A stretch of 64,000 nucleotides of DNA from Planctomycetota bacterium (GTDB taxonomy: Bacteria > Planctomycetota > Phycisphaerae > Phycisphaerales > SM1A02): the NCBI GenBank assembly GCA_016872835.1, contig VGYX01000004.1, forward strand, positions 62,001 to 126,000, given 5' to 3'. The translations under genes were made by a program, and so were the position numbers. Of the stretch, positions 1-64,000 are shown piece by piece. The notes below the pieces were generated by a model. That model did no database searches, was not told the DNA's origin, and was given only the letters and a program-made list of their open reading frames with translations. The stretch's first letter is position 1. Every line of letters starts with the position of its first letter.

Positions 1-18
1 ATGGCCCGCACGGCCTGA
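1..18 (+). CDS. Possible 3' tail of an upstream gene
   Basis: The first 18 bases read Met-Ala-Arg-Thr-Ala-stop in frame 1 and end 13 nt before astA. This may be the C-terminal end of the preceding gene, which would make astA part of a longer operon. The stretch is too short to identify, and it may equally be chance. Confidence 0.3.
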   Translation: MARTA

Positions 19-31
19 AACGAGACCCCCC

Positions 32-1087
32 ATGTTCCTGATCCGACAGGCGCTGCCCGACGACCTCTCCACGCTGCTGAAGCTGGCGAAGATGGTTCAC
101 TTCCTGAACCTGCCCGCCGATCGCGACCTGATCGCGGCGAAGATCGCGCGCAGTCGCCGCAGTTTCGCGGGGCAGGAGACGAACGAGCGCGAGCGCGAGT
201 ACATGTTCGTGCTGGAGGACCACGACACGGGCAGCGTGGTGGGCACGAGCTGCGTGATCGGTCGCGTGGGCTGGCCGGGCTGGCCGCACGTCTTCCTGCA
301 GGTGCGGCGCCGCGAGCACTGGAGCCGCGATCTGCAGCAGGGCGCGAGCCATGTGACGGTGGAATTCGGCACCGAGGAGACGGGGTTCAGCGAGGTGGGT
401 GGCCTGATCCTGGCGCCCGGCTATCGGGGGCATCGCGAGCGCCTCGGCTCGCTGCTGTCGCTGGTGCGCTTCCACTACATGGGCCTGCATCGCAAGCGGT
501 TCCTGAAGCACGTGCTCGCTGAACTCATGGGCCCGGTCACGCCGGACAGCCAAACGCTGCTGTGGGATTACCTTGGCCGCCGCTTCATCAACCTGAGCTA
601 CGAGGAGGCCGATCTCTTCTGCCAGCACAGCAAGGAGTTCATGATCAGCCTGTGGCCACGCGGCGAGATTCACGCGAGCATTTTGCCGCCCGACGCGCGT
701 GCGCTGATCGGCAAGGTGGGCGAGGAGACCGTGCCTGCGAAGGTGCTGCTGGAGCGGCAGGGGTTCAAGGAGACGGATCACGTGGATCCGTTCGACGGCG
801 GACCGTATCTGGCCGCGAACGTGGACGAGATTCCGCTGGTGAAGGCCACGCGCGCGATGCGTCTGGCCGGCTTTACGTCGAGCGGACTGGGGCAGACGGC
901 GTTCGTGAGCGCAAGTGGCAAGGAGCACGGCTTTCGCGCAGTGCGTTGCGCCTGCAGCGTGAAGGGCGCCGCGGTGCGGCTGCCGAAGGGCGTGGCCGAG
1001 ATGCTGGGTGCGGGTGTCGGCGATCGCGTGGGCGTGACCGTGCTGCCCGACGCCGAGCGGCCGAAGCGCAGGAAGCGTCGCGCGTGA
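32..1087 (+). CDS. astA: Arginine N-succinyltransferase
   Basis: AstA transfers succinyl from succinyl-CoA to the alpha-amino group of arginine, the first step of the ammonia-producing arginine succinyltransferase (AST) pathway in the cytoplasm. The 351-residue product has the family length. It has the typical N-terminal GNAT-like opening (MFLIRQALPDD, then LLKLAKMVHFLNLPAD) and the central region with GLILAPGYRGHRERLGSLLS. The ATG follows a C-rich stretch without a strong Shine-Dalgarno sequence. The stop overlaps the GTG start of astD by a GTGA junction, so the two are probably translationally coupled. AstB, AstC and AstE are not in the window and may lie upstream. The family assignment is firm. 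Confidence 0.93.
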   Translation: MFLIRQALPDDLSTLLKLAKMVHFLNLPADRDLIAAKIARSRRSFAGQETNEREREYMFVLEDHDTGSVVGTSCVIGRVGWPGWPHVFLQVRRREHWSRDLQQGASHVTVEFGTEETGFSEVGGLILAPGYRGHRERLGSLLSLVRFHYMGLHRKRFLKHVLAELMGPVTPDSQTLLWDYLGRRFINLSYEEADLFCQHSKEFMISLWPRGEIHASILPPDARALIGKVGEETVPAKVLLERQGFKETDHVDPFDGGPYLAANVDEIPLVKATRAMRLAGFTSSGLGQTAFVSASGKEHGFRAVRCACSVKGAAVRLPKGVAEMLGAGVGDRVGVTVLPDAERPKRRKRRA

Positions 1088-2598
1088 GCGCCTTCGGGCC
1101 TGCGCGGGCGCCGAGCGACTTCATCGGCGGGTGCTGGGTGGGCGTTCCGGGTGACGCGGTGCAGAGCCGCGACCCGTCGGTGCCCGATCGCGTGATCTGG
1201 AGTGGAACACCGCAGGTCCAGCACGCGCATGACGCGGTCGCCGCCGCACGTGGGGCGTTCGTGGCGTGGCGGAGTCTTGGTTTCGACGCGCGCGCGGCGC
1301 TGCTGCGGCGCTTCGCGGAATCCTGCGGCAAGCATGCCGAGCGACTGGCGCAAACGATCACTGCCGAGATGGGCAAGACGCTGGCCGAAAGCCGTGCCGA
1401 GGCGAAGCTGCTGCAGGACAAGGTGGCGATCACGCTGGAGCCAGCGACGCTCGCACGGGTGAAGGGTTTCGAGGTGGATGCCGGGGCAGGCAAGCGTGGT
1501 GCGTGTGAATTCAGGCCACTCGGCGTGATGGCCGTGATCGGGCCGTTCAACTTCCCCGCGCACCTTCCCAATGGCCACTGGGTGCCGGCGCTGCTTCTGG
1601 GAAACACGGTCGTGTTCAAGCCCAGCGATCGCACGCCTGCGGTGGGGCAGGTGATCGCGGAGATCGCCGGGGAAGCGGGCTTCCCCGCCGGTGTCTTCAA
1701 TGTGGTGCAGGGCGGGTCGGAGATCGCTTCCGCGCTCGTCGCGCACGACGACATCGACGGCATCCTGTTCACGGGCTCGTTCCCGGTCGGTCGACGCATC
1801 GTGGAGGCGAATCTTGATCGCCCTGGTCGCATGATCGCTCTGGAGATGGGCGGCAGCAACGCCGCCATCGTGTGGAGCGACGCGGATCTGCGCCGCGCCG
1901 TGATCGAGTGCGTGCGTGGGGCCTACGTCACCACGGGCCAGCGATGCACGTGCACGCGGCGCATCATCGTGCATGAGTCGATCGTCGAGCGTTTCGTGAC
2001 GGCCTTCTGCAAGTTGGCAAGCACGGCGATCGTGGCGCCCGGAACGGATCCGGAGCCGGTCTTCATGGGTCCGGTTGTCGCGGAGTCCGCGCGTGCGGCG
2101 GTTCTCGAGCGACAGGCGACTCTGGCACGGCAGGGCGGAAGGGTGCTTCTGGAGGCCACCGCATTCGATCGCCCCGGATGGTTCCTTGGGCCGGGACTGG
2201 TGCAGGTGGAGCGATTCAGCCGCGCGTCTGACTGCGAGACCTTCGGTCCGCTCGCACAGCTTTCGGTGGTGACTTCGCTGGACGCGGCGATCGAGCAGGC
2301 CAACGCCTCGGATTTCGGCCTGGTGGCGTCGGTCTTCACGGGAGACCAGCGCATCTGGAACGCGAGCGTGGATCAGCTTCGCGTAGGCTGCCTGAACTGG
2401 AACACCGGCACGGCCGGCGCCAGCAGCAAGCTTCCCTTCGGTGGGTTGGGGCGTAGCGGCAACCTGCGGCCTGCAGGCAGTTTTGCGGTGGATCTTGGGG
2501 TGTATCCCCTGGCGACGATGGTGGATCCGACGCAGGCGTCCACCATTCCCGGGGGACTGCTTGAGGCGTCCGCGCCCAGTCCCGTCAGAGCACCATGA
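1084..2598 (+). CDS. astD: Succinylglutamate-semialdehyde dehydrogenase
   Basis: AstD is an NAD(P)-dependent aldehyde dehydrogenase oxidising N-succinylglutamate 5-semialdehyde to N-succinylglutamate, step four of the AST pathway. The GTG at 1084 overlaps the astA stop and gives 504 residues, close to the family length. Reading further upstream in this frame only extends into astA. Aldehyde dehydrogenase hallmarks are visible: IGPFNFPAHLPNGHWVPALL (cofactor site), FTGSFPVGRRI, LEMGGSN with the general-base Glu, and GQRCTCTRR with the nucleophilic Cys. Its 3' end overlaps the convergent flippase gene by 14 bp. Pairing with astA supports AstD rather than a generic aldehyde dehydrogenase. Confidence 0.92.
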   Translation: MSAFGPARAPSDFIGGCWVGVPGDAVQSRDPSVPDRVIWSGTPQVQHAHDAVAAARGAFVAWRSLGFDARAALLRRFAESCGKHAERLAQTITAEMGKTLAESRAEAKLLQDKVAITLEPATLARVKGFEVDAGAGKRGACEFRPLGVMAVIGPFNFPAHLPNGHWVPALLLGNTVVFKPSDRTPAVGQVIAEIAGEAGFPAGVFNVVQGGSEIASALVAHDDIDGILFTGSFPVGRRIVEANLDRPGRMIALEMGGSNAAIVWSDADLRRAVIECVRGAYVTTGQRCTCTRRIIVHESIVERFVTAFCKLASTAIVAPGTDPEPVFMGPVVAESARAAVLERQATLARQGGRVLLEATAFDRPGWFLGPGLVQVERFSRASDCETFGPLAQLSVVTSLDAAIEQANASDFGLVASVFTGDQRIWNASVDQLRVGCLNWNTGTAGASSKLPFGGLGRSGNLRPAGSFAVDLGVYPLATMVDPTQASTIPGGLLEASAPSPVRAP

Positions 2599-4129
2599 TC
2601 TTGCGGATGGGGCCCACAAGTGGCGCCGGCAGCGCGTAGACGACGCGTTCAAGGGCCGCGGTGTAGCCGAATCGCAGCAGCACCATGCTCAGGATCGCAT
2701 AGGTGATCGCGGCCAGGCAGCACTCGAGCACGTTTGCGATGTTGACTGACAGTTCGGCGCGCAGCGGTTCCACGACGCTGTGAGCAAGTCCCGATGCGGC
2801 CACCGCGCTCAAGAGGGCTGCCAGCGGCGTGGAGTACAGCTCGTAGGCGATCGATGCGCGGGTCATGCCGGTGTGCAGCATCACCCGGAAAATCTCGTAT
2901 GTGGCGACCGCGGCGCTGATGCCCCCCACAAAGAGCGCAAGGATCGTCGCGGAAGTCGTGGTGCCGGGCTGCAGCCACAGGATGAAGATGGCCGCGATGC
3001 CTGCGCCCAGGATCTTGGCGAGGGCCCGTCCAAGGTCCAGACGGATCGCGGCGCCCCAATCTCGAATCCCCGAGATCGGAGCGACCACCAGTTGCACCAC
3101 CGTCGGATAGGTAAGCAGCGCAGACAGGATGAAGACCGGCCACCGGCTGTCCGCCCACTTGCCGTGCCACACCGCCCGCTCGAAGGCGTCGAATAACGCT
3201 GGTATGCTCATGCTAACGATCGGCGTGAACACCATGCCCGCGTTGAAGGTGTCGCGGATCGACTGCATCTCGCCCTCGCGGTCTCCACGAAACTTCGCGG
3301 TTACGGGGGCGAGGACGGATCGAAGGCTTCCGGCAACAAGCTGCGCGGGCTGGGCCGCCAACTGCATGGAGAAGAAGTACACGCCGACCACGGTGAGCGG
3401 CAGCAGGACGCTGCCGATGAGCGCATCGGATTGCGTGTTGAGCGTGGCAAGAATCGCCATGATGAGAGGCAGTCGCATCTCGATCAGGGTGTGCCCGAAC
3501 CATCCCGGACTGACGCGCAGTTCGTCTCGTTCGAGACGGCATCGCGGCCAGATCCAGAGGTTCTCGACGATCGTGACGCACAGCACCGGCGCCGCCAACG
3601 CCAGTGCGCCCCAGCCCCAGGAGGCCAGGAGCCAGGTCGCCGCCAGCTTCGTGGCACCCGTGACGATGTCGACCAAGGACAGCTCGGTGAATCGGAGGTC
3701 CGCGGACATGCGGGCACGCGGGTACTGCCCGATCAGCATGGCCGTGAACTGCACCCCCAGCACGATGATCACGTTGCGAAGCTCGGTCTCGGGGTAGTGC
3801 TTGGTCGCGGCGAACGCGCCGGCGACGGGCCACGCCGCGCCCAGCGTGAGCACAAAGCAGATCGATGCGAAAACGATGCTGTAGCGGAAGAACCGTCCGC
3901 CATCGGCCCGGAATTCCTCCGGCTTCATGGTGAGCATGTGGTTGCCCGTTCCGCCGCCGCGCAACAGGCCCGTGGCGATCAGCACACCGATGCCAGCGGC
4001 GTACACACCGAACTGGTCGGGCGTCAGATAGAAAGCCGCGATGATCTGAGCGATGGCCGTGGCGGCGCGTCCGCAGACGGCCGAGGCCAGCACCATCAGG
4101 ATCGATCGTGGGGAGAGTCTCGAGAGCAT
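2585..4129 (-). CDS. Oligosaccharide flippase-like polytopic membrane protein
   Basis: This 514-residue inner-membrane protein has about a dozen hydrophobic segments. Its opening (ILMVLASAVCGRAATAIAQ followed by LTPDQFGVYAAG) is typical of the polysaccharide-export/Wzx branch of the MOP superfamily, which moves lipid-linked sugars across the membrane. No glycosyltransferase genes are adjacent, so the substrate is unknown. It is monocistronic and convergent with astD. A TAGAGT hexamer on the minus strand at 4164-4169 could be its -10 box with a leader of about 28 nt. The fold assignment is good and the specific function is inferred. Confidence 0.75.
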   Translation of the reverse strand: MLSRLSPRSILMVLASAVCGRAATAIAQIIAAFYLTPDQFGVYAAGIGVLIATGLLRGGGTGNHMLTMKPEEFRADGGRFFRYSIVFASICFVLTLGAAWPVAGAFAATKHYPETELRNVIIVLGVQFTAMLIGQYPRARMSADLRFTELSLVDIVTGATKLAATWLLASWGWGALALAAPVLCVTIVENLWIWPRCRLERDELRVSPGWFGHTLIEMRLPLIMAILATLNTQSDALIGSVLLPLTVVGVYFFSMQLAAQPAQLVAGSLRSVLAPVTAKFRGDREGEMQSIRDTFNAGMVFTPIVSMSIPALFDAFERAVWHGKWADSRWPVFILSALLTYPTVVQLVVAPISGIRDWGAAIRLDLGRALAKILGAGIAAIFILWLQPGTTTSATILALFVGGISAAVATYEIFRVMLHTGMTRASIAYELYSTPLAALLSAVAASGLAHSVVEPLRAELSVNIANVLECCLAAITYAILSMVLLRFGYTAALERVVYALPAPLVGPIRKIMVL

Positions 4130-4228
4130 GGGCGTTGGGGCAACCCCGGTGTGCCCACGGCTAACTCTAGTAGATCCGTTGGGATTGCGTTGCGGTTGAA
4201 TATTCCGGAATGATCACGCGCGCCCGGC

Positions 4229-5752
4229 TCAGGCTCCGGATACAGCCGTGTTCAGCCACTCGGACGCACGGTCGACCGCGATTCGCTCCTGACGCTGGTC
4301 GTCGCGGTGCCGCACCGTCAGGGTGCCGTCCTGAAGCGTCTGGCTGTCGATGGTCAGGCAGAAGGGCGTACCCGCCTCGTCCATGCGTGCATAGCGCTTG
4401 CCGATCGACTGCTTCTCGTCGAACTCGACCGCGTGAGACGTGCGGAGTTCACGCCAGAGTCGTTCGCCGATCTCGGGCATTCCATCCTTGTTGACCAGCG
4501 GGAAAATTCCCGCCTTGATCGGGGCCATGCGCGGCGAAAACTTCATGAACACCTTGCTCGCTCGGCTCTCGTCCGGGGTGTAGGCTTCGCAGAGCAGGGC
4601 CAAGGTGCCGCGATCGGCGCCGGCGGATGGCTCGATCACGTGGGGGAAGTACCGTTCGTTGCGCTCCTGATCGAAGTAGCGCGCCTTCTCGCCCTTGCCG
4701 CTGTGCTCGGCGTGCTGGCGAAGGTCGAAGTCGGCGCGGTGGGCCACGCCCTCCAGTTCGCCGAAGTCAGGATCGGTGAACGGGAACTTGTATTCGATGT
4801 CGCACACGCCGGCGCCGGCCTTCGCGTAGTGCGCGAGCTCGTCGCGGTCGTGCTCACGAAGGCGCAGGTTCGCGCCGGCCAGGCCAATCGACTGCCACCA
4901 GCGGTAGCGCTCGGCGCGCCACCAGGCGTACCACTCGTTCGCGCTGTCGGGGCGGATGAAGAACTCGATCTCCATCTGTTCGAACTCGCGGCTGCGGAAG
5001 GTGAAGTTGCGCGGCGTGACCTCGTTGCGGAAGGCCTTGCCCACCTGTGCGATGCCGAAGGGCACTCGCACACGGCTTGAGTCGACCACGTTCTGGAAGT
5101 TCACGAAGATGCCCTGCGCGGTTTCGGGGCGCAGATAGGCGTAGTTCGAGGGATCCTCGACCGCGCCGACGAGGGTCTTGAACATCAGGTTGAATTGGCG
5201 TGGCTCCGTCAGCGTGCCCTTCTCGGTCGCGTCGGGGCCGACGGCGATCGCGCGCTCGTCGGCGCCGATCGCGGTGAACGGACGCATCTCAAGGTCGCCG
5301 TCGGCAAGCGAACGCTTGAGGTACTTCTCAAGCTTCTTGCGCGCGGTCGCCAGACCCTTGTCATCACCCGAGACGAATGCGAATAGCTGGCTGGCGGCTT
5401 CGCCCCTCGCGCCGAGCAGCATCAGATGATCGGCGCGATAGCGCGCCTTGCTCTCTCGGCAGTCGACCATTGGGTCGCTGAAGCCGCCGACATGACCAGA
5501 GGCGACCCAGGCCCTCGGATGCATGATGATCGTGCAGTCCACGCCCACGATGTCGACGGGGTTGCCGTCCGGCCCGATCAGCTCGCCCTGCACGACATCC
5601 TTCCACCAGGCGTTCTTCAGGTTGCGCTTGAGTTCGGTGCCCAGCGGGCCGTAATCCCAGAAGCCGTTGATGCCTCCGTAGATCTCGCTCGACTGGAAGA
5701 TGAACCCGCGGCGGCGGCACAGCGCGACGATGTCGTCCATTTTGCCTGGCAT
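4229..5752 (-). CDS. glyS: Glycine--tRNA ligase (class II, homodimeric type)
   Basis: It charges tRNA-Gly with glycine. The 507-residue protein is the single-chain eukaryote/Gram-positive-like type rather than the separate alpha/beta GlyQS type. Visible signatures are the start RRRGFIFQSSEIYGG, DYGPLG, motif 2 (RNEVTPRNFTFRSREFEQME), YLRPETAQGIF, and PHVIEPSAGADR in the C-terminal part. The C-terminal anticodon-binding domain is present. A TACCAT hexamer (minus strand, 5763-5768) ends 10 nt before the ATG and there is no Shine-Dalgarno sequence, suggesting a nearly leaderless mRNA. The folE terminator hairpin lies just upstream. Confidence 0.95.
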   Translation of the reverse strand: MPGKMDDIVALCRRRGFIFQSSEIYGGINGFWDYGPLGTELKRNLKNAWWKDVVQGELIGPDGNPVDIVGVDCTIIMHPRAWVASGHVGGFSDPMVDCRESKARYRADHLMLLGARGEAASQLFAFVSGDDKGLATARKKLEKYLKRSLADGDLEMRPFTAIGADERAIAVGPDATEKGTLTEPRQFNLMFKTLVGAVEDPSNYAYLRPETAQGIFVNFQNVVDSSRVRVPFGIAQVGKAFRNEVTPRNFTFRSREFEQMEIEFFIRPDSANEWYAWWRAERYRWWQSIGLAGANLRLREHDRDELAHYAKAGAGVCDIEYKFPFTDPDFGELEGVAHRADFDLRQHAEHSGKGEKARYFDQERNERYFPHVIEPSAGADRGTLALLCEAYTPDESRASKVFMKFSPRMAPIKAGIFPLVNKDGMPEIGERLWRELRTSHAVEFDEKQSIGKRYARMDEAGTPFCLTIDSQTLQDGTLTVRHRDDQRQERIAVDRASEWLNTAVSGA

Positions 5753-5762
5753 GAGGGCCGCG

Positions 5763-5768
5763 ATGGTA
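5763..5768 (-). promoter_or_regulatory. -10-like TACCAT of glyS
   Basis: TACCAT ends 10 nt before the glyS ATG, matching the TAnnnT pattern found before many starts here. Its -35 region would fall inside the folE terminator hairpin. No convincing -35 box is visible. Confidence 0.45.
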
Positions 5769-5771
5769 CGG

Positions 5772-5799
5772 AAAAGGCGGCCCGAGTTGGGGCCGCCTT
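5772..5799 (-). terminator. Rho-independent terminator of folE
   Basis: A 10-bp perfect stem (AAGGCGGCCC at 5774-5783 and GGGCCGCCTT at 5790-5799) with a 6-nt loop lies 35 nt downstream of the folE stop. On the minus strand it runs into TTTT. It separates folE from glyS. Confidence 0.75.
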
Positions 5800-5833
5800 C
5801 ATGGGTCTTGCGGGAGCGTCCGTCGAGCCGCGC

Positions 5834-6436
5834 TCATTCGTTCGAGCGGCCGCGCGAGGCGATGAGTCGCAGGAACTCCTCGCGGGTTGCCATATTCTTC
5901 AGGAAGATGCCGGTGAGCTTGCTGGTCGTCGTCCAGGCGCGCGGCTGGTGCACACCGCGGTAGCACATGCAGAAGTGACGACACTCGATCACCACGGCGA
6001 CGCCGAGCGGATTGAGATGCGCCTGGATCGCCTCGGCGATCTGCGCGGTGAGCTTCTCCTGCACCTGCAGGCGCTTCGAGAAGATCTCGACCACCTTCGC
6101 GAGCTTGCTCAGGCCGACGACCTTGCCGTCCGGGATGTACGCGACATGCGCCTTGCCGACGAACGGCACCATGTGGTGCTCGCAGTGGCTCTGGATGTCG
6201 ATGTCGGTGAGCAGAACCATCTGGTCGTAGCCCTCGACCTCGCTGAAGGTGCGGCTGAGCGCCTCGGCCGGATCCATCGCGTAGCCGCGATAGTGCTCGT
6301 GCATCGCCTTCACGACGCGCTTGGGCGTGTCGAGCAGGCCCTCGCGGGTGGGGTCCTCGCCGATGAAGGCGAGCAGGGACCGCACGTGGTCCATCGCCTT
6401 TCGGCACTCGGAACTGTTGAGGTCTGGTTCGCGCAT
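5834..6436 (-). CDS. folE: GTP cyclohydrolase I
   Basis: FolE converts GTP to 7,8-dihydroneopterin triphosphate, the entry to folate and, through PTPS/QueD-type enzymes, to other pterins and deazapurines. The 200-residue protein shows [16 protein letters not shown], the zinc ligands Cys85 and His88 in SHCEHH, Cys156 in HFCMCYRGV, and the QVQEKLT region. The reading frame continues upstream, but the ATG at 6436 is preferred: a TATCCT hexamer (6446-6451) ends 9 nt before it, and a start at 6490 would abut the divergent ureohydrolase start. A PTPS/QueD-like gene at 42974 could use a derivative of its product. Confidence 0.94.
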
Positions 6437-6445
6437 GGGATCGAA

Positions 6446-6481
6446 AGGATACGGGTTGCGCCGACTCTCGACCGCTAGCAT
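6446..6481. promoter_or_regulatory. Divergent -10 pair for folE and the ureohydrolase gene
   Basis: The minus strand carries TATCCT at 6446-6451, 9 nt before the folE ATG. The plus strand carries TAGCAT at 6476-6481, 9 nt before the ureohydrolase ATG. Only 54 nt separate the two start codons, so the two promoters must overlap. No Shine-Dalgarno sequences are seen. Confidence 0.55.
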
Positions 6482-6490
6482 ATCGCGCAT

Positions 6491-7522
6491 ATGGCTTCCT
6501 TCCTGCGGGCGATGACGGCCGAGGCGCTTGCGGCGCTGACGCCGAGGCGCGAGGGGGAGCGTCGCTTGGGCGAGACATTTCGGACGTTGCCCGCCAGCGC
6601 GAGCCTGAGGGAGGGGCTTCGGGCAGTTCCCGATGCTGGATTCGCGCTGCTGCTGATCCCCGAGGACATTGGGGTACGGGCCAATTTCGGGCGCCCAGGT
6701 GCGGCTGCACTGCCGATGGCCGCGCTTCGCCGCCTCGCCGCCATGCAGGACAATCCCTCGCTTCGCGGAGCCGACGTGGTCGTGGCCGGCGAGGTCGAGG
6801 TGCAGGATCTGATGCAGCAGGCCGTGCGGCTGGATCCGAATCGCGCGGCGGATCTCGACACGCTTCACGCGCTCGTGACCGAGGTCGACGCACGCGTGGC
6901 GAACGTGGTCGAGGCGATCGTGCGGGCGGGCAAGGAGGTCGTGGCGATCGGTGGCGGTCACGAGAACGCCTTCGGAATCCTCGCCGGTGTGCGCGCAGCG
7001 AAGAGCTGCGCCATCGGCTGCCTGAATCTGGACGCGCACGCCGATCTGCGCGTCGACGCGGGTCGCCACAGCGGCAATCCGTTTTCGCACGCGCTGCAGG
7101 CGGGGCATCTGGCTCGCTACGCAGCGATCGGCCTGCACGAGACCTACCTGAACGAGGCGATGTGGCGCGTGCTTGAGCAGGACGAGCGCGTGCTCGGCGT
7201 GACGCTGGAGTGCGTGCTTCGAGGCGAACTGCAAGCCGAGGAGGCGTGCGCGCGTGGCTTGGCACACCTCGGGACAGGTCCCATGACGCTGGAGGTCGAT
7301 CTGGACGCGATCGCGGGCGTCTCGGCGAGCGCCGCAACGCCGAGCGGATTGTCGGCGGAGCAGGTGCGCACGATGGTGTGTCGCGTGTCGAGCGCCGCCG
7401 AGGTCGCGGCGATCCATGTGTGCGAGGGCATTCCCGGCGACGGTGATCCGCTGGGTGTCGGCAAGTTGGCGGCTCTGGTGGCCTGCGACTTCATCAAGGC
7501 GCGACAGGGACGCGGTCGGTGA
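6491..7522 (+). CDS. Ureohydrolase (formimidoylglutamase/arginase family)
   Basis: This 343-residue member of the arginase/agmatinase/formimidoylglutamase superfamily hydrolyses a guanidino- or formimino-type C-N bond with a binuclear Mn centre. The metal ligands are all visible: His157 in GGGHEN, Asp181/His183/Asp185 in NLDAHADLR, and Asp270/Asp272 in [19 protein letters not shown] after the DAHAD motif fits the formimidoylglutamase (HutG) branch best, but no other hut genes are nearby, so the substrate is uncertain. It starts at an ATG with TAGCAT 9 nt upstream. Its stop overlaps the ROK kinase start (GTGA), forming a three-gene operon. Confidence 0.8.
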
Positions 7523-8436
7523 GCGCACGCCCGCTGATCGGCGTGGATCTGGGCGGAACGAAGGTCGAGGCGGCGGTGATCGAGCCGAATGGCACCGTGC
7601 TGTGGCGTGCGCGGGAGTCGACGCCGCCCGGCGACTACGAGGGCACGATCGCGACCGTCGCGGGATTGGTTCGCCGTGCGCGCGCGCAGGCGCCGAAGGC
7701 GCATGGCGCCGGTCTGGGTCACCCCGGTTCAAGCAGTCCCGTGACCGGCCTGCATCGCAACGCCAACAGCACCTGTCTGAACGGCATGCCGCTGCTTGCG
7801 GATCTGGAGCGCGCACTGGGCATGCCGGTGCGTGGCGCGAACGACGCGAACTGCCTTGCGTTGAGCGAGGCCATCGATGGAGCGGGCAAGGGCGTGCGAA
7901 CGGTGTTCGGCGTGATTCTTGGAACGGGATGTGGCGGCGGGGTGGTGGTCGATCGCCGCGTCATCGAGGGCGCCAATGGCATCGCGGGCGAGTGGGGCCA
8001 CATGCCACTGCCGGGAGCTTCCGCGGCCGAGCTGGCCATGCCGTGCTGGTGTGGCCGTCGTGCGTGTCTGGAGCTGTTCCTCAGCGGTCCGGGCGTGGAG
8101 GCCGATCATGTGCGTCATGGCGGCGACCGTGCGATCCGACTTCCGCGGATCGCGTGGCTTGCGCAGTCCGGTGACGCGTGCGCGAGCGCCACGCTGCAAC
8201 GATGGATCGAGCGGCTCGGTCGCGCGCTGGGCGCGGTCTGCAACATCCTGGATCCCGACGCGATCGTGCTGGGCGGTGGCGCGAGTCTCGTGCCAGGTCT
8301 TGCGGAGCGGTTGCCGGCCGCGATCGCGCCGCACTGCTTCAGTGATCGTTTCGTCACGCCGGTCCGGCTGGCGATGCATGGCGACAGCAGCGGCGTGCGC
8401 GGCGCGGCGTGGCTGTTCGCTACCTTCCCTCCATGA
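7519..8436 (+). CDS. ROK-family sugar kinase (fructokinase/glucokinase type)
   Basis: This cytoplasmic ATP-dependent hexose kinase of the ROK family has 305 residues. It shows the phosphate-binding [16 protein letters not shown] at the N-terminus, [13 protein letters not shown] with the catalytic Asp, the GTGCGGG adenosine region, EWGHM, and the zinc motif [10 protein letters not shown]. The GTG start overlaps the upstream stop, and the stop overlaps the start of the next gene (ATGA), so three genes are coupled. With a Gfo/Idh/MocA oxidoreductase next door it is probably part of carbohydrate use. The exact sugar cannot be read from the sequence. Confidence 0.88.
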
Positions 8437-9506
8437 AGCGGATCGGCATCATCGGAACCGGATCGATCGGTCGCGTGCACGCGCATCATGCGGCGCGCGT
8501 GGGGCTGCCCGTCGTCGCGGCGTGGGACCCGAAGCCGGCGGCCGTCGCGGCCTTCCAGTCCGAGCAACCGAAGGTGGAACTGGAGCCGAGCCTGGAGCGG
8601 CTTCTGGCCAGGACCGATGTGGACGGCGTCGTCATCGCCGTCCCCAACGATCTGCATGAACCGCTGGCCGTCCAGTCGCTGAAGGCTGGCAAGCATGTGC
8701 TGCTCGAGAAGCCGATGGCCACGAGCGTCGCGGCCTGCGATCGCATCGTGGAGGCGGCGAAGGCATGCGGGCGGTCCGTGCAGATGGGTTTCGTGTGCCG
8801 TCGCATGCCGGCGGTTGAGATGGCGGCGAGCATGGCGCGTGAGGGACGCCTGGGCGCGATCTATCACGTGAAGGCCAGCATGTACCGTCGCCGCGGCGTG
8901 CCGGGCCTCGGCGGATGGTTCACCACGAAGGCGCGTTCGGGTGGCGGTCCATTGATCGACCTTGGCGTGCACCTTCTCGACGCCGCGCTTCACCTGATGG
9001 GTCATCCGCGCGTGCTGCGCGCCAGTGGCGCGACCTACTCGACCTTCGGCCGACGCATGAAGGGCTACGCGTACACCGACATGTGGGCAGGTCCGCCGAA
9101 TTTCACGGGCACCTGCGACGTGGAGGACCACGCGACGGCGCTGCTTCGCTGCGAGGGTGGCGCGACCATCGAGCTGAACGCGACCTGGGCGATGAACATT
9201 CCTGACGACTCGCTGCCGGACGGCCTGGCGGTCTTTGGCGACGCCGGCGGCTGCCGGTTCGGTCTGCAGGATCGTCGGCTCACGGTCGCGACGGAGGCGC
9301 ATGGCGCGCCCGCCGACCTCACGCCATATTTCAAGGCGGACGAGCCGGGCAAGCAGGCGTGGGATTCGCAGGCGCAGGCCTTCCAGAAACTGCTGGAGCA
9401 CGGCGGCGAGCCGATCGCCACCGCAGCGCAAGGCCGTGCGGTGCAGGCGGCGATCGACGCGATCTATCGCAGTGCCGGCGAGGGTCGTGAGGTCGAGGTG
9501 GTCTGA
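8433..9506 (+). CDS. Gfo/Idh/MocA-family NAD(P)-dependent oxidoreductase
   Basis: A 357-residue sugar or cyclitol dehydrogenase-type protein. It has an N-terminal Rossmann motif (RIGIIGTGSIGRVHAHHA), the conserved LLEKPMATS with the catalytic-site Lys of the EKP motif, and a C-terminal substrate domain with GGGPLIDLGVHLLDAA. The ATG at 8433 overlaps the ROK stop. A TACCTT hexamer at 8421-8426 ends 6 nt before it, so an internal promoter is possible. An upstream in-frame start at 8409 would add eight residues inside the kinase gene and is less likely. The substrate is unknown. Confidence 0.9.
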   Translation: MKRIGIIGTGSIGRVHAHHAARVGLPVVAAWDPKPAAVAAFQSEQPKVELEPSLERLLARTDVDGVVIAVPNDLHEPLAVQSLKAGKHVLLEKPMATSVAACDRIVEAAKACGRSVQMGFVCRRMPAVEMAASMAREGRLGAIYHVKASMYRRRGVPGLGGWFTTKARSGGGPLIDLGVHLLDAALHLMGHPRVLRASGATYSTFGRRMKGYAYTDMWAGPPNFTGTCDVEDHATALLRCEGGATIELNATWAMNIPDDSLPDGLAVFGDAGGCRFGLQDRRLTVATEAHGAPADLTPYFKADEPGKQAWDSQAQAFQKLLEHGGEPIATAAQGRAVQAAIDAIYRSAGEGREVEVV

Positions 9507-9516
9507 GACCCGCGGC

Positions 9517-10578
9517 TCAGTTCGTCTTGGCCTTCGCGGCTTCCTCGTAACGCTTCAGCGACGCCTTGATCTCCTCGAGATTGCGGCCAGTCATGCCCGA
9601 CTTCTCGGCGGCCTCGGCGGCGGTCCGCTGCACATTCGCCGCCTGAGTCGCGTCGCCCATCTCGAAGAGCACGCGTGCCTGCGTGTCCAGGATGCTGGGA
9701 TCACCCTTGGAGAGTTCGACCGCGCGCTGGGCCGCAGTGAGCGCCAGTTTCAGGTCGCGACCGTCGCCCTTCAGGTCCGTGGCGATCGACCACGCGATCA
9801 TGTTCAGATCGGAGGCTTCGAGCTGCGCGGCGAGCAGCTGCTTGGCGGTGGCGCAGGCGTCCGCAGTGCGATCGCTCGCGGCCATCACCTCGAACTTGAG
9901 CAGACGAACCTGCGTCGGATCGGCGGCGCTCGCCTCGAGGGCGGCGAAGCGATCCAGCATCGGCTTCCAGTCACCGCTTGCGGTCACGTCCTTCAGCAGC
10001 ACGGGCAGCTCGTCGGACGCGAACTTCTGCAGCGCGCGCCCCGCCTCGGCGTCGGCCTTCGCCTTGGCGCGGTCCCATGAACCGGCCAGCACGGAGGCGA
10101 GTGGCTTGTCCATGCCCATCGGGTGGCCGATCCACTCGACCATACCGTCCTTGCCCACGATGAAGCTGCAGGGGATGCCATCCTGTCCCGCCGCATCCAT
10201 CCAGGCGACGCCCATGCTGCGATCCTCATCGAAGGCCACGCGGTATCCCATCGCGTCACCACGCTTCTCGACGAAGGTCTTGAGGCCGCTCAGGCGCGTG
10301 TCCGCACCATCCTTCTTCTTGCGCTCGCTGGCGGCGATGCCCAGCACCGCCACCTCGGGGTGATCCTTCTGGATCTGTGTGAGGTGCGGGATGCTCGCGA
10401 TGCATGGTCCGCACCACGTCGCCCAGAACTCGACCACGTACACCTTGCCCGGTTCGAAGGCCTGCACCGGCTCGCCCTTCAGCCACTGCTCGGCGGAGAG
10501 CGGCGGGGCCTTGCTTCCGATGTCCAGCGAGGCGGTGTCGGCGGCGAGCGAAAGTGCGATGATTGCGGCGTGGATCAT
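9517..10578 (-). CDS. TlpA/ResA-like thioredoxin-domain protein with C-terminal helical repeats
   Basis: Residues 1-13 form a short signal peptide (MIHAAIIALSLAA), so the protein is probably exported. A thioredoxin-like domain follows with FWATWCGPC and the redox-active CxxC, plus the cis-Pro region before CSFIVG. Residues from about 170 to the end are helical and TPR-like, ending in a Lys/Ala-rich tail. At 353 residues it is much longer than a simple TlpA. A Shine-Dalgarno AGGAG lies 7 nt before the ATG, unlike most neighbours, and TACGAT at 10600-10605 is a plausible -10. The role is probably periplasmic thiol-disulfide exchange; partners are unknown. Confidence 0.82.
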   Translation of the reverse strand: MIHAAIIALSLAADTASLDIGSKAPPLSAEQWLKGEPVQAFEPGKVYVVEFWATWCGPCIASIPHLTQIQKDHPEVAVLGIAASERKKKDGADTRLSGLKTFVEKRGDAMGYRVAFDEDRSMGVAWMDAAGQDGIPCSFIVGKDGMVEWIGHPMGMDKPLASVLAGSWDRAKAKADAEAGRALQKFASDELPVLLKDVTASGDWKPMLDRFAALEASAADPTQVRLLKFEVMAASDRTADACATAKQLLAAQLEASDLNMIAWSIATDLKGDGRDLKLALTAAQRAVELSKGDPSILDTQARVLFEMGDATQAANVQRTAAEAAEKSGMTGRNLEEIKASLKRYEEAAKAKTN

Positions 10579-10599
10579 GGGAGGTCTCCTCGGACCGGG

Positions 10600-10621
10600 A
10601 TCGTACCCGCACCCGTATGCT
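10600..10621. promoter_or_regulatory. Divergent -10 pair for the TlpA-like gene and folD
   Basis: The minus strand has TACGAT at 10600-10605, giving a leader of roughly 15 nt with a Shine-Dalgarno AGGAG. The plus strand has TATGCT at 10616-10621, ending 7 nt before the folD ATG. Start codons are 50 nt apart. Confidence 0.5.
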
Positions 10622-10628
10622 GCCCGGC

Positions 10629-11474
10629 ATGAGCGCCAAGATCCTCGATGGCAAGGCCCTGTCGGCGCGTGTGCGCGCGGACGTGCGTGATCGCATTCGC
10701 GCGGCTGGCCGTCCGGTGCGTCTTGATGCGGTTCTGGTGGGCAACGACGCCGCCGCCGAGCTCTATGCGCAGAGTCAGGCCCGCACGTGTCAGGAGGTGG
10801 GCATCGAGTATCGGCTGCATCGCCTGCCGACCGGCAGCGGCTTCGAGGACGTGGCGGGGCGTGTGCTGCTGCTGAACGAGGATGAGCAGGTGCGCGCGAT
10901 CATGGTGCACCTGCCGTTGCCGACGGGCGTGGACGTGGAGCGGGTGCAATCGCTCATCGATCCGGACAAGGACGTCGAGGGCGTGAATCCCGCGAACATC
11001 GGCAACGTGGTGTACGGCCGGCGCAGCCTTGTTCCCTGCACGGCACGCGCCGTGCTGGAGCTGGTCGAGGGCAGCGGCATCCAGTTGCGTGGCGCGAACT
11101 GCGTGGTGGTGGGCGCGAGCAACATCGTGGGCAAGCCGGTGGCCGTGCTGCTCATGCGTCATGAGGCGACCGTCACGAGCGCGAACAAGCACACGAGGGA
11201 CATGGAAACAATCGCGCGTCACGCGGACGTGCTGGTGGTCGCGGCGGGTGTGCCGAAGCTGGTCACGCCGTCCTGGATCAAGCCCGGCGCGGTCGTGGTG
11301 GATGTGGGCATTCACCGATTGCCCGGCCCGGATGGAGCGACCGTGATCAGCGGCGACGTTGATTTTGCAAGCGTGTCCGCGGCCGCCGGATGGATCACTC
11401 CCGTGCCTGGAGGTGTCGGTCCGATGACGGTGGCGATGCTGCTCCGCAATGTCGCGGACGCCTGCCTGCGCTGA
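10629..11474 (+). CDS. folD: FolD-family methylenetetrahydrofolate dehydrogenase/cyclohydrolase with altered active site
   Basis: FolD normally interconverts 5,10-methylene-, methenyl- and 10-formyl-tetrahydrofolate. The 281-residue protein aligns end to end with the family: SAKILDGKALS, VVVGASNIVGKP (dinucleotide binding), VVDVGIHRL and TPVPGGVGPMT. Oddly, the three residues known as catalytic in E. coli FolD are all changed. The Lys of YxxxK is Gln (YAQSQ), the Gln of VQLPLP is His (MVHLPLP), and the Asp of DKDVDG is Glu (DKDVEG). Cyclohydrolase activity is therefore doubtful. The ATG at 10629 with TATGCT 7 nt upstream is preferred over upstream in-frame starts that lie in the promoter. Confidence 0.88.
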   Translation: MSAKILDGKALSARVRADVRDRIRAAGRPVRLDAVLVGNDAAAELYAQSQARTCQEVGIEYRLHRLPTGSGFEDVAGRVLLLNEDEQVRAIMVHLPLPTGVDVERVQSLIDPDKDVEGVNPANIGNVVYGRRSLVPCTARAVLELVEGSGIQLRGANCVVVGASNIVGKPVAVLLMRHEATVTSANKHTRDMETIARHADVLVVAAGVPKLVTPSWIKPGAVVVDVGIHRLPGPDGATVISGDVDFASVSAAAGWITPVPGGVGPMTVAMLLRNVADACLR

Positions 11475-11480
11475 GTTCGG

Positions 11481-12440
11481 TCAGGGCATCGCGAGGCGTT
11501 CAGCCGCGCGCTCGTAGCGCTCGCGCGTGCGCCGGACGATGTCGGGCGGCAGGTGCGGGCCAGGCGGCGTGCGGTTCCAGCGACCCGCGCGCTCCTCGGC
11601 CAGCAGCCAATCGCGAAGAAACTGCTTGTCAAGGCTGGCGGGTTCGGCACCTGGCCGAACGCTTTCCTCCAGCCAGTATCGGCTCGAATCCGGCGTCAAG
11701 ACCTCGTCGGCAAGCACGAGCCGGTCCGTCGGTTGTCCGTCCACATCGAGAGCGAAGCCGAACTCGAACTTGGTGTCGGCGAGCACCAGTCCACGATCCA
11801 GCGCGCGCTCGGCCGCGGCGGCATAGAGCTGAAGGCTCAGGACGCGAAGTCGCTCGGCCAGCTCGACACCGACCCGATCGGCGACCTGATCGAACGAGCA
11901 GTTCTCGTCATGGCCGGCGTCATTTTTGAAGGCTGGTGTGAAGATCGGTTCCGGGAGCCTGCCGAAGGCCTGGAGGCCCGGTGGCAGGGCGACACCGCAG
12001 ACCGTGCCCGAGGCGCGATACTCCGTCCAACCGCTTCCGGTAAGCCAACCGCGCACCACGCACTCGATCGGCACGATCCGGACCTTTCGGCACACCATGC
12101 AACGGCCGATCAGAAGGTCCTGATCCTCCCGCGAGAGGCCCGGAACCTCATGTGGATCGGCGGACAGCAGATGGTCCTCGACGATGCGTCGGGTTCGAAG
12201 GTGACGGAACCATTCCAGACTGATTCGGGTCAGGAGCCGTCCCTTGTCCGGGATGGGTGTGGGAAGGACCACGTCGAAGGCGCTGACTCGGTCCGTCGCC
12301 ACCACCAGCACTCGGGGTGGGCGCCCGACCTCGCCGGGAATGTCGTACAGATCGCGCACCTTGCCGGTGCGACGCGCGGGAAGCGGCAAGTCCGTCGAGA
12401 CCACCGACCCGTCACTGTGCAGGAGCGCGCGCGCTGTCAC
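11481..12440 (-). CDS. purC: Phosphoribosylaminoimidazole-succinocarboxamide synthase (SAICAR synthase)
   Basis: PurC joins CAIR and aspartate with ATP in de novo purine synthesis. The 319-residue protein has the larger, fungal/actinobacterial-like length. It shows TGKVRDLYDI, DRVSAFDVVLPTPIPDKG, ECVVRGWLTGSGW, GHDENCSFD and LADTKFEFGF. The usual TPATKAEEGHDE is TPAFKNDAGHDE here, a modest variation. The GTG start has TAAGAT (12448-12453) ending 7 nt upstream and no Shine-Dalgarno sequence. It is convergent with folD (6 nt gap) and divergent from the GH10-like gene. Confidence 0.93.
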   Translation of the reverse strand: MTARALLHSDGSVVSTDLPLPARRTGKVRDLYDIPGEVGRPPRVLVVATDRVSAFDVVLPTPIPDKGRLLTRISLEWFRHLRTRRIVEDHLLSADPHEVPGLSREDQDLLIGRCMVCRKVRIVPIECVVRGWLTGSGWTEYRASGTVCGVALPPGLQAFGRLPEPIFTPAFKNDAGHDENCSFDQVADRVGVELAERLRVLSLQLYAAAAERALDRGLVLADTKFEFGFALDVDGQPTDRLVLADEVLTPDSSRYWLEESVRPGAEPASLDKQFLRDWLLAEERAGRWNRTPPGPHLPPDIVRRTRERYERAAERLAMP

Positions 12441-12447
12441 GGACGAA

Positions 12448-12504
12448 ATCTTATCGCGGCCCTTTCGCCCTCATGAAAGGGATTCCGATGGTTCCCGCTA
12501 CACT
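12448..12504. promoter_or_regulatory. Divergent -10 pair for purC and the GH10-like gene
   Basis: The minus strand has TAAGAT at 12448-12453, 7 nt before the purC GTG. The plus strand has TACACT at 12499-12504, 9 nt before the ATG at 12514. Start codons are 73 nt apart and neither gene has a Shine-Dalgarno sequence. Confidence 0.5.
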
Positions 12505-12513
12505 CGACCGCGC

Positions 12514-14031
12514 ATGCTGCAGTTCGAGGTTCATGACCTGAAAGGCATCGCCCGAGAAGGAGCCGTGCGGGCGCATCTGCTCGGCCGTGATGATCAGCCG
12601 ATCGCGGGAAGCGTGTCCGTGGTCGGCAGTCGGATCGTCTGCAAGCCGGTCGAGTCTGTCGTGGCGGCGCTGTGCCTGGAGTACGACGCGGCGCCGATCG
12701 GACGCCTGATGCTGCAGACCTGCCTGCTGCCCGAGCGGGCCGAACCCTATCGGCTCAATCTCGAACTCGCGCGACATCGCATCAAGCAGTACATCGCCAA
12801 GGGCGAGGAATGGCTGCTCTTCGATCCGGTCAGCGGTGGCGACAGCTTCAAGATCTGGGAGCGTGCGCGAACGCTGTTCGTGCACGCGATGAACGAGCGC
12901 GATCCCTCCGTGGCGGAGGTGAAGGCCCGTGAATCTCTGGTGGCTGGTCTGGAGGCGACCGAGCGGCTGGCCATGATGCAGGCTGAGGGAGCGCTGCAGC
13001 GCCGATATGCGTCCAAGCCCGCGAGCAGCACCCTGGTCGGTGTGCGCATCGACCCGCGTGATGACCCCACGGCCGTGGGAGGGTTGGCGCGTGAGTTCGA
13101 CGTGATGGCGGTGGATCTTCCGTGGCGCGTCATCGAGCCAAGCCCCGGTCAGTACGACTTCTCCATGGTCGATCGCTGGATGGCGCTGGCAGCGCAGTCC
13201 CGGCGTCCGATCGTGGCGGGCCCACTTCTGCGGTTCGACGATGCGTGGCTTCCCGACTGGATGCAGCGATTCAAGGGGGACTACAAGGGGATCGTCGACC
13301 GAACCTACTCCTTCATGGAGCAGGTGGTGCACCGCTACCGAGCGGTCGCCACGCTCTGGAATCTCGGCAGCAGTCTCCATTTGAACGCGTGGCATCCCTT
13401 CAGTGACTCGGAGCGGATCGACCTGACGCGCCGCGCCGCGCTGCTGGTCCGTCAGAGCCGTCGTGGCGCGCGCACGCTGGTCGAATTGGGCGATCCATTC
13501 GGCGAGGCGTGGGGTGCATCGAATGGCTCCGCGACGGCCTGGCAGTTCCTGGAGCGCCTGCTTCAGGAGGGCGTGCATCTGGATGCTGTCGGGATGCAGC
13601 TGTGTCTCGGCGGGGCCGATGGCAGCGTGCGCGACCTGATGCAGGTGTCCGCGATGCTGGATCGTTTCATGCGGTATGAGTGCAAGGTCATGTTGAGTGC
13701 GCTCGGCGCGCCGAGTGCCTCGGTGGGTGGTGGGTGGTGGCGCAAGCCTTGGACCATCGCGGTTCAGGATGCATGGGCCACCAGCGTCGCGACCATCGCG
13801 CTGTCGAAGCCGTTCATGGAAACGCTGGTGTGGGAGCGACTGAGCGAGCGCGCGGACGATCCACGGGGGTCGTGCGCGATGATCGACGCCGCACGCCAGC
13901 CGCGTCCGGTCGCGCGCAAACTGCTCTCGATCCGGAATCGGCTCCGCAAGCCGCTGCAGTCTCCCGCGGCTCCGTCGCGTGAGGAGAAGGATCCGAGCGA
14001 CACCACCGCGACCGGTGCGGCGGCGGTGTGA
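12514..14031 (+). CDS. GH10-like (xylanase-fold) protein lacking catalytic glutamates
   Basis: The 505-residue protein has an N-terminal region of about 165 residues of unknown type, then a domain resembling glycoside hydrolase family 10. Seen are WRVIEPSPGQYDFSMVDRWM (residues 204-223), then a barrel strand with PLLRFDDAWLPDWM (residues 237-250), where GH10 enzymes have HtLvWHsQxPxW. The acid/base motif WxVxNE is replaced around residues 278-287 (VATLWNLGSS) and the nucleophile motif TExD around residues 393-400 (MLSALGAP). Neither position has Glu. There is no signal peptide, so it is probably cytoplasmic. It is likely catalytically inactive as a glycosidase, perhaps carbohydrate-binding or structural. 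The stop overlaps the next gene (GTGA). A TACACT hexamer lies 9 nt before the ATG. Confidence 0.65.
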   Translation: MLQFEVHDLKGIAREGAVRAHLLGRDDQPIAGSVSVVGSRIVCKPVESVVAALCLEYDAAPIGRLMLQTCLLPERAEPYRLNLELARHRIKQYIAKGEEWLLFDPVSGGDSFKIWERARTLFVHAMNERDPSVAEVKARESLVAGLEATERLAMMQAEGALQRRYASKPASSTLVGVRIDPRDDPTAVGGLAREFDVMAVDLPWRVIEPSPGQYDFSMVDRWMALAAQSRRPIVAGPLLRFDDAWLPDWMQRFKGDYKGIVDRTYSFMEQVVHRYRAVATLWNLGSSLHLNAWHPFSDSERIDLTRRAALLVRQSRRGARTLVELGDPFGEAWGASNGSATAWQFLERLLQEGVHLDAVGMQLCLGGADGSVRDLMQVSAMLDRFMRYECKVMLSALGAPSASVGGGWWRKPWTIAVQDAWATSVATIALSKPFMETLVWERLSERADDPRGSCAMIDAARQPRPVARKLLSIRNRLRKPLQSPAAPSREEKDPSDTTATGAAAV

Positions 14032-14354
14032 GCACCCGTCGGACGGCATGGATCCCGATGTGGTCTGGCGTCCTGGGCACGGCGCTGTGGATCGTCGCGG
14101 ACCGCCTCGCGGACCGCGAGCTGGTGGCTCACTCGAACTGCGAGATCGCCCTCCGGCCTCCGGCGTGGAGCGTGGAGCTGAATCAGGCGCAGTTGCGCGA
14201 GTTGCAGGTCCTGCCCGGCGTCGGTCCGGCCCTTGCGGAACGGATCGTGCGGGATCGCGAGGTCCACGGCGCGTTCAAGGGCCCCGAGGACCTGGATCGC
14301 GTCCCCGGTATCGGGCCTGCGCTGTTGGAACGCATCCGCCCGCACGTGCGCTGA
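14028..14354 (+). CDS. ComEA-like helix-hairpin-helix protein with N-terminal membrane anchor
   Basis: This 108-residue protein has an N-terminal hydrophobic segment (WIPMWSGVLGTALWIVADRL) and a C-terminal double helix-hairpin-helix. The hairpins are LQVLPGVGPALAERIV and LDRVPGIGPALLERI, the DNA-binding fold seen in the ComEA competence protein. The GTG start overlaps the stop of the GH10-like gene. It may bind incoming DNA in the periplasm, but no comEC is in the window and the competence role is inferred from the fold. Confidence 0.78.
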   Translation: MSTRRTAWIPMWSGVLGTALWIVADRLADRELVAHSNCEIALRPPAWSVELNQAQLRELQVLPGVGPALAERIVRDREVHGAFKGPEDLDRVPGIGPALLERIRPHVR

Positions 14355-14411
14355 CCCGGTTCTGCGGCTACTGTGTCGGAACGTGCGGCCCGCCGGCGCG
14401 CGCGCCAGATC

Positions 14412-17400
14412 ATGGAGTGGTTCCGCCGCATCCAGTCCTCCCCGGCGCTGCTGGCGCTCGCGGAGACGGTACGCCTTGGCGGCCATCACACGGCGCGCGG
14501 CGTCGCGGGAAGCGCGACCACGGTGCTCGCTGGAGCGCTGCAAGGACGACTGGCGTGCTCGATGCTGCTGGTGGTCGCGCATCTGGACGAGGCCACCGAT
14601 GCGGCCGAGGAGCTTCGCGATCTTGGCGTCGCCGCGCGGGTGTTCCCGGCGATGGAGACCTCGGCGGCCGACTCGACCGGTGGTCTGGAGACCGCGCTGG
14701 AGCGGCTTCGGGCGAGCGATCCCAGCGCGCAACCCTGCGTGACGGTGGCGCCGGTCGCTGCGCTCATGCAGTCCGTGGCGGTACCGGCGCGACGGGCTCG
14801 GCTGCGTCTGGCGGTGAAGGTCGGTCAGCGTGGATCTCCCGCCGCGATTGCCGAATGGCTCGCGAAAGCGGGCTATCGGCGGACGGAGGCGATCGAGAGT
14901 CCGGGCGACTTCGCCGTGCGCGGCGGCGTGGTGGACGTGTTTCCGCCCGCGGGCCAGATGCCGATCCGTCTGGATCACTTCGGTGACGAGCTGGAGAGCC
15001 TGCACGAGATCGACGTGGCCACACAGGCGAGCGATCGCAAGATCGAAGCCGTTGAGCTGCCATGTGCGGACGGCGCGCGCTTCGGTCCGCAGGATGGCGA
15101 TCCCTTGCCGGGCGAGCTGCTCGCGCACGAGGCGCTGGTGGTCTGGTCGGAACTCTCCGAGGTGATGGAGCAGGCGCGGGGCTACTGGGAGCGCGTGGTC
15201 GATTCGGTCGGGGTGAGCCCTCCCAAGGACGCGATACGCGCGGCCACCGCGTCCGCACGCGCCACGCTGACGGTGAACCACTTCACCGTGGCGGGGCCAG
15301 GCGAGATCCAGCTTCCCTTCGCGACCCTGCCCGGCTTCGACCATGACTCGGCCAAGGCGTTCGAGCGTCTCGGTGAACTGGCGCGTGAGGGCTCCGCGGT
15401 GTTGCTGGCCGCGACCGCGGGCGACCAGTCGCGCGCCGCGGAACTTGTGCGCCGCCATGGTCTGGAAGGGCGCGTGCAGATCGAGCGCCAGCTGCTGGGT
15501 CGGGGCTTCCGTTGGCTCGAGGATGGCCAGCGACCGCTGTCGGTGGTGCCGGAGCATGAGCTGCTGAACCGCACGGGACCGCGACGACGCAAGGCCGCCG
15601 CGACGACCGCCGCAGGCCCGGACCGCGTGCGTGACGCCTTCCTGACGTTCGAGCCCGGTGACTACGTCACGCACCGCGACCACGGCGTCGCGCGCTATGT
15701 GGGCCTGACCACGCTGGCCAAGCTGAAGCAGGGTGGCGAATTCGCGGCGGATGGAGCGGGGGAGAGCGAGTACCTCACGCTCGAGTTCGAGGGCTCCACG
15801 AAGCTGCACGTGCCTGCCGCGCGCGTGGATCTGGTGCAGAAGTACATCGGCGCCGGCGCCGCGCGTCCGCCGCTCAGCACGATCGGGGGCAAGCGCTGGA
15901 AGGCGCAGAAGGAGCGGGTCAGCGAGGCGGTGCGCGACCTCGCGGGTGAGATGCTGCGAGTGCAGGCCGTGCGTGCGGCGATGCCCGGTGTGGCCTATCC
16001 GCCCGACATGCCGTGGCAATCCGAGTTCGAGGCGGCGTTCCCCTACGAGGAGACGCCCGATCAGCGCACGACGATCACGGCAGTGCAGCGTGACATGCAG
16101 CAGACGCGACCAATGGACCGGCTGGTCTGCGGCGACGTGGGCTTCGGCAAGACCGAGATCGCGATCCGAGCCGCCTTCCGCGCGTGCGCGGCCGGCAAGC
16201 AGGTGGCGGTGCTGGTGCCCACGACCGTGCTGGCGGAACAGCACGAACGCACCTTTCGCGACCGCTTCCGTGCGTATCCGTTCCGTGTGGAGGGCCTGAG
16301 CCGCTTCAAGACCGCGGCCGAGCAGTCGCAGGTGCTCGCCGACCTTGAGGCCGGCAAGGTCGACCTGATCATCGGCACGCATCGCCTGCTCTCAAAGGAC
16401 GTGGTCTTCAATGATCTCGGTCTTGTGGTGGTCGACGAGGAGCAGCGCTTCGGCGTGGAGCACAAGCAGCGGCTGCTCGCCTTCCGCGCCACCGCTGACG
16501 TGCTGACGCTGAGCGCCACGCCCATTCCCCGCACGCTGCACATGTCGCTGCTGGGGCTGCGCGACATCAGCAGCCTGACCACGCCGCCGCCCGATCGCCG
16601 CGCGATCGTGACCGAGGTGATCCCATTCAGCGCGGATCGCCTGCAGCAGGCCATCAAGCGGGAACTGGCGCGCGAGGGGCAGGTGTACTACGTGCACAAC
16701 CGGATCAAGGGCCTCGAGGAGGTGGCCGAGCGCATCCGCCGGCTTGTGCCGGAGGCGCGCATCGAGGTGGGTCATGGGCAGATGCCCGCGGACGAACTCG
16801 AGCGCGTGATGCTCGCGTTCATGCGCCACGAGTGCGACGTGCTGGTGAGCACCAGCATCATCGAAAGTGGCGTGGACAACCCGCGCGCGAACACCATGTT
16901 CATCGATCTGGCCGATCTGTACGGCCTGGCCGACCTGCACCAGCTACGCGGTCGCGTGGGGCGCAGCGGGCATCGCGCGTACTGCTATCTGTTCCTGCCG
17001 CAGGATCGCCCCGTGACCGACGAGGCGCTTCGCCGACTGAAGGCGATCGAGGACTACAGCATGCTGGGCGCCGGCTTCCGCATCGCCATGCGTGATCTGG
17101 AGATCCGCGGCGCCGGCAATCTGCTGGGCGCCGAACAGAGCGGCCACATCGCGGCGGTGGGTTACGAGATGTACTGCCAGCTGCTCGAAGAGGCGGTCGA
17201 TGGCCTGCAGAACCGCGAGCGTCCGAAGGTCTCCGACGTGATCGTGAACATCGGCGCGGGCGGGTGGATCCCGCGGGGCTACGTGCCGAGCGATCGCCGT
17301 CGTTTGGAGGTCTACAGGCGTGCCGCGTCGGTGGAGGATCCCGCGTCGGCGGAACGCCTGCGGTCGGATCTGGTCAGCGCCTACGGCGAGCCCCCGGTCG

Positions 17401-17699
17401 CAGTGCAGGGACTGCTGGACGTGGCCGAGATCCGTGCGATGGCGGGGGTGCTGGGTGCGCGCAGCGTGGAGGTGTCAGGCGCCGATCTGGTGATCCGATG
17501 CAAGGATCCCGCGCCGTTCCACGTGGCCTTCAAGGGCATGCAGGGTTCGGTGCGTGACGTGGGTGGCGTCGGTGCCGACGGCCTGCGTGAGGTCTACGTA
17601 CGGCCGCCCAAGACGTTCCTGGAGCCGGCCTCGCTGCTGGCCGTGCTTCGCAAGCGGCTGGGGCCGCTGGTGGGTGAAGCGGTGGCGAATCAGGCGTAA
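14412..17699 (+). CDS. mfd: Transcription-repair coupling factor
   Basis: Mfd removes RNA polymerase stalled at DNA lesions and recruits UvrA. At 1095 residues it is slightly shorter than E. coli Mfd. The UvrB-like N-terminal part contains the ESPGDFAVRGGVVDVFPP signature. The RNAP-interaction domain begins at FEPGDYVTHRDHGVARYVGL. The translocase shows the P-loop GDVGFGKTEIA, DEEQRFGVEHKQRL (Walker B) and LSATPIPRTL. It is followed by LVSTSIIESGVDNPRANTM, QLRGRVGRSGHRAYCYL and the C-terminal D7 domain. The ATG at 14412 is used; a GTG at 14373 is possible but overlaps a TACTGT -10-like hexamer. It is convergent with the TSCPD gene. Confidence 0.96.
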   Translation: MEWFRRIQSSPALLALAETVRLGGHHTARGVAGSATTVLAGALQGRLACSMLLVVAHLDEATDAAEELRDLGVAARVFPAMETSAADSTGGLETALERLRASDPSAQPCVTVAPVAALMQSVAVPARRARLRLAVKVGQRGSPAAIAEWLAKAGYRRTEAIESPGDFAVRGGVVDVFPPAGQMPIRLDHFGDELESLHEIDVATQASDRKIEAVELPCADGARFGPQDGDPLPGELLAHEALVVWSELSEVMEQARGYWERVVDSVGVSPPKDAIRAATASARATLTVNHFTVAGPGEIQLPFATLPGFDHDSAKAFERLGELAREGSAVLLAATAGDQSRAAELVRRHGLEGRVQIERQLLGRGFRWLEDGQRPLSVVPEHELLNRTGPRRRKAAATTAAGPDRVRDAFLTFEPGDYVTHRDHGVARYVGLTTLAKLKQGGEFAADGAGESEYLTLEFEGSTKLHVPAARVDLVQKYIGAGAARPPLSTIGGKRWKAQKERVSEAVRDLAGEMLRVQAVRAAMPGVAYPPDMPWQSEFEAAFPYEETPDQRTTITAVQRDMQQTRPMDRLVCGDVGFGKTEIAIRAAFRACAAGKQVAVLVPTTVLAEQHERTFRDRFRAYPFRVEGLSRFKTAAEQSQVLADLEAGKVDLIIGTHRLLSKDVVFNDLGLVVVDEEQRFGVEHKQRLLAFRATADVLTLSATPIPRTLHMSLLGLRDISSLTTPPPDRRAIVTEVIPFSADRLQQAIKRELAREGQVYYVHNRIKGLEEVAERIRRLVPEARIEVGHGQMPADELERVMLAFMRHECDVLVSTSIIESGVDNPRANTMFIDLADLYGLADLHQLRGRVGRSGHRAYCYLFLPQDRPVTDEALRRLKAIEDYSMLGAGFRIAMRDLEIRGAGNLLGAEQSGHIAAVGYEMYCQLLEEAVDGLQNRERPKVSDVIVNIGAGGWIPRGYVPSDRRRLEVYRRAASVEDPASAERLRSDLVSAYGEPPVAVQGLLDVAEIRAMAGVLGARSVEVSGADLVIRCKDPAPFHVAFKGMQGSVRDVGGVGADGLREVYVRPPKTFLEPASLLAVLRKRLGPLVGEAVANQA

Positions 17700-17701
17700 A
17701 A

Positions 17702-17736
17702 ATGAAAATCCCGCGGGGCCCTGCGGCCGTCGCGGG
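17702..17736 (-). terminator. Terminator of the ssb/rplI-side operon
   Basis: Stem CCCGCG (17710-17715) pairs with CGCGGG (17731-17736), with an inner GGCC/GGCC pairing. On the minus strand it is followed by GATTTTCATTTTT. It lies 20 nt past the stop of the TSCPD gene and between it and the mfd stop, so it may also help stop mfd transcripts. Confidence 0.7.
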
Positions 17737-17756
17737 GTGGTTCGGTCGCGTGGTGC

Positions 17757-18269
17757 TCAGCGCTCGACGCGCTCGACGAAGTTGATCTGCAGGTAGCGGG
17801 CCACGTAGTCAAGGATGCTCCCGGCCTCGGGAATGTCCGGATTGTTGGTCGGACCCATCGGCTCGAAGCGCATGCCGCGGAAGCGGTCGCTCGCGTCGTG
17901 CACGCTCAGGCCGTGCTGCAGCGCCAGACTGAAGGCGCGGCAGAAGCCCTGGATGAGACCGGAGAGCGTGCTGCCTTCCTTGCTCATCTTGATGAAGATC
18001 TCGCCTGGTCGGCCATCGGGGAACAGGCCCACGGTCAGGTAGCCCTCGTGGCCACCGATCATGAACTTGTGGGTCTTGCTCTGCCGGGTCTCCGGCAACA
18101 CTTCGCGACGAACGGCCATGGCACTCATGAGATCGTCCTCCTTGACGACGGCAACAATCGGCCCTTTGGGCTCGATGACCACACTTTCCGGCGACGCGAC
18201 ATCCAAGCCACCCGAATCGGGGGCCGGGAACCCTTCCAAAAGGTCCTTCCGGTCCTGCGGCAGGCCCAC
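17757..18269 (-). CDS. Stand-alone TSCPD domain (C-terminal part of class II ribonucleotide reductase)
   Basis: The 170-residue product matches the C-terminal TSCPD region of adenosylcobalamin-dependent ribonucleotide reductase (NrdJ). The run has KTHKFMIGGHEGYLTVGLFPDG, then KMSKEGSTLSGLIQGF, then FEPMGPTNNPDIPEAGSILDY. The catalytic barrel is absent, and the C-terminal zinc-type cysteines of full-length NrdJ are absent too. It starts at a GTG 6 nt after the rplI stop, with GGAAGG as a likely ribosome-binding site, so it is co-transcribed with rplI. It could be an accessory subunit or regulator of a reductase encoded elsewhere. The family match is strong and the role is inferred. Confidence 0.78.
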   Translation of the reverse strand: MGLPQDRKDLLEGFPAPDSGGLDVASPESVVIEPKGPIVAVVKEDDLMSAMAVRREVLPETRQSKTHKFMIGGHEGYLTVGLFPDGRPGEIFIKMSKEGSTLSGLIQGFCRAFSLALQHGLSVHDASDRFRGMRFEPMGPTNNPDIPEAGSILDYVARYLQINFVERVER

Positions 18270-18275
18270 GAGCGA

Positions 18276-18902
18276 TCAGGCCTTCCGGCTGCGGGCACTC
18301 TTGGTACCGGACTCGCCGTCAGACTTCTCGGCCTTGGCCTTGCCCTTGGCGGGCGCCTCGGCGGCCGGGGCCTCGCCCTCGGGAGCCTCGGCCGGGGTCT
18401 CCTCGGCCGAGGGCTCCTCGGTGCGGGCGTACAGCTCGAGCGTGCGGTCGGGGGCGACCTCGACACCGATGTCGGTGCGCAGTTCGCGATCGAACACGAT
18501 CGCGCAGCTGTAGCTGCCGATGCGGCGGATGGTCTGGCCAAGGCGCACGGCGCGCATGTCCACATGGAAGCCGTCGGCGACCAGCTGATCAGCGATGTCG
18601 CGGTGGGTGACGGCGCCGTAGAGCGCACCTTGGTCGTTCACGCTGCGCACCAGCTTGATGCTGACGCCCTCGAGGCGCGCGATCAGCGCGGCGCGATCGG
18701 TGCGGAGCTTCTCCATCTCTGCGGCGGCCTGCGCGCGGGCGCTCTTCAGCGCCTCGATCTTCTCGGCGGTGGGCGCCTCGGCAAGCGCGTGCGGCAACAG
18801 GTAGTTGCGCGCGTAGCCGGGCTTGACCTTGACCACATCACCGACGAGGCCGAGGTTCTCGACGGTCTTGTTCAGAAGCAGTTCAACCTTGCGTGCTGCC
18901 AT
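18276..18902 (-). CDS. rplI: 50S ribosomal protein L9 with acidic/Ala-Pro tail
   Basis: L9 binds domain V of 23S rRNA near the L1 stalk. The N-terminal domain and the GLVGDVVKVKPGYARNYLLP signature are intact, followed by the long helix and the C-terminal RNA-binding domain. At 208 residues it exceeds the usual 148-150 because of a roughly 55-residue tail rich in Ala, Glu, Pro and Lys. The start at 18902 (MAARKVELLL) is chosen because GGAAGGA lies about 9 nt upstream; an in-frame upstream ATG adds an unlikely leader. It is followed closely by the TSCPD gene. rpsR, often between ssb and rplI, is missing here. Confidence 0.95.
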   Translation of the reverse strand: MAARKVELLLNKTVENLGLVGDVVKVKPGYARNYLLPHALAEAPTAEKIEALKSARAQAAAEMEKLRTDRAALIARLEGVSIKLVRSVNDQGALYGAVTHRDIADQLVADGFHVDMRAVRLGQTIRRIGSYSCAIVFDRELRTDIGVEVAPDRTLELYARTEEPSAEETPAEAPEGEAPAAEAPAKGKAKAEKSDGESGTKSARSRKA

Positions 18903-19017
18903 GGCGCTGTCCTTCCCCATAGGGGAGTGAGGGCGGTCGCCTGCGCCCAACGGTTTGGGGCCGCCCGCACGGGCAGCCTCACGGCGACGAGCCGAGCATT
19001 ATGCACGGAAAGCGAAG

Positions 19018-19051
19018 CCGCCTCAAGGCCCTTGGTGGGGCCCTGAGGCGG
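19018..19051. terminator. Strong hairpin between ssb and rplI
   Basis: CCGCCTCA pairs with TGAGGCGG, then one mismatch, then GGCCC with GGGCC, around a short loop. The plus strand is followed by GTTTT; the minus strand, which carries ssb and rplI, has only a weak T-tract. It may attenuate or process the ssb-rplI transcript rather than fully terminate it. Confidence 0.5.
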
Positions 19052-19100
19052 GTTTTGGCGCTTGGATGCTCGGACCGGAAGATCCGGTCCGGCACTCGGA

Positions 19101-19532
19101 TCAGAAGGGGATGTCGGCTTCGGCGACTTCCTGGTGAGCCTGCTGGCTCGCCTGGTTGCCACGGTTGCCGGCGGCGCGCTCGCCACCGCCTCCGCCGCCC
19201 TTGGAGTCGATGAACTGGAAGTTCTCGACCACCACGCGCAGCTTCGATTGCTTCTTGCCTTCCTTGTCTTCCCACTGGTCGAGCTTGAGGCGACCCTCGA
19301 TGAAGACCGGACGGCCCTTCGAGAGGTACTCCTTCATGATCTCGCCCGTTCGTCCCCAGGCCTCACAGTCGACGAAGGTCACTTCCTCGCGCTCCTCGCC
19401 CGACTGGGTCTTGAACTTGCGGTTGCAGGCGATGCCGAAATTGGCGACCGACTGGTTTCCGTTGGGGGTCTGTCGCAACTCCACGTCGCGCGTGAGGTTG
19501 CCCATGAGCATCACCTTGTTGAAATTTGCCAT
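19101..19532 (-). CDS. ssb: Single-stranded DNA-binding protein
   Basis: SSB coats single-stranded DNA in replication, recombination and repair. The 143-residue protein has the OB-fold opening MANFNKVMLMGNLTRDVELR, then FVDCEAWGRTGE and the FIEGRLKLDQWEDKEGKKQ strand. A short Gly-rich linker follows, ending in the conserved acidic tip EADIPF that recruits partner proteins. It has a near-perfect Shine-Dalgarno (AAGGAGGT) about 9 nt before the ATG and a separate promoter-like TAGAAT at 19563-19568. It is therefore probably expressed independently of the upstream rpsF operon, from which a terminator divides it. Confidence 0.97.
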   Translation of the reverse strand: MANFNKVMLMGNLTRDVELRQTPNGNQSVANFGIACNRKFKTQSGEEREEVTFVDCEAWGRTGEIMKEYLSKGRPVFIEGRLKLDQWEDKEGKKQSKLRVVVENFQFIDSKGGGGGGERAAGNRGNQASQQAHQEVAEADIPF

Positions 19533-19562
19533 CTGAAACGCACCTCCTTGTTGCGTGCATGG

Positions 19563-19568
19563 ATTCTA
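19563..19568 (-). promoter_or_regulatory. -10-like TAGAAT of ssb
   Basis: TAGAAT on the minus strand lies 30 nt before the ssb ATG. It leaves a leader of about 24 nt that holds the AAGGAGGT ribosome-binding site. The -35 region is weak. Confidence 0.45.
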
Positions 19569-19622
19569 CGCAGATCCGCGGACACACTTCGGACACGGGC
19601 CTTTTCTCCGATGCATTTCCCC

Positions 19623-19658
19623 AAAAAAGACGCGACCCCGCCGGAGGGCGGGGCCGCG
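19623..19658 (-). terminator. Rho-independent terminator of the glmU-prs-rplY-pth-rpsF operon
   Basis: A stem of CGCG plus CCCCGCC with GGCGGGG plus CGCG (one mismatch, 4-nt loop; 19631-19658) lies 27 nt past the rpsF stop. On the minus strand it is followed by TTTTTT (19623-19628). A textbook intrinsic terminator. Confidence 0.88.
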
Positions 19659-19685
19659 TGGAGAACCTGTCGGTTCAGTCCCGCC

Positions 19686-20099
19686 TCAGGCCGGCTCGGC
19701 CTCGGGGGCTGGCTCTTCGGCGCCGCGCAGGCGCGCCTCGTCGGCGGTGCGCTGCATCGCCTCGGCGTTGCGCAGTTGCTCCTCGGTCAGATGATCCGCA
19801 CGGGTCACCATGCTGCGCAGGAGCTTCTCGCTGAGGTTGCAGTCGCGCTCGATCGCGGTCAGCTTGGTGCTGAGCACGCGGAAGAAGGCGAGCACGTACA
19901 AGCCGCGCTTGTTGCCCTTGATGTCGTAGGCGAGACGGCGCTCGTCCCACTTGGCGATCGAGAGGATCTCGGCTCCGCTGCGTCCGAGGATCTCCTTCAC
20001 GTGATCGACGGCGCCCTGCAGGTCGGCGGTGGCCGACTGCGGGAAGAGGAACATGCCCTCGTAGGGGCGGGTGCGCTCGGCAGTGATCGTTGCGTCCAT
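19686..20099 (-). CDS. rpsF: 30S ribosomal protein S6
   Basis: S6 binds 16S rRNA together with S18 in the platform. The 137-residue protein shows YEGMFLFPQSA, the AKWDERRLAYDIKGNKRGLYV stretch and the helix with LSEKLLRSMVTR. It ends in a short Glu/Pro/Ala tail (GAEEPAPEAEPA). AAAGGA upstream of the ATG is the ribosome-binding site. It is the last gene of an operon beginning near tRNA-Gln. Unlike the common rpsF-ssb-rpsR-rplI order, a terminator follows directly and rpsR is absent. Confidence 0.95.
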   Translation of the reverse strand: MDATITAERTRPYEGMFLFPQSATADLQGAVDHVKEILGRSGAEILSIAKWDERRLAYDIKGNKRGLYVLAFFRVLSTKLTAIERDCNLSEKLLRSMVTRADHLTEEQLRNAEAMQRTADEARLRGAEEPAPEAEPA

Positions 20100-20172
20100 G
20101 GTCAGTGTCCTTTCTGGTGATGATTCAAGAAACGGGTGTGTCGTGCGTGGAGGCGGGGGATTCGGTTCCCGC

Positions 20173-20772
20173 TCACGCCTCCTTGCCGGGGGCTCCGACC
20201 CCGCGGCGGTTGAAACGGTTCATGGCGACCTCCAGGCCTTCGGTGGCCCAGCAGGCTGCGGCTTCGGCGGCCTCGTCGAGTCCCGGATCCAGGCGCTCGC
20301 GCTGCTCGGGGGTGAACACCCCCAGCACGTAGCGCTCGGTCGGGACGCGTCCCGGTGGATCAACACCCACGCGCAGACGGGCCCACTGGTCGGAGCCAAG
20401 CCTGCGTGTGATGTCGGCCAGCCCGTTGTGACCGCCGTCGCCGCCCTGGCCCCGAAGGCGCATCGCGCCACAGGGCAGGGAGAAGTCGTCGGTCACCACC
20501 AGCAGGTCGGTCACGGCGTCGAGCTTGTGGAAGCGCACGGCCTCCAGCACGCTCGCGCCGGACAGATTCATGAAGGTGGTCGGCTTCAGCAGCAGCACAC
20601 GCTCGTCGCCGATGCGCGCCTCCACAAGGAGGCCCGCGAAACGCGACTTGGCCGCGCCGCCCGGGGGATCCCCGCAGCGGCGCGCCAGCCGATCCAGCAC
20701 CTCGAAGCCCGCGTTGTGGCGCGTGCCCTGGTGCTCGATGCCTGGATTGCCGAGGCCGACGACGAGTCGCAT
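20173..20772 (-). CDS. pth: Peptidyl-tRNA hydrolase
   Basis: Pth releases tRNA from prematurely dropped peptidyl-tRNA. The 199-residue protein has LVVGLGNPG at the N-terminus, the catalytic His in GTRHNAGF, KPTTFMNLSG, the VVTDDFSLPCG segment with the conserved Asp, and GGHNGL. It sits 33 nt after rplY, the common rplY-pth pairing. The C-terminal tail is a little longer than in E. coli. Confidence 0.95.
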   Translation of the reverse strand: MRLVVGLGNPGIEHQGTRHNAGFEVLDRLARRCGDPPGGAAKSRFAGLLVEARIGDERVLLLKPTTFMNLSGASVLEAVRFHKLDAVTDLLVVTDDFSLPCGAMRLRGQGGDGGHNGLADITRRLGSDQWARLRVGVDPPGRVPTERYVLGVFTPEQRERLDPGLDEAAEAAACWATEGLEVAMNRFNRRGVGAPGKEA

Positions 20773-20805
20773 GACGTGATTCCGGGAAGGACCGATCGAG
20801 TCCGA

Positions 20806-21507
20806 TCAGCCCTTCTTGGCCTCCTTCGCGGGGGCGGCAGCCTTGGCGCCGGCGGCCGGTGCTGCGCCCGCCTCGCCTTCCTTGTCCTTCTTCGCGGTGA
20901 GCACTTCGGGCTCGGCGCCTGCCGTCGGGGCAGCGGCCTCGCCTTCGGCCTCCTCGGCGATCGTGACGACGCGGCTCAGCGCGGCGTGCGGATCGGTGAC
21001 GGCCTTCAGGCCATCGGCCAGCTTGAACTCGCCCACGGTGTACACGTCGGCGGTGATGCCGCCGAGGTCCACGCGGATCTCCTCGGGAATGTCGCGCACC
21101 TTGCACTCGATCTCGAGTTCGGTGACGTCGTGCGTCAGCACGGCGCCAGGCTTCTTGGCGCTCTCGGGTGTGCCGACGAACTGCAGACGGACCTTCACGG
21201 TCACGACTTCGTCAAGATCGACGCGGGCGAGATCGACGTGGATCACGTTGTCGCCCAGCCAGCCGAACTGCAGGTCCTTCACCAGGCAGGTCTCGGTCGA
21301 GCCGCCCTCCATCGCCAGCTTGACCACGTGGGCGCCGGTCTTCAGCGAGGTGACGGTCTCCTTCTCGTCCAGCGTGATCGACATCGGCGCGGTGCCGTGG
21401 CCGTAGAGCACGGCGGGCAGCTTGCCCGAGGTGCGAAGGCGCTTCGCGTAGCGCGAGCCGAGGCGCTCACGTGGCGCAGCCTTGAGAGTGGGGGTGTTCT
21501 TGGACAT
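20806..21507 (-). CDS. rplY: 50S ribosomal protein L25 (Ctc type)
   Basis: L25 binds 5S rRNA. This is the two-domain TL5/Ctc form: an N-terminal L25 barrel with GSRYAKRLRTSGKLPAVLYG, and a C-terminal beta domain with HDVTELEIECKVRDIPEEI. A low-complexity tail of about 50 residues rich in Ala, Glu, Lys and Gly makes 233 residues. AAGGAGA about 9 nt before the ATG is a strong ribosome-binding site. It lies between prs and pth, a widespread order. Confidence 0.95.
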   Translation of the reverse strand: MSKNTPTLKAAPRERLGSRYAKRLRTSGKLPAVLYGHGTAPMSITLDEKETVTSLKTGAHVVKLAMEGGSTETCLVKDLQFGWLGDNVIHVDLARVDLDEVVTVKVRLQFVGTPESAKKPGAVLTHDVTELEIECKVRDIPEEIRVDLGGITADVYTVGEFKLADGLKAVTDPHAALSRVVTIAEEAEGEAAAPTAGAEPEVLTAKKDKEGEAGAAPAAGAKAAAPAKEAKKG

Positions 21508-21549
21508 GGTGCGTTCTCCTTGTGTGAAACGGGGTGAAAGAGTCGGGTG

Positions 21550-22533
21550 TCAGCGGCGGGGGCCCATGCCCTCGCGGAAGAGCGCGCTGACGCTGAGATC
21601 GTGGTGAATGCGATGCACGGCCTCGCCCAGCATGCGGGCGACGCTGAGCACGGCGAGCTTGCCCTGGAGCGGTTCCAGGCGGCCGTCGGCTGGAATCGTG
21701 TCGGTGACCACGATGCCGGTGATGTCGGGGCTCGCCAGCCGCTCGATCGCCAGACCCGCGAACACGGCGTGCGTGCAGGCGGCGTAGACGGCGGTCGCGC
21801 CACGTTCGCGTGCCACGCGGGCGGCCTCGAGCACGGTGCCGCCGGTGGTGATCATGTCGTCGAACATCAGGACGGTCTTGCCCTTCACGTCGCCGATCAC
21901 GTTGCGGGCCTTCACGTCGGTGGCGCCGCTGCGACGCTTCTCGATGATGGCGAGATCGAGGCCGAGCTGGTCGGCGAACATGTTCGCGGTCTTCGCGTTG
22001 CCCACGTCGGGACTCAGCACGGCGGTCGGCCCGAACGATGGCAGCACGCGGCGGAAGTGCTCCATGAGCACGGGGCCCGCGGTCAGGTGGTCCACCGGCA
22101 GGTCGAAGAATCCCTGGATCTGCGCGGCATGCAGGTCCATGCAGAGCACGCGGTGCGCGCCCGCGGCAGTGATCAGGTTCGCGACCAGCTTCGCGGTGAT
22201 CGGCGTGCGGCCCTCGTCCTTGCGGTCCTGTCGCGCGTAGCCGAAGTAGGGCATCACGGCGGTGATGCGCTTCGCGCTGGCGCGACGCAGGCAGTCGATG
22301 AACACCAGCAGCTCGACCAGACTGTCGTTCACCGGCGCACAGGTGCTGAGCACCACATAGCAGTCGCGGCCGCGCACGTCCTCGTCAAGCTTCACCAGCA
22401 GCTCGCCGTCGGGGAAGACCTTGGTCTCGGCCTGTCCCAGCGTCAGATCGAGATGCTGGCACATCGCTGAGGCGAGCATGCGGCCGGTGGTGCCGGCGAA
22501 GATCTTCAGGTGGTCTTGGTCGGTGGCGCTCAT
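21550..22533 (-). CDS. prs: Ribose-phosphate pyrophosphokinase
   Basis: Prs makes PRPP from ribose 5-phosphate and ATP for purine, pyrimidine, His, Trp and NAD synthesis. The 327-residue protein shows FPDGELLVKLDEDVRGRD, the MPYFGYARQDRKDEGRTPI signature with the catalytic flexible loop, VLSPDVGNAKTA, and the PRPP motif VLMFDDMITTGGT. The ATG overlaps the glmU-like stop (ATGA), so the two are coupled. Confidence 0.96.
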   Translation of the reverse strand: MSATDQDHLKIFAGTTGRMLASAMCQHLDLTLGQAETKVFPDGELLVKLDEDVRGRDCYVVLSTCAPVNDSLVELLVFIDCLRRASAKRITAVMPYFGYARQDRKDEGRTPITAKLVANLITAAGAHRVLCMDLHAAQIQGFFDLPVDHLTAGPVLMEHFRRVLPSFGPTAVLSPDVGNAKTANMFADQLGLDLAIIEKRRSGATDVKARNVIGDVKGKTVLMFDDMITTGGTVLEAARVARERGATAVYAACTHAVFAGLAIERLASPDITGIVVTDTIPADGRLEPLQGKLAVLSVARMLGEAVHRIHHDLSVSALFREGMGPRR

Positions 22534-23327
22534 GCGTGGCTCCGTGCAGGGGCTTGGGATCCGAGGCGGCGACGCAGGATCGCGTCGACCGCGGCGAGCT
22601 GCTCGGGCGTGTTCACGCTGAGCACGTCCTCGGGCGGAACCGCGTCCACCACTTCCACGCGCTTACCGTCCTTCAGCAGCAGCTCGAAGACATCCGTGAT
22701 GTAGTACTCGCCGCTGGCGTTCTGGTTGGTCACGCGGGTCAGCGCGTTGAACAGGTCGGCCGTGCGGAAGAGGTAGTAGCTGGGGTTGATCTCGCGGATC
22801 GCGCGCTGCGTCTCGGTCGCGTCCTTCTGTTCCACGATGCGACGGAAGCGGCCCTGCGCGTCGCGCTCGATGCGGCCGTAGCCGGTTGGGTCGGTCACCA
22901 CGCTCGTGGCGAGGCTTGCCGCCGCGCCCGCCAACAGGTGCCGCTGCAGCAGCGCGCGCAGCGTGTCGGCGCGGATCAGGGGGCCGTCGCCGCAGAGCAC
23001 GAAGCAGTGCTCGCCGAGCAGTCCCTGCGCGAAGAGCGGCCGCGCCTGGTCGACCGCGTGGCCGGTGCCGAGCTGCGGACTCTGCGTGACGAAGTGGCAA
23101 CGAGGCACGCCGTGCTGGAACGCACCGGTGACGAGCTCCGCCATGTGACCTACGACCAGCACCACTTCCTTCGCACCGGCCTCGCGGCTCGCCTTCACGA
23201 CCCACTTCACCATGGGTTCGCCGGCTGCGGGATGCATGACCTTCGGCAGATCGCTCTTCATGCGCGTGCCCTTGCCGGCGGCAAGCACGATCGAGGAGAG
23301 CGGAGGATGTTGGGCGGTGTTGGTCAT
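22530..23327 (-). CDS. glmU: GlmU-like N-acetylglucosamine-1-phosphate uridylyltransferase domain only
   Basis: The 265-residue protein corresponds to the N-terminal nucleotidyltransferase half of GlmU, which makes UDP-GlcNAc. It shows IVLAAGKGTRMKSDLPKVMH, QLGTGHAVDQA, VLCGDGPLI, TGYGRIERD, VEQKDAT, and EINPSYYLF followed by EYYITDV. The C-terminal left-handed beta-helix acetyltransferase of bifunctional GlmU is absent, so acetylation of glucosamine-1-phosphate would need another enzyme. The start at 23327 lies directly after a small GGGGCG/CGCCCC hairpin and 34 nt downstream of tRNA-Gln. It is coupled to prs. Confidence 0.88.
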   Translation of the reverse strand: MTNTAQHPPLSSIVLAAGKGTRMKSDLPKVMHPAAGEPMVKWVVKASREAGAKEVVLVVGHMAELVTGAFQHGVPRCHFVTQSPQLGTGHAVDQARPLFAQGLLGEHCFVLCGDGPLIRADTLRALLQRHLLAGAAASLATSVVTDPTGYGRIERDAQGRFRRIVEQKDATETQRAIREINPSYYLFRTADLFNALTRVTNQNASGEYYITDVFELLLKDGKRVEVVDAVPPEDVLSVNTPEQLAAVDAILRRRLGSQAPARSHA

Positions 23328-23361
23328 GGGGCGTTGGCAGCGCCCCGCGCGAGTGACTGAA

Positions 23362-23432
23362 CTGGCCCGCCTTGATTCGAACAAGGACTAAGAGGACCAA
23401 AACCTCCTGTGCTACCGTTACACCACGGGCCA
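23362..23432 (-). tRNA. tRNA-Gln (anticodon UUG)
   Basis: A 71-nt cloverleaf on the minus strand. The acceptor stem TGGCCCG/CGGGCCA has discriminator G. The D-arm contains GTGTAACGGTAGCAC. The anticodon stem GGAGG/CCTCT has loop TTTTGGT (anticodon TTG at positions 34-36), and the T-arm is CCTTG-TTCGAAT-CAAGG. CCA is not encoded. It lies 34 nt upstream of the glmU-like gene and may be the first element of that operon. Confidence 0.95.
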
Positions 23433-23701
23433 GACGGAGGTGATCCTAGCCGCGGTTTCGCGGCAGGCCTTCGCGCGGGTTGTCAATCTTCGTTGCGGGG
23501 CGCTTCTCCAGGGGGTGCGACCAAGACCTGACTTCCGGCGAGGTCTGCCGGTTTCGCGGTCGAGGGACCATCCCTGCGCCGCGGCTGTCTTCGAGGCCGG
23601 AGCACCCGTCAGCCGCGACGGCGTGCCCCGTGCGGAGCCGACCTCCCGCGGGAGGGCGTCACCGACGGCCCGAGGCGGAAGAGACTACCGGAACCTGGGT
23701 C
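23433..23701. other. Intergenic region between tRNA-Gln and aat, no gene recognised
   Basis: About 270 bp lie between two divergent units. I see a perfect 14-nt palindrome CCTCCCGCGGGAGG (23642-23655) and a small hairpin AGGGA-CCA-TCCCT near 23564-23576. The aat frame is open through much of it but encodes an Arg/Pro-rich stretch unlike Aat. I tested by eye for tmRNA, RNase P RNA and SRP RNA motifs and found none. Confidence 0.4.
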
Positions 23702-24367
23702 TTGGTTCAACCGACTCCTGAAAAACGGGCAGAATGGGCCTTGGAAGTGGCCCGCAACCCGCCATCCGTCGACTTGTCGCCCGAGGCGCTGCTCGCGGCC
23801 TATGCCAATGGGGCCTTCCCGATGGCGGAGCCCGGCAGCGGCCGCATTCACCTGTACACCTGCGATCCGCGTTGCGTGTTCGATCTGGAGCGGTTCGCGC
23901 TGCCCAAGGCGACGGTCCGCGCGCTGCGGCGAAGCGATCTGGTGATCCGCTGCGACACCGCCTTCGAGCGGGTCATGCGTTCGTGCGCGGCACCACGACG
24001 CCAGGAGGATCACACGTGGATCAGCGAGGCGATGGTGCACGCCTATTGCGCGCTGCACGGGCTTGGCCACGCGCACAGCGTGGAAGCGTGGCGTGGCGGG
24101 GAACTGGTCGGTGGTCTCTACGGCGTCTCGCTCGGTGGCGCGTTCTTCGGGGAGAGCATGTTCGTGCGTCCCGACGCGGGTGGCACCAATGCAAGCAAGG
24201 CATGTCTCGCGTGGCTGGTGGGTCGCATGCGTGAGCGAGGGTTCAGGCTGCTCGACAGCCAGTTTGCGAACGACCATGTGCTGTCCCTCGGTGCCGAGGA
24301 GATCGCGGCCGCGGACTACATGCGGCAGCTGCGCGAGGCGCTCGCTCTCGACGTCTCGCTGGCGTGA
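23702..24367 (+). CDS. aat: Leucyl/phenylalanyl-tRNA--protein transferase
   Basis: Aat attaches Leu or Phe to N-terminal Arg or Lys of proteins, marking them for ClpAP through the bacterial N-degron pathway. Clear matches are LLAAYANGAFPMAEPG, DHTWISEAMVHAYCALHGLGHAHSVEAW in two adjoining motifs, ELVGGLYGVSLGGAFFGESMF, ASKACLAWL and LDSQFANDHVLSLGAEEI. The start is uncertain: TTG at 23702 (221 residues) is taken because residues from there look coding. GTG at 23747 is the alternative, and there is no clear ribosome-binding site. It is convergent with rluD, with a 1-nt gap. Confidence 0.88.
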   Translation: MVQPTPEKRAEWALEVARNPPSVDLSPEALLAAYANGAFPMAEPGSGRIHLYTCDPRCVFDLERFALPKATVRALRRSDLVIRCDTAFERVMRSCAAPRRQEDHTWISEAMVHAYCALHGLGHAHSVEAWRGGELVGGLYGVSLGGAFFGESMFVRPDAGGTNASKACLAWLVGRMRERGFRLLDSQFANDHVLSLGAEEIAAADYMRQLREALALDVSLA

Positions 24368-24368
24368 C

Positions 24369-25463
24369 TCAGCGCGGGATGCCGAGCGCGGCAAGATCCA
24401 GCGTGCTGCCCGGCGCATCGACCGCTTGGAAGCCTCTCGCGCGCAGCGCCTGAACCAGTTCCCGCAGGTCCGCCGGTAGCGGTGCGGTGAAGGTCATCGG
24501 GCGCGGCGTGATCGGATGCTCGAAGGAGAGCAGCGAGGCGTGCAGTGCCTGACGCTCGATCACGAGGCGATCGGGATCGCCGGGAAGACCAAGGTCGCGT
24601 GCGGCCAGATGCTTGCCGTCGTAGAGGTCGTCGCCCGCGAGCGGCCAGCCGAGATGGCTCATGTGCACGCGGATCTGGTGCGTGCGGCCCGTGAGCAACT
24701 CAAGTTCCACCAGCGCGAAGCCCTCGTAGCGCTCACGCACGCGGAAGATCGTCTGGCTTGGCTTGCCGGTCTCGTCCCAACGCACCGCGTACATCTCGCG
24801 GATCGTGGCGTGCTTGCCGAGGGGCAGGTCGATGCGGTCGGTGTCAGGCTCGGGACGCCCATGCACCACGGCCAGGTAGCGCTTTCCGGTGGTGCGCTTC
24901 TCGAACTGCTTCGCCAGGCGCCAGTGCGCGGTGTCGCCCTTGGCGGCCACCATCACGCCGGTGGTCCACTTGTCGAGACGGTGCACCACGCCGGGGCGCG
25001 CGAACTCCTTGCCCACCGTGCTCAGCGAGCCGCCGGTCACGTGCTGGAAGCGCCATGCGAGCGCATTCACCAGCGTGCCGCGCTTGTGGCTGCGCGCGGG
25101 ATGCACGATGAGCCCAGCCTGCTTGTTCACCACGATCAGGTCGTCGTCCTCGAAGAGCACGTCGAGCGGGATGTCGTCGGCTGGAATGTGCTCGCTGGGT
25201 GGCGGCGGCAGCAGCGCGATCACGTGGTCGCCCTTGCGCAGGCGCGTGCTGGCCTTGGCCACGCGGCCGTTCACCGTGACGGCGTTCTCCTCGATCAGGC
25301 GCTGGATCTGGGTCCGGCTGAGGGTTGGCGCGCGATCGACCAGATAGCGGTCGAGTCGCTTGTCGAGATCATGCTGAAGCTCGAACTCCAGACGCAGCGG
25401 CGCCTCGTCCTCACCATCCGAGGCCTCCGCGTCGAGGATCGGTTCCTCGGACGATTCGGTCAC
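24369..25463 (-). CDS. rluD: RluD-type 23S rRNA pseudouridine synthase
   Basis: RluA-family enzymes isomerise uridines in 23S rRNA. The 364-residue protein has an N-terminal S4 RNA-binding domain (RLDRYLVDRAPTLSRTQIQRL) and the catalytic motif HRLDKWTTG with the active Asp. The substrate region is LLTGRTHQIRVHMSHLGWPLAGD. The RluD subtype follows from the S4 domain and length; the target site is inferred. The N-terminus has an acidic extension of about 25 residues. The start codon overlaps the stop of the upstream TPR gene (GTGA). Confidence 0.9.
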   Translation of the reverse strand: MTESSEEPILDAEASDGEDEAPLRLEFELQHDLDKRLDRYLVDRAPTLSRTQIQRLIEENAVTVNGRVAKASTRLRKGDHVIALLPPPPSEHIPADDIPLDVLFEDDDLIVVNKQAGLIVHPARSHKRGTLVNALAWRFQHVTGGSLSTVGKEFARPGVVHRLDKWTTGVMVAAKGDTAHWRLAKQFEKRTTGKRYLAVVHGRPEPDTDRIDLPLGKHATIREMYAVRWDETGKPSQTIFRVRERYEGFALVELELLTGRTHQIRVHMSHLGWPLAGDDLYDGKHLAARDLGLPGDPDRLVIERQALHASLLSFEHPITPRPMTFTAPLPADLRELVQALRARGFQAVDAPGSTLDLAALGIPR

Positions 25464-26248
25464 TTGGGCTGCGCGGGCGCCTCGGGCGCCGGCGTGGCGG
25501 GAGCCTGTCCGGTGAGCGCGTCGATCTCGCTTGCCGTGACTTCGCCCGTCGGGACCTGCATCAGATCGGTAGGAGTGGGCGCGATCGGCACGATCGCCTT
25601 CGGTCGCGAAGGCAGCGGGGGACGATTCGTGAGCGAAGCCAGCGTGGCGATGCGCTCGTCGGCGGCGGACGCGACGGCTGGATAGAAGGTCTTGGCGGCG
25701 GCCTGCGCCGACTTCAAGTGCGACTCCGCGGTCTTCGCGTCGCCCTTGCTTTCGGCGACAGCGGCGCGGCCGAACCAGGCGCTCGCGATCACCAGTGTCT
25801 CGGGCGCGGGGTGCGCGTCGAGTCGCTCGGCGACCGCGGCGTAGAGTCGATCGGACTCGTCCAGATACTGCGCACGCAACTCCGGGGTCATCGCCACGTC
25901 TGGCGCGCCGGCGTCACGGTCGAATCGCTTGCCGCTTCGCACGGACTCCATGTAGCGGTCGGCGGCTTCCAGCATGGCCAGCGCGGAGATCGCGTCGACC
26001 GCCTGATGGCGATCCGCGATGTCCAGCAGCGCCTGCGGCGACGAGGCCTCGGCCAACTCGCTCCATGCGGTGTCGCGCGCGGCCTTCTGGCGCTGGTCGA
26101 ACCAGTTCCAGCCCAGCACCGCGCACAGGCCCAGCAGGATCGCCAGCAGCCAGTTCGGCCCCTTCTCCTTCAGCCAGAAGAGGAAGTCGCTGTTCAGGCG
26201 GCTCTCGGTGAGCGTGCCTTGCTGGATGTCCTTCAGGCGCTTGTCCAT
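25460..26248 (-). CDS. YfgM-like membrane-anchored TPR protein
   Basis: The 262-residue protein has a cytoplasmic N-terminus (MDKRLKDIQQGTL), one membrane segment (NWLLAILLGLCAVLGWNWF at about 33-51) and a periplasmic helical-repeat region. This is the layout of YfgM/TPR-like proteins that act beside envelope chaperones. A Pro/Ala-rich tail ends the protein. The ATG at 26248 is chosen over upstream starts because TACACT (26258-26263) ends 9 nt before it. It is coupled to rluD. The role is uncertain. Confidence 0.7.
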   Translation of the reverse strand: MDKRLKDIQQGTLTESRLNSDFLFWLKEKGPNWLLAILLGLCAVLGWNWFDQRQKAARDTAWSELAEASSPQALLDIADRHQAVDAISALAMLEAADRYMESVRSGKRFDRDAGAPDVAMTPELRAQYLDESDRLYAAVAERLDAHPAPETLVIASAWFGRAAVAESKGDAKTAESHLKSAQAAAKTFYPAVASAADERIATLASLTNRPPLPSRPKAIVPIAPTPTDLMQVPTGEVTASEIDALTGQAPATPAPEAPAQPK

Positions 26249-26257
26249 GGGGGGACC

Positions 26258-26291
26258 AGTGTAGCGGCTGCGCCCCGCGTTTCCGTATCCT
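26258..26291. promoter_or_regulatory. Divergent -10 pair for the TPR gene and the HAD gene
   Basis: The minus strand has TACACT at 26258-26263, 9 nt before its ATG. The plus strand has TATCCT at 26286-26291, 9 nt before its ATG. Start codons are 52 nt apart, with no Shine-Dalgarno sequences. Confidence 0.55.
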
Positions 26292-26300
26292 CTGAATTCC

Positions 26301-27191
26301 ATGGCAGGCCTCATCGCAGTCGACCTGGACGGAACCCTGCTGGATGGCCGCGGGCGAGTGAGCGAGGGCAACCGGCGGGCCGTGGATCGCCTGCGCGAGG
26401 CGGGCTGGTTGCTGGTCCCCGCGACCGGCCGAAGCTGGCGCGAGAGCCGTCGCACGCTGGAGGCGATCGGTCATGAGGGCGTGGCCGTCACCGCCGGCGG
26501 AAGCGTGATGAGCGACGCGCGCACGGGCGAGACGATCGAACGCATCGCGTTGGAGGCGCCGTTGGTCGGGGAACTCGCCTCCGTGCTGGTGGAGCAGGGG
26601 CTGGTGGCGCACCTGCTTCGCGATCACCATGCCTGCGATCACGACTACTGCATGGTCGGCACCGGGCGCCTGGATCCCGCGACCACCTGGTGGCTTGACC
26701 AGCACGCCGTGCCGGTTCGGCACGTGGCTTCGATCGAGGCTTCGCACGCGGTGGGTCACGAACATGTGCTGCGCGTGGGCGCGATCGATCGTGCCGATCG
26801 CCTTGCGCCGCTGTGCGAGCAGATGCGCGCGCGCTTCGGCGACCGGGCGAGCGTGCAGGCCTGGAGCGCCGTGACGGCCGAACAGGCCACGGGCAGCGTG
26901 ACGCACCTGCTCGAGATCTACGCGCCTGAAAGCGACAAGTGGACCATGCTGAAGCGCGTCTGCGCCGCGCGCGGCATGGGTCATGACCGTGTGGTGGCCG
27001 TGGGTGACGGGTTGAACGATCTGCAGATGCTGCGCGAGGCCGCGCTGTCGATCGCGATGGGCAACGCGGATCCGCGACTGCTGGAACACGCGGATCATGT
27101 GGCGCCGCATCACGCGCAGGACGGCTTCGCGCATGCGGTGGACATGCTGCTGGCGGGCGATTTGGCGTGGCCGGCGGAGGCCGGGCGTTGA
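26301..27191 (+). CDS. Cof-type HAD-superfamily phosphatase
   Basis: This 296-residue cytoplasmic hydrolase has HAD motif I AVDLDGTLLDG (nucleophile Asp), motif II PATGRSW, a C2B cap, a conserved Lys before the last motifs (SDKWTMLK), and motif III/IV GDGLNDLQML. Cof-type enzymes act on sugar phosphates, nucleotides or flavin phosphates, and the substrate cannot be told from sequence. The ATG is preceded by TATCCT. Its stop overlaps the likely TTG start of the large downstream gene. Confidence 0.88.
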   Translation: MAGLIAVDLDGTLLDGRGRVSEGNRRAVDRLREAGWLLVPATGRSWRESRRTLEAIGHEGVAVTAGGSVMSDARTGETIERIALEAPLVGELASVLVEQGLVAHLLRDHHACDHDYCMVGTGRLDPATTWWLDQHAVPVRHVASIEASHAVGHEHVLRVGAIDRADRLAPLCEQMRARFGDRASVQAWSAVTAEQATGSVTHLLEIYAPESDKWTMLKRVCAARGMGHDRVVAVGDGLNDLQMLREAALSIAMGNADPRLLEHADHVAPHHAQDGFAHAVDMLLAGDLAWPAEAGR

Positions 27192-30100
27192 ACGGCGCCG
27201 AAGCGCTTGAGGTGGCGACATGGCGGCCGCCGCTCGCCCGTGGCGAGGGTCACGCGCTCTGCACGGCCTTCGACGCGCTCCTGAAAGGGGTGGTGGAGTG
27301 CGAATTGCCCGTGCACGAGGTGCTCTCACCCCGGCGCCCGCCGCTCGACGGGATCTTTCGCGTCTTGTCGGACGAGCGGAGCGCGGAGGCGCTCGATCGT
27401 CACGGGGTGAGACTGGTGCCGGTGGTCGACGCGGCGCGCGGCGTGTCGCTGGCGGTTCGTGCGGCGGCGATGGGCAAGCGCGCGCTTGTCTGCGTGCCGA
27501 ACGATCAGCTGGAGATCGCGTGCGGGGCGGCCTGGCGTGACGGCGCACGCGAAGTCGGTGGAGGTGGATCCGCCGTGCTGTTGCTGGAGGACAACCCGTA
27601 CCTCTCCCCGGGCGCATGTCCGATCCGTGCGGCGTGTGCGCTGGGGATCCCGTGCCTTGCGCCGCAGGATCTGGACGGCCTGCGTGAGGCCATCCAGCAC
27701 GCCTATCGCATGAGTCATGCCGCGCGCGTGACGGTGGCGATCGCGGTGCATGTGAGCCTGCTGCGATCGCTCGACACGCTCGAGATGCATCCCAATCGGG
27801 TGCTCGAGCGCGTGGATCTTGCGCTCGAGAGTCGCCGGGTACGGCGTCCCACGCTGCCGGCGGAACTCGAGGATCCGCTCACGATCGGTCGACGACTCGA
27901 GCTGAATCAGCTGCGCAGCCTGCCATCGCCCGGCGAAAGTGAGCCGTGGGGCGTGGTGGCGATCGGGCCCTGTGCCTTGGCGGCGCGTCACCTGCTGGAC
28001 GAGCTCGGGCTTTCCGGTCGCGTGCCGATGCTCGCGTTGGGACTCGCGACGCCCGTCGACGAGGCTTCGGCGCTTCGTCTCTTCGCGCGCTGCGCCAACG
28101 TGGTGGTGCTGGAGCCGCGGCCTGGCAGCGTGGCTTCGGAGCTGCTCGGCGTGGCGGAGGCGGGGCGGCGCTCGGGCGAGCGCGTGGCGAGCCTGTGGTG
28201 GGACGTGTTGCCCTCCGACGGCGAGTACGCGCCCCGACTCGAGATCAACGACGGCACGCGTCCAAGCATCCTGGCGCGCAAGATCGTGCATCTGCTGCAG
28301 CAGGTCCGGCCAGGGCAGACGATGGAGCGTCGGCTTGCGCGCGCGGATGAACGTCTCGAACGATGGCCCGTTCCCGATCGCGGCGTGGGCTTGGGCGCCA
28401 GTGGCGCCATCGATGCCGTGCGCGGCATGATCGCCGAGGTGGCGACCGAACTCGCCGAGCGCGCCGTGGCCGCCGGCGGCGTGGTGACCGCGATGTGGAG
28501 CCCGGGACTGGAGGCGCCGCCCGCCGAGGCGGAGCGTGTCGCCACGGTCGAGGTGTGGGATCGCCGACGCTTCGCGGCCGAGGGTGTCGCCGCAGTGCGG
28601 CAGGCGGCGCGCGAGATTCGTCCGCGCGTGCTGGTGGTGTGCGATCTTGGGGATGAGCCTGGACCCGATCCCGAGCGGCTCACGCGCGCGGCGGTGCCTG
28701 CGGAATCGGTCGCGCCAGTTTCGGTCACGCGCGGCGACCTGAACGATCGTGCGGCCTTCCGTGAGCTGCTTCGCGGCGCGGCATTGAGGGACGGACTTTC
28801 GGTGGTGGTGGGACAGGATGGGCCGCCGGCACGACGCGACGTGGCTGCGCTCGAGCGTGGACTCGCCGAGGCGGACCGCCTCGGTTTCGTCCCGATGCAG
28901 CGGGCCATCTGGCCTGCCGATGCGGCGTGCGACGTGCGACCCGCGCCGGCCGAGGTGATGGTCGAGCGCGGGCTTGAGCGGGGCACGAATCCCGTGCGGA
29001 CCGAACTCATGGTCGAGGTGCTCGAGGACCGGGCAAACGCTCGGTTCGAGGCGCGCGTGCGTCCGATGCTCGAGCAGGTCGAGGTGGTACGAAGCAAGCC
29101 GCCGCGGCCCGAGCAGCTGGAGCCGGGCGCCCCCCGTCCCGCGCCTCCGCGGGTGATCCACGCGGACGCGGGTCGTTGGCGCGCGCATCTGGCGGGTTGG
29201 CGCGGTGACGCGCCGGGCGTGGCCGCTTGGGTGCTCTGCGAGGCTGGGCGCGCGATGGGCTACCGCGTGCAGTCGGCTTTCCAGACCACGCCGATCGGCC
29301 CGGGCAGACGCGCGTGGAGTCAGGTGCTTTTCACGCGACTCGAAGCGAACGATCGTGCCCTGGCGGCGCTCACGCCCTACGGCGAGGCGGACCTGCTGCT
29401 CGGGATGGACGCCGTGGAAACGCTTCGTGCCATCGGTCCTGATCCGTTCCTGCGGGTGAGTGATCCGCTGCGGACCTACGTCGTGGCGAATGACGGCGTG
29501 CTCGACGACCAGGTGGACGAGGCCCGCGTGCGCACCGCGCACGAACTGGAGCAGGCGCTGGTGCTCGCCTGTCGACCGGACCACGCCTTGGTCCGTGACG
29601 TGGCCACGATCTGCAGGCGCACCTTCCTGACGGATCGACTGACGGATCTGGTCATGCTTGGCATCGCGTTCCAGCGAGGGCTGGTGCCGGTGTCCGTGCA
29701 GTCGCTCGAGGCGGCGCTGCAGCGTGCGGAAGCGCGCGGCTTCGGGCGCTGTCTGGAGGCGATGCGCTTTGGCCGGATTCTTGGCGCGGAGGCGATCGAG
29801 CCGGAGGTGTCGCGCCGACGCGACCCCGACCATCCGGTGGCGCTGGTGCGGCGGTTCCTGCTCGAGATCTCGCGCAGTGGACTTGGGGGCACGCGTGCGG
29901 CGCGGCGCCTGCGGCCACTGTTCGGGCAGTTGCTCCGGCGCACCAGTGCGTGGCGGCGCGATCCGCAGTTGCTGCAGGCGCAGCGCGATCTGGTCAACGG
30001 CCTGCACCGTTGCTGGCTGTGGGGAGGCGTGAGCTACGCCGAGGCGTACGCGCGGCTGATCGATTCGCTGCTCGCCGTGGAGGGCTTGGCGCAACTGGCC

Positions 30101-30553
30101 GCGCTGCCGCTGGCGGAGGCGATGTTGCTGCGTGACGGCATCTACGTGGCGACCATGTGCACGAGCCCCGAGCAACGTCGGTTGACGCGTCGGCGGCTCG
30201 ACGTGCGTCCGGGTCGCGGCGATCGGATGGAGCGTCGATTCCTGTACCGCGCCGAGGGCACGTTGCTCGGTCGCTTCATCCGGCTCGACTTCCGCTCGAG
30301 CGACTGGCCCGCACGCGTGCTGCGCACCGTCGGGCAACTGCTGCCGCACGGCGTTCGTGGCAGGCCCGCGGCGCGCGACCTGCGCGACGCCGTGGTGGAA
30401 CTGTGCGCGCGCGGCGCCTCAGAGCCCTCGTGCGCTCCGAACTTTGCCCGCGCCCTCCGTCGTCTGCATGATCTTGCGGCGCGGGGTGAGTTGCTCGGTC
30501 TGGACGCGGCGGACGTGCGCGGCCTGACGGCGCAGGCCATGCGAAACGCCTGA
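27188..30553 (+). CDS. Large indolepyruvate-oxidoreductase-like fusion protein, degenerate
   Basis: About 1121 residues. Residues 1-200 resemble the pyrimidine-binding domain of indolepyruvate:ferredoxin oxidoreductase alpha (PNDQLEIACG, LLLEDNPYLSPGACPIRAAC, ALGIPCLAPQDLDGLREAI). Residues 200-360 resemble domain II. Around residues 670-770 there is a gamma-type domain (GRAMGYRVQSAFQTTPIGPG, YGEADLLLGMDAVETLRAI). After residue 818 there is a helical region with LMLG-like VMLGIAFQRGLVPVSVQSLE, as in long fused oxidoreductases. I see no thiamine-diphosphate GDG-type motif and no CxxCxxC cluster, so normal 2-oxoacid oxidation is doubtful. The TTG at 27188 has GGAGG 7 nt upstream and overlaps the HAD stop; GTG 27167 is an alternative. 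Confidence 0.65.
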   Translation: MNGAEALEVATWRPPLARGEGHALCTAFDALLKGVVECELPVHEVLSPRRPPLDGIFRVLSDERSAEALDRHGVRLVPVVDAARGVSLAVRAAAMGKRALVCVPNDQLEIACGAAWRDGAREVGGGGSAVLLLEDNPYLSPGACPIRAACALGIPCLAPQDLDGLREAIQHAYRMSHAARVTVAIAVHVSLLRSLDTLEMHPNRVLERVDLALESRRVRRPTLPAELEDPLTIGRRLELNQLRSLPSPGESEPWGVVAIGPCALAARHLLDELGLSGRVPMLALGLATPVDEASALRLFARCANVVVLEPRPGSVASELLGVAEAGRRSGERVASLWWDVLPSDGEYAPRLEINDGTRPSILARKIVHLLQQVRPGQTMERRLARADERLERWPVPDRGVGLGASGAIDAVRGMIAEVATELAERAVAAGGVVTAMWSPGLEAPPAEAERVATVEVWDRRRFAAEGVAAVRQAAREIRPRVLVVCDLGDEPGPDPERLTRAAVPAESVAPVSVTRGDLNDRAAFRELLRGAALRDGLSVVVGQDGPPARRDVAALERGLAEADRLGFVPMQRAIWPADAACDVRPAPAEVMVERGLERGTNPVRTELMVEVLEDRANARFEARVRPMLEQVEVVRSKPPRPEQLEPGAPRPAPPRVIHADAGRWRAHLAGWRGDAPGVAAWVLCEAGRAMGYRVQSAFQTTPIGPGRRAWSQVLFTRLEANDRALAALTPYGEADLLLGMDAVETLRAIGPDPFLRVSDPLRTYVVANDGVLDDQVDEARVRTAHELEQALVLACRPDHALVRDVATICRRTFLTDRLTDLVMLGIAFQRGLVPVSVQSLEAALQRAEARGFGRCLEAMRFGRILGAEAIEPEVSRRRDPDHPVALVRRFLLEISRSGLGGTRAARRLRPLFGQLLRRTSAWRRDPQLLQAQRDLVNGLHRCWLWGGVSYAEAYARLIDSLLAVEGLAQLAALPLAEAMLLRDGIYVATMCTSPEQRRLTRRRLDVRPGRGDRMERRFLYRAEGTLLGRFIRLDFRSSDWPARVLRTVGQLLPHGVRGRPAARDLRDAVVELCARGASEPSCAPNFARALRRLHDLAARGELLGLDAADVRGLTAQAMRNA

Positions 30554-30557
30554 GCGC

Positions 30558-31655
30558 TCAGTGGGCGCGTGACTCGTGACGCAACTGTCCGCAGGCCGCC
30601 TTGATGTCGCGGCCGCGGCTGGCCCGGATGTGGGTGTTCACGCCGCGCGTGCGAAGCGTGTCCTGGAACACGTGCACGCGTTCGGTGTCGGGCCGGAGAT
30701 ACGGCAAGCCATCGACCTCGTTCCAGCGGATCAGGTTCACGTTCGCGCGGATCGAGCGCGCCAGACGCGCCAGTTCCACCGCGTGCTCGGGTGCGTCGTT
30801 GAAGCCGCCGAGCAGGATGTACTCCAGCGTGATCTCGCGCCCCGTCTTCTGGAACCACTCATGACAGGCCTCCAGAAGTTCGGGAATGGTGCTGTACTCG
30901 GCCCACGGGATGATCTGTCGGCGCAGTTCGTCGGTCGGCGCATGCAGGCTCAGCGCCAGCGTGACGGGAATGTCGAAGCCCACCAGCTTGCGGATCGCCG
31001 CGGGCAGGCCCACCGTGCTCACCGTGATGCGACGGGCGCCGATGCCCAGTCCCCAGTCGGCGTTCAGCGTCCGGATCGCGCCGGTGACGGCGTCGAAGTT
31101 CGCCAGTGGCTCGCCCATGCCCATGAACACCACGTGGCTCACGCGATCGACATGCTCCAGACGGCCGAGCCGCCAGACCTGCTCCACGATGCGGCCGCGC
31201 GTGAGGTTGCCCTCGAGTCCACCCAGACCGCTGGCGCAGAAGCGGCATCCCACGGGGCACCCCACCTGACTGGACACGCAGGCGGTCTTGCGGCCGTCGG
31301 CCGGAATCATCACGCACTCGGTGCGACGCTCCTCGGCACTTTCGCCCGCGATCGGCAGCGTGGTGATCGAGTCCTCGCGCGGCGACGCCTCCCGAGGCCA
31401 CGCCATCAGCAGCTTCTGCGTGCCGTCGGTGGCGAGCAGGTGCCGGCGGATCTCGCCCTGCTCGAAGCGCATGTCGCGCGTCAGCAGGTCGCGTGCCGCC
31501 TTCGACAGGTCGGTCATCTGCGACGGATCCGAGATGCCGCGCTGGTACACCCAGTCCATCAGCTGCCGTGCGGCGAAGCCGGGCAGGCCGTGCTCGACCA
31601 TCCAGGCCTTCAGGCCCTCCGGATCGAACTCGAAGAACGCGGCGGGGGCGCTCAC
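30558..31655 (-). CDS. rlmN: Dual-specificity 23S rRNA/tRNA (adenine-C2) methyltransferase
   Basis: This radical SAM enzyme methylates C2 of A2503 in 23S rRNA and A37 of some tRNAs. The 365-residue protein has the 4Fe-4S motif at Cys133, Cys137 and Cys140 (GCPVGCRFCASG), GMGEPLANFDAV, and a C-terminal Cys in AACGQL corresponding to the methyl-carrying cysteine. The GTG start lies 4 nt after the ispH stop, so both are in one operon. Confidence 0.95.
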   Translation of the reverse strand: MSAPAAFFEFDPEGLKAWMVEHGLPGFAARQLMDWVYQRGISDPSQMTDLSKAARDLLTRDMRFEQGEIRRHLLATDGTQKLLMAWPREASPREDSITTLPIAGESAEERRTECVMIPADGRKTACVSSQVGCPVGCRFCASGLGGLEGNLTRGRIVEQVWRLGRLEHVDRVSHVVFMGMGEPLANFDAVTGAIRTLNADWGLGIGARRITVSTVGLPAAIRKLVGFDIPVTLALSLHAPTDELRRQIIPWAEYSTIPELLEACHEWFQKTGREITLEYILLGGFNDAPEHAVELARLARSIRANVNLIRWNEVDGLPYLRPDTERVHVFQDTLRTRGVNTHIRASRGRDIKAACGQLRHESRAH

Positions 31656-31659
31656 GGCG

Positions 31660-32721
31660 TCAGTGGGTGGCGCCGATCGTCAGGTCGACGGTGCGGTGGG
31701 GAATGCCACGCGACTCCAGCCAGCCATGCAGCTTCGGGCCGCTGTCCTCGCGCACAACGCGTCGGCCGGCGGGATCCACGCCGCGCGTGCGCATGAGATC
31801 CTTCAGCGTGCCGGGCAGGCCGAACTCGACCTCCTCGTTGTAGATGTCGCGCTGCTCCACCTCGCCGCCGTAGCGTTCGATCAGCTCCACGATGAGATCA
31901 TGCACCAGATCCTCGGGCGCGCTCGCGCCGGCGGTGATCAGCACGGTCTTGACGCCCTCGAACCACTCGGGGCGGAGTTCGCTCTTGTCGTCGATCAGGC
32001 GCGCCTTCGTGCCGGCGTTCTGGCTGATCTCGGTGAGTCTCACGGAATTGCTGGAGTTGCGGCTGCCCACCACCAGCACCAGATCCGCGTCCGGCGCGAT
32101 GGCACGCACCGCACGCTGACGATTCGTGGTCGCGTAGCAGATGTCGCTCGAGGGCGGTTCCTTCAGGTTGGGGAAGGTGGCCTTCAGCGCCTTGATGATC
32201 ACTTCGGCGTCGTCGGTGCTCAGCGTGGTCTGCGTCAGGTAGACCAGCTTGTTCGGATCCTTGATGACCAGATTCGGAATGTTCGCGGGGGACTCGACCA
32301 CCTGAATCGCCTCGGGGGCCTCGCCGCGCGTGCCCGCGACTTCCTGATGGTTCAGGTGGCCCACGAGCAGGATCTGGTAGCCCGCTTTCGCGTAGCGGAT
32401 CGCCTCGTTGTGCACCTTGGTCACCAGCGGGCAGGTGGCGTCGATCGCGGTGAGGTTGCGATCCTCGGCCTGCGCGCGGACCGCGGGGCTCACGCCATGC
32501 GCGCTGAAGACGACCATGCTGCCCTGGGGCACCTCGTCCAGATCCTCGATGAACTTCACGCCGCGGCCACGGAAGCGCTCGGCCACGTGACGGTTGTGCA
32601 CGATCTCGTGGTACACGTAGATCGGTTCACCCGGGCAGAGCTGGAGCATCTGGTCGACCACGTCGATGGCCATGTAGACGCCGGCGCAGAAACCGCGGGG
32701 ATTGGCGAGGATCAACTTCAT
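31660..32721 (-). CDS. ispH: 4-hydroxy-3-methylbut-2-enyl diphosphate reductase
   Basis: IspH is the last enzyme of the MEP isoprenoid pathway, making IPP and DMAPP with a 4Fe-4S cluster. The three cluster cysteines are at Cys12 (PRGFCAG), Cys97 (DATCPLV) and Cys195 (DICYATTNRQ). VFSAHGVSP and TQTTLSTDD are also present. The 353-residue protein is longer than E. coli IspH (about 316), with a C-terminal extension. The ATG at 32721 is chosen because TATGAT (32732-32737) ends 10 nt upstream. The ATG at 32736 would lie within that hexamer. It is head-to-head with ilvE. Confidence 0.95.
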   Translation of the reverse strand: MKLILANPRGFCAGVYMAIDVVDQMLQLCPGEPIYVYHEIVHNRHVAERFRGRGVKFIEDLDEVPQGSMVVFSAHGVSPAVRAQAEDRNLTAIDATCPLVTKVHNEAIRYAKAGYQILLVGHLNHQEVAGTRGEAPEAIQVVESPANIPNLVIKDPNKLVYLTQTTLSTDDAEVIIKALKATFPNLKEPPSSDICYATTNRQRAVRAIAPDADLVLVVGSRNSSNSVRLTEISQNAGTKARLIDDKSELRPEWFEGVKTVLITAGASAPEDLVHDLIVELIERYGGEVEQRDIYNEEVEFGLPGTLKDLMRTRGVDPAGRRVVREDSGPKLHGWLESRGIPHRTVDLTIGATH

Positions 32722-32726
32722 TGGGG

Positions 32727-32755
32727 TTGGGATCATAGCCCCGGGCTGCTACCCT
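32727..32755. promoter_or_regulatory. Overlapping divergent promoters of ispH and ilvE
   Basis: The plus strand has TTGGGA (32727-32732), a 17-nt spacer and TACCCT (32750-32755), with the ilvE ATG 9 nt later. The minus strand has TATGAT (32732-32737), 10 nt before the ispH ATG. The start codons are 43 nt apart, so the ilvE -35 box and the ispH -10 box share bases and binding must be mutually exclusive. Confidence 0.6.
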
Positions 32756-32764
32756 TTCCGCCCC

Positions 32765-33655
32765 ATGACGCTCACCGCAACCGGCCCCGTGGTCTGGATC
32801 GATGGTCGCCTCGTTTCTCCCGACGAGGCGATGGTCAGCGTGTACGACCACGGTCTGCTGTACGGCGACGGCGTCTTCGAGGGCATTCGCGTCTACGGCG
32901 GCCGCATCTTCAAGATGAAGTCGCACCTGGATCGCCTGTGGGGCGGCTGCGAGGCGATCCGCCTGACGCCGGCCGTGTCGCGGGCGGAACTCGAGGCCGC
33001 GCTGCGCGAGGCCGTCTCGGCCAGCGGCCTGAAGGACGCGTACATCCGTCTGGTGCTCACCCGCGGCAAGGGCTCGCTGGGCCTGAACCCGAACCACTGC
33101 CCCAAGAGCGGCACGATCATCATCGTCGACCGCATCCATCTCTATCCGACGGAGATGTACGAGAAGGGCATGCCGATCATCGTGGCCAAGCGACCGCGCA
33201 TTCCCGCGGAGTGTCTCGACCCGGCGATCAAGAGCCTGAACTACCTGAACAACATCCTGGCGAAGGTCGAGGCCATCGACGCCGGCGTGCACGAGGCGAT
33301 CATGCTGAACACGCAGGGCTTCGTCTCGGAGTGCACCGGAGACAACATCTTCGTGATCAAGGGCGGGGCGATCGCGACACCGCCCGTGTCGGCTGGCATC
33401 CTGCGCGGCGTCACGCGCCGCTTCGTGATCGACACGCTCGCGCCGACGCTGGGCTTGAAGGTCGCGGAGCGATCGATGAAGGTCGAGGAAGTGCTTGCAG
33501 CCGACGAGGTCTTCCTGACCGGCACCGCGGCCGAGGTGATCGGCGTCTCGCGGATCGATGGGCACGCGATCGGCTCCGGTGTGGTCGGTCCGATCACGAA
33601 GCGTCTGGAGGCGGAGTTCAAGCGCAATGTCGCGAAGGACGCGCCCGAGGACTGA
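32765..33655 (+). CDS. ilvE: Branched-chain amino acid aminotransferase
   Basis: This class IV PLP aminotransferase transfers amino groups between glutamate and Leu/Ile/Val keto acids. The 296-residue protein has VYDHGLLYGDGVFEGIRVY, the PLP-lysine region LDPAIKSLNYLNNILA, GFVSECTGDNIF, and the C-terminal FLTGTAAEVIGV. D-amino acid transaminase or aminodeoxychorismate lyase are related alternatives, but the motifs fit IlvE best. The start at 32765 is set by TACCCT 9 nt upstream; an earlier in-frame ATG lies in the promoter. The same strand shows no Shine-Dalgarno sequence. Confidence 0.9.
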   Translation: MTLTATGPVVWIDGRLVSPDEAMVSVYDHGLLYGDGVFEGIRVYGGRIFKMKSHLDRLWGGCEAIRLTPAVSRAELEAALREAVSASGLKDAYIRLVLTRGKGSLGLNPNHCPKSGTIIIVDRIHLYPTEMYEKGMPIIVAKRPRIPAECLDPAIKSLNYLNNILAKVEAIDAGVHEAIMLNTQGFVSECTGDNIFVIKGGAIATPPVSAGILRGVTRRFVIDTLAPTLGLKVAERSMKVEEVLAADEVFLTGTAAEVIGVSRIDGHAIGSGVVGPITKRLEAEFKRNVAKDAPED

Positions 33656-33681
33656 CCCGAACCTGCGGCAGCGGGGGGCGA

Positions 33682-35070
33682 TCAGTGATCGTTCGCGCCG
33701 ACCGTGAGCGCGATGGGCTTGGTCTCGCGCGGCGCCTCGACATGCAGCCGCCGTGGGCGGTGCTGGCTCCAGTCGGTCACGCGCAGGTCAGGGCTGTCCG
33801 CGCCGTCGTGCACCTTCAGCAGGTCGTAGCGATTGTCGCGCTGCGCCGGCACGAAGCCCGCGTCGCGGATGAGCCGGCAGATCTCCGCCTCGTTCAGGCA
33901 GTGCGTGGTTCCGGCGCTCGACACCACATTCTCCTCCATCATGACGCTGCCCATGTCGTTGGCGCCGTGGCGCAAGCCTGCCTGACCCACGAGCGGACCC
34001 ATGGTCACCCAGCTTGAGCCGATGCTCCAGACGTTGTCGAGGTGCAACCGGCTCAACGCCTGCGTGCGCAGGTAGTCGGTGCTGCCGCTCATACGCACGC
34101 GCCGCCCGAACTCAGGGTGCGAGTCCTTCGTGCCCATGCCGTCGAGCGTGGCCACCACGTCGCCCGGGAAGGGCTGCGAGAGGTCGTCGCCGGCTCCCTC
34201 ACCCCAGGCCTTCGCTCGACCCAGTGGCGTGTTCTCGCGCTGGAAGGGCCAGCTGATGAAAGCCATGCAGCGCCCGCCGCCATCTCGGCCGAAGTCGGCG
34301 ATGGCGCGGTCCTGCCACGCACGCACCTGCTCCATGTGGTGCACACGGTCGGCGAGCCCCTCGATGTGCCCGAACATCATCGTGGCGCTCGTGTTCATGC
34401 CGAGCTGGTGCGCCACGTGCATCACCGTGAGCCATTCCTCGCCGGTGCACTTGCCCAGCCCGATCTTGCGGCGCACGGCTGGCGCGAAGATCTCACCGCC
34501 GCCGCCTGGCACGCTGTGCAGGCCCGCGTCGCGGAGGCGCGTCATCACGTGCAGCAGCTTGTCGCGCAGCGTGGCGCCCGGCGGATCGAAGAATCGCACG
34601 AACTCGATGAATTCCGGCGGGCTGAAGGCGTGGACGTGCACCTGCGGGAAGCGCGCACGAATCGCGCCCAGCAGTTCCTCGTACCACGACAGGGGCAGTC
34701 CGGGGTGCATGCCGCCCTGCATGAGGATCTGCGTGCCGCCGATGTCGACGAGCTCCTGCACCTTCTGCAGGATGCGTTCCACCGGCAGCACATAGGCGTC
34801 GCTGTCACCCTCGTCGCGGCGGAAGGCGCAGAAGGTGCACTTCGCCGTGCACACGTTCGTGTAGTTGATGTTGCGGTCGATCACGTAGGTGCGGATTGCG
34901 TCGCCGTGCACGCTGCGGCATCGTTCATCGGCCCAGAAGCCGAGCTCGGCAAGCGGCATCTCGCGCAGCAGCTCGAGCGACTGCTCCGGACTCAGGCGCG
35001 CCTCACCCCGCACCACGCCCTGCAGCAGGCCGCGGTCAAAGGGGGAGAGTTCCGGACGGGTGACGGGCAT
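33682..35070 (-). CDS. mqnC: Cyclic dehypoxanthinyl futalosine synthase
   Basis: MqnC is a radical SAM enzyme of the futalosine menaquinone pathway, cyclising dehypoxanthinyl futalosine. The cluster cysteines are Cys74, Cys78 and Cys81 (NVCTAKCTFCAF), preceded by DRNINYTN. MqnC-type motifs include GGTQILMQGGMHPGLP, HAFSPPEF, HSVPGGGGEIF and TSATMMFGH. At 462 residues it is longer than typical MqnC because of insertions in the C-terminal half. The ATG at 35070 has TACACT (35077-35082) 6 nt upstream; the open frame further upstream runs into the MATE gene end. mqnD is at 41366. Confidence 0.9.
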   Translation of the reverse strand: MPVTRPELSPFDRGLLQGVVRGEARLSPEQSLELLREMPLAELGFWADERCRSVHGDAIRTYVIDRNINYTNVCTAKCTFCAFRRDEGDSDAYVLPVERILQKVQELVDIGGTQILMQGGMHPGLPLSWYEELLGAIRARFPQVHVHAFSPPEFIEFVRFFDPPGATLRDKLLHVMTRLRDAGLHSVPGGGGEIFAPAVRRKIGLGKCTGEEWLTVMHVAHQLGMNTSATMMFGHIEGLADRVHHMEQVRAWQDRAIADFGRDGGGRCMAFISWPFQRENTPLGRAKAWGEGAGDDLSQPFPGDVVATLDGMGTKDSHPEFGRRVRMSGSTDYLRTQALSRLHLDNVWSIGSSWVTMGPLVGQAGLRHGANDMGSVMMEENVVSSAGTTHCLNEAEICRLIRDAGFVPAQRDNRYDLLKVHDGADSPDLRVTDWSQHRPRRLHVEAPRETKPIALTVGANDH

Positions 35071-35110
35071 CTCCGCAGTGTAGAGGGGCTCCCGTCGCAG
35101 GTCGACGCCG

Positions 35111-36661
35111 TCACACGCGGATGCGTTCCCACGAGGGACTCTGGAAGCGCCACAGGAAGAGCAGCCCGCGCACGACCAGCTCGACGCTGAGCGCCCACCA
35201 GATGCCGGCCAAGCCGTAGCCCATCCAGACGCCAAGCGCCCAAGCCAGCGGCAGTCGCACCGCGTAGATGCTCACCACCGTGATGGCGAAGATCCACTTC
35301 GTGTCGCCCACACCGCGCAGGCCGTTGCGCAGCGCGATCGCGAGGGCGAAGAACACCTGCACGGCGCCGCATGCGAAGAGGGTCTTGGGCACCTCCTCCA
35401 GATGCACCGGCTCGCTGCTGATCACGCTGGTGAGCAGCCGGCCCTGCGTCATGAAGATGATTCCCATCACGCCCATGATCGCCATGCCCACGACGGCGCA
35501 GGTCCAGATCGCCTTGCGCGCCATGCGCGGATTGCCCGCGCCCAGATACTGCCCCGCCAGCGCGCCCGCGGCGATGCCCATCGCGAAGCCAGGCAGGAAG
35601 CTGAAGGCCTCCCATTGCACCGTGATCATGTGCGCACCCACCAGGCCGCTCTTCGGCGCGTCGCCCGTCTCGCCGCGCGCGACCATGCCGATGAACCCCA
35701 CGAGGAACAGGCTTGAACTCCATATGGCCATGCCCTCAAGGAGGTTCGGGACGCCCACTCGCGCGATGCGCGCGCTCATGACGCGCGTCAGGCGCAGTTC
35801 CGGCCACTCGAGGCGCAGATCCTTCACGCCGCGTCGCAACACGACCAGCGTGGCCACGCCACCGACCACATAACTCAGCGCGGTGCCCGCCGCGATGCCC
35901 CACACGCCCCATTGCAGCGGATCCAGGGGAACGGGGTTGTGCAACGTGAGGCCACCCAGGCGCAGGTCCACGCCGCTCAGCAGCCAGCTTGCGATCAGGT
36001 TGACCACGTTCACGGTGATCGAGATCCAGCTTGGTCGCGCGGTCTCGCCCGCGCCGTGCATGCACATGCTGCCGATGTTCATGAGGCCGCAGAAGGGCAT
36101 GCTCCACGCGATCGTGGAGACGTAGGTGGTGCAGTGCCGCCCCGCCTCGGGTGAGAGGCCCGCGATCCATGCCAGGGGATGCGCGAGCGCCGCCATCGAG
36201 AGTCCGACCACGGCGCCCCACGCCACGCCCAGCACCACGCTCTGCGCCAGCGCGCCGCTCGCGTCGCGGCGATCTCCGGATCCGATCGCGCGGGCGATGA
36301 TCGCCTGTCCACCCGCGCCCAGACCCGCGAAGGCGATGCCGGTGAACCAGCCCACATAGGTGCCGATGCCGATGCCGTCGAGCGCGGGCACCACGATCTC
36401 GCCGGGCAGGTTGCCGGCGATCATCTTGTCCACCAAGCCCACGCAGGCGATCATCAGCTGCTGCAGCAGCACCGGCATCGCCAGGATCCAGATCGCCGCG
36501 CGCAGGCTCTTGCCCGCAAGCCGACCGGATCGGATCTGACCCTCCTCGACCTGTGCGGCGTCGGCCTCGAGTGTCGCCATCAGGGGATCGGTGGGGTCAT
36601 CCGGACTCGCGGCCGAATGCGACAGCGCGATCGAATCGGAGGTGGTTCGCTCTCGAGTCAC
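35111..36661 (-). CDS. MATE-family efflux transporter
   Basis: This 516-residue inner-membrane antiporter has about twelve membrane segments in two halves of six. Typical MATE features are the opening ILAMPVLLQQLMIACVGLVD, GQAIIARAIGSGD, and in the second half FLPGFAMGIAAGALAGQYLG. MATE proteins export cationic drugs or metabolites with H+ or Na+. The substrate is unknown. An N-terminal cytoplasmic region of about 50 residues precedes the first segment. The GTG at 36661 is used, and ATG at 36580 is possible. It follows the mqnC side by only 40 nt. Confidence 0.85.
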   Translation of the reverse strand: MTRERTTSDSIALSHSAASPDDPTDPLMATLEADAAQVEEGQIRSGRLAGKSLRAAIWILAMPVLLQQLMIACVGLVDKMIAGNLPGEIVVPALDGIGIGTYVGWFTGIAFAGLGAGGQAIIARAIGSGDRRDASGALAQSVVLGVAWGAVVGLSMAALAHPLAWIAGLSPEAGRHCTTYVSTIAWSMPFCGLMNIGSMCMHGAGETARPSWISITVNVVNLIASWLLSGVDLRLGGLTLHNPVPLDPLQWGVWGIAAGTALSYVVGGVATLVVLRRGVKDLRLEWPELRLTRVMSARIARVGVPNLLEGMAIWSSSLFLVGFIGMVARGETGDAPKSGLVGAHMITVQWEAFSFLPGFAMGIAAGALAGQYLGAGNPRMARKAIWTCAVVGMAIMGVMGIIFMTQGRLLTSVISSEPVHLEEVPKTLFACGAVQVFFALAIALRNGLRGVGDTKWIFAITVVSIYAVRLPLAWALGVWMGYGLAGIWWALSVELVVRGLLFLWRFQSPSWERIRV

Positions 36662-36680
36662 GGCAGCACCGCCAGGACGG

Positions 36681-37538
36681 TCACGAGGCGCCCTTGGCCT
36701 CTGGCGCCTTGCCGTCGCCGACGTTGCCGAAGGGTTGCTTGGGCGCCGGCGCGGCGACGGGCTTCATGCCTACGGGAATGCCAGGCTTCTCGAAGGTCAG
36801 CGGCGACCAGAAGATCACGTGATCCCAGAATCCCTTCGAGCGCTGGTAGGTCGGGTACAGGTACTGCAGCTCGCGCCGAAATGGAGTCTTCGTGCTGCGA
36901 TACCAGCTCAACCACAGCGGGCGGTCCAAGCCGAAGTCCTGCCGTGTCAGCAGTTGCAGGCTGTCGAGCGCCGCGAGGTTCACCGCGAGTTCCCGGGCAT
37001 CCAGCGAGGCGGCGAGCGCCTGGAACACGTCGTCCTGCGGATACTGCCCCAGCGCGATCGCGAGTTCCACGCGCACCGAGGACTCCTCGGTCTCATCGAT
37101 GATGCGCGAACACATCGGTGACGTGAAGGCCGGATTGTGCAGACGCTGGAGCGCCTTCGCCGCCGCCACGCGCACCTGCACCGACTTGTCGCGCAACGCG
37201 CTCGCGGCCAGTTCCGCGTCCGACGCGTCCCCGTGGCGAGCCAGCGCCTCCAGCGCGGCGACTCGCACCAGTGGATCACGGTTCTCTCGCAGGTACTCGC
37301 GGTACATCGCCAGGTATGCCGGCGTGCCGCCCCATGGAGCGTTCGCCAGCAGCACCACGCCTCGTCGCTGGTTCTCGGCGTCGGTGGGGTCCACGGCCCA
37401 GCGGGCCGCCTCGCCCGGCGTCGGTGGAGAGAAGGACTGCGTGAAGCTGGCCCAGTCGCTGCTGGCGGTGTCGCACCCGGGGCTGAGGAGCCCCGCGTGA
37501 GCGGCCAGAAGCAGCGTTGCGATCCGTCGCGCGCGCAT
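36681..37538 (-). CDS. HEAT-repeat lipoprotein
   Basis: The 285-residue protein begins with an Arg-rich n-region, a hydrophobic stretch (IATLLLAAHAGLL) and SPGC, a loose lipobox, so it is probably a membrane-anchored lipoprotein. Residues of about 95-205 form four or so HEAT repeats (DPLVRVAALEALARHG, SVQVRVAAAKALQRL, SSVRVELAIALGQY, LAVNLAALDSLQLL). The C-terminus is Pro/Ala/Lys-rich. HEAT repeats usually bind other proteins; no function is known. The ATG at 37538 is supported by TATACT (37548-37553) 9 nt upstream. Confidence 0.72.
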   Translation of the reverse strand: MRARRIATLLLAAHAGLLSPGCDTASSDWASFTQSFSPPTPGEAARWAVDPTDAENQRRGVVLLANAPWGGTPAYLAMYREYLRENRDPLVRVAALEALARHGDASDAELAASALRDKSVQVRVAAAKALQRLHNPAFTSPMCSRIIDETEESSVRVELAIALGQYPQDDVFQALAASLDARELAVNLAALDSLQLLTRQDFGLDRPLWLSWYRSTKTPFRRELQYLYPTYQRSKGFWDHVIFWSPLTFEKPGIPVGMKPVAAPAPKQPFGNVGDGKAPEAKGAS

Positions 37539-37547
37539 GCGGTGCGG

Positions 37548-37557
37548 AGTATAAGGT
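37548..37557. promoter_or_regulatory. Interleaved -10 boxes of the HEAT lipoprotein and MBL genes
   Basis: The minus-strand TATACT (37548-37553) and the plus-strand TAAGGT (37552-37557) overlap by two bases. They end 9 and 8 nt from their ATGs. Only 27 nt separate the two start codons, the tightest divergent pair in the window. Confidence 0.55.
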
Positions 37558-37565
37558 TCTCCGCG

Positions 37566-38216
37566 ATGGCCACTCGACTTCATGCCTTCGAACTTGGTCG
37601 TTGCGCCACGAACGCCTATGTAGTCGCACCCGAACCGGGCGGTGGAGACATGTGCTGGATCGTCGATCCGGGCGAGGGGCCCGAGCCGCTCCTGCGATTC
37701 CTGCAGGAATCGTCCCTTCAGCCTGCCGCGATCGTCTGCACGCACGCGCACGCCGACCACATCGCGGGCATCGACCGGGTGCGCGCGGTGGTGGGACCCG
37801 TGCCGATTCTCGCGCACTCGCTCGAAGCGAGCTGGTTCGAGGATCCCATGCTGAACCTCTCGCAGTTCATCGGGGAGCCCGTGTCCGTGTCAGGTCCGAC
37901 CGGCTCGATGCAGGATGGTCAGGCGCTCCAACTGGGACCGCTGGCCTGGCGCGTGCTGCACACCCCGGGGCACTCGCCCGGCAGCGTGACGTTGTGGTGT
38001 CCGGAGGAAAAGGTCGCGCTGGTGGGGGACACGCTGTTCCGCGACTCGATCGGCCGGATCGACTTTCCCACCAGCGATCCCGACGCGATGCGTGATTCGC
38101 TGCATCGCGTGCTCATGGGACTGCCCGACGACACGCGCGTCTTCCCAGGTCATGGGCCGGACACGACCATCGGTCGTGAACGTCGCTCGAATCCGTTTCT
38201 GGTGCACGGCTTCTGA
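37566..38216 (+). CDS. MBL-fold hydrolase (glyoxalase II-like)
   Basis: This 216-residue cytoplasmic metallo-beta-lactamase-fold protein has the zinc motif THAHADHIAG, a later His in HTPGHSPGS, Asp in VGDTLF, and a final metal-binding PGHGPDTTIG. The small size and layout match the YcbL/GloB-like subgroup that hydrolyses thioesters. The substrate is not certain. Upstream in-frame starts lie inside the divergent lipoprotein gene. The ATG at 37566 has a -10-like TAAGGT 8 nt before it. Confidence 0.87.
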   Translation: MATRLHAFELGRCATNAYVVAPEPGGGDMCWIVDPGEGPEPLLRFLQESSLQPAAIVCTHAHADHIAGIDRVRAVVGPVPILAHSLEASWFEDPMLNLSQFIGEPVSVSGPTGSMQDGQALQLGPLAWRVLHTPGHSPGSVTLWCPEEKVALVGDTLFRDSIGRIDFPTSDPDAMRDSLHRVLMGLPDDTRVFPGHGPDTTIGRERRSNPFLVHGF

Positions 38217-38242
38217 GGCGCCGGCCGCTTACCCTGCGCGCC

Positions 38243-39544
38243 ATGCAGGGTTCCGCATCGAAGCACTGGCGCATCCTTCTGGGTCTGGCGCTGGGCGCCG
38301 TCGTGGGTCTGTTGGCCAACGCCTGGAGCCAGGGCGACACCTCTCGGGAGCGGGTGATCGCGTGGATCGGGGACTGGATCGCCTATCCGATCGGGCAGGT
38401 CTTCCTGCGGCTGCTGTTCCTGGTGGTCGTGCCGCTGGTGTTCGCGGCGCTCGCCGCGTCGGTGGCGCGAATCGGCACCACCGGCGTGATGGGCCGCATG
38501 GGTGTCCGCACGGCCGTGCTCTTCCTGCTCACCACGGGGTTCTCGGTGGTGCTGGGACTTTCCGCGATGCACCTGATCGCCCCTGGTCGTGGCTTCGATC
38601 CAGCCACGAGCGAGGCGCTGCTGAAGGCCTTCTCGGGCGAGGTGCAGGCGCTCGCGGGCAAGACGCCGGCGGCCTCGGTCGAGGGCGCCAAGGGCGTGGT
38701 GAATCTGGTGCTGGAGATGTTCCTCCCGCGCAACATGCTGGCCGCGGTCACGCAGATGCAGATGTTGCCGCTGATCCTGTTCAGCCTTCTGTTCGGCGCG
38801 GCGATCGGCGTGCAGACTCTGCAGCGGCGCGAGCGCGTGGTCGCCGCGCTCGACGCCGTCTCCGACGCGATGGTGTGGATCGTGGATCGCGCCATGCGTC
38901 TGGCGCCGGTCGCCGTGGCGTGCCTGATCTTCGTGTCCACCAGCCGCTTCGGACTGCCGCTGCTCGGCAAGCTCTCGGCGTTCGTGGGAGTCGTGATCGG
39001 TCTCTACCTGGTGCAGCTGTTCGTGCTCTACCCCGTGCTGCTCGCGGCGCTCGCGGGGCGCGCGCCGGCGCCGTTCCTGCGCAACTGCCTTCCGATTCTT
39101 GCGACCGCGTTCTCGACCAGTTCAAGCAACGCGACGCTACCCACCTCGATCGAGGTCTGCGAGCGGAATCTGGGCATCCGGCCGGCCGTGGCCAGCTTCG
39201 TGCTGCCGCTTGGCGCGACGGTGAACATGAACGGCACCGCGCTGTTCGAGGGTTGCGTGGTGCTCTTCGTGGCGCAGGTGTTCGGCATGGAACTCTCGCT
39301 GGCGCAGCAGGCGGTCGTCGTGGTGCTCTGCGTGATCAGCGCGATCGGCGTGGCGGGGGTGCCCGGCGGCTCGCTGCCGCTGCTCATGGGCGTGATGGCG
39401 CAGGTCGGCGTGCCGGTCGAGGGCATCGCGCTGGTCCTCGGCGTGGACCGTCTGCTCGACATGGGTCGCACCGTGGTGAACGTGATGGGCGACGTGGTGA
39501 CAGCCGCCTGCGTGGAATCGCGGCTTCCGCCCGACGTCACTTGA
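38243..39544 (+). CDS. Dicarboxylate/amino acid:cation symporter (DAACS/GltP family)
   Basis: This 433-residue inner-membrane protein has eight or so membrane segments and two re-entrant loops. Family marks are VGLLANAW near the N-terminus, LRLLFLVVVPLVFAALAASV, the serine-rich AFSTSSSNATLPTS in hairpin 1, LPLGATVNMNGTALFEG with the NMNGT cation motif, and DRLLDMGRTVVNVMGD. It takes up glutamate/aspartate or C4-dicarboxylates with H+ or Na+. TACCCT (38230-38235) ends 7 nt before the ATG. The 3' end overlaps the DUF885 gene by 8 bp. Confidence 0.92.
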   Translation: MQGSASKHWRILLGLALGAVVGLLANAWSQGDTSRERVIAWIGDWIAYPIGQVFLRLLFLVVVPLVFAALAASVARIGTTGVMGRMGVRTAVLFLLTTGFSVVLGLSAMHLIAPGRGFDPATSEALLKAFSGEVQALAGKTPAASVEGAKGVVNLVLEMFLPRNMLAAVTQMQMLPLILFSLLFGAAIGVQTLQRRERVVAALDAVSDAMVWIVDRAMRLAPVAVACLIFVSTSRFGLPLLGKLSAFVGVVIGLYLVQLFVLYPVLLAALAGRAPAPFLRNCLPILATAFSTSSSNATLPTSIEVCERNLGIRPAVASFVLPLGATVNMNGTALFEGCVVLFVAQVFGMELSLAQQAVVVVLCVISAIGVAGVPGGSLPLLMGVMAQVGVPVEGIALVLGVDRLLDMGRTVVNVMGDVVTAACVESRLPPDVT

Positions 39545-41321
39545 GGGCGTTGGCCCGCGCCTCGATCCACCGCTCCATGCGGGCTTCCAGCACGGCCAGC
39601 GGCAGCGAACCCTCGCCCAGCACGGCGTCGTGGAAGGCGCGCAGGTCGAAGGTGGCGCCAAGACGCTTCGCCGCCCTCTCTCGCAGCCTTCGGATGCACA
39701 GTTCGCCCAGCTTGTAGCCGCACGCCTGTCCGGGCCAGCCGATGTAGCGGTCGACCTCGCGCTCGATGTTCAGTTCGCTCAGCGCGGTGTTGGCCTTCAT
39801 GAAGTCGATTGCACGCTGACGGCTCCAGCCCAGCGCGTGCATGCCGGTGTCGACCACCAGTCGGCAACTGCGCCACATCTCGTACAGCAGGCGTCCGAAG
39901 TCGTCGTAGGGGTCCTGATAGAGGCCCATCTCGATGCCGAGCCGCTCGGCGTAGAGCGCCCAGCCCTCCACGAACGCGTTGAAGCCCTGATCGCGCCGAA
40001 GCGGATGCCGGTCGGGAAGCTCCTGACTGAGCGCGATCTGCAGGTGATGGCCGGGCATGGCCTCGTGCAGCGTGAGCGGCACCATCTCGTAGCGTGGTCG
40101 CTGGTCCAGCGCGAAGGTGTTCGCGTAGAACCACCCGGGATTGCCTGCCTTCAGGCTGCCCGACTGGTAGTAGGCGGTGGTCTGCGTCGGAGCCATGAAC
40201 CGGGGAATCTCGCGCACCCCGTACGGCAGTCGAGGCAGGGTCTCGAAGAGGCCCGGCAGGAACGCGTCGATCCGCTTGGCGAGTTCGCGGTAGCCGGCCA
40301 GCAGATCCTCGGCGCTGCGGTGATAGAAGCGCGGGTCCGTGCGCAGATACTTCACGAAGTCCGCGAAGAGCGCATCGTCCGCGATCTTCGCGCGCCCGGC
40401 GTCCGCCGCGAACCAGTCGGTGCGTCGGATCACGCTCAGCATCTCCGCGCGGATGCGTCGCACCTCGTCCACGCCGATCTTGTGGATCGCCTCCGGGGTC
40501 AGGTCCGTGGTGGTCTGCTCGCGCAGCCGGAACGCGTACCACGCGCGACCCTGCGGCAGTTCCACACACGCGATCGAGTCGCGCGCCCCCGGCACGTAGG
40601 TGTCGCGCACGAAGTCACGCAGCGCGGCGAGTTCCGTCACGATGGCATCGGTGGTAGCGACGCCCTCGGTGCGAAGCGCGGCGGCCTGCTCGGCGCTCAG
40701 GTCGGGATAGGTGCGGTCGAACGGCTCACGCAACGTCGGAAGCCCGCCCGTGATCACCGCGTCGAATTGCGGTGGAACACCCGCCAGGATCGCCTTGGGA
40801 GGCGTGATGCCACGACGAAGTCCCTCGGCCAGCAGCGCGCGCTGGTCCCGAAGCGACTGCGGCACGGCGCGCATGCGCGAAAGGTGCGCGCGCAGGTCGT
40901 CCGCGCGCGCGAGGGGCATCTGCTCGTTCATCTGCGGCACCGACTGCTGCGGCCCCTGCAGCGGTCCCAGGATCATCAGGTGGCCACCGAAGCCATGTCC
41001 CTCGATCTCCATCGCAAGGTCACGCTCGATCAGTTCCGCGTCCAGACGGTCGCGCTCGGACAGCGAGCCCTTGTCGACCGCGCGCAGCGTCGCCAGCAGC
41101 GCCTTCGTCTCGGTCAGGCGTCGCTCGATCGCCGCGAGCGACCGGTCCATGATGCGCCCGGCGTCCGCCGGTCGGCCCTTCGAGATCGCCTCCATCGGAT
41201 CCTCGCGGTCGCGGAAGGCCTGGATCGCGTCGAACGCCTGCTGCAGCGAGGGCGGCGTGGGTGACTGCGCGGGAGCGAGGGCGAGAAGCGCAAGCACGAT
41301 GCAGCAGGCGAGGGTTCGCAT
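39537..41321 (-). CDS. DUF885-family exported protein (putative metallopeptidase)
   Basis: The 594-residue protein has a signal peptide (MRTLACCIVLALLALAPAQS) and is probably periplasmic. It belongs to DUF885, with the zinc-type motif HEAMPGHHLQ and, about 30 residues on, the glutamate-bearing FVEGWALYAE. The N-terminal part is helical with conserved Arg/Asp. Members are thought to be peptidases related to M32-like helical metallopeptidases; the substrate is unknown. TACTGT (41328-41333) lies 6 nt before the ATG. Confidence 0.82.
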   Translation of the reverse strand: MRTLACCIVLALLALAPAQSPTPPSLQQAFDAIQAFRDREDPMEAISKGRPADAGRIMDRSLAAIERRLTETKALLATLRAVDKGSLSERDRLDAELIERDLAMEIEGHGFGGHLMILGPLQGPQQSVPQMNEQMPLARADDLRAHLSRMRAVPQSLRDQRALLAEGLRRGITPPKAILAGVPPQFDAVITGGLPTLREPFDRTYPDLSAEQAAALRTEGVATTDAIVTELAALRDFVRDTYVPGARDSIACVELPQGRAWYAFRLREQTTTDLTPEAIHKIGVDEVRRIRAEMLSVIRRTDWFAADAGRAKIADDALFADFVKYLRTDPRFYHRSAEDLLAGYRELAKRIDAFLPGLFETLPRLPYGVREIPRFMAPTQTTAYYQSGSLKAGNPGWFYANTFALDQRPRYEMVPLTLHEAMPGHHLQIALSQELPDRHPLRRDQGFNAFVEGWALYAERLGIEMGLYQDPYDDFGRLLYEMWRSCRLVVDTGMHALGWSRQRAIDFMKANTALSELNIEREVDRYIGWPGQACGYKLGELCIRRLRERAAKRLGATFDLRAFHDAVLGEGSLPLAVLEARMERWIEARANALK

Positions 41322-41327
41322 GCAGGG

Positions 41328-41353
41328 ACAGTAGCGGATCGGGTGGCTAGGCT
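41328..41353. promoter_or_regulatory. Divergent -10 pair for the DUF885 gene and mqnD
   Basis: The minus strand has TACTGT at 41328-41333, 6 nt before its ATG. The plus strand has TAGGCT at 41348-41353, 12 nt before the mqnD ATG. Start codons are 44 nt apart, and no Shine-Dalgarno sequences are seen. Confidence 0.5.
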
Positions 41354-41365
41354 TTCCGACCGGCC

Positions 41366-42247
41366 ATGATCGAGATCTCGCTTGGACACAGCCCTGATCC
41401 GGATGACGCCTTCATGTGGTGGCCGCTGTTCGGCATCGACGGTGGCGCGCCCGCGATCTCGGAACCCGGCATCCGCTTCATGCAGGTCTGCGACGACATC
41501 GAGACACTGAATCGACGCTCCGCAGGCCCGGTGTCGGCACTGCTTGACGTCACCGCGATGAGTTGCGCGAACCTGCCGCTGGTGGGTGATCGCTACGCAC
41601 TGACCGCCTGCGGCAGCAGCGTGGGCGATGGCTACGGCCCCAAGCTGGTCGCGCGCCGGCCGATGACCCTCGACGAACTGCGCTCAGCCGACCGCGTGAT
41701 CGCGGTGCCGGGTCGACGCACCACCAGCTTCCTCGCGCTCAGCCTCATGCTGGGCCCGGGCCGCTTCCGCTTCGAGGAAGTTCCCTTCGATGAGTTGATG
41801 GAGCGCGTCGAGGACGGCACCTTCGCCGCCGGCGTGGTGATCCATGAGGGGCAACTCCTCTTTGGTGCGCGGGGCCTGCATCTGGTGCAGGATCTTGGCG
41901 CATGGTGGCAGGGGCACTCGGGACTTCCTCTACCGCTTGGCGTCAATGCCGTACGACGCGATCTGGACACTCGCCACGGCGCGGGCACGCTGGCGCGTGT
42001 GATTCGCCTGCTGCGCGAGAGCGTGGCGCACGCGATGGACCATCGCGAGACCGGCGTCCGCTACGCGATGCGATTTGCGCGAGGCATGCAGGCGGATCTC
42101 GCCGGCACCTTCGTGGACCTGTACGTGAATCGCTGGACGCTGGACTGCGGGCCGCGTGGTCGAGAAGCCGTCGACCGGCTGCTGGCCGAGGCCTCGTCGG
42201 CGGGGCTTTCACCGCCGGCGCCCAAGCAGGTGTTCGTGGGCGCGTAG
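41366..42247 (+). CDS. mqnD: 1,4-dihydroxy-6-naphthoate synthase
   Basis: MqnD converts cyclic dehypoxanthinyl futalosine, the MqnC product, to 1,4-dihydroxy-6-naphthoate in menaquinone synthesis. The 293-residue protein shows LGHSPDPDDAFMWWPL at the N-terminus, SALLDVTAMSCANLP, GDGYGPKLVAR, VAVPGRRTTSFLAL and GVVIHEGQLLF, all typical of this periplasmic-binding-protein-like enzyme. Together with mqnC it shows that this organism uses the futalosine route. TAGGCT lies 12 nt before the ATG. Confidence 0.92.
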   Translation: MIEISLGHSPDPDDAFMWWPLFGIDGGAPAISEPGIRFMQVCDDIETLNRRSAGPVSALLDVTAMSCANLPLVGDRYALTACGSSVGDGYGPKLVARRPMTLDELRSADRVIAVPGRRTTSFLALSLMLGPGRFRFEEVPFDELMERVEDGTFAAGVVIHEGQLLFGARGLHLVQDLGAWWQGHSGLPLPLGVNAVRRDLDTRHGAGTLARVIRLLRESVAHAMDHRETGVRYAMRFARGMQADLAGTFVDLYVNRWTLDCGPRGREAVDRLLAEASSAGLSPPAPKQVFVGA

Positions 42248-42282
42248 TCCGTCTTCGGCGGCCCGTATACTCTCGCCCCCGC

Positions 42283-42756
42283 ATGAGCATGATGCCGCCC
42301 GAAACCGAGCAGGCCGGAGGCCACGCGCCACCGAGTGTGCGGCAGTTCGGCGTGTTCCTGGACAACAAGGTCGGGAAGCTGCTGGAACTCCTGCAGCTGT
42401 TCGACGAGCAGGGTTCGCTGCAACTCGCCGCGTTCAGCGTGGTCGACTCGAGCGATCATGCCGTCGTGCGCCTGATCTTCAACAACGCCGATGCTGCGCG
42501 CGTGGTGCTGCGCAGTCATCAGTACACGTTCAGCGAAGTCGATCTGCTGGTGGTGGAGCTGAACGAGGGACGCGGCCTCACCAACATCTGCCTGCACCTT
42601 CTCGGCGCCGAACTGAACATCCGCTTCGCCTATCCCGTCATGCTGCAGCGCGAAGGCAGCCCGACCGTCGCGATCGCCGTCGACGACCTCACGCTCGCCG
42701 GACAGATCCTGCTGCGCAAGCGATTCCGCCTGCTCGGCGAGGAAGATCTCGCTTGA
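42283..42756 (+). CDS. ACT-domain protein
   Basis: The 157-residue protein has an Asp/Pro-rich N-terminus and two ACT-like regulatory folds (FGVFLDNKVGKLLELLQLFDEQ, then GLTNICLHLLGAELNIRFAYP). ACT domains bind amino acids; free-standing pairs often regulate enzymes or transporters. No catalytic motif is present. The ATG at 42283 has TATACT (42266-42271) 11 nt upstream, one of the best -10 matches here. It is followed 12 nt later by the CDGSH gene, likely one operon. Confidence 0.78.
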   Translation: MSMMPPETEQAGGHAPPSVRQFGVFLDNKVGKLLELLQLFDEQGSLQLAAFSVVDSSDHAVVRLIFNNADAARVVLRSHQYTFSEVDLLVVELNEGRGLTNICLHLLGAELNIRFAYPVMLQREGSPTVAIAVDDLTLAGQILLRKRFRLLGEEDLA

Positions 42757-42768
42757 CAGGACCCGCCC

Positions 42769-42969
42769 ATGGCACGACTCGTCAAGCTCAACGCGACCGG
42801 ACCCGTGAAGGTCGAACCCTCGGACAAGCCGATCTTCGTCTGCGCGTGCGGACTCAGCAAGAAGTTCCCGTTCTGCGATGGCACGCACAAGACCTGCCGC
42901 GACGAGGCGGAAGGCCAGACCCTCGTCTATGACGAGAACGGCCAGCGTCGCGAGGCGCCGAGGGCCTGA
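42769..42969 (+). CDS. CDGSH-type iron-sulfur protein
   Basis: This small 66-residue protein carries the CDGSH motif in the form CACGLSKKFPFCDGTH. Three Cys and one His bind a 2Fe-2S cluster. Such proteins work in redox or iron handling; the partner is unknown. A single domain with no membrane anchor indicates a cytoplasmic location. It lies 12 nt after the ACT-domain gene and is convergent with the PTPS/QueD-like gene (4 nt gap). Confidence 0.88.
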   Translation: MARLVKLNATGPVKVEPSDKPIFVCACGLSKKFPFCDGTHKTCRDEAEGQTLVYDENGQRREAPRA

Positions 42970-42973
42970 TCGA

Positions 42974-43735
42974 TCAACCCGGGTAGATGGCCGAGGTCTT
43001 CTCGGTCTCCCACACGCGCACGCGAACAAGCTCGCCACCGGCTGAGGTGATCGGCCCGGACAACCAGTCGAAGCACGTCGCGGCGATCGTCTCCACGCTC
43101 GGATTGCGGTCGTGGAAGGCCTCCACATCGGAGTTCAGGTGCTTGTGGTCCAGCCGGTCCACCGCGTGATCCCGGGCGATGCGATCGATGTCCGTGGCTC
43201 GCAATCCCGGATTTCTGGACAGCGGGATGCGAACCTCCACCTCCAGCCGGTAGTTGTGGCCGTGACCAGCGGGGTTGTTGCACTTGCCGAAGACCCGGCG
43301 GTTCTCGTCGTCCGACAGGGTGGGGCAGTGCAGGCGATGGCTCGACGCGAAGTCGAACCGCTGCGTCACGATGACGTGCTGGGGCATGCTTTCCTCGATT
43401 CGAAAGTCGCAGAGCGAGTGCAGTCGGACGGCCACGCTGTTCAACGAAACCGCAAGAGTCGAAATGAGCGCCTCCCGCAGGGAGCCAAGGGTGCGCTCGA
43501 TCGCCTCCCCCGAGATGAAGGAGGCGGGAATGATGCGTGCCGCGCATTCCTTCACCGTCCGGTCGATTTCCTGAATGCCGACAATGTAGCCCGTGGTGGC
43601 GTCAGGCTTTCCTGTCACCGTGACATCAACTTCCATGCATGCGCTCCAACCGTCCACCTCGCTCCAGGCGCGAACGGTCGGCGCGGAGCCTCGGCCGGGC
43701 ACCAGTGCAAGCCTGACGATGCGGCGGAGGAGCAT
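42974..43735 (-). CDS. queD: 6-pyruvoyl-tetrahydropterin synthase/QueD-like protein with extra N-terminal half
   Basis: Residues 120-253 form a PTPS/QueD domain. Zinc ligands are His133 (FASSHRLHC), His158 and His160 (GKCNNPAGHGHNYR), with Cys152 as catalytic cysteine and Glu243 in VWETEKTS. PTPS makes 6-pyruvoyl-tetrahydropterin; QueD makes 6-carboxy-tetrahydropterin for queuosine. Residues 1-115 resemble a second T-fold copy (EVDVTVTGKPDATTGYIVGIQEIDRTVKE split over residues 35-63) lacking the His ligands. The ATG at 43735 has TATCCT (43742-43747) 6 nt upstream. The choice between PTPS and QueD is not resolved. Confidence 0.78.
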   Translation of the reverse strand: MLLRRIVRLALVPGRGSAPTVRAWSEVDGWSACMEVDVTVTGKPDATTGYIVGIQEIDRTVKECAARIIPASFISGEAIERTLGSLREALISTLAVSLNSVAVRLHSLCDFRIEESMPQHVIVTQRFDFASSHRLHCPTLSDDENRRVFGKCNNPAGHGHNYRLEVEVRIPLSRNPGLRATDIDRIARDHAVDRLDHKHLNSDVEAFHDRNPSVETIAATCFDWLSGPITSAGGELVRVRVWETEKTSAIYPG

Positions 43736-43741
43736 CGGTGA

Positions 43742-43852
43742 AGGATAGGTTGGATTCTCGGTCGCACGGAGGGACGACGCGTGCACGCATTCGCCGAAAA
43801 ATTGCAAATGCGCGCGCGACGGTCTTGCCGAAGCGTGGGAAGTGCGTAGGAT
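43742..43852. promoter_or_regulatory. Divergent promoters of the PTPS/QueD-like gene and the YdjY-like lipoprotein gene
   Basis: The minus strand has TATCCT at 43742-43747, 6 nt before its ATG. The plus strand has TTGCCG (43825-43830), a 16-nt spacer and TAGGAT (43847-43852), giving a leader of about 28 nt that contains a hairpin and a ribosome-binding site. Confidence 0.5.
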
Positions 43853-43865
43853 CCCTTCTATACAA

Positions 43866-43881
43866 AGCCCCCGGAAGGGCT
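43866..43881 (+). promoter_or_regulatory. Small leader hairpin overlapping the ribosome-binding site
   Basis: AGCCC (43866-43870) pairs with GGGCT (43877-43881) around CCGGAA, so the GGAAGGG ribosome-binding site of the GTG at 43886 is partly inside a hairpin. It could lower or modulate translation. Confidence 0.4.
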
Positions 43882-43885
43882 CGGC

Positions 43886-44566
43886 GTGAGACTTGTCTCC
43901 GCCGGGCCTCTTTTCTTTTTGCTCGCGACCCTCTGGGTGCAGAGCGGCTGCTCGGCGACGGGCTCCAGCATGGCCCTCCACGAGGCGGTCCGACTGCATC
44001 ACGACGAGGGCCAGTTGCACGTGCAGGCGGAGGTCTCGTGCACGCGAGGTGACCTCGAGCAGGTCTGCTGCGCACGTGGAACGCGCGAGCACGAGTCGTT
44101 GCTGGTCACGAACGCACCCGCCAGCGCGGTGCAGGCGGGACTGCTGGCGCTGGGACTGCAGCCCGGCCAACCCGGATTCTGGCGGCAGGGGCCGGCCGGG
44201 GCGCTTGAGGAACAGCCGCCGCAGGGCAGTGCGGTGGAGATGCGCGTTCGCTGGCAGGAGGGTGGTGTGCAGCGAGAGGCCCCGATCGACGCGTGGCTCG
44301 ACGATCGTCGCCCCGGACCAGATGCGCTGCGCTTTGTGTTCGCGGGCAGTCGCTTTGTGCGTACGCCCCAAGGCGAGCGCTTCGCGGCGGATCTCTCGGG
44401 CAGCATCGTGGGGCTGGTCACCTTCGGTGACGAGGTGGTCGCCTGCGTTCAGGTCGTTCCAGATCGTGTGGATGTCGCGCCGCCGCGTTGGCGCGCGCGC
44501 AGCGCCGTGATGCCGCCCGAAGGCACGCCCGTCACGATGATCCTGCGGCGCCCGGTCGCTCCGTAG
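43886..44566 (+). CDS. YdjY-like lipoprotein
   Basis: The 226-residue protein has a lipoprotein signal (SAGPLFFLLATLWVQSGC) and then a domain resembling YdjY-type domains. Features are HEAVRLHHDEGQLHVQAEV, REHESLLVTNAPASAVQAGLLALGLQPG, and a C-terminal VTMILRRP. No function is known for this domain. It starts at a GTG after GGAAGGG, one of the few genes here with a leader and ribosome-binding site. ruvC follows 9 nt later. Confidence 0.65.
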   Translation: MRLVSAGPLFFLLATLWVQSGCSATGSSMALHEAVRLHHDEGQLHVQAEVSCTRGDLEQVCCARGTREHESLLVTNAPASAVQAGLLALGLQPGQPGFWRQGPAGALEEQPPQGSAVEMRVRWQEGGVQREAPIDAWLDDRRPGPDALRFVFAGSRFVRTPQGERFAADLSGSIVGLVTFGDEVVACVQVVPDRVDVAPPRWRARSAVMPPEGTPVTMILRRPVAP

Positions 44567-44575
44567 CATCCGCCC

Positions 44576-45064
44576 ATGCGTCTGGTCGGAATCGATCCAG
44601 GTCTTCAACGCACCGGCTACGCCTGCGTCGAGTTGCCGACACGCGGTCTGGAACCGCGTCTCGTCGAGGCCGGCGTGATCCGGCTTCGGGCGAGCGCATC
44701 GACTCCGTCGCGGCTGCTGCAACTGCACCGGGAACTCTCGGAACTGCTCGAGGAGTTCAAGCCGGTGCGCGTCACGGTGGAGAGCGTGTTCAGTCAGGCG
44801 CGTTTCGCGCGGGCCGCGATCGTGATGGGGCACGCGCGTGGCGTGGTGGTGCTGGCCGCCATGCAGCAGGGCATCGAGGTCTCCGAGCTGGCGCCAGCCG
44901 AGGTGAAACGGGCTGTCGCAGGCCGGGGCAACGCCTCCAAGGATCAGGTTCGGCGGGCCGTGATGGCGCAGTGCGGCTTGCGCTCGATGCGCGGTCCAAG
45001 CGACGTGTCCGACGCCATCGCCATCGCGCTCTGCGCTGCCCGACGCATGGGCGCGCTACGCTGA
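44576..45064 (+). CDS. ruvC: Holliday junction resolvase RuvC
   Basis: RuvC cuts Holliday junctions symmetrically with RuvAB in homologous recombination. The 162-residue protein has the catalytic Asp in GIDPGLQRTGYA, Glu in TVESVFSQ, and the C-terminal Asp pair in GPSDVSDAIAIALCAARR, the usual acidic quartet. TAGCAT (44564-44569) ends 6 nt before the ATG, so it could have its own leaderless transcript. No ruvA or ruvB is in the window. Confidence 0.94.
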   Translation: MRLVGIDPGLQRTGYACVELPTRGLEPRLVEAGVIRLRASASTPSRLLQLHRELSELLEEFKPVRVTVESVFSQARFARAAIVMGHARGVVVLAAMQQGIEVSELAPAEVKRAVAGRGNASKDQVRRAVMAQCGLRSMRGPSDVSDAIAIALCAARRMGALR

Positions 45065-45069
45065 AGTCC

Positions 45070-46602
45070 ATGGCTGCGGGCAACCTGATCGTGCACGGAC
45101 GCAGGATTCCGGGGGACCAGCTCACCCCGGTGCTTGCGTACCGCCGGCTCGTGGCGCCGGATGAGCGAAACGCGCCGAGCTTCCTCTTGGAAAGCGTGGA
45201 GCAGGGCGGCACGGTCGGTCGTCACTCGATGCTCGGTGCCCGGCCGGCCATGGAAGTGGTGGCCCGCGAGAACGCGGTCGAGATTCATCGCGACGGGGCG
45301 GTCGAGCGCACCGAACTGCCGGATCCGCTGGAGGTGCCGCGTCGGCTCACCGGCGCGTGGGTGCCGATCCGCAGTGGCAACGTGCCCGAGGCGTTTCATG
45401 GCGGGTGGGTCGGTTTCGTGGGCTTTGACGCGATCCGCTGGCTCGAGCCGGGCGCGCTTCCTTTCGCGCGCGCCCCGCGAGATGACCGCGGCCTGCCGGA
45501 TCTGCACCTTGGGCTCTATCGCAACGTGGTCGTGTTCGATCACGCCCTGCGCGTCATCGATTGCGTCGCCAGCGAGCCGCTGGAACTGCATGGCAGCGAG
45601 TCCGCGGCGCGGTCGGCCGCGAATCTGTCCATCGATCGCTCCATCGAGGCGATGCTGCATGAGCGTCCGCCGCTTCCCACAGGGGAGATCTCGCTGGACC
45701 CCGCGGCCGCGCCACGAGCGCCCATGGCGGGCTCCATGTCGCAGGCCGAATTCGAGGAAGCGGTGTGCCGCGCCAAGGCCGCCATCGCGGCGGGAGATGC
45801 CTTCCAGATCGTGCTGTCGCAGCGCTTCGAGCGCACCACCATGGTCGATCCGTTCGAGATCTACCGGGCGCTGCGCATCGTGAATCCAAGTCCGTATCAG
45901 GTGTACCTGCAGGCTCGCGACTGCATCCTGGTCGCCAGCAGCCCGGAGATCGCCTGCCGCGTGCGCGGTCGCACGGTCACGAACCGGCCGCTGGCGGGCA
46001 CGCGCCCCCGCGGCGCCACGCCCGAGGCGGACGCGGCGAACGAGCGCGCCCTTCTGGCCGACCCCAAGGAACGCGCGGAGCACGCCATGCTGGTCGACCT
46101 CGGCCGCAACGATCTTGGCCGGGTGTGCGATCCGGGCTCCGTGCAGGTGGAGCGTTGCATGGAGATCGAGCGCTACAGCCACGTGATGCACCTCTCAAGC
46201 ACGCTCACCGGCGCGCTGCGTCCGGGCCTTGACGCGTGGGACGCGTTGCGCGCCACGCTGCCTGTGGGAACCGTTTCGGGAGCGCCCAAGATCCGCGCGA
46301 TCCAGATCATCGACGAGCTGGAGCCGGTGCGGCGCGGCCCCTACGCAGGTGGCATCGGCGTGGCGGGCTTCAACGGGGACATGGACATGGCCATCGCGCT
46401 TCGCACCATGGTCGTGCCGACACGTGGGGCCTCCGGCACGCCTTGGAGCGTGCATCTGCAGGCTGGCGCGGGCGTGGTTCTCGACAGCGATCCGACCGCG
46501 GAACATCGGGAGACGCTGCACAAGTCAGCGGCGCTCGGTCGGGCGATCGACCTTGCGGAACAGGCCTTCCGCGGCTCAGCGACCCGGTCGACGCGTGCGT
46601 GA
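45070..46602 (+). CDS. trpE: Anthranilate synthase component I
   Basis: TrpE makes anthranilate from chorismate with ammonia or TrpG-supplied glutamine amide. The 510-residue protein shows the regulatory N-terminal half with LLESVEQGG, GFVGFDAIRWLEP and the chorismate-binding half. That half contains FQIVLSQRFE, VASSPEIACRV, RPLAGTRPRG, LLADPKERAEHAMLVDLGRNDLG, VGTVSGAPK and PYAGGIG. trpG is not adjacent. TACGCT (45057-45062) ends 7 nt before the ATG; the longer open frame upstream lies within ruvC. The 3' end overlaps the convergent membrane-protein gene by 27 bp. Confidence 0.93.
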   Translation: MAAGNLIVHGRRIPGDQLTPVLAYRRLVAPDERNAPSFLLESVEQGGTVGRHSMLGARPAMEVVARENAVEIHRDGAVERTELPDPLEVPRRLTGAWVPIRSGNVPEAFHGGWVGFVGFDAIRWLEPGALPFARAPRDDRGLPDLHLGLYRNVVVFDHALRVIDCVASEPLELHGSESAARSAANLSIDRSIEAMLHERPPLPTGEISLDPAAAPRAPMAGSMSQAEFEEAVCRAKAAIAAGDAFQIVLSQRFERTTMVDPFEIYRALRIVNPSPYQVYLQARDCILVASSPEIACRVRGRTVTNRPLAGTRPRGATPEADAANERALLADPKERAEHAMLVDLGRNDLGRVCDPGSVQVERCMEIERYSHVMHLSSTLTGALRPGLDAWDALRATLPVGTVSGAPKIRAIQIIDELEPVRRGPYAGGIGVAGFNGDMDMAIALRTMVVPTRGASGTPWSVHLQAGAGVVLDSDPTAEHRETLHKSAALGRAIDLAEQAFRGSATRSTRA

Positions 46603-47283
46603 TCGGAGGACCTGCTCCGACTCCTCCTCCAGTTGCTCCGAGGACATGCTCTGCAGCAGGCGTGCGCTGGCGTCGGCGATCAACACCGGCCCCGCGATCC
46701 CGGCCAGCAAGACCACACCGCCAAGAAGCATGTTCGCCAGATTCTTCCCGGGCAGTTGAAGACGGATCATCAGCACCTGCACGGCGATCGCGACCACGCA
46801 GGCCGCGAAGCCGGCGCCGACCACGGCCGCTGCCCAGGCGCTGTCTCGCACGACACAGCCCCGCGCCGTCCACGCCGTCGCGATGAGCAGTTCCAGCGTC
46901 ACCAGAAGGCACCAGCCCATCCACGCGTAGCCGGTGACCGCTTCCCATCTTTCCGGCAGTCCCACGATCGCGCCGGCGAATCGAACGCCGGTGAGCGCGA
47001 AACCCGCGATGCACCAGATCGCGATCACCCTTCTCCAGAGATCCAGCGCGGCATCCTGCACCCCGGCGGCCCTCAGGTGCCGAAGGCAGAGGTAGCGCCA
47101 GCAGCCGCCCAGCAGCACGATCGCGGACAGGGGCACAGTCCAGAAGGGCCAGGCGATCCAGCCGGTGGTCAGGGGAATCCAGAACCAGCTTGCGCGAGGC
47201 AACTCGGTCGAGCTGAGCGCGATACGCTCGAAGGGACGCGCCTGCGGCAGGGGCGTGGGTGGAGGAGGCTCCAGGGGGTTCAT
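46576..47283 (-). CDS. Hypothetical membrane protein
   Basis: This 235-residue protein has five or six hydrophobic segments (for instance WIPLTTGWIAWPFWTVPLSA, WMGWCLLVTLELLIAT and LANMLLGGVVLLAGIAGPVL) and a Pro-rich N-terminus. It ends in an Arg-rich C-terminus. I do not recognise a family. The ATG at 47283 is taken; an upstream in-frame start at 47358 would overlap the promoter of the divergent S41 gene. The 3' end overlaps trpE by 27 bp. Confidence 0.6.
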   Translation of the reverse strand: MNPLEPPPPTPLPQARPFERIALSSTELPRASWFWIPLTTGWIAWPFWTVPLSAIVLLGGCWRYLCLRHLRAAGVQDAALDLWRRVIAIWCIAGFALTGVRFAGAIVGLPERWEAVTGYAWMGWCLLVTLELLIATAWTARGCVVRDSAWAAAVVGAGFAACVVAIAVQVLMIRLQLPGKNLANMLLGGVVLLAGIAGPVLIADASARLLQSMSSEQLEEESEQVLRSRTRRPGR

Positions 47284-47336
47284 GTGGGCAGCGAATTCCA
47301 GCGGTTCACCATTGAATCGTTCGAACCGTAAGCGAG

Positions 47337-47342
47337 TATAAA
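47337..47342 (+). promoter_or_regulatory. -10-like TATAAA of the S41 protease gene
   Basis: TATAAA ends 18 nt before the ATG at 47361. A TTGAAT lies 19 nt upstream of it (47312-47317), a slightly long spacer. AAGGA follows the hexamer and could serve as ribosome-binding site. Confidence 0.4.
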
Positions 47343-47360
47343 AGGAACCGGAATCCACTC

Positions 47361-49715
47361 ATGGCGCGACACCTGAATCACCGTCATCTGGCACCTGCGC
47401 TCTTCCTTTCGTCGTGGCTGCTCGCCGCGCCGACGCTGTGTGCGGACGTGACCGGCTGGGGCGACGCCGTCTGGAACGCCGCGCGTCGGGGCGACGCGAC
47501 CGCCTTCGACGCGGAGATCGGCAAGGTGCCACCGGGCGAGGGGCCGGCGATCGACGCCGTCCGCGCCGCGATCGCGCAGCGCGACGCGCATCGGCAGGAG
47601 GCGGCGAAGGCGCGCGAAGAACTGATCGCCAAGCATCGGGCCGACCTGCGCAAGGATCTCGACGCCGGCGACCTCTCCCGTGCGCTCATCGCGGCGGCGA
47701 ACCTGAAGTTCCTGCTCGAGCCCGCGGAGTGGACCGCGGAGATGGCGACTCCCACGTTCCAGGAACTCGAGCGCCGCACCGAGGCCCGCCGTGCCGAAGC
47801 GGAGGCTGCGAAGGACTGGCTGCTCGTGCAGGAGATGCTCTTCCGTCTGCGCGCGCTCTACGAGGACACGCAGGCCACCGATCGCTTCCGCGCGCTCGAC
47901 GACCGGCTGGACGAGATCGGTCGCAAGGTCTCGCTGATGGCGGCCTATGCGCCCCGCACGCTGCACGAACTTCGCCGCGCGCAGAGCGAGCGGTTCCGCG
48001 CCTCGCAGACGCCCGAGGAGCGTGAGAAGGCCAAGGCCAAGTCGAAGGATCCCGAGGCGGAAGCCGACGATCCGGACGAGCCATTCCCCGAGTTCAACGC
48101 CGCCGCGGCCGATGACTGGAAGGAACAGTTCAACGGCATCACGCCGCTCATGCTGCGCGAGGGCCTTCGCAAGGCCGCAGGTGATCACATCGAGAACATG
48201 GGCTGGAAGCCGCTCATCGAGGGCGGTCTCGCCTCGCTCACGCTGCTGGCCAACACGCCGGAATGCCGCGAGGCGTTCCCGGGTCTCGGCGACGACGCCA
48301 AGCGCACCGCCTGGCTCGAGGCGCTCGCAGCGGCGCGCACTCGTCTGGAGGGCGTGCCCGACGACATGGCCAGCGGCACGCTGTACCGCGAGCTCATGAA
48401 CGGCCTGCTGAAGGCCAACGAGATCACGGTCGCGATCCCCGAGAACGCGCTGCTGCATGAGTTCGGCGAGGGCGCCACCGGGATCATCAGCCGCCGCTTC
48501 GAGGATCCGTACTCGGAGATCATCTGGCCGGAGCGCCTTCGTCGCTTCCGCCAGCAGGTCGAGGGCAACTTCGTCGGCGTGGGCATCCTGATCCGCCACG
48601 ACGAGAAGCGCGAGATCATGGTCATCAATCCGCTCGAGGGTTCACCCGCGGCGCGTGCGGGCCTGAAGCCGGGCGATCGCGTGCTGGCCGTGGATGGACA
48701 GAGCACGACGGGATGGTCCCTGAACCGCGCCGTCGACCTGATCACGGGTCCCGAAGGCGAGACGGTGAACCTGACCGTGCGTCGCGCGGGCGAGGAGAAG
48801 CCACTCGAGGTGCCGCTGGTGCGCGAGAGCATCAAGATGCGCTCCGTGACCGGCTGGCGCAAGACGGGCCTGACCGACCGTGGCGAGCCCACCTGGGACT
48901 GGTTCGTGGATCCGAAAATGGGGATCGGCTACGTGCGCCTGACCAGCTTCAACGAGGACAGCTTCGCCGACTTCATGAAGGCCGTCGACGCGATGCGCGT
49001 CAAGCGCGGTCTCGAGGGCCTCGTGCTCGATCTGCGCGGCAATCCCGGGGGACTCCTGACCAGCGCCACGGACTTCTGCAACCTCTGGATTCCCAGCGGT
49101 CTGCTGGTCAGCACCGAGAACCGCTTTGGCGAGACCACCAGCGCGCGCATGGCGGAACCGAACCGAGCGGCGCTGAAGGACCTGCCGGTGGTGGTGCTGG
49201 TGAACCAGAGTTCGGCGAGCGCCAGCGAGATCCTGAGCGGCTGCCTCCAGGCCTATGACAAGGCGGTGGTGGTGGGCGAGCGCAGCTTCGGCAAGGGCAG
49301 CGTGCAGGAAGTCACGCCGCTGCGCGATCGTTCACGCGAGGCCGCGGTGAAGGTGACCACGCAGCACTACGTGTTGCCGCCGGAAGACGGCAAGCCCAAG
49401 GGTCGCAAGGTGCACAAGAGCCCCGGTACCGAGGACTGGGGCGTGCTGCCGGACCTTCGCGTGAAGATGACGCCCGACCAACTCGAGAAGCTCGCCGAAC
49501 TTCGCAGCACGGTCGACACGCTCCCTGAGGCGGGCAAGGAACAGACGGAGCCTCGCAAGGATCCGGACGAGATCCTTGCGACCGGCACCGACCCTCAACT
49601 CGAGACGGCGCTGCTCGCCCTCCGAGCCCGACTGCTCGGAACCGCCAGCGCGACCAAGGTCGCCGAGGCCGCCAAGCCCGGAGAGCCGGCCAAGCCCGCC
49701 ACACAGACCCCCTGA
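47361..49715 (+). CDS. S41-family C-terminal processing protease with PDZ domain
   Basis: The 784-residue protein has a signal peptide (HLAPALFLSSWLLAAPTLCA) and is probably periplasmic. A long helical N-terminal region of about 360 residues precedes a PDZ domain (GSPAARAGLKPGDRVLAVDG). The S41 protease core follows: IGYVRLTSFNEDSF, LDLRGNPGGLL, NQSSASASE (residues 615-623, holding the nucleophile Ser) and FGKGSVQ with the Lys of the dyad. The C-terminal tail is Ala/Pro-rich. CTP proteases trim envelope proteins. The large N-terminal region resembles Prc-like members in position only. Confidence 0.87.
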   Translation: MARHLNHRHLAPALFLSSWLLAAPTLCADVTGWGDAVWNAARRGDATAFDAEIGKVPPGEGPAIDAVRAAIAQRDAHRQEAAKAREELIAKHRADLRKDLDAGDLSRALIAAANLKFLLEPAEWTAEMATPTFQELERRTEARRAEAEAAKDWLLVQEMLFRLRALYEDTQATDRFRALDDRLDEIGRKVSLMAAYAPRTLHELRRAQSERFRASQTPEEREKAKAKSKDPEAEADDPDEPFPEFNAAAADDWKEQFNGITPLMLREGLRKAAGDHIENMGWKPLIEGGLASLTLLANTPECREAFPGLGDDAKRTAWLEALAAARTRLEGVPDDMASGTLYRELMNGLLKANEITVAIPENALLHEFGEGATGIISRRFEDPYSEIIWPERLRRFRQQVEGNFVGVGILIRHDEKREIMVINPLEGSPAARAGLKPGDRVLAVDGQSTTGWSLNRAVDLITGPEGETVNLTVRRAGEEKPLEVPLVRESIKMRSVTGWRKTGLTDRGEPTWDWFVDPKMGIGYVRLTSFNEDSFADFMKAVDAMRVKRGLEGLVLDLRGNPGGLLTSATDFCNLWIPSGLLVSTENRFGETTSARMAEPNRAALKDLPVVVLVNQSSASASEILSGCLQAYDKAVVVGERSFGKGSVQEVTPLRDRSREAAVKVTTQHYVLPPEDGKPKGRKVHKSPGTEDWGVLPDLRVKMTPDQLEKLAELRSTVDTLPEAGKEQTEPRKDPDEILATGTDPQLETALLALRARLLGTASATKVAEAAKPGEPAKPATQTP

Positions 49716-49749
49716 AAGGCCATTTCCAGGCCATCATCGGGGGTTGGCG

Positions 49750-49778
49750 TTGCCCCGAAATGTCTTTCCCTCTATAAC
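49750..49778 (+). promoter_or_regulatory. Promoter of the pdhABC operon
   Basis: TTGCCC (49750-49755), a 17-nt spacer and TATAAC (49773-49778) form the best sigma-70-like promoter in the window. The predicted start near 49785 gives a leader of about 40 nt before pdhA. Confidence 0.65.
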
Positions 49779-49825
49779 GGGGTGCTTGGCCGCGTGCCGA
49801 TGTGAGGCATTCGGACAAGACCACC

Positions 49826-50992
49826 ATGTCCACCCCATCCACCGACACCCGAAGGCTCTTCGACGTCCATCGCGGCGCCGGCGCCCCGCGCCTTGCCTCC
49901 GACCGCACCCCGCCGCCGCCGGCCACGCTGAAGAAGTGGCTGCGCGACATGATGCTGATCCGCGAGTTCGAGCTGCGCTGCATGCAGGCGTACCAGGACA
50001 AGAAGATCGGCGGCTTCTGCCACGTGTACATCGGGCAGGAGGCCGTGGCGGTCGGCTGCGTCGCCGCCACCAAGCCGGAGGACCCGCTGGTGACCGCATA
50101 CCGCGACCACGGCCACGCGCTGGCCCGCGGCATGACCGCGCGCGCATGCATGGCCGAGATGTTCGGCCGCATAGACGGCTGCGCGAAGGGCAAGGGTGGA
50201 TCGATGCACATGTTCGACAAGCCGAACAACATGTTCGGTGGTCACGGCATCGTGGGCGCGCAGACGCCGCTCGGGCTCGGACTCGCCTTCGCCACGAAGT
50301 ACGAGGACGAGGTCATGCAGAACGGCCGCAACAAGCGCGTCACCCTCTGCTTCCTGGGTGACGGCGCGCTGAACCAGGGTGCGCTGCACGAGGCGATGAA
50401 CCTTGCCGGCCTGATGGACATTCCGGTGGTGTTCGTGGTCGAGAACAATGGCTACAGCATGGGCACCAGCATCCATCGCGGCACCACGATGGCGCACGAT
50501 CTGAAGTCGAAGGCGATCGGCTACGGCATCGATGCCGCCGTCGTCGAGGGCATGGACGTGCTCGAGTGCTACTGGGGCATGAAGCAGGTCGTCGACGACG
50601 CGCGCGAGCGCAGCCGTCCGTGGTTCATCGACCTGCGCTGCTACCGCTACAAGGGCCACTCCATGAGCGACCCGCGCAAGTACCGCACGCGCGACGAGGA
50701 GGAGGCCTGGGAGAGCGACGACCCGATCGGCAAGCTCGAGCGGTACATGCTCGAGAACGGCGTGGTGACCGAGTCCGAGACGAAGGACATGTGGAAGGAC
50801 GTGAAGGCCGAGGTGCGCGACTGCGTGGCCTTCGCCGACGCGAGCCCCATGCCCGAGGCCGGCGAGCTCTACACCGACGTCTACATGGAGCCGTGGGGCC
50901 CGTATCCCGGCTCGAGCCGGCCGACCTTCATGGGCGGCGCTCCGAACACGCCAAGCTTCACGGCGATCGACCCGAAGGGAGAGGTGCTGTGA
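49826..50992 (+). CDS. pdhA: Pyruvate dehydrogenase E1 component, alpha subunit
   Basis: The alpha chain of the heterotetrameric E1 binds thiamine diphosphate and decarboxylates pyruvate. The 388-residue protein has LIREFELRCMQAYQDKKIGGF, YRDHGHALARGM, KGKGGSMHMF and the TPP motif from GDGALNQGALHE to VENNGYSMGTS. It ends the core with RYKGHSMSDP, carrying the phosphorylation-loop equivalent seen in PDH E1 alpha. The ATG at 49826 is used; a GTG at 49802 would add eight residues. The stop overlaps the pdhB start (GTGA). Confidence 0.94.
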   Translation: MSTPSTDTRRLFDVHRGAGAPRLASDRTPPPPATLKKWLRDMMLIREFELRCMQAYQDKKIGGFCHVYIGQEAVAVGCVAATKPEDPLVTAYRDHGHALARGMTARACMAEMFGRIDGCAKGKGGSMHMFDKPNNMFGGHGIVGAQTPLGLGLAFATKYEDEVMQNGRNKRVTLCFLGDGALNQGALHEAMNLAGLMDIPVVFVVENNGYSMGTSIHRGTTMAHDLKSKAIGYGIDAAVVEGMDVLECYWGMKQVVDDARERSRPWFIDLRCYRYKGHSMSDPRKYRTRDEEEAWESDDPIGKLERYMLENGVVTESETKDMWKDVKAEVRDCVAFADASPMPEAGELYTDVYMEPWGPYPGSSRPTFMGGAPNTPSFTAIDPKGEVL

Positions 50993-51981
50993 GCGCGCTG
51001 CGAGAGATCGAGTTCCGTGACGCCCTTCGCGAGGCCATGACCGAGGAGATGCGCCGCGATCAGCGCGTGTTCCTCCTCGGCGAGGAAGTTGCGCACTACA
51101 ACGGCGCCTACAAGGTGAGCAAGGGCATGCTGGACGAATTCGGCCCGCGACGCATCATCGACACCCCGATCAGCGAGAGCGGCTTCGCCGGCCTCGCGAT
51201 TGGCGCGGCGATGCAGGGCCTTCGACCCATCGTGGAGTTCATGAGCTGGTCGTTCAGCCTCGTGGCGGCCGACCCGATCCTGAACAACGCGCCCAAGATG
51301 CTCTACATGAGCGGCGGCCAGTTCGGCTGCCCGGTCGTGTTCCGCGGCAACGACGGCGCGGGCGGCCAGCTCGGCAGCACGCACAGCTGGTGTGTGGAGG
51401 GCATGTACAGCAACGTGCCCGGCCTGAAGATGGCCATTCCGGCCACGCCCGACGACGCCAAGGGCCTGCTGAAGACCGCGATCCGCGACGACGATCCCGT
51501 GTTCTTTCTGGAGAGCGAGCGCATGCTCGGCATGAAGGGCCATGTGCCGGAGGGCGAGGAGATCCTGGTGCCGTTCGGCCAGGGCCGCATCCGCCGCGCC
51601 GGCGCCGATTGCACCATCGCGACATGGGGCCGTCCGGTGCACTTCGCGCTTGAGGCCGCCGAGGCCCTTGCGAAGGAAGGCATCGACTGCGAGGTGATCG
51701 ACCTGCGCACGATCCGGCCGCTCGACATCGGCAGCGTGGTGCGCAGCGTGAAGAAGACCAGCACCTGCGTGGTGGTCGACCAGAGCTGGAGTTTCGGCAG
51801 CCCGGGCAGCGAGCTTGCCGCCCAGGTGCACAAGCACTGCTTCGACGACCTCGACAACTTCGTGCATCGCGTGCACACCGCCGACGTGCCTGCGCCCTAC
51901 GCGTACAACCTGGAGCAGGAGTACCTGCCCAACGCCCGCAAGATCTGCGAGGCCGTGCGCGCCGCCACCTACAACGCCTGA
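50989..51981 (+). CDS. pdhB: Pyruvate dehydrogenase E1 component, beta subunit
   Basis: The beta chain pairs with PdhA to form E1. The 330-residue protein shows REIEFRDALREAMTEEMRRD, GEEVAHYNGAYKVSKGM, DTPISESGFAGLAIGAAM, RPIVEFMSWSF and the GANGQ-like region FRGNDGAGGQLGSTHS. It then has the C-terminal transketolase domain with IDLRTIRPLD. The GTG start overlaps pdhA, and pdhC follows 17 nt later with a GGAAG-type site upstream. Confidence 0.94.
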   Translation: MSALREIEFRDALREAMTEEMRRDQRVFLLGEEVAHYNGAYKVSKGMLDEFGPRRIIDTPISESGFAGLAIGAAMQGLRPIVEFMSWSFSLVAADPILNNAPKMLYMSGGQFGCPVVFRGNDGAGGQLGSTHSWCVEGMYSNVPGLKMAIPATPDDAKGLLKTAIRDDDPVFFLESERMLGMKGHVPEGEEILVPFGQGRIRRAGADCTIATWGRPVHFALEAAEALAKEGIDCEVIDLRTIRPLDIGSVVRSVKKTSTCVVVDQSWSFGSPGSELAAQVHKHCFDDLDNFVHRVHTADVPAPYAYNLEQEYLPNARKICEAVRAATYNA

Positions 51982-51998
51982 GCAGCAAGGAAGCGCCC

Positions 51999-53333
51999 AT
52001 GCCCATCTCCGTCACCATGCCGCGGCTCTCCGACACCATGGAGGCCGGCACCATCGTGCGCTGGAACGTCAAGGAAGGCGACGAGGTCACCAGCGGCCAG
52101 GTCGTGGCCGACATCGAGACTGACAAGGCCACCATGGAGATGCCCGTCTTCGACGACGGCCGCATCGCGAAGTTGCTTGTGCCCGCGGGCCAGAGCGTGA
52201 AGGTGGGAACGCAGATCGCCGTGATCGCCGAGGAAGGCGAGGATCTCTCCGTCGCGGCCAGTGGTGGTGGAGTGGCGGCGCCGAAGGCGGTACCGGCCGC
52301 GAAGCCTGCCCCCGCACCGGTGCCTGTGGCGTCGGCACCCGCGGCGAAGTCCGCGGACGAGGACGAGACCGTGACCGTGGGCGGCCAGCGCATTCGCGTG
52401 AGCCCCGTGGCGCGTCGCATGGCCGAGGAGGCGGGCATTCCGCTTTCGTCGCTCAAGGGAAGCGGCCCCGGTGGACGCATCATCAAGCGCGACGTGCAGA
52501 CCGCGATGGAGAACGCCTCGGCGCGTCCGGCGGTGCCCTTCGCGCAGGTCGCGGCGCCCGCTGCGCAGGCTCTCGCCGTGCCGGTGGCACCCGCCACCAC
52601 GCGCGTGTCGGGTGGCCTGGTGATGGCTGGCCTCGAGAGCGAGCGTGTGGCCGTCAGCGGCATGCGCCAGACCATCGCGCGCCGTCTGGTCGAGAGCAAG
52701 ACCACCATTCCTCACTATCAGGTCAGCATGCGCTTCGAGCTCGACCGGCTCATGGCCATGCGCGAGCAGCTCAACACCGAGCTGGCCGAGACCGGCATCA
52801 AGCTCAGCGTGAACGACTTCATCGTGCGCGGCTGCGCGCTGGCGATGGCGCGTCACCCCTACGTGAACGCCAGCTGGGCGGGCGACGCGATCGCCGTGCA
52901 CAAGCAGGTGAACGTGGGCGTGGCCGTGGCGCTGGACGAGTCGAAGGGTGGCGGTCTGGTGGTGGCGGTGATCCGCGACGCCGACCGCAAGAGCCTTCGC
53001 ACGATCAGTTCCGAGGCGAAGACGCTCGGCGAGAAGGCACGCACCCGCGGCCTCTCGGCCGAGGACATGGCCGACAGCACCTTCACCGTGAGCAATCTGG
53101 GCATGTTTGGCGTGGAGCACTTCACGGCGATCATCAATCCGCCCAACAGCGCGATCCTCGCCTGTGGCGCGGCGCTCAAGCAGCCCGTGGTGCGCAACGA
53201 CGAGCTCACGATCGGCTTCGAGATGACCGCGACGCTGTCGAGCGACCACCGCGTGATCGACGGGGCCATGGCCGCCCGCTGGCTCAAGGAGCTGAAGGGC
53301 CTGCTCGAGAATCCGGCCACGCTGCTGGTCTGA
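51999..53333 (+). CDS. pdhC: Dihydrolipoamide acetyltransferase (E2 of pyruvate dehydrogenase)
   Basis: E2 carries acetyl groups on lipoate and passes them to CoA. The 444-residue protein has one N-terminal lipoyl domain with Lys43 in DIETDKATMEM, an Ala/Pro-rich linker, a peripheral-subunit-binding domain (RVSPVARRMAEEAG, then SGPGGRIIKRDV), a second linker, and the catalytic domain. That domain ends with His417 and Asp421 in DHRVIDGA. No lpd (E3) gene follows, so E3 must be elsewhere. A bidirectional terminator ends the operon. Confidence 0.95.
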   Translation: MPISVTMPRLSDTMEAGTIVRWNVKEGDEVTSGQVVADIETDKATMEMPVFDDGRIAKLLVPAGQSVKVGTQIAVIAEEGEDLSVAASGGGVAAPKAVPAAKPAPAPVPVASAPAAKSADEDETVTVGGQRIRVSPVARRMAEEAGIPLSSLKGSGPGGRIIKRDVQTAMENASARPAVPFAQVAAPAAQALAVPVAPATTRVSGGLVMAGLESERVAVSGMRQTIARRLVESKTTIPHYQVSMRFELDRLMAMREQLNTELAETGIKLSVNDFIVRGCALAMARHPYVNASWAGDAIAVHKQVNVGVAVALDESKGGGLVVAVIRDADRKSLRTISSEAKTLGEKARTRGLSAEDMADSTFTVSNLGMFGVEHFTAIINPPNSAILACGAALKQPVVRNDELTIGFEMTATLSSDHRVIDGAMAARWLKELKGLLENPATLLV

Positions 53334-53350
53334 CGGGCGGACGCAAGACT

Positions 53351-53396
53351 GAAAAATGAACGAGGCCCACGGCCAAGCCGTGGGCCTCGATTGTTT
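53351..53396. terminator. Bidirectional terminator between pdhC and ftsH
   Basis: A perfect 13-bp stem (CGAGGCCCACGGC at 53361-53373 with GCCGTGGGCCTCG at 53377-53389) has a 3-nt loop. It is flanked by ATTGTTT on the plus strand and by TTCATTTTTC on the minus strand, so it can stop transcripts from both convergent genes. Confidence 0.88.
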
Positions 53397-53411
53397 CCCG
53401 AGTGCGAGGGA

Positions 53412-55469
<2,058 letters not shown>

Positions 55470-55474
55470 CGGGT

Positions 55475-55981
55475 TCACCAATCGGCCTGCAAGTTGGCCA
55501 CAATGTCATCGGCAAGGCTCTGCACGGCCTGATAGCGGGCAAGATCCAGAGGCTCGGCCTGCGGGCGGCTCGCGACCACGGTGCCGCTGCTGGCGAAACC
55601 GTTGCGCGCGATGATGGGCTTGCCGGTCCGCATGTCGATCCATTCCCAGTCCACCGTGACGGTGCAACCGAGTTCCTCGGTCAGTCCGGTGCCCAGACTC
55701 TGGCTGATCTGGCGCAGGTTCACGGCCGTCACCTTGCCACGCAGCACGGTGTCCGCCGTTCCCTCGCCAACGATGGCGTAGGGGCTCGATTGTTGCAGAC
55801 GCTTCTGGAGCGCCTCGGTCAATTGGTAGCCCACCTGGCGATCGTAGGTCGAGTTCTGGAAGATCGGTACCGCGATCGAGCGGTATTTCGTCGGATGCAG
55901 CGTGCCGGCTTTGAAGCCTTTCGCGCCCGAGCACGCGGCCAGCAGCGCCAGCACGGCGCAGATCAGGAACCGCCCGGTCAT
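55475..55981 (-). CDS. lptE: LptE-like LPS-assembly lipoprotein
   Basis: LptE plugs the LptD barrel in the outer membrane and helps deliver lipopolysaccharide. The 168-residue protein has a lipoprotein signal (MTGRFLICAVLALLAAC) and the YRSIAVPIFQNSTYDRQVGYQL segment in two parts followed by LTEALQKRL, typical of LptE family members in planctomycetes and others. The remaining beta-rich part has LRGKVTAVNL and TVDWEWIDMRTG. The ATG overlaps the upstream bamD-like stop (ATGA), and the stop overlaps or abuts ftsH. It suggests an LPS-bearing outer membrane. Confidence 0.8.
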   Translation of the reverse strand: MTGRFLICAVLALLAACSGAKGFKAGTLHPTKYRSIAVPIFQNSTYDRQVGYQLTEALQKRLQQSSPYAIVGEGTADTVLRGKVTAVNLRQISQSLGTGLTEELGCTVTVDWEWIDMRTGKPIIARNGFASSGTVVASRPQAEPLDLARYQAVQSLADDIVANLQADW

Positions 55982-57129
55982 GGCGAGGCTCCGGCGGGTG
56001 GAGCGGGGTTCGCGTCGGCGGGCGCAGTGGCGCCCGGCACCGGTTGCGCGGGGGTCTCGGGAGCGGTCGCCGGCAGCGGTGTCTCGGGAGCGGGTGCGAT
56101 GCCGGGCGGATCCGCCGGGCCCTCGGTTCCCACGATCGCCTTGCGAAGCGCTGCGTAGTCCGGGCAATTTTTCAGGATGCTGTGGGGCAACTGGTCCAGG
56201 ATCGTCTGGATCTCGCGCAGCGCCTGGATGGCGGCGATCGAGTTCGGGTACTTGCGCACGAGAGCGCGGATCATCAGCTCGGCGGCGATCCAGTCGTTCA
56301 CCTTCACGTACCAGTCCGACTGCGTCTTCAGGCGTGCCGCTTCGCTCTCGTAGATGCGAACCAGCAGCGCGTCGGCGCCGATCTTCTGCGCCACCGCAGG
56401 CTCGTCGGACTGCAGCTGCTTCAGCTTGGCAGTCGCCTCCTGCAGGCCCTGGCCCTCGAACTCCGGACCCTTGAACTGCGCGTAATACGCGTAGATCAGT
56501 CGAAGGCGAGCCTTCACCACCTGTCGTGAGCGCGGGTAGTTCTGCGTGAACAGGTCGTAGGCGTCGGCCGCCAGCGGCATGTCGCGAATCCGAAAATAGT
56601 AGTCCGCAAGCTCCATGCCGGCTCGTTCGGCCAACTCGCTGCCCGGCAGGCGCTCCTGAATCCGGATCAGGATCTCCTGACCGTCGTCGCCAGCCTCGAG
56701 CACGCGAAAGGTCCCAAGGAACCGCTTGCGCAGGCCATGCACATAGGCGCGCGCGATCTCGAACTCGCGCTCCAGCGCCGGAATGAACACCGTGGTGGTG
56801 GCGTAGCGGCGGGCGATCTCCTCGTAGGAAAAGAGGGCCTGCCACTCGTTGTCCATGGCCAGATCGGCGTCGCCCTTGATCAGGAGGGCGTCCGGGCGCG
56901 CCTTCGCGAGGGGGTTCTGATCCAGAAAGGTGGTGGCCAGGGTGTAGGCGCGCTGCGGCTCGCCGTTGGCAAGGGCCAGACGCGCCTGCTGCAGCATGGG
57001 ATCCAGCGTGGTGGGCCCGGGTGTCGGCTTCCACTGGTCGAAGTCGTCGAGCGTGTACTCCGTCTGGGCCCGCGCATGGCCAGTCGCCACCGCCAGGGTC
57101 AGAAGCAGGGGAAGGAGCGGGATCCGCAC
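55978..57129 (-). CDS. bamD: BamD/YfiO-like outer-membrane assembly protein
   Basis: The 383-residue protein has a signal peptide starting at GTG 57129 (IPLLPLLLTLAVATGHARA), then TPR repeats typical of BamD (ALANGEPQRAYTLATTFLDQNP, YEEIARRYATTTVFIPALERE, LFTQNYPRSRQVVKARLRL). It ends in a Pro/Ala/Thr-rich tail. BamD helps BamA insert outer-membrane barrels. No lipobox Cys is visible, unlike E. coli BamD. TACCAT (57137-57142) ends 7 nt before the GTG, supporting this start over longer open frames. It is coupled to lptE. Confidence 0.75.
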   Translation of the reverse strand: MRIPLLPLLLTLAVATGHARAQTEYTLDDFDQWKPTPGPTTLDPMLQQARLALANGEPQRAYTLATTFLDQNPLAKARPDALLIKGDADLAMDNEWQALFSYEEIARRYATTTVFIPALEREFEIARAYVHGLRKRFLGTFRVLEAGDDGQEILIRIQERLPGSELAERAGMELADYYFRIRDMPLAADAYDLFTQNYPRSRQVVKARLRLIYAYYAQFKGPEFEGQGLQEATAKLKQLQSDEPAVAQKIGADALLVRIYESEAARLKTQSDWYVKVNDWIAAELMIRALVRKYPNSIAAIQALREIQTILDQLPHSILKNCPDYAALRKAIVGTEGPADPPGIAPAPETPLPATAPETPAQPVPGATAPADANPAPPAGASP

Positions 57130-57136
57130 GGGGGGG

Positions 57137-57142
57137 ATGGTA
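57137..57142 (-). promoter_or_regulatory. -10-like TACCAT of the bamD operon
   Basis: TACCAT on the minus strand ends 7 nt before the GTG start of the BamD-like gene, which has no ribosome-binding site. The flagellar operon starts in the other direction about 150 nt away. Confidence 0.5.
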
Positions 57143-57220
57143 CCGATCGGCGTCCCTCGGGATGGGTCCGGAAGCCATGAAACGATTGGCGAAGAGGGCC
57201 CCCGGATGCCGATGATCGAA

Positions 57221-57240
57221 GGTCGGCATGGATGCCGACC
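57221..57240. repeat. Perfect inverted repeat upstream of the flagellar operon
   Basis: GGTCGGCAT and ATGCCGACC form 9-bp arms around a 2-bp centre (GG). A third partial copy, ATGCCGA, lies just upstream (57206-57212). It sits between the divergent bamD and fliO genes, a position suited to an operator. The binding protein is unknown. Confidence 0.5.
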
Positions 57241-57281
57241 GAGCCAGCGGTGTGCTGGCCGTTTTGATCGAGGGCCCAGCC

Positions 57282-57707
57282 ATGGATCGGCGCCTGCCCA
57301 CCAGAGCGAGCATGCTCGTGTTCCGTTGTACCTGTGTCGCAGGCGCGATGTCGCTTGGGAGTGCGGCACTGGCGATGGATCCGGAGGCCCAGGTGGTGTC
57401 GATGCATGCGGCTGCACCGTCCGATGTGAGCGCTGGAGCGTGGATTCCGCTGCTGGTCTGTCTGGTCGCGGGGTTGGTCGCGGCGTTCGCGCTGGTGCGG
57501 CGCGCTCAGCGACTCCAGCGGCGGCCCTCCTCGGGTATTCAGGTCATGGATCGCACCCAGATGGGTCGAGGTCGATCGCTCTCGCTGGTGCGGGTCGGTG
57601 ATCGTGTGGTGCTGGTGGGCGAGAGCGCGCAGGGATTCCAGCGTCTGGCCGAGTTCAGCGCCGACGCCCCCGAAGCGCCCGCAGCCCTTCGGAGGCTCGC
57701 GTCGTGA
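57282..57707 (+). CDS. fliO: FliO-like flagellar protein export protein
   Basis: FliO assists assembly of the FliPQR export gate. The 141-residue protein has an N-terminal signal-like segment, one membrane span (IPLLVCLVAGLVAAFALV), and the cytoplasmic FliO domain with IQVMDRTQMGRGRSLSLVRVG and VVLVGESAQGFQRL. The start at 57282 (MDRRLPTRAS) is taken; an ATG at 57228 falls in the inverted repeat region. The stop overlaps the fliP start (GTGA). FliO is poorly conserved, so position before fliP is important evidence. Confidence 0.8.
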   Translation: MDRRLPTRASMLVFRCTCVAGAMSLGSAALAMDPEAQVVSMHAAAPSDVSAGAWIPLLVCLVAGLVAAFALVRRAQRLQRRPSSGIQVMDRTQMGRGRSLSLVRVGDRVVLVGESAQGFQRLAEFSADAPEAPAALRRLAS

Positions 57708-58393
57708 TCGCCTCCGTGCCCGCAGGCATCGAGACGGGCGCGCAATGGGCCGCCACGGCGCTGGCGGTCACGCTGTTGCCTGCCGGCCTTGCGCTCTGCA
57801 CGTGCTTCCCTCGCATGCTGGTCACGCTCGGGATCTTGCGGCAGGGGCTGGGGCTCGGTTCGGTGCCCGGTGGACTCGTGATGACGGGGCTCGCCGCGGC
57901 GCTCACCTTCGCTTCCATGGGGCCCACGCTGGATGCGGCGTGGCGCGGCGGGCTTGCCAGTCTTGCGGCCGGCAACTCCAAGGATCCATCAGCCTCGCTG
58001 CGCGGGGCCGAGACGCCGTTGCGTACGTTCATGTTCGACCAGTTGGAACGCTCCGGCGGCGGATCCACGCTGGCCACGGTCCTGCGGGCGAAGGGACAGG
58101 CGATCGATCCCGCCGCGCCGCCATCGCGGCGTGACATCGACACGATGACCTTGCTGCCCGCGTACGCGCTGAACGAACTGCGCGTGGCGTGCATGCTCGG
58201 CTTCAAGTTGCTGCTGCCGTTCCTTGCGATCGATCTTGCGGTGGCCGCCACGCTGGCGAGCCTCGGCATGTTCATGACGCCACCCACGCTCGTCAGCCTT
58301 CCGCTGAAGCTGATGCTGTTCGTCGCGGTCGATGGGTGGGCGCTGGTCTCCTCGGGTCTGGTCACGGGCGTCACGGGAGGCACGGCCACATGA
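57704..58393 (+). CDS. fliP: Flagellar biosynthetic protein FliP
   Basis: FliP is the main subunit of the flagellar type III export gate in the inner membrane. The 229-residue protein has FPRMLVTLGILRQGLGLG, PLRTFMFDQLER, and the highly conserved C-terminal half (LLPAYALNELRVACMLGFKLLLPFLAIDL in parts, then SLGMFMTPPTLVSLPLKLMLFVAVDGWAL). The usual PPNQ after the first motif is replaced by VPGG, a mild divergence. It overlaps fliO and fliQ. Confidence 0.93.
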   Translation: MIASVPAGIETGAQWAATALAVTLLPAGLALCTCFPRMLVTLGILRQGLGLGSVPGGLVMTGLAAALTFASMGPTLDAAWRGGLASLAAGNSKDPSASLRGAETPLRTFMFDQLERSGGGSTLATVLRAKGQAIDPAAPPSRRDIDTMTLLPAYALNELRVACMLGFKLLLPFLAIDLAVAATLASLGMFMTPPTLVSLPLKLMLFVAVDGWALVSSGLVTGVTGGTAT

Positions 58394-58644
58394 GCGACGC
58401 CGGAATGCTTGGACTTCTGCAGGCCGCTTTCGGCGTGGCGCTGGTGGTGGCCTTGCCGCTGCTGCTGCTTGCGCTTGGAACGGGCATCGTGTCGGGATTG
58501 CTGCAGTCGCTCGCGAACGTGCACGACGCCGCAGCGGGCTTCGCGCCAAGGTTGCTTGTGACGGCCGTGGGCGCACTTGCGCTGGCTGGCTGGATGACCG
58601 CCAAGATGATCGACTTTGCCATGCGCTGCTGGGGGAGCGCATGA
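58390..58644 (+). CDS. fliQ: Flagellar biosynthetic protein FliQ
   Basis: FliQ is a small two-span gate subunit. The 84-residue protein has two hydrophobic helices (VALVVALPLLLLALGTGIVSG and LLVTAVGALALAGWMTAKMI) and the LLQSLANVHDAAAGFAPRLL loop that matches the family's QAxTQI region loosely. The ATG overlaps the fliP stop and the stop overlaps fliR, as expected for a stoichiometric gate. Confidence 0.88.
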   Translation: MSDAGMLGLLQAAFGVALVVALPLLLLALGTGIVSGLLQSLANVHDAAAGFAPRLLVTAVGALALAGWMTAKMIDFAMRCWGSA

Positions 58645-59378
58645 GTGAGCAGGCGTGGATGGCCATGCTGCTGCCGGGAATGCCCGCGATGCTGCGCGCG
58701 GCGGGGGCGGCGCTGCTTGTGCCCGCCTTCACGGGCATGCCGGGTTCCATGCGCGCCGGTCTGGTGCTGATCGCGGCGGTGGTCGCGTGGCCGATGGGCG
58801 CGGGAACCATGGTGCCCGCGGAGTCGCCGTGGCTCTGGGCCCCGCAGGAACTCGTGGTGGGCGCGATGGTCGGTGCCACGGCGGCGGCCGCGGCGAGCGG
58901 TCTTCGGCTCGCGGGCCGACTGATCGGTGAGCAGATGGGGCTTGGGCTTGGCGATGCGGCGCAGCCGGAAGCTGCGGAACCTGAGGGCAATGCGGCGGAA
59001 GCGACGCTGGGCTGGTGCTCGGCCGCCTGCTTTGTGGCGGTTGGAGGCATCGAGACCGTCGTGACCACCGCGGCGCGTGGACGCGAGGGCCAGGCGGCGT
59101 GGGGATTCGGGGCCGAGGGCATCGCATCGGCGCTTGACGCGGCATCGCAGCTGGCGCTTCGCGTGAGCCTTCCGGTGCTCGCGCTCACGATGGCGGGGGC
59201 CGCGATCGGAGGTGTGATCGTGCGATCGGCACCCGGCGTGATGACGCTTGCGGGTGGTTTCGGCGTGCGCGCCGCGACGGGCCTTGGCATGCTTGCCGCG
59301 ACCGCCGTTGGCGTGTGGGCCGCGCAGACCGAGCTGCTGCGCGGCGTTCTTGCGCGGCTGGCGGGAGGGGTGGCGTGA
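58641..59378 (+). CDS. fliR: Flagellar biosynthetic protein FliR
   Basis: FliR forms the export gate with FliP and FliQ. The 245-residue polytopic protein has the LVPAFTGMPGSMRAGLVLIAAVV region, ELVVGAMVGATAAAAASGLRLAGRLIGEQMGLGL (in two neighbouring motifs), and a C-terminal hydrophobic region. It is diverged, and identification leans on gene order between fliQ and flhB. Coupled to both neighbours by 4-bp overlaps. Confidence 0.88.
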   Translation: MSEQAWMAMLLPGMPAMLRAAGAALLVPAFTGMPGSMRAGLVLIAAVVAWPMGAGTMVPAESPWLWAPQELVVGAMVGATAAAAASGLRLAGRLIGEQMGLGLGDAAQPEAAEPEGNAAEATLGWCSAACFVAVGGIETVVTTAARGREGQAAWGFGAEGIASALDAASQLALRVSLPVLALTMAGAAIGGVIVRSAPGVMTLAGGFGVRAATGLGMLAATAVGVWAAQTELLRGVLARLAGGVA

Positions 59379-60070
59379 ACTTTCTGGGCGATGGAGAGGA
59401 GCGGCCGGTCGAGGCGTCGCCCGCGCGGCGAGCCCGTGCGATCGAGGACGGTCATGGGCCGCGCGCGCCGTGGCTGGCCTCGGCGGTGAGTGGACTGATC
59501 GCGCTTGGACTTCTTTCGCTGGCGGCGGGCCCGATCGCGATCGGTGCGAAGGGTTGGCTTCGTGGCTCACTGGCGGTGGATGCTTCAGCCGTGTCAGGAA
59601 GCGACTGGCGCGCGGCCGTGCTGCCGGCCTTGATCGCGACCTTGCTGGTCCTGGGTGCCGCGGCGGCTGCGCACGTGCTTGTGCACGGAGGCTGGACGCG
59701 GCTGCGCTCGTGGCGACCGATGCCGCGCACGCCCTTGGCGGCGCGCCTGCGATCGGTCTCCGCCGGATGGATCCTGGCGATCTCCGCGATCGTCGGCGGT
59801 GTGGTGGCGATCGTGCCATGGATCGCGGCGCTTCCATCGCTCGTGCATCGTCCGCTTGGCGACGCCCTCTGGGGCGCGACGCTGTTCGTGGGTGCAGGGG
59901 CCCTTGGAGCCTTGCTTGCGGCGCTCGTGCTCGGCTTCCTGCAGCTGCGATTGGCGATGCGTGCCTTCGATCGAACCCTCCGCATGACCCGATCCGACGC
60001 GCAGCGTGAGGATCGAGCCTCCGCTCCGCGCATGCGCCGGGGCCCGATGGGCCGATGGAGGTTGGCGTGA
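59375..60070 (+). CDS. flhB: FlhB-like protein, truncated before the cytoplasmic autocleavage domain
   Basis: FlhB controls the switch from hook to filament export through its cytoplasmic domain, which cleaves itself at NPTH. The 231-residue protein keeps the N-terminal GEERPVEASPARRARAIEDGHGPR (in parts) and four membrane segments. It ends just after LRMTRSDAQRED, equivalent to LRMSRQDIRDE in E. coli. The entire FlhBC domain with NPTH is missing, with no frameshifted remnant, because the flhA start follows directly (GTGA overlap). The GTG start overlaps fliR. Confidence 0.82.
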   Translation: MNFLGDGEERPVEASPARRARAIEDGHGPRAPWLASAVSGLIALGLLSLAAGPIAIGAKGWLRGSLAVDASAVSGSDWRAAVLPALIATLLVLGAAAAAHVLVHGGWTRLRSWRPMPRTPLAARLRSVSAGWILAISAIVGGVVAIVPWIAALPSLVHRPLGDALWGATLFVGAGALGALLAALVLGFLQLRLAMRAFDRTLRMTRSDAQREDRASAPRMRRGPMGRWRLA

Positions 60071-62115
60071 GCATGCCGCGAGGTCGATTCGAGTGGCTCG
60101 TTCCGGCCCTGTTCGTGGGTCTCGTGGCCACGCTCGTCCTGCCGTTGCCGGCGTGGGCGATGGACGTGCTGATCGTGGTGAATTTCGCGTTGAGCGGCGT
60201 GGTGCTCGCCACCGCCGCGAGCATGCGCCGGCCACTCGACTTCAGCGTGTTTCCGGCGCTGGTTCTTGGCACCACCTTGCTTCGACTGGGCCTGAACGTG
60301 GCCAGCACGCGGCTGATTCTGGGCACCGAAGCACCTGACGCGGCCTCGGCGGCGGCCAGCGCCGGCAGCATCATCGAGGCCTTCGGATTGCTGGGAGCCG
60401 GCCGCAATCCCGTCGTGGGGCTGAGCGTCTTCGCCATGCTGGTGGTGGTGCAGTTCGTGGTCGTCACGCGCGGCTCGGTGCGCATGGGCGAGGTCGCCGC
60501 ACGTTTCGCGCTCGACGCACTGCCTGGTCGACAGATGGCGATCGACGCGGACCTTGCCGGAGGCGCGATCGATGCCACCGAGGCGCGCCGCCGTCGCGAG
60601 GAGTTGCTGCGCGAAGCGGACTTCCACGGCGCGATGGACGGCGCCGGTCGCTTCGTGCGCGGCGACGCCGTGGCGGGTCTGCTGATCGTGCTGGTGAACA
60701 TCGTGGGTGGCGTGCTGGTGGGTGTGCTGCAGAAAGGGTGGGGCGCCGCCGAGAGCGCGCGCGTGTTCGCGCTGCTGGCCGTGGGCGACGGCCTGGTCAC
60801 GCAGATCCCGGCATTCCTGGTGGCCACGGCCAGCGGACTCGTGAGCGCCAAGGCCGCCAGCGGTGACACGCTTGGTCGCGAGATTCCGCAGCAACTCGCC
60901 TCGAAGCCGGCCGCACTCTGGCTGGTGGCGGCGTTGCTGGTGGGACTTGCGTGCACCTCGTTGCCGGCGGTGCCGCTGCTTGGCGCGGCCGCGCTGCTGG
61001 CGGGAGCGGCCATCTGGACGGCGCGCGTGCGTGCGGCGGCCTCCGCAGCCGAGTCGCCGGTGCAAGTCGAGTCCGATCGCATCGAGGATGCCCTGATGGT
61101 CGAGCCGCTCTCGATCGATCTCGGCGTTGGATTGCTCTCGCTGGCGTCCGAGGCGCCGGGCGCGCTGCTGGACCAGGTCGCGTCGGTGCGGCGTCGTCTG
61201 GCGCAGGAGATGGGGGTGCTGGTCCCGGCGGTGCGCGTTCGCGATGATGCGGCGCTCGACCCCTTGGCGTACTGCATTCGCCTGCGCGACGCCGTGGTCG
61301 CCGCGGGAAGCCTGCGCACGAACGCGTTGCTCGTCATGGATCCCAAGGGCGGCGTTCCGGATGTGGCAGGGGAGCCGACCACGGAACCCGCACATGGCCT
61401 TCCCGCCGTCTGGGTGCCTGCGCAGTCGCGCCAAGCCCTTGAGGCGCGCGGCTTGGCGATCGCCGACCCTTCGGGCGCTCTGGCGGGCCACCTGATGGAG
61501 GTGTTGCGACGCAGGGCGTGGGAGCTGCTGAGCGTGGAGGAGGTGGGCCGCATGCTCGATCGCCTCCAGCGCACCGCGCCGCGCGCCGCGGCACTGATTT
61601 CAGGGTCCGCGTGGCCGATCGATCGCCTGCGCGACCTCCTGCAGGGCCTGTTGCGGGAGGGGCTGCCAGTCCGGGACCTCGAGCGCATCGCGGAGACCGT
61701 GCATGCGGCCAATCCGCAGGATCCCGACGACGCCATCCGTCGTGCGCGTTCGGTCGGGGCGCGCGCGCTGTGCGAGCGGCTGATCCAGCGCATCGGCGGC
61801 AACGGCCGTCAGCTGTCGGCCGTGTGGGTCGGCGCCGAGGCGCTGGAGGGCGAGGCGGCGTTGCGAGCGGCGGAACGCAGCGTGGTGCCGGATGCGGCGA
61901 TCGCAGAGCGTCTGGTGCGGAGCGCGGCACCAGGACTTCGGCGTCTGCTTGAGCGAGGCGAGCCGGCTGTGGTCGTGACGCCCGACCGTATGCGCGGCGT
62001 GGTGAGTCGCGCGTTGCGAGGACGGCTCGGCGAAGTCACCGTGCTCGCGCGGGGCGAGATTCCGCAGGATTGCGAACTTCACATCGAGTCGGCGGGCGAA
62101 CCCGCCGCTGCATGA
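60067..62115 (+). CDS. flhA: Flagellar biosynthesis protein FlhA
   Basis: FlhA is the nonameric export gate subunit that receives substrates and chaperones. The 682-residue protein shows RLGLNVASTRLIL, GRQMAIDADLAGGAIDATEARRRREELLREADFHGAMDGAGRFVRGDAVAG (in consecutive motifs), GDGLVTQIPAFLVATASGLV, and a C-terminal cytoplasmic domain. The GTG at 60067 overlaps the flhB stop; ATG 60055 is an alternative. The cytoplasmic domain seems complete, in contrast to FlhB. Confidence 0.94.
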   Translation: MSMPRGRFEWLVPALFVGLVATLVLPLPAWAMDVLIVVNFALSGVVLATAASMRRPLDFSVFPALVLGTTLLRLGLNVASTRLILGTEAPDAASAAASAGSIIEAFGLLGAGRNPVVGLSVFAMLVVVQFVVVTRGSVRMGEVAARFALDALPGRQMAIDADLAGGAIDATEARRRREELLREADFHGAMDGAGRFVRGDAVAGLLIVLVNIVGGVLVGVLQKGWGAAESARVFALLAVGDGLVTQIPAFLVATASGLVSAKAASGDTLGREIPQQLASKPAALWLVAALLVGLACTSLPAVPLLGAAALLAGAAIWTARVRAAASAAESPVQVESDRIEDALMVEPLSIDLGVGLLSLASEAPGALLDQVASVRRRLAQEMGVLVPAVRVRDDAALDPLAYCIRLRDAVVAAGSLRTNALLVMDPKGGVPDVAGEPTTEPAHGLPAVWVPAQSRQALEARGLAIADPSGALAGHLMEVLRRRAWELLSVEEVGRMLDRLQRTAPRAAALISGSAWPIDRLRDLLQGLLREGLPVRDLERIAETVHAANPQDPDDAIRRARSVGARALCERLIQRIGGNGRQLSAVWVGAEALEGEAALRAAERSVVPDAAIAERLVRSAAPGLRRLLERGEPAVVVTPDRMRGVVSRALRGRLGEVTVLARGEIPQDCELHIESAGEPAAA

Positions 62116-62132
62116 GGACACGAGGAGACATC

Positions 62133-63005
62133 GTGACGGAACCAACGCGTTGCCTGGGTCGTTCGGAGCGGGATGCATTGCAGCGGGCGCACGCGCGTCA
62201 TCCCGGAGGATTCGAGATTCTCGAGTGGCGGCGCTCGCAGCAAAGCCGGAAGGCGCCGGTGGAACTGCTGGTCCGGCCGATCGGAACGCGTGCGTCGATG
62301 GCGCGCACGCGGCTGCGTCTGCTGGCCAGCGTGACCGCCCTGCGCGCGCAGGCCGCCGAGGGTCGCTTCGATCCGGGGTCCCTGCGAACGGTGACAGTCG
62401 TACCTTCCTCGGGTGCACGCGAGGTCTGGGCGTTCCTCGGTGCGCCGGGAAGCGGCGTCACGCGCGTGGTGTGCGGACTGGCGGCGCGCCTGAATGGCCG
62501 TGATCGCTGCAATGTCGGCCTGCTTTCCGCAGGCGACGAGACGCACGCCAACGATCTGCGCGGCTTCGCCGACGCGCTCGGCCTGCCGCTGCACGCCTCA
62601 CCGCGAGCCGCGGACATCGCCGATGTCGCGGCTAGCCTCGGGCATCGATCGCTCGTGCTGGTGGACTTCCCCGGTGCCGGCCCACGCGACGGCGACCGTC
62701 TGGGTTCGCATGCCCGTGCGCTGCAGGCACTTGCGCCGCAGGCGGTCTGCGCGGTGCTGGCGGCCGACGCCGACGAGGCCGCCTTGCGACGACAGCTTGA
62801 GGTGTCCATCCGGGTCGGTGCCACCTGCGTGGCGCTGACGCGCGTGGATCTTGCCGCTCGTCTGGAGCCCGTGCTGCGCGTGATCGCGGCGACGGGTCTG
62901 CCTCTGGCATGGGTGGGACATGGAAGCGGGACCTCGAGTGATCTTGCGCCCGTCACGTCCGGATGGATCGAGCGCGTGTGCGAGCGACATCACGCGATGG
63001 CGTGA
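62133..63005 (+). CDS. flhF: FlhF-like SRP-type GTPase homologue lacking the P-loop lysine
   Basis: FlhF is a GTPase that places flagella. The 290-residue protein keeps the fold order: the P-loop region (VWAFLGAPGSGVTR), then VGLLSAGDETHANDLRGFADALGLPL (in parts), the LVLVDFPGAGPRD G3 region, ALTRVDLAARLEPVL and a final GLPLAWVGHGSG. The Walker A Lys is Val, and the SRP-type DTYR is changed, so GTP binding is doubtful. GTG 62133 with AGGAG 5-6 nt upstream is chosen; ATG 62112 overlapping flhA is possible. It is the last gene before a sigma factor. Confidence 0.75.
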   Translation: MTEPTRCLGRSERDALQRAHARHPGGFEILEWRRSQQSRKAPVELLVRPIGTRASMARTRLRLLASVTALRAQAAEGRFDPGSLRTVTVVPSSGAREVWAFLGAPGSGVTRVVCGLAARLNGRDRCNVGLLSAGDETHANDLRGFADALGLPLHASPRAADIADVAASLGHRSLVLVDFPGAGPRDGDRLGSHARALQALAPQAVCAVLAADADEAALRRQLEVSIRVGATCVALTRVDLAARLEPVLRVIAATGLPLAWVGHGSGTSSDLAPVTSGWIERVCERHHAMA

Positions 63006-63183
63006 GATCAATCTCCGGGATCGCGCCACTCGCCACTTGCACTCGTCAAGGCATCCGTTAGACTGCGCCCATCGAGGTGCCGCCAAGGATTCGGCGCATG
63101 CTCGAGGCGGGCACGATGTCCGCTTCACTCGAAAGGTGACGCCGTCGCCTTCGTTCACAGGACGTTGGTCAAGGAGCGACCGC
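63006..63183. other. Intergenic region before the sigma factor gene
   Basis: 178 bp hold a promoter-like pair (63037-63064) and a Shine-Dalgarno AAGGAG 7 nt before the ATG at 63184. The leader of about 115 nt is unusually long for this window. I see no small open frame or terminator in it. Confidence 0.5.
63037..63064 (+). promoter_or_regulatory. Promoter of the sigma-28-type gene
   Basis: TTGCAC (63037-63042), a 16-nt spacer and TAGACT (63059-63064) fit a sigma-70-like promoter. It does not look like a sigma-28 promoter, so the sigma gene appears to be under housekeeping control rather than self-regulated. Confidence 0.55.
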
Positions 63184-64000
63184 ATGTCCAAGGCAAGTGC
63201 ACAGCCGCGTTCCGGAGCCAGGAAGGCCACCGCGCAGGCTGCACCCGTTTCGCAGTCCAAATCGCAATCGCGCCGAGGCGCGACCCGTGGTCGTTCGGCC
63301 AAGCCGGCGGCACCGGCCCCCGAGACCATGCCCCTTGACACCCCCGAGGCGATCGATGCCGCGTGGCGGTGCTACGTGGGCCTGCCTTCGGAGACCGTCT
63401 CTCGGCAGGCGCTCCGCAACCGCCTCATCGAGCGTTATCTCGACGTGGTGCGCTTCACCGCCGAGCGCCTGCACAAGCGGCTGCCAAGCGAGGTCGATGT
63501 GGAGGACCTCATGAGTGCCGGCCTCTTCGGGCTCATGGACGCGATCGACGCGTTCGACCCCGATCGTGGCGTGAAGTTCGAGACCTACTGCGCGCAGCGC
63601 ATCCGCGGCGCGATCTTCGACGAGCTGCGTGCCATGGACTGGGTGCCGCGCCTGGTGCGCAGCCGCACCGCCAAGGTCGAGCGCGTGCGCAAGACCATCG
63701 AGATGGAAGAGGGGCACAAGCCCACCGACGCCGAGGTCGCCAAGCGCCTGAACGTCGCGCCCGAAGAATTCGAGAAGCTCAGTCGTGACAGCCGTCCGGT
63801 CAGCGTGGTGAGCATGCACCGCAAGTGGAACGACGCGGACGCGGGCAAGGAGGGCCGTGAGGTCGACGTGATCGAGGACGCGCGGCAGGACCGCCCGCTC
63901 GACCGTCTTCACCGCAACGACGTGCAGGCGCTGCTCACGAAGGGTCTCAGCCGCGCCGAGCGCCTCATCCTCATCCTCTACTACTACGAGGAGATGACGA
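63184..64000 (+). CDS. FliA/WhiG-type sigma factor (incomplete at window edge)
   Basis: The first 272 residues are present; the 3' end lies beyond the window. An N-terminal basic, Ala/Ser-rich extension of about 45 residues precedes sigma region 1.2-2 (LIERYLDVVRFTAERLHKRLPSEVDVEDLMSAGLFGLMDAI in parts). Region 2.4 follows (DRGVKFETYCAQRIRGAIFDELRAMDWVPRLVR in parts), then region 3 (KPTDAEVAKRLNVAPEEF) and the start of region 4 (LSRAERLILILYYYEEMT). This matches FliA/WhiG sigma factors, which direct flagellar or developmental genes. The position next to flagellar genes suggests a flagellar role. Confidence 0.9.
   Translation, partial: MSKASAQPRSGARKATAQAAPVSQSKSQSRRGATRGRSAKPAAPAPETMPLDTPEAIDAAWRCYVGLPSETVSRQALRNRLIERYLDVVRFTAERLHKRLPSEVDVEDLMSAGLFGLMDAIDAFDPDRGVKFETYCAQRIRGAIFDELRAMDWVPRLVRSRTAKVERVRKTIEMEEGHKPTDAEVAKRLNVAPEEFEKLSRDSRPVSVVSMHRKWNDADAGKEGREVDVIEDARQDRPLDRLHRNDVQALLTKGLSRAERLILILYYYEEMT

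Follow-up and report, generated by a model that had tools for sequence, protein, structure and literature searches.

A planctomycete genus without a flagellum retains an export gate with a truncated FlhB

The gate locus and its truncated FlhB

The window, a stretch of 64,000 nucleotides from contig VGYX01000004.1 of a planctomycete genome, contains a flagellar export-gate locus with the gene order fliO-fliP-fliQ-fliR-flhB-flhA-flhF-like-sigma (Table 1). FliP, FliQ, FliR and FlhA all score over the Pfam cut-off and are intact. A preliminary description of this DNA had called the export gate otherwise complete, and with fliO, fliP, fliQ, fliR and flhA intact around flhB, we agree. The FliP reads MFMTPP at the place of MMMVPP in a solved FliP. 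Upstream of the gate, the opposite strand carries ftsH and a 479-aa frame of no recognised class. In the genus, the other 13 gate loci show an identical gene order wherever their contigs extend, except for G009, which has no flhF-like match. The FlhF-like GTPase (window 62091-63005) is 55 and 58% identical in two loci of its own subclade and degenerate in the other subclade, where 62-68 residues align in eight loci and none in G009. In G015, fliP is broken across two frames (L044:7582-8246), which was seen in a single assembly and could reflect a sequencing error.

Table 1. Features of the gate locus, with positions in the window, and two further genes of the same genome (G000), with positions on contigs C5 and C16.
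Feature	Position	Strand	Evidence or remark
fliO-like gene	57228..57707	+	PF04347 E 2.5e-9; TIGR03500 E 9.7e-12; synteny across genus loci
fliP, export-gate channel subunit	57704..58393	+	PF00813 E 4e-48
fliQ	58390..58644	+	PF01313 E 2.7e-12
fliR	58641..59378	+	PF01311 E 1.5e-18
flhB, membrane domain only, without FlhBC or NPTH	59375..60070	+	PF01312 1-221/335; genus alignment
FlhB_L, loop between FlhB helices 2 and 3	59684..59758	+	alignment
FlhB linker remnant (LRMTRSDAQ...) plus stop	59975..60070	+	alignment
flhA, full length	60067..62115	+	PF00771 E 2e-185; start GTG 60067 or ATG 60073
flhF-like GTPase gene, start uncertain	62091..63005	+	SRP54 PF00448 E 1.4e-8
sigma-28 (FliA/WhiG-like) gene, start uncertain	63184..64000	+	NF004935 E 1e-55; continues beyond window end
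FliF-like gene	C5, about 7372-8406		two hydrophobic segments around one domain, C-terminal part
flgM	C16:19404-19715		TIGR03824 39.4 bits, just below cut-off 40.75

The flhB frame encodes 231 amino acids and matches PF01312 (FlhB/SctU) only over positions 1-221 of the 335 in the profile (E 5e-9); by this match the N-terminal membrane domain of the FlhB/SctU family, with its four helices, is present, and no NPTH occurs anywhere in the frame. The cytoplasmic domain is thus lacking, as had been described, but the stop does not follow directly after LRMTRSDAQRED: the protein continues for 18 residues and ends ...RWRLA, followed by a TGA at 60068-60070. This stop overlaps the GTG start of flhA at 60067, in agreement with the earlier account; an alternative ATG lies at 60073. 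Profile matches to solved FlhB proteins are weak (E 0.003-0.035). An AlphaFold model built with 14 sequences reached a pLDDT of 68, found no FlhB in the PDB by Foldseek and was set aside. Because of this poor model, the assignment as FlhB rests on sequence and gene order.

Thirteen of the 15 other genomes of the genus have an FlhB match, and all 14 proteins comprise the membrane domain only, with 224-236 aa depending on the chosen start codons and NPxH in none of them. The lowest identity to the protein in the window among these truncated proteins is 27%, and each of the 14 flhB stops shares 1 or 4 bases with a possible flhA start codon. The remaining two genomes, G010 and G012, are fragmented assemblies (420 and 570 contigs) without FlhB and FlhA matches, and still have FliF-like and FlgM genes. 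A sequencing error as the cause of the short frame is ruled out, since the same short FlhB is found in 14 assemblies. The truncation is real and is fixed in the genus, in 14 of 14 gate-bearing genomes, which answers the question about relatives that the preliminary description had raised. Outside the genus FlhB matches mostly span the full profile; the exceptions are a truncated FlhB in G040 and partial matches in G031, G039, G058 and G075. In flagellated G031 a second, partial FlhB match (G031:C20:32684-33295, profile 1-197) may be an assembly piece.

Separate FlhBC-like proteins of the FlhX/YlqH type are known in other bacteria, and it had been suggested that such a protein complements the short FlhB and should be sought in the complete genome. 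PF01312 gives a single match in this genome, which is 98.9% complete, and no second one even at E<=10. An FlhBC profile (A1), built from 32 sequences of relatives and searched in 61 genomes at E<=10, matches 41 of them, namely all 38 flagellated genomes together with G018, G019 and G033, and none of the 16 genomes of the genus. Neither search therefore yields an FlhBC-like protein in this genome, nor does the profile search in the 15 others, and supply of FlhBC in trans is hardly tenable; only a protein that the profile fails to recognise, or one hidden in an assembly gap, would rescue it.

The entry of the gate is remodelled as well. Compared with eight aligned flagellated relatives, FlhB_L lacks about 10 residues and a conserved motif in 14 of 14 genus sequences, and the cytoplasmic loop of FliQ, which reads TQIQEQ or similar in the aligned relatives, has become (A/S/T)NV(H/Q)DA. 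G040 has lost the FlhB_L motif and retained the FliQ loop. FlhB_L is the gating loop, a function that we take from an excerpt of PMC7064499. The changed FliQ loop faces the shortened FlhB_L and is touched by it, so the remodelling either speaks against canonical secretion or represents co-adaptation.

Where it was measured, the gate is under purifying selection and is not decaying. Across six close pairs, in some of which a genome recurs, dN/dS is 0.08-0.27 for FlhB, 0.03-0.10 for FlhA and 0.02-0.18 for FliR. For FliP, two close pairs give 0.026 and 0.050, and two others that include the frameshifted G015 sequence give 0.21 and 0.38. Between the window and its three nearest sequences, at dS 0.85-2.4, the values are 0.21-0.39 for FlhB, 0.36-0.47 for FliR and 0.10-0.24 for FlhA and FliP. 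Nine FlhA residues with roles in the proton path, according to excerpts of PMC13308203 and PMC9114704 (R85, R94, R147, R154, D158, D199, D208, D249 and Q254; all numbered after Salmonella FlhA by alignment), are the same in all 14 genus sequences, all 30 relatives with canonical FlhB and the four other rodless genomes. N137 is replaced by Q in all 48 sequences, and at K203 the genus and G040 have R where all others compared have K. Identity to the FlhA in the window is 0.50-0.68 over FlhAC versus 0.74-0.83 over the membrane part (11 comparisons within the genus). The substrate-dimple residues of FlhAC are found in 14/14 (E440), 12/14 (F443) and 10/14 (T474) genus sequences; most of the genus also keeps F459 and T490, at which the FlhA in the window has H and G.

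Loss of the flagellum and the parts that remain

Flagellin (PF00669) and rod/hook proteins (PF00460) match in none of the 16 genomes of the genus; the same 38 of the 61 genomes searched match both. FliE (PF02049) is over the cut-off in 39 of these 61 and in 0 of 16 in the genus, where G013 has one weak match (E 0.05). FliI (TIGR01026) and FliMN (PF01052) are each over the cut-off in 14 of 35 genomes searched and again in none of the 16; the weak FliMN matches in three genus genomes (E 0.06-0.09) and the TIGR01026 matches, which reach 237 bits against a cut-off of 379.5, were taken for chance and F1-type ATPases, respectively. The genus has thus lost the flagellum and keeps FliOPQR, FlhA, the short FlhB, a sigma-28-like gene and a reduced FliF-like protein. 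The preliminary description had offered, as its second option, that the apparatus no longer switches from hook to filament and now has a different export cargo. This option is supported in direction, since without rod, hook or flagellin matches and without FliI or FliMN over the cut-off there is nothing to switch between. What that description did not foresee is that the entire flagellum is gone, that FliF is also reduced and that FlgM is retained. FliE was considered as a substrate of the gate and rejected, as it is over the cut-off in none of the 16 genomes. The genus comes at least partly from lakes. Nemodlikiaceae have a flagellar apparatus according to an excerpt of PMC6461901; we claim no link of the genus to that family.

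The FliF-like protein of the genus is a reduced form in which two hydrophobic segments surround a single ring-building domain and the C-terminal stretch weakly resembles FliG-N. PF01514 matches below the cut-off in nine of the 16 genus genomes (E 0.15 to 9e-5). Profile alignment of six FliF-like proteins of the genus with five FliF gave E 4e-14 over the ring-building region, and the C-terminal part aligned to FliG-N with E 8e-5 and a probability of 62%, against E 0.23-0.25 in swapped controls; Pfam FliG_N matches two of three FliF-like proteins, both below the cut-off (E 0.12-0.15). An AlphaFold model has a mean pLDDT of 66, with block means of 71-90 over the domain, and its best match to the MS-ring domains of solved motors has E 1e-4 (target TM 0.32-0.79 among the top five). 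Beyond this domain, which we take to be the inner ring in which the gate sits, no further ring domain was recognised in the genus protein. The genus FliF-like gene is preceded by a lipoprotein-like gene and by one with a weak RDD match (L050:4983-7299), and frames similar to both lie upstream of fliF in G019.

FlgM is an inhibitor of sigma-28 that is normally exported via the flagellar export gate. PF04316 is over the cut-off in 50 of 61 genomes, including 15 of 16 in the genus; G015 reaches only E 0.65. We fetched 18 FlgM genes, 15 from gate-bearing genomes (eight from the genus, three from other rodless genomes and four from flagellated ones) and three from gateless G016, G020 and G032, of which the G016 protein is below the cut-off. 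All 15 proteins from gate-bearing genomes have the N-terminal M-x-[DE]-[IFV]-x-x-[IV] and DRxExS; as run with [IF] the motif matched 14, and G004 (MSEVNPI, internal start) was added by reading. The three gateless proteins (L178:3880-4212, L177:4678-4986 and L179:4733-5038) lack both elements and keep the remainder. The association with gate presence gives p 0.0012 if the sequences are treated as independent, which they are not. In line with this pattern, 48 of the 50 matches over the cut-off begin at profile position 1, and the two later starters are those of gateless G020 and G032. In G032, as in the genus, this gene lies before one that resembles an amidohydrolase gene.

The sigma gene beside the gate scores 185.9 bits with TIGR02479 against a cut-off of 189.6; its frame is cut by the window end and extends further in L048. 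Of the 13 other genus loci, 11 have a similar sigma gene beside the gate, and the remaining two contigs stop within flhA. The regions upstream of flgM in eight genus loci showed no sigma-28 promoter motif; among the other flgM loci, G064 alone has a near match. Nor could a common motif be recognised ahead of 20 flagellin genes of relatives, among which a perfect sigma-54-type match occurs in L155 alone.

Loss of the cleavage motif accompanies loss of rods beyond the genus. Rods were found in 54 of the 85 genomes tested for them; 18 others have a gate without rods (the 14 of the genus, G018, G019, G033 and G040) and 13 have neither rods nor FlhB/FlhA. The cleavage motif is missing at its place in 18 of 18 gate-bearing rodless genomes and NPxH is kept in 54 of 54 rod-bearing ones, counts that are inflated by shared ancestry. 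The 54 comprise 20 genomes among the 30 with the best-scoring FlhB and 34 that were read additionally; the ten others of these 30, which lie outside the rod-tested set, also keep NPxH. The motif was lost through truncation in the genus and G040, and through substitution within a retained FlhBC in G018, G019 and G033; G018 has an unrelated NPVH inside FlhB_L. In a midpoint-rooted tree of the FlhA membrane half, the genus groups with G040 (99/99), whereas G018 and G019 (80/76) fall inside a group with flagellated family members (84/93); G040 and G033 sit on long branches and their placement is unsure. With this topology, the cleavage motif was likely lost on at least two separate occasions. G018 and G019 are less reduced than the genus in that they keep FliE, FliF and FliG pieces. 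G019 has a FliF-FliG fusion in a 626-aa frame (L061:10106-11986; YscJ_FliF E 9e-20, FliG_C E 4e-20). In G018, where FliI and FliMN are not over the cut-off, FliE, FliF and a shortened FliG (L059:8983-11720) lie downstream of FlgN-like and two-component-like genes, and this FliG has N, middle and C matches.

A possible late-locked gate and competing readings

We favour the reading that the gate is naturally late-locked and would export FlgM to control sigma-28. With FlhBC gone, rod and hook substrates would have no dock, and the gate would permanently remain in the late mode that depends on FlhA. It would need no ATPase and would use the proton motive force to move FlgM out of the cytoplasm, which would free the putative sigma-28 factor encoded beside the gate; a flagellar checkpoint may thus have outlived the flagellum as a stand-alone signalling device. 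The engineered precedent comes from Salmonella. Excerpts of PMC13344023 report that strains lacking rod/hook and Flk have a gate locked in late mode once the cleaved domain of FlhB is lost, through either a stop at 258 or deletion of 270-383, that FlgM then reaches the periplasm independently of FliK and that such C-terminal losses arose from selecting for FlgM export; when Flk was present, loss of the domain did not permit late export. ATPase-independent export is the subject of PMC4230889 according to its title.

In favour of FlgM export are the truncation of FlhB (14/14), the lack of a separate FlhBC in the searches (16/16), the lack of flagellin and rod/hook matches and of FliI and FliMN over the cut-off (0/16), the purifying selection on the gate and its intact proton path, the FliF-like protein, the presence of FlgM (15/16), whose N-terminal motif goes with the gate in the genes fetched, the Salmonella precedent and the convergent loss of the cleavage motif in rodless genomes. 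Against it stand the shortened FlhB_L and changed FliQ loop, the lack of FliE over the cut-off (0/16), an FlhB that is shorter than in the Salmonella strain, the dimple changes in the FlhA of the window, the FlhB dN/dS of 0.21-0.39 between the window and its nearest sequences and the failure to find a sigma-28 promoter motif ahead of flgM in eight genus loci. FlgM can also be kept for another reason, because FlgM-like proteins persist in gateless G016, G020 and G032. Since the genus resembles the late-locked Salmonella genotype but has no FliE and less of FlhB, we give FlgM export an even chance. The retention of the gate under selection after loss of the flagellum, with the switch domain of FlhB deleted and FlgM kept, suggests a present role in signalling. 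That the gate has been kept by selection for this one regulatory substrate, as a late-locked exporter powered by proton motive force only, whose export of an anti-sigma factor would convert energisation of the membrane into sigma-28 transcription without a flagellum, is a proposal we place a little short of even.

The gate could instead be a proton-driven membrane channel with another job, with FlgM retained for plain sigma control; examples would be inner-membrane exchange like that proposed for the FliPQR-FlhBA core in bacterial nanotubes, or the hat-like complexes in fT3SS-bearing species. The remodelled FlhB_L and FliQ loop, the intact FlhA proton path, the failure to find FlhBC, FliE and FliI, and the persistence of FlgM-like genes in gateless genomes would all fit such a channel. 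An excerpt of PMC9380563 describes an inner-membrane structure that is related to flagella and may be independent, and nanotube use is mentioned there and in one of PMC7064499. However, the N-terminal motif of FlgM follows gate presence (15/15 versus 0/3 among the genes fetched), and we consider this channel unlikely, although not far-fetched. Export of another substrate, such as an adhesin, a small effector or a new appendage unrecognisable to family searches, would explain why the FlhAC dimple residues are mostly kept, and an excerpt of PMC7277350 reports that the FT3SS of a non-flagellated Lysobacter exports heterologous flagellin and supports twitching. Yet the gate neighbours in the genus loci (ftsH, the 479-aa frame, flhF-like and sigma) offer no obvious candidate, and neither FliE nor FlhBC, the dock for early substrates, was found, which leaves such a substrate quite unlikely.

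The gate could also be vestigial, a functionless leftover that is being lost. Much of the flagellar machinery has gone, the fliP frame is broken in G015, FlhB and FliR diverge fast between the window and its three nearest sequences (0.21-0.47), and the gate can be lost, since 13 of the 85 rod-tested genomes have neither rods nor FlhB/FlhA. This reading appears very unlikely given low dN/dS in close pairs, a gene order that the 13 other gate loci share as far as their contigs extend, functional FlhA residues that do not vary and an identical truncation in 14 genomes whose FlhB identity falls to 27%.

Comparison with known export gates

Gates without flagella are already known from Lysobacter (PMC7277350), from Myxococcales and a hat-like structure (PMC9380563), and from nanotubes, in each case as given in excerpts of the sources. 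In the titles and abstract openings that our literature searches listed, we found no FlhB without FlhBC described as fixed in a natural lineage, and no flagellum-free gate proposed as an exporter of FlgM. The presence of fliPQR-flhAB in a planktonic genome does not in itself indicate swimming. The FT3SS-like system of Lysobacter enzymogenes resembles that of the genus in that the gate is kept without flagella, but it keeps FliI and its reported role is in twitching (PMC7277350, excerpt). Non-flagellar type III secretion systems derived from the flagellum, as in Myxococcales (PMC9380563, excerpt) and injectisomes, likewise reuse the gate without a flagellum. Their FlhB/SctU is normally autocleaving (PMC7064499, excerpt), whereas the FlhB of the genus lacks the cleavage domain, and no FliI/YscN ATPase is over the cut-off in the genus.

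A similar genotype is that of the Salmonella flhB-delta-CCD strain without rod/hook and flk, which combines a rodless gate, a missing cleaved FlhB domain and FlgM (PMC13344023, here and below from excerpts). That strain was engineered and kept FliE and at least 257 FlhB residues, and its late export needed the loss of Flk and hyperactive flhDC (PMC13344023); the genus is natural and has lost more. With the gate of motile bacteria (FliPQR-FlhB-FlhA) the genus shares the five membrane subunits, FliO and the nine proton-path residues of FlhA. It differs in an FlhB without FlhBC, a short FlhB_L and a changed FliQ loop, and in having no rod, hook or flagellin match and no FliE, FliI or FliMN over the cut-off. 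FlhB has been called essential for all type III secretion (PMC7064499) and described as coupling FlhA to gate opening (PMC13308203), both according to excerpts. A gate with an intact FlhA proton path, a deleted FlhBC, a short FlhB loop and no ATPase found constitutes a natural experiment on which parts the machine needs for which task.
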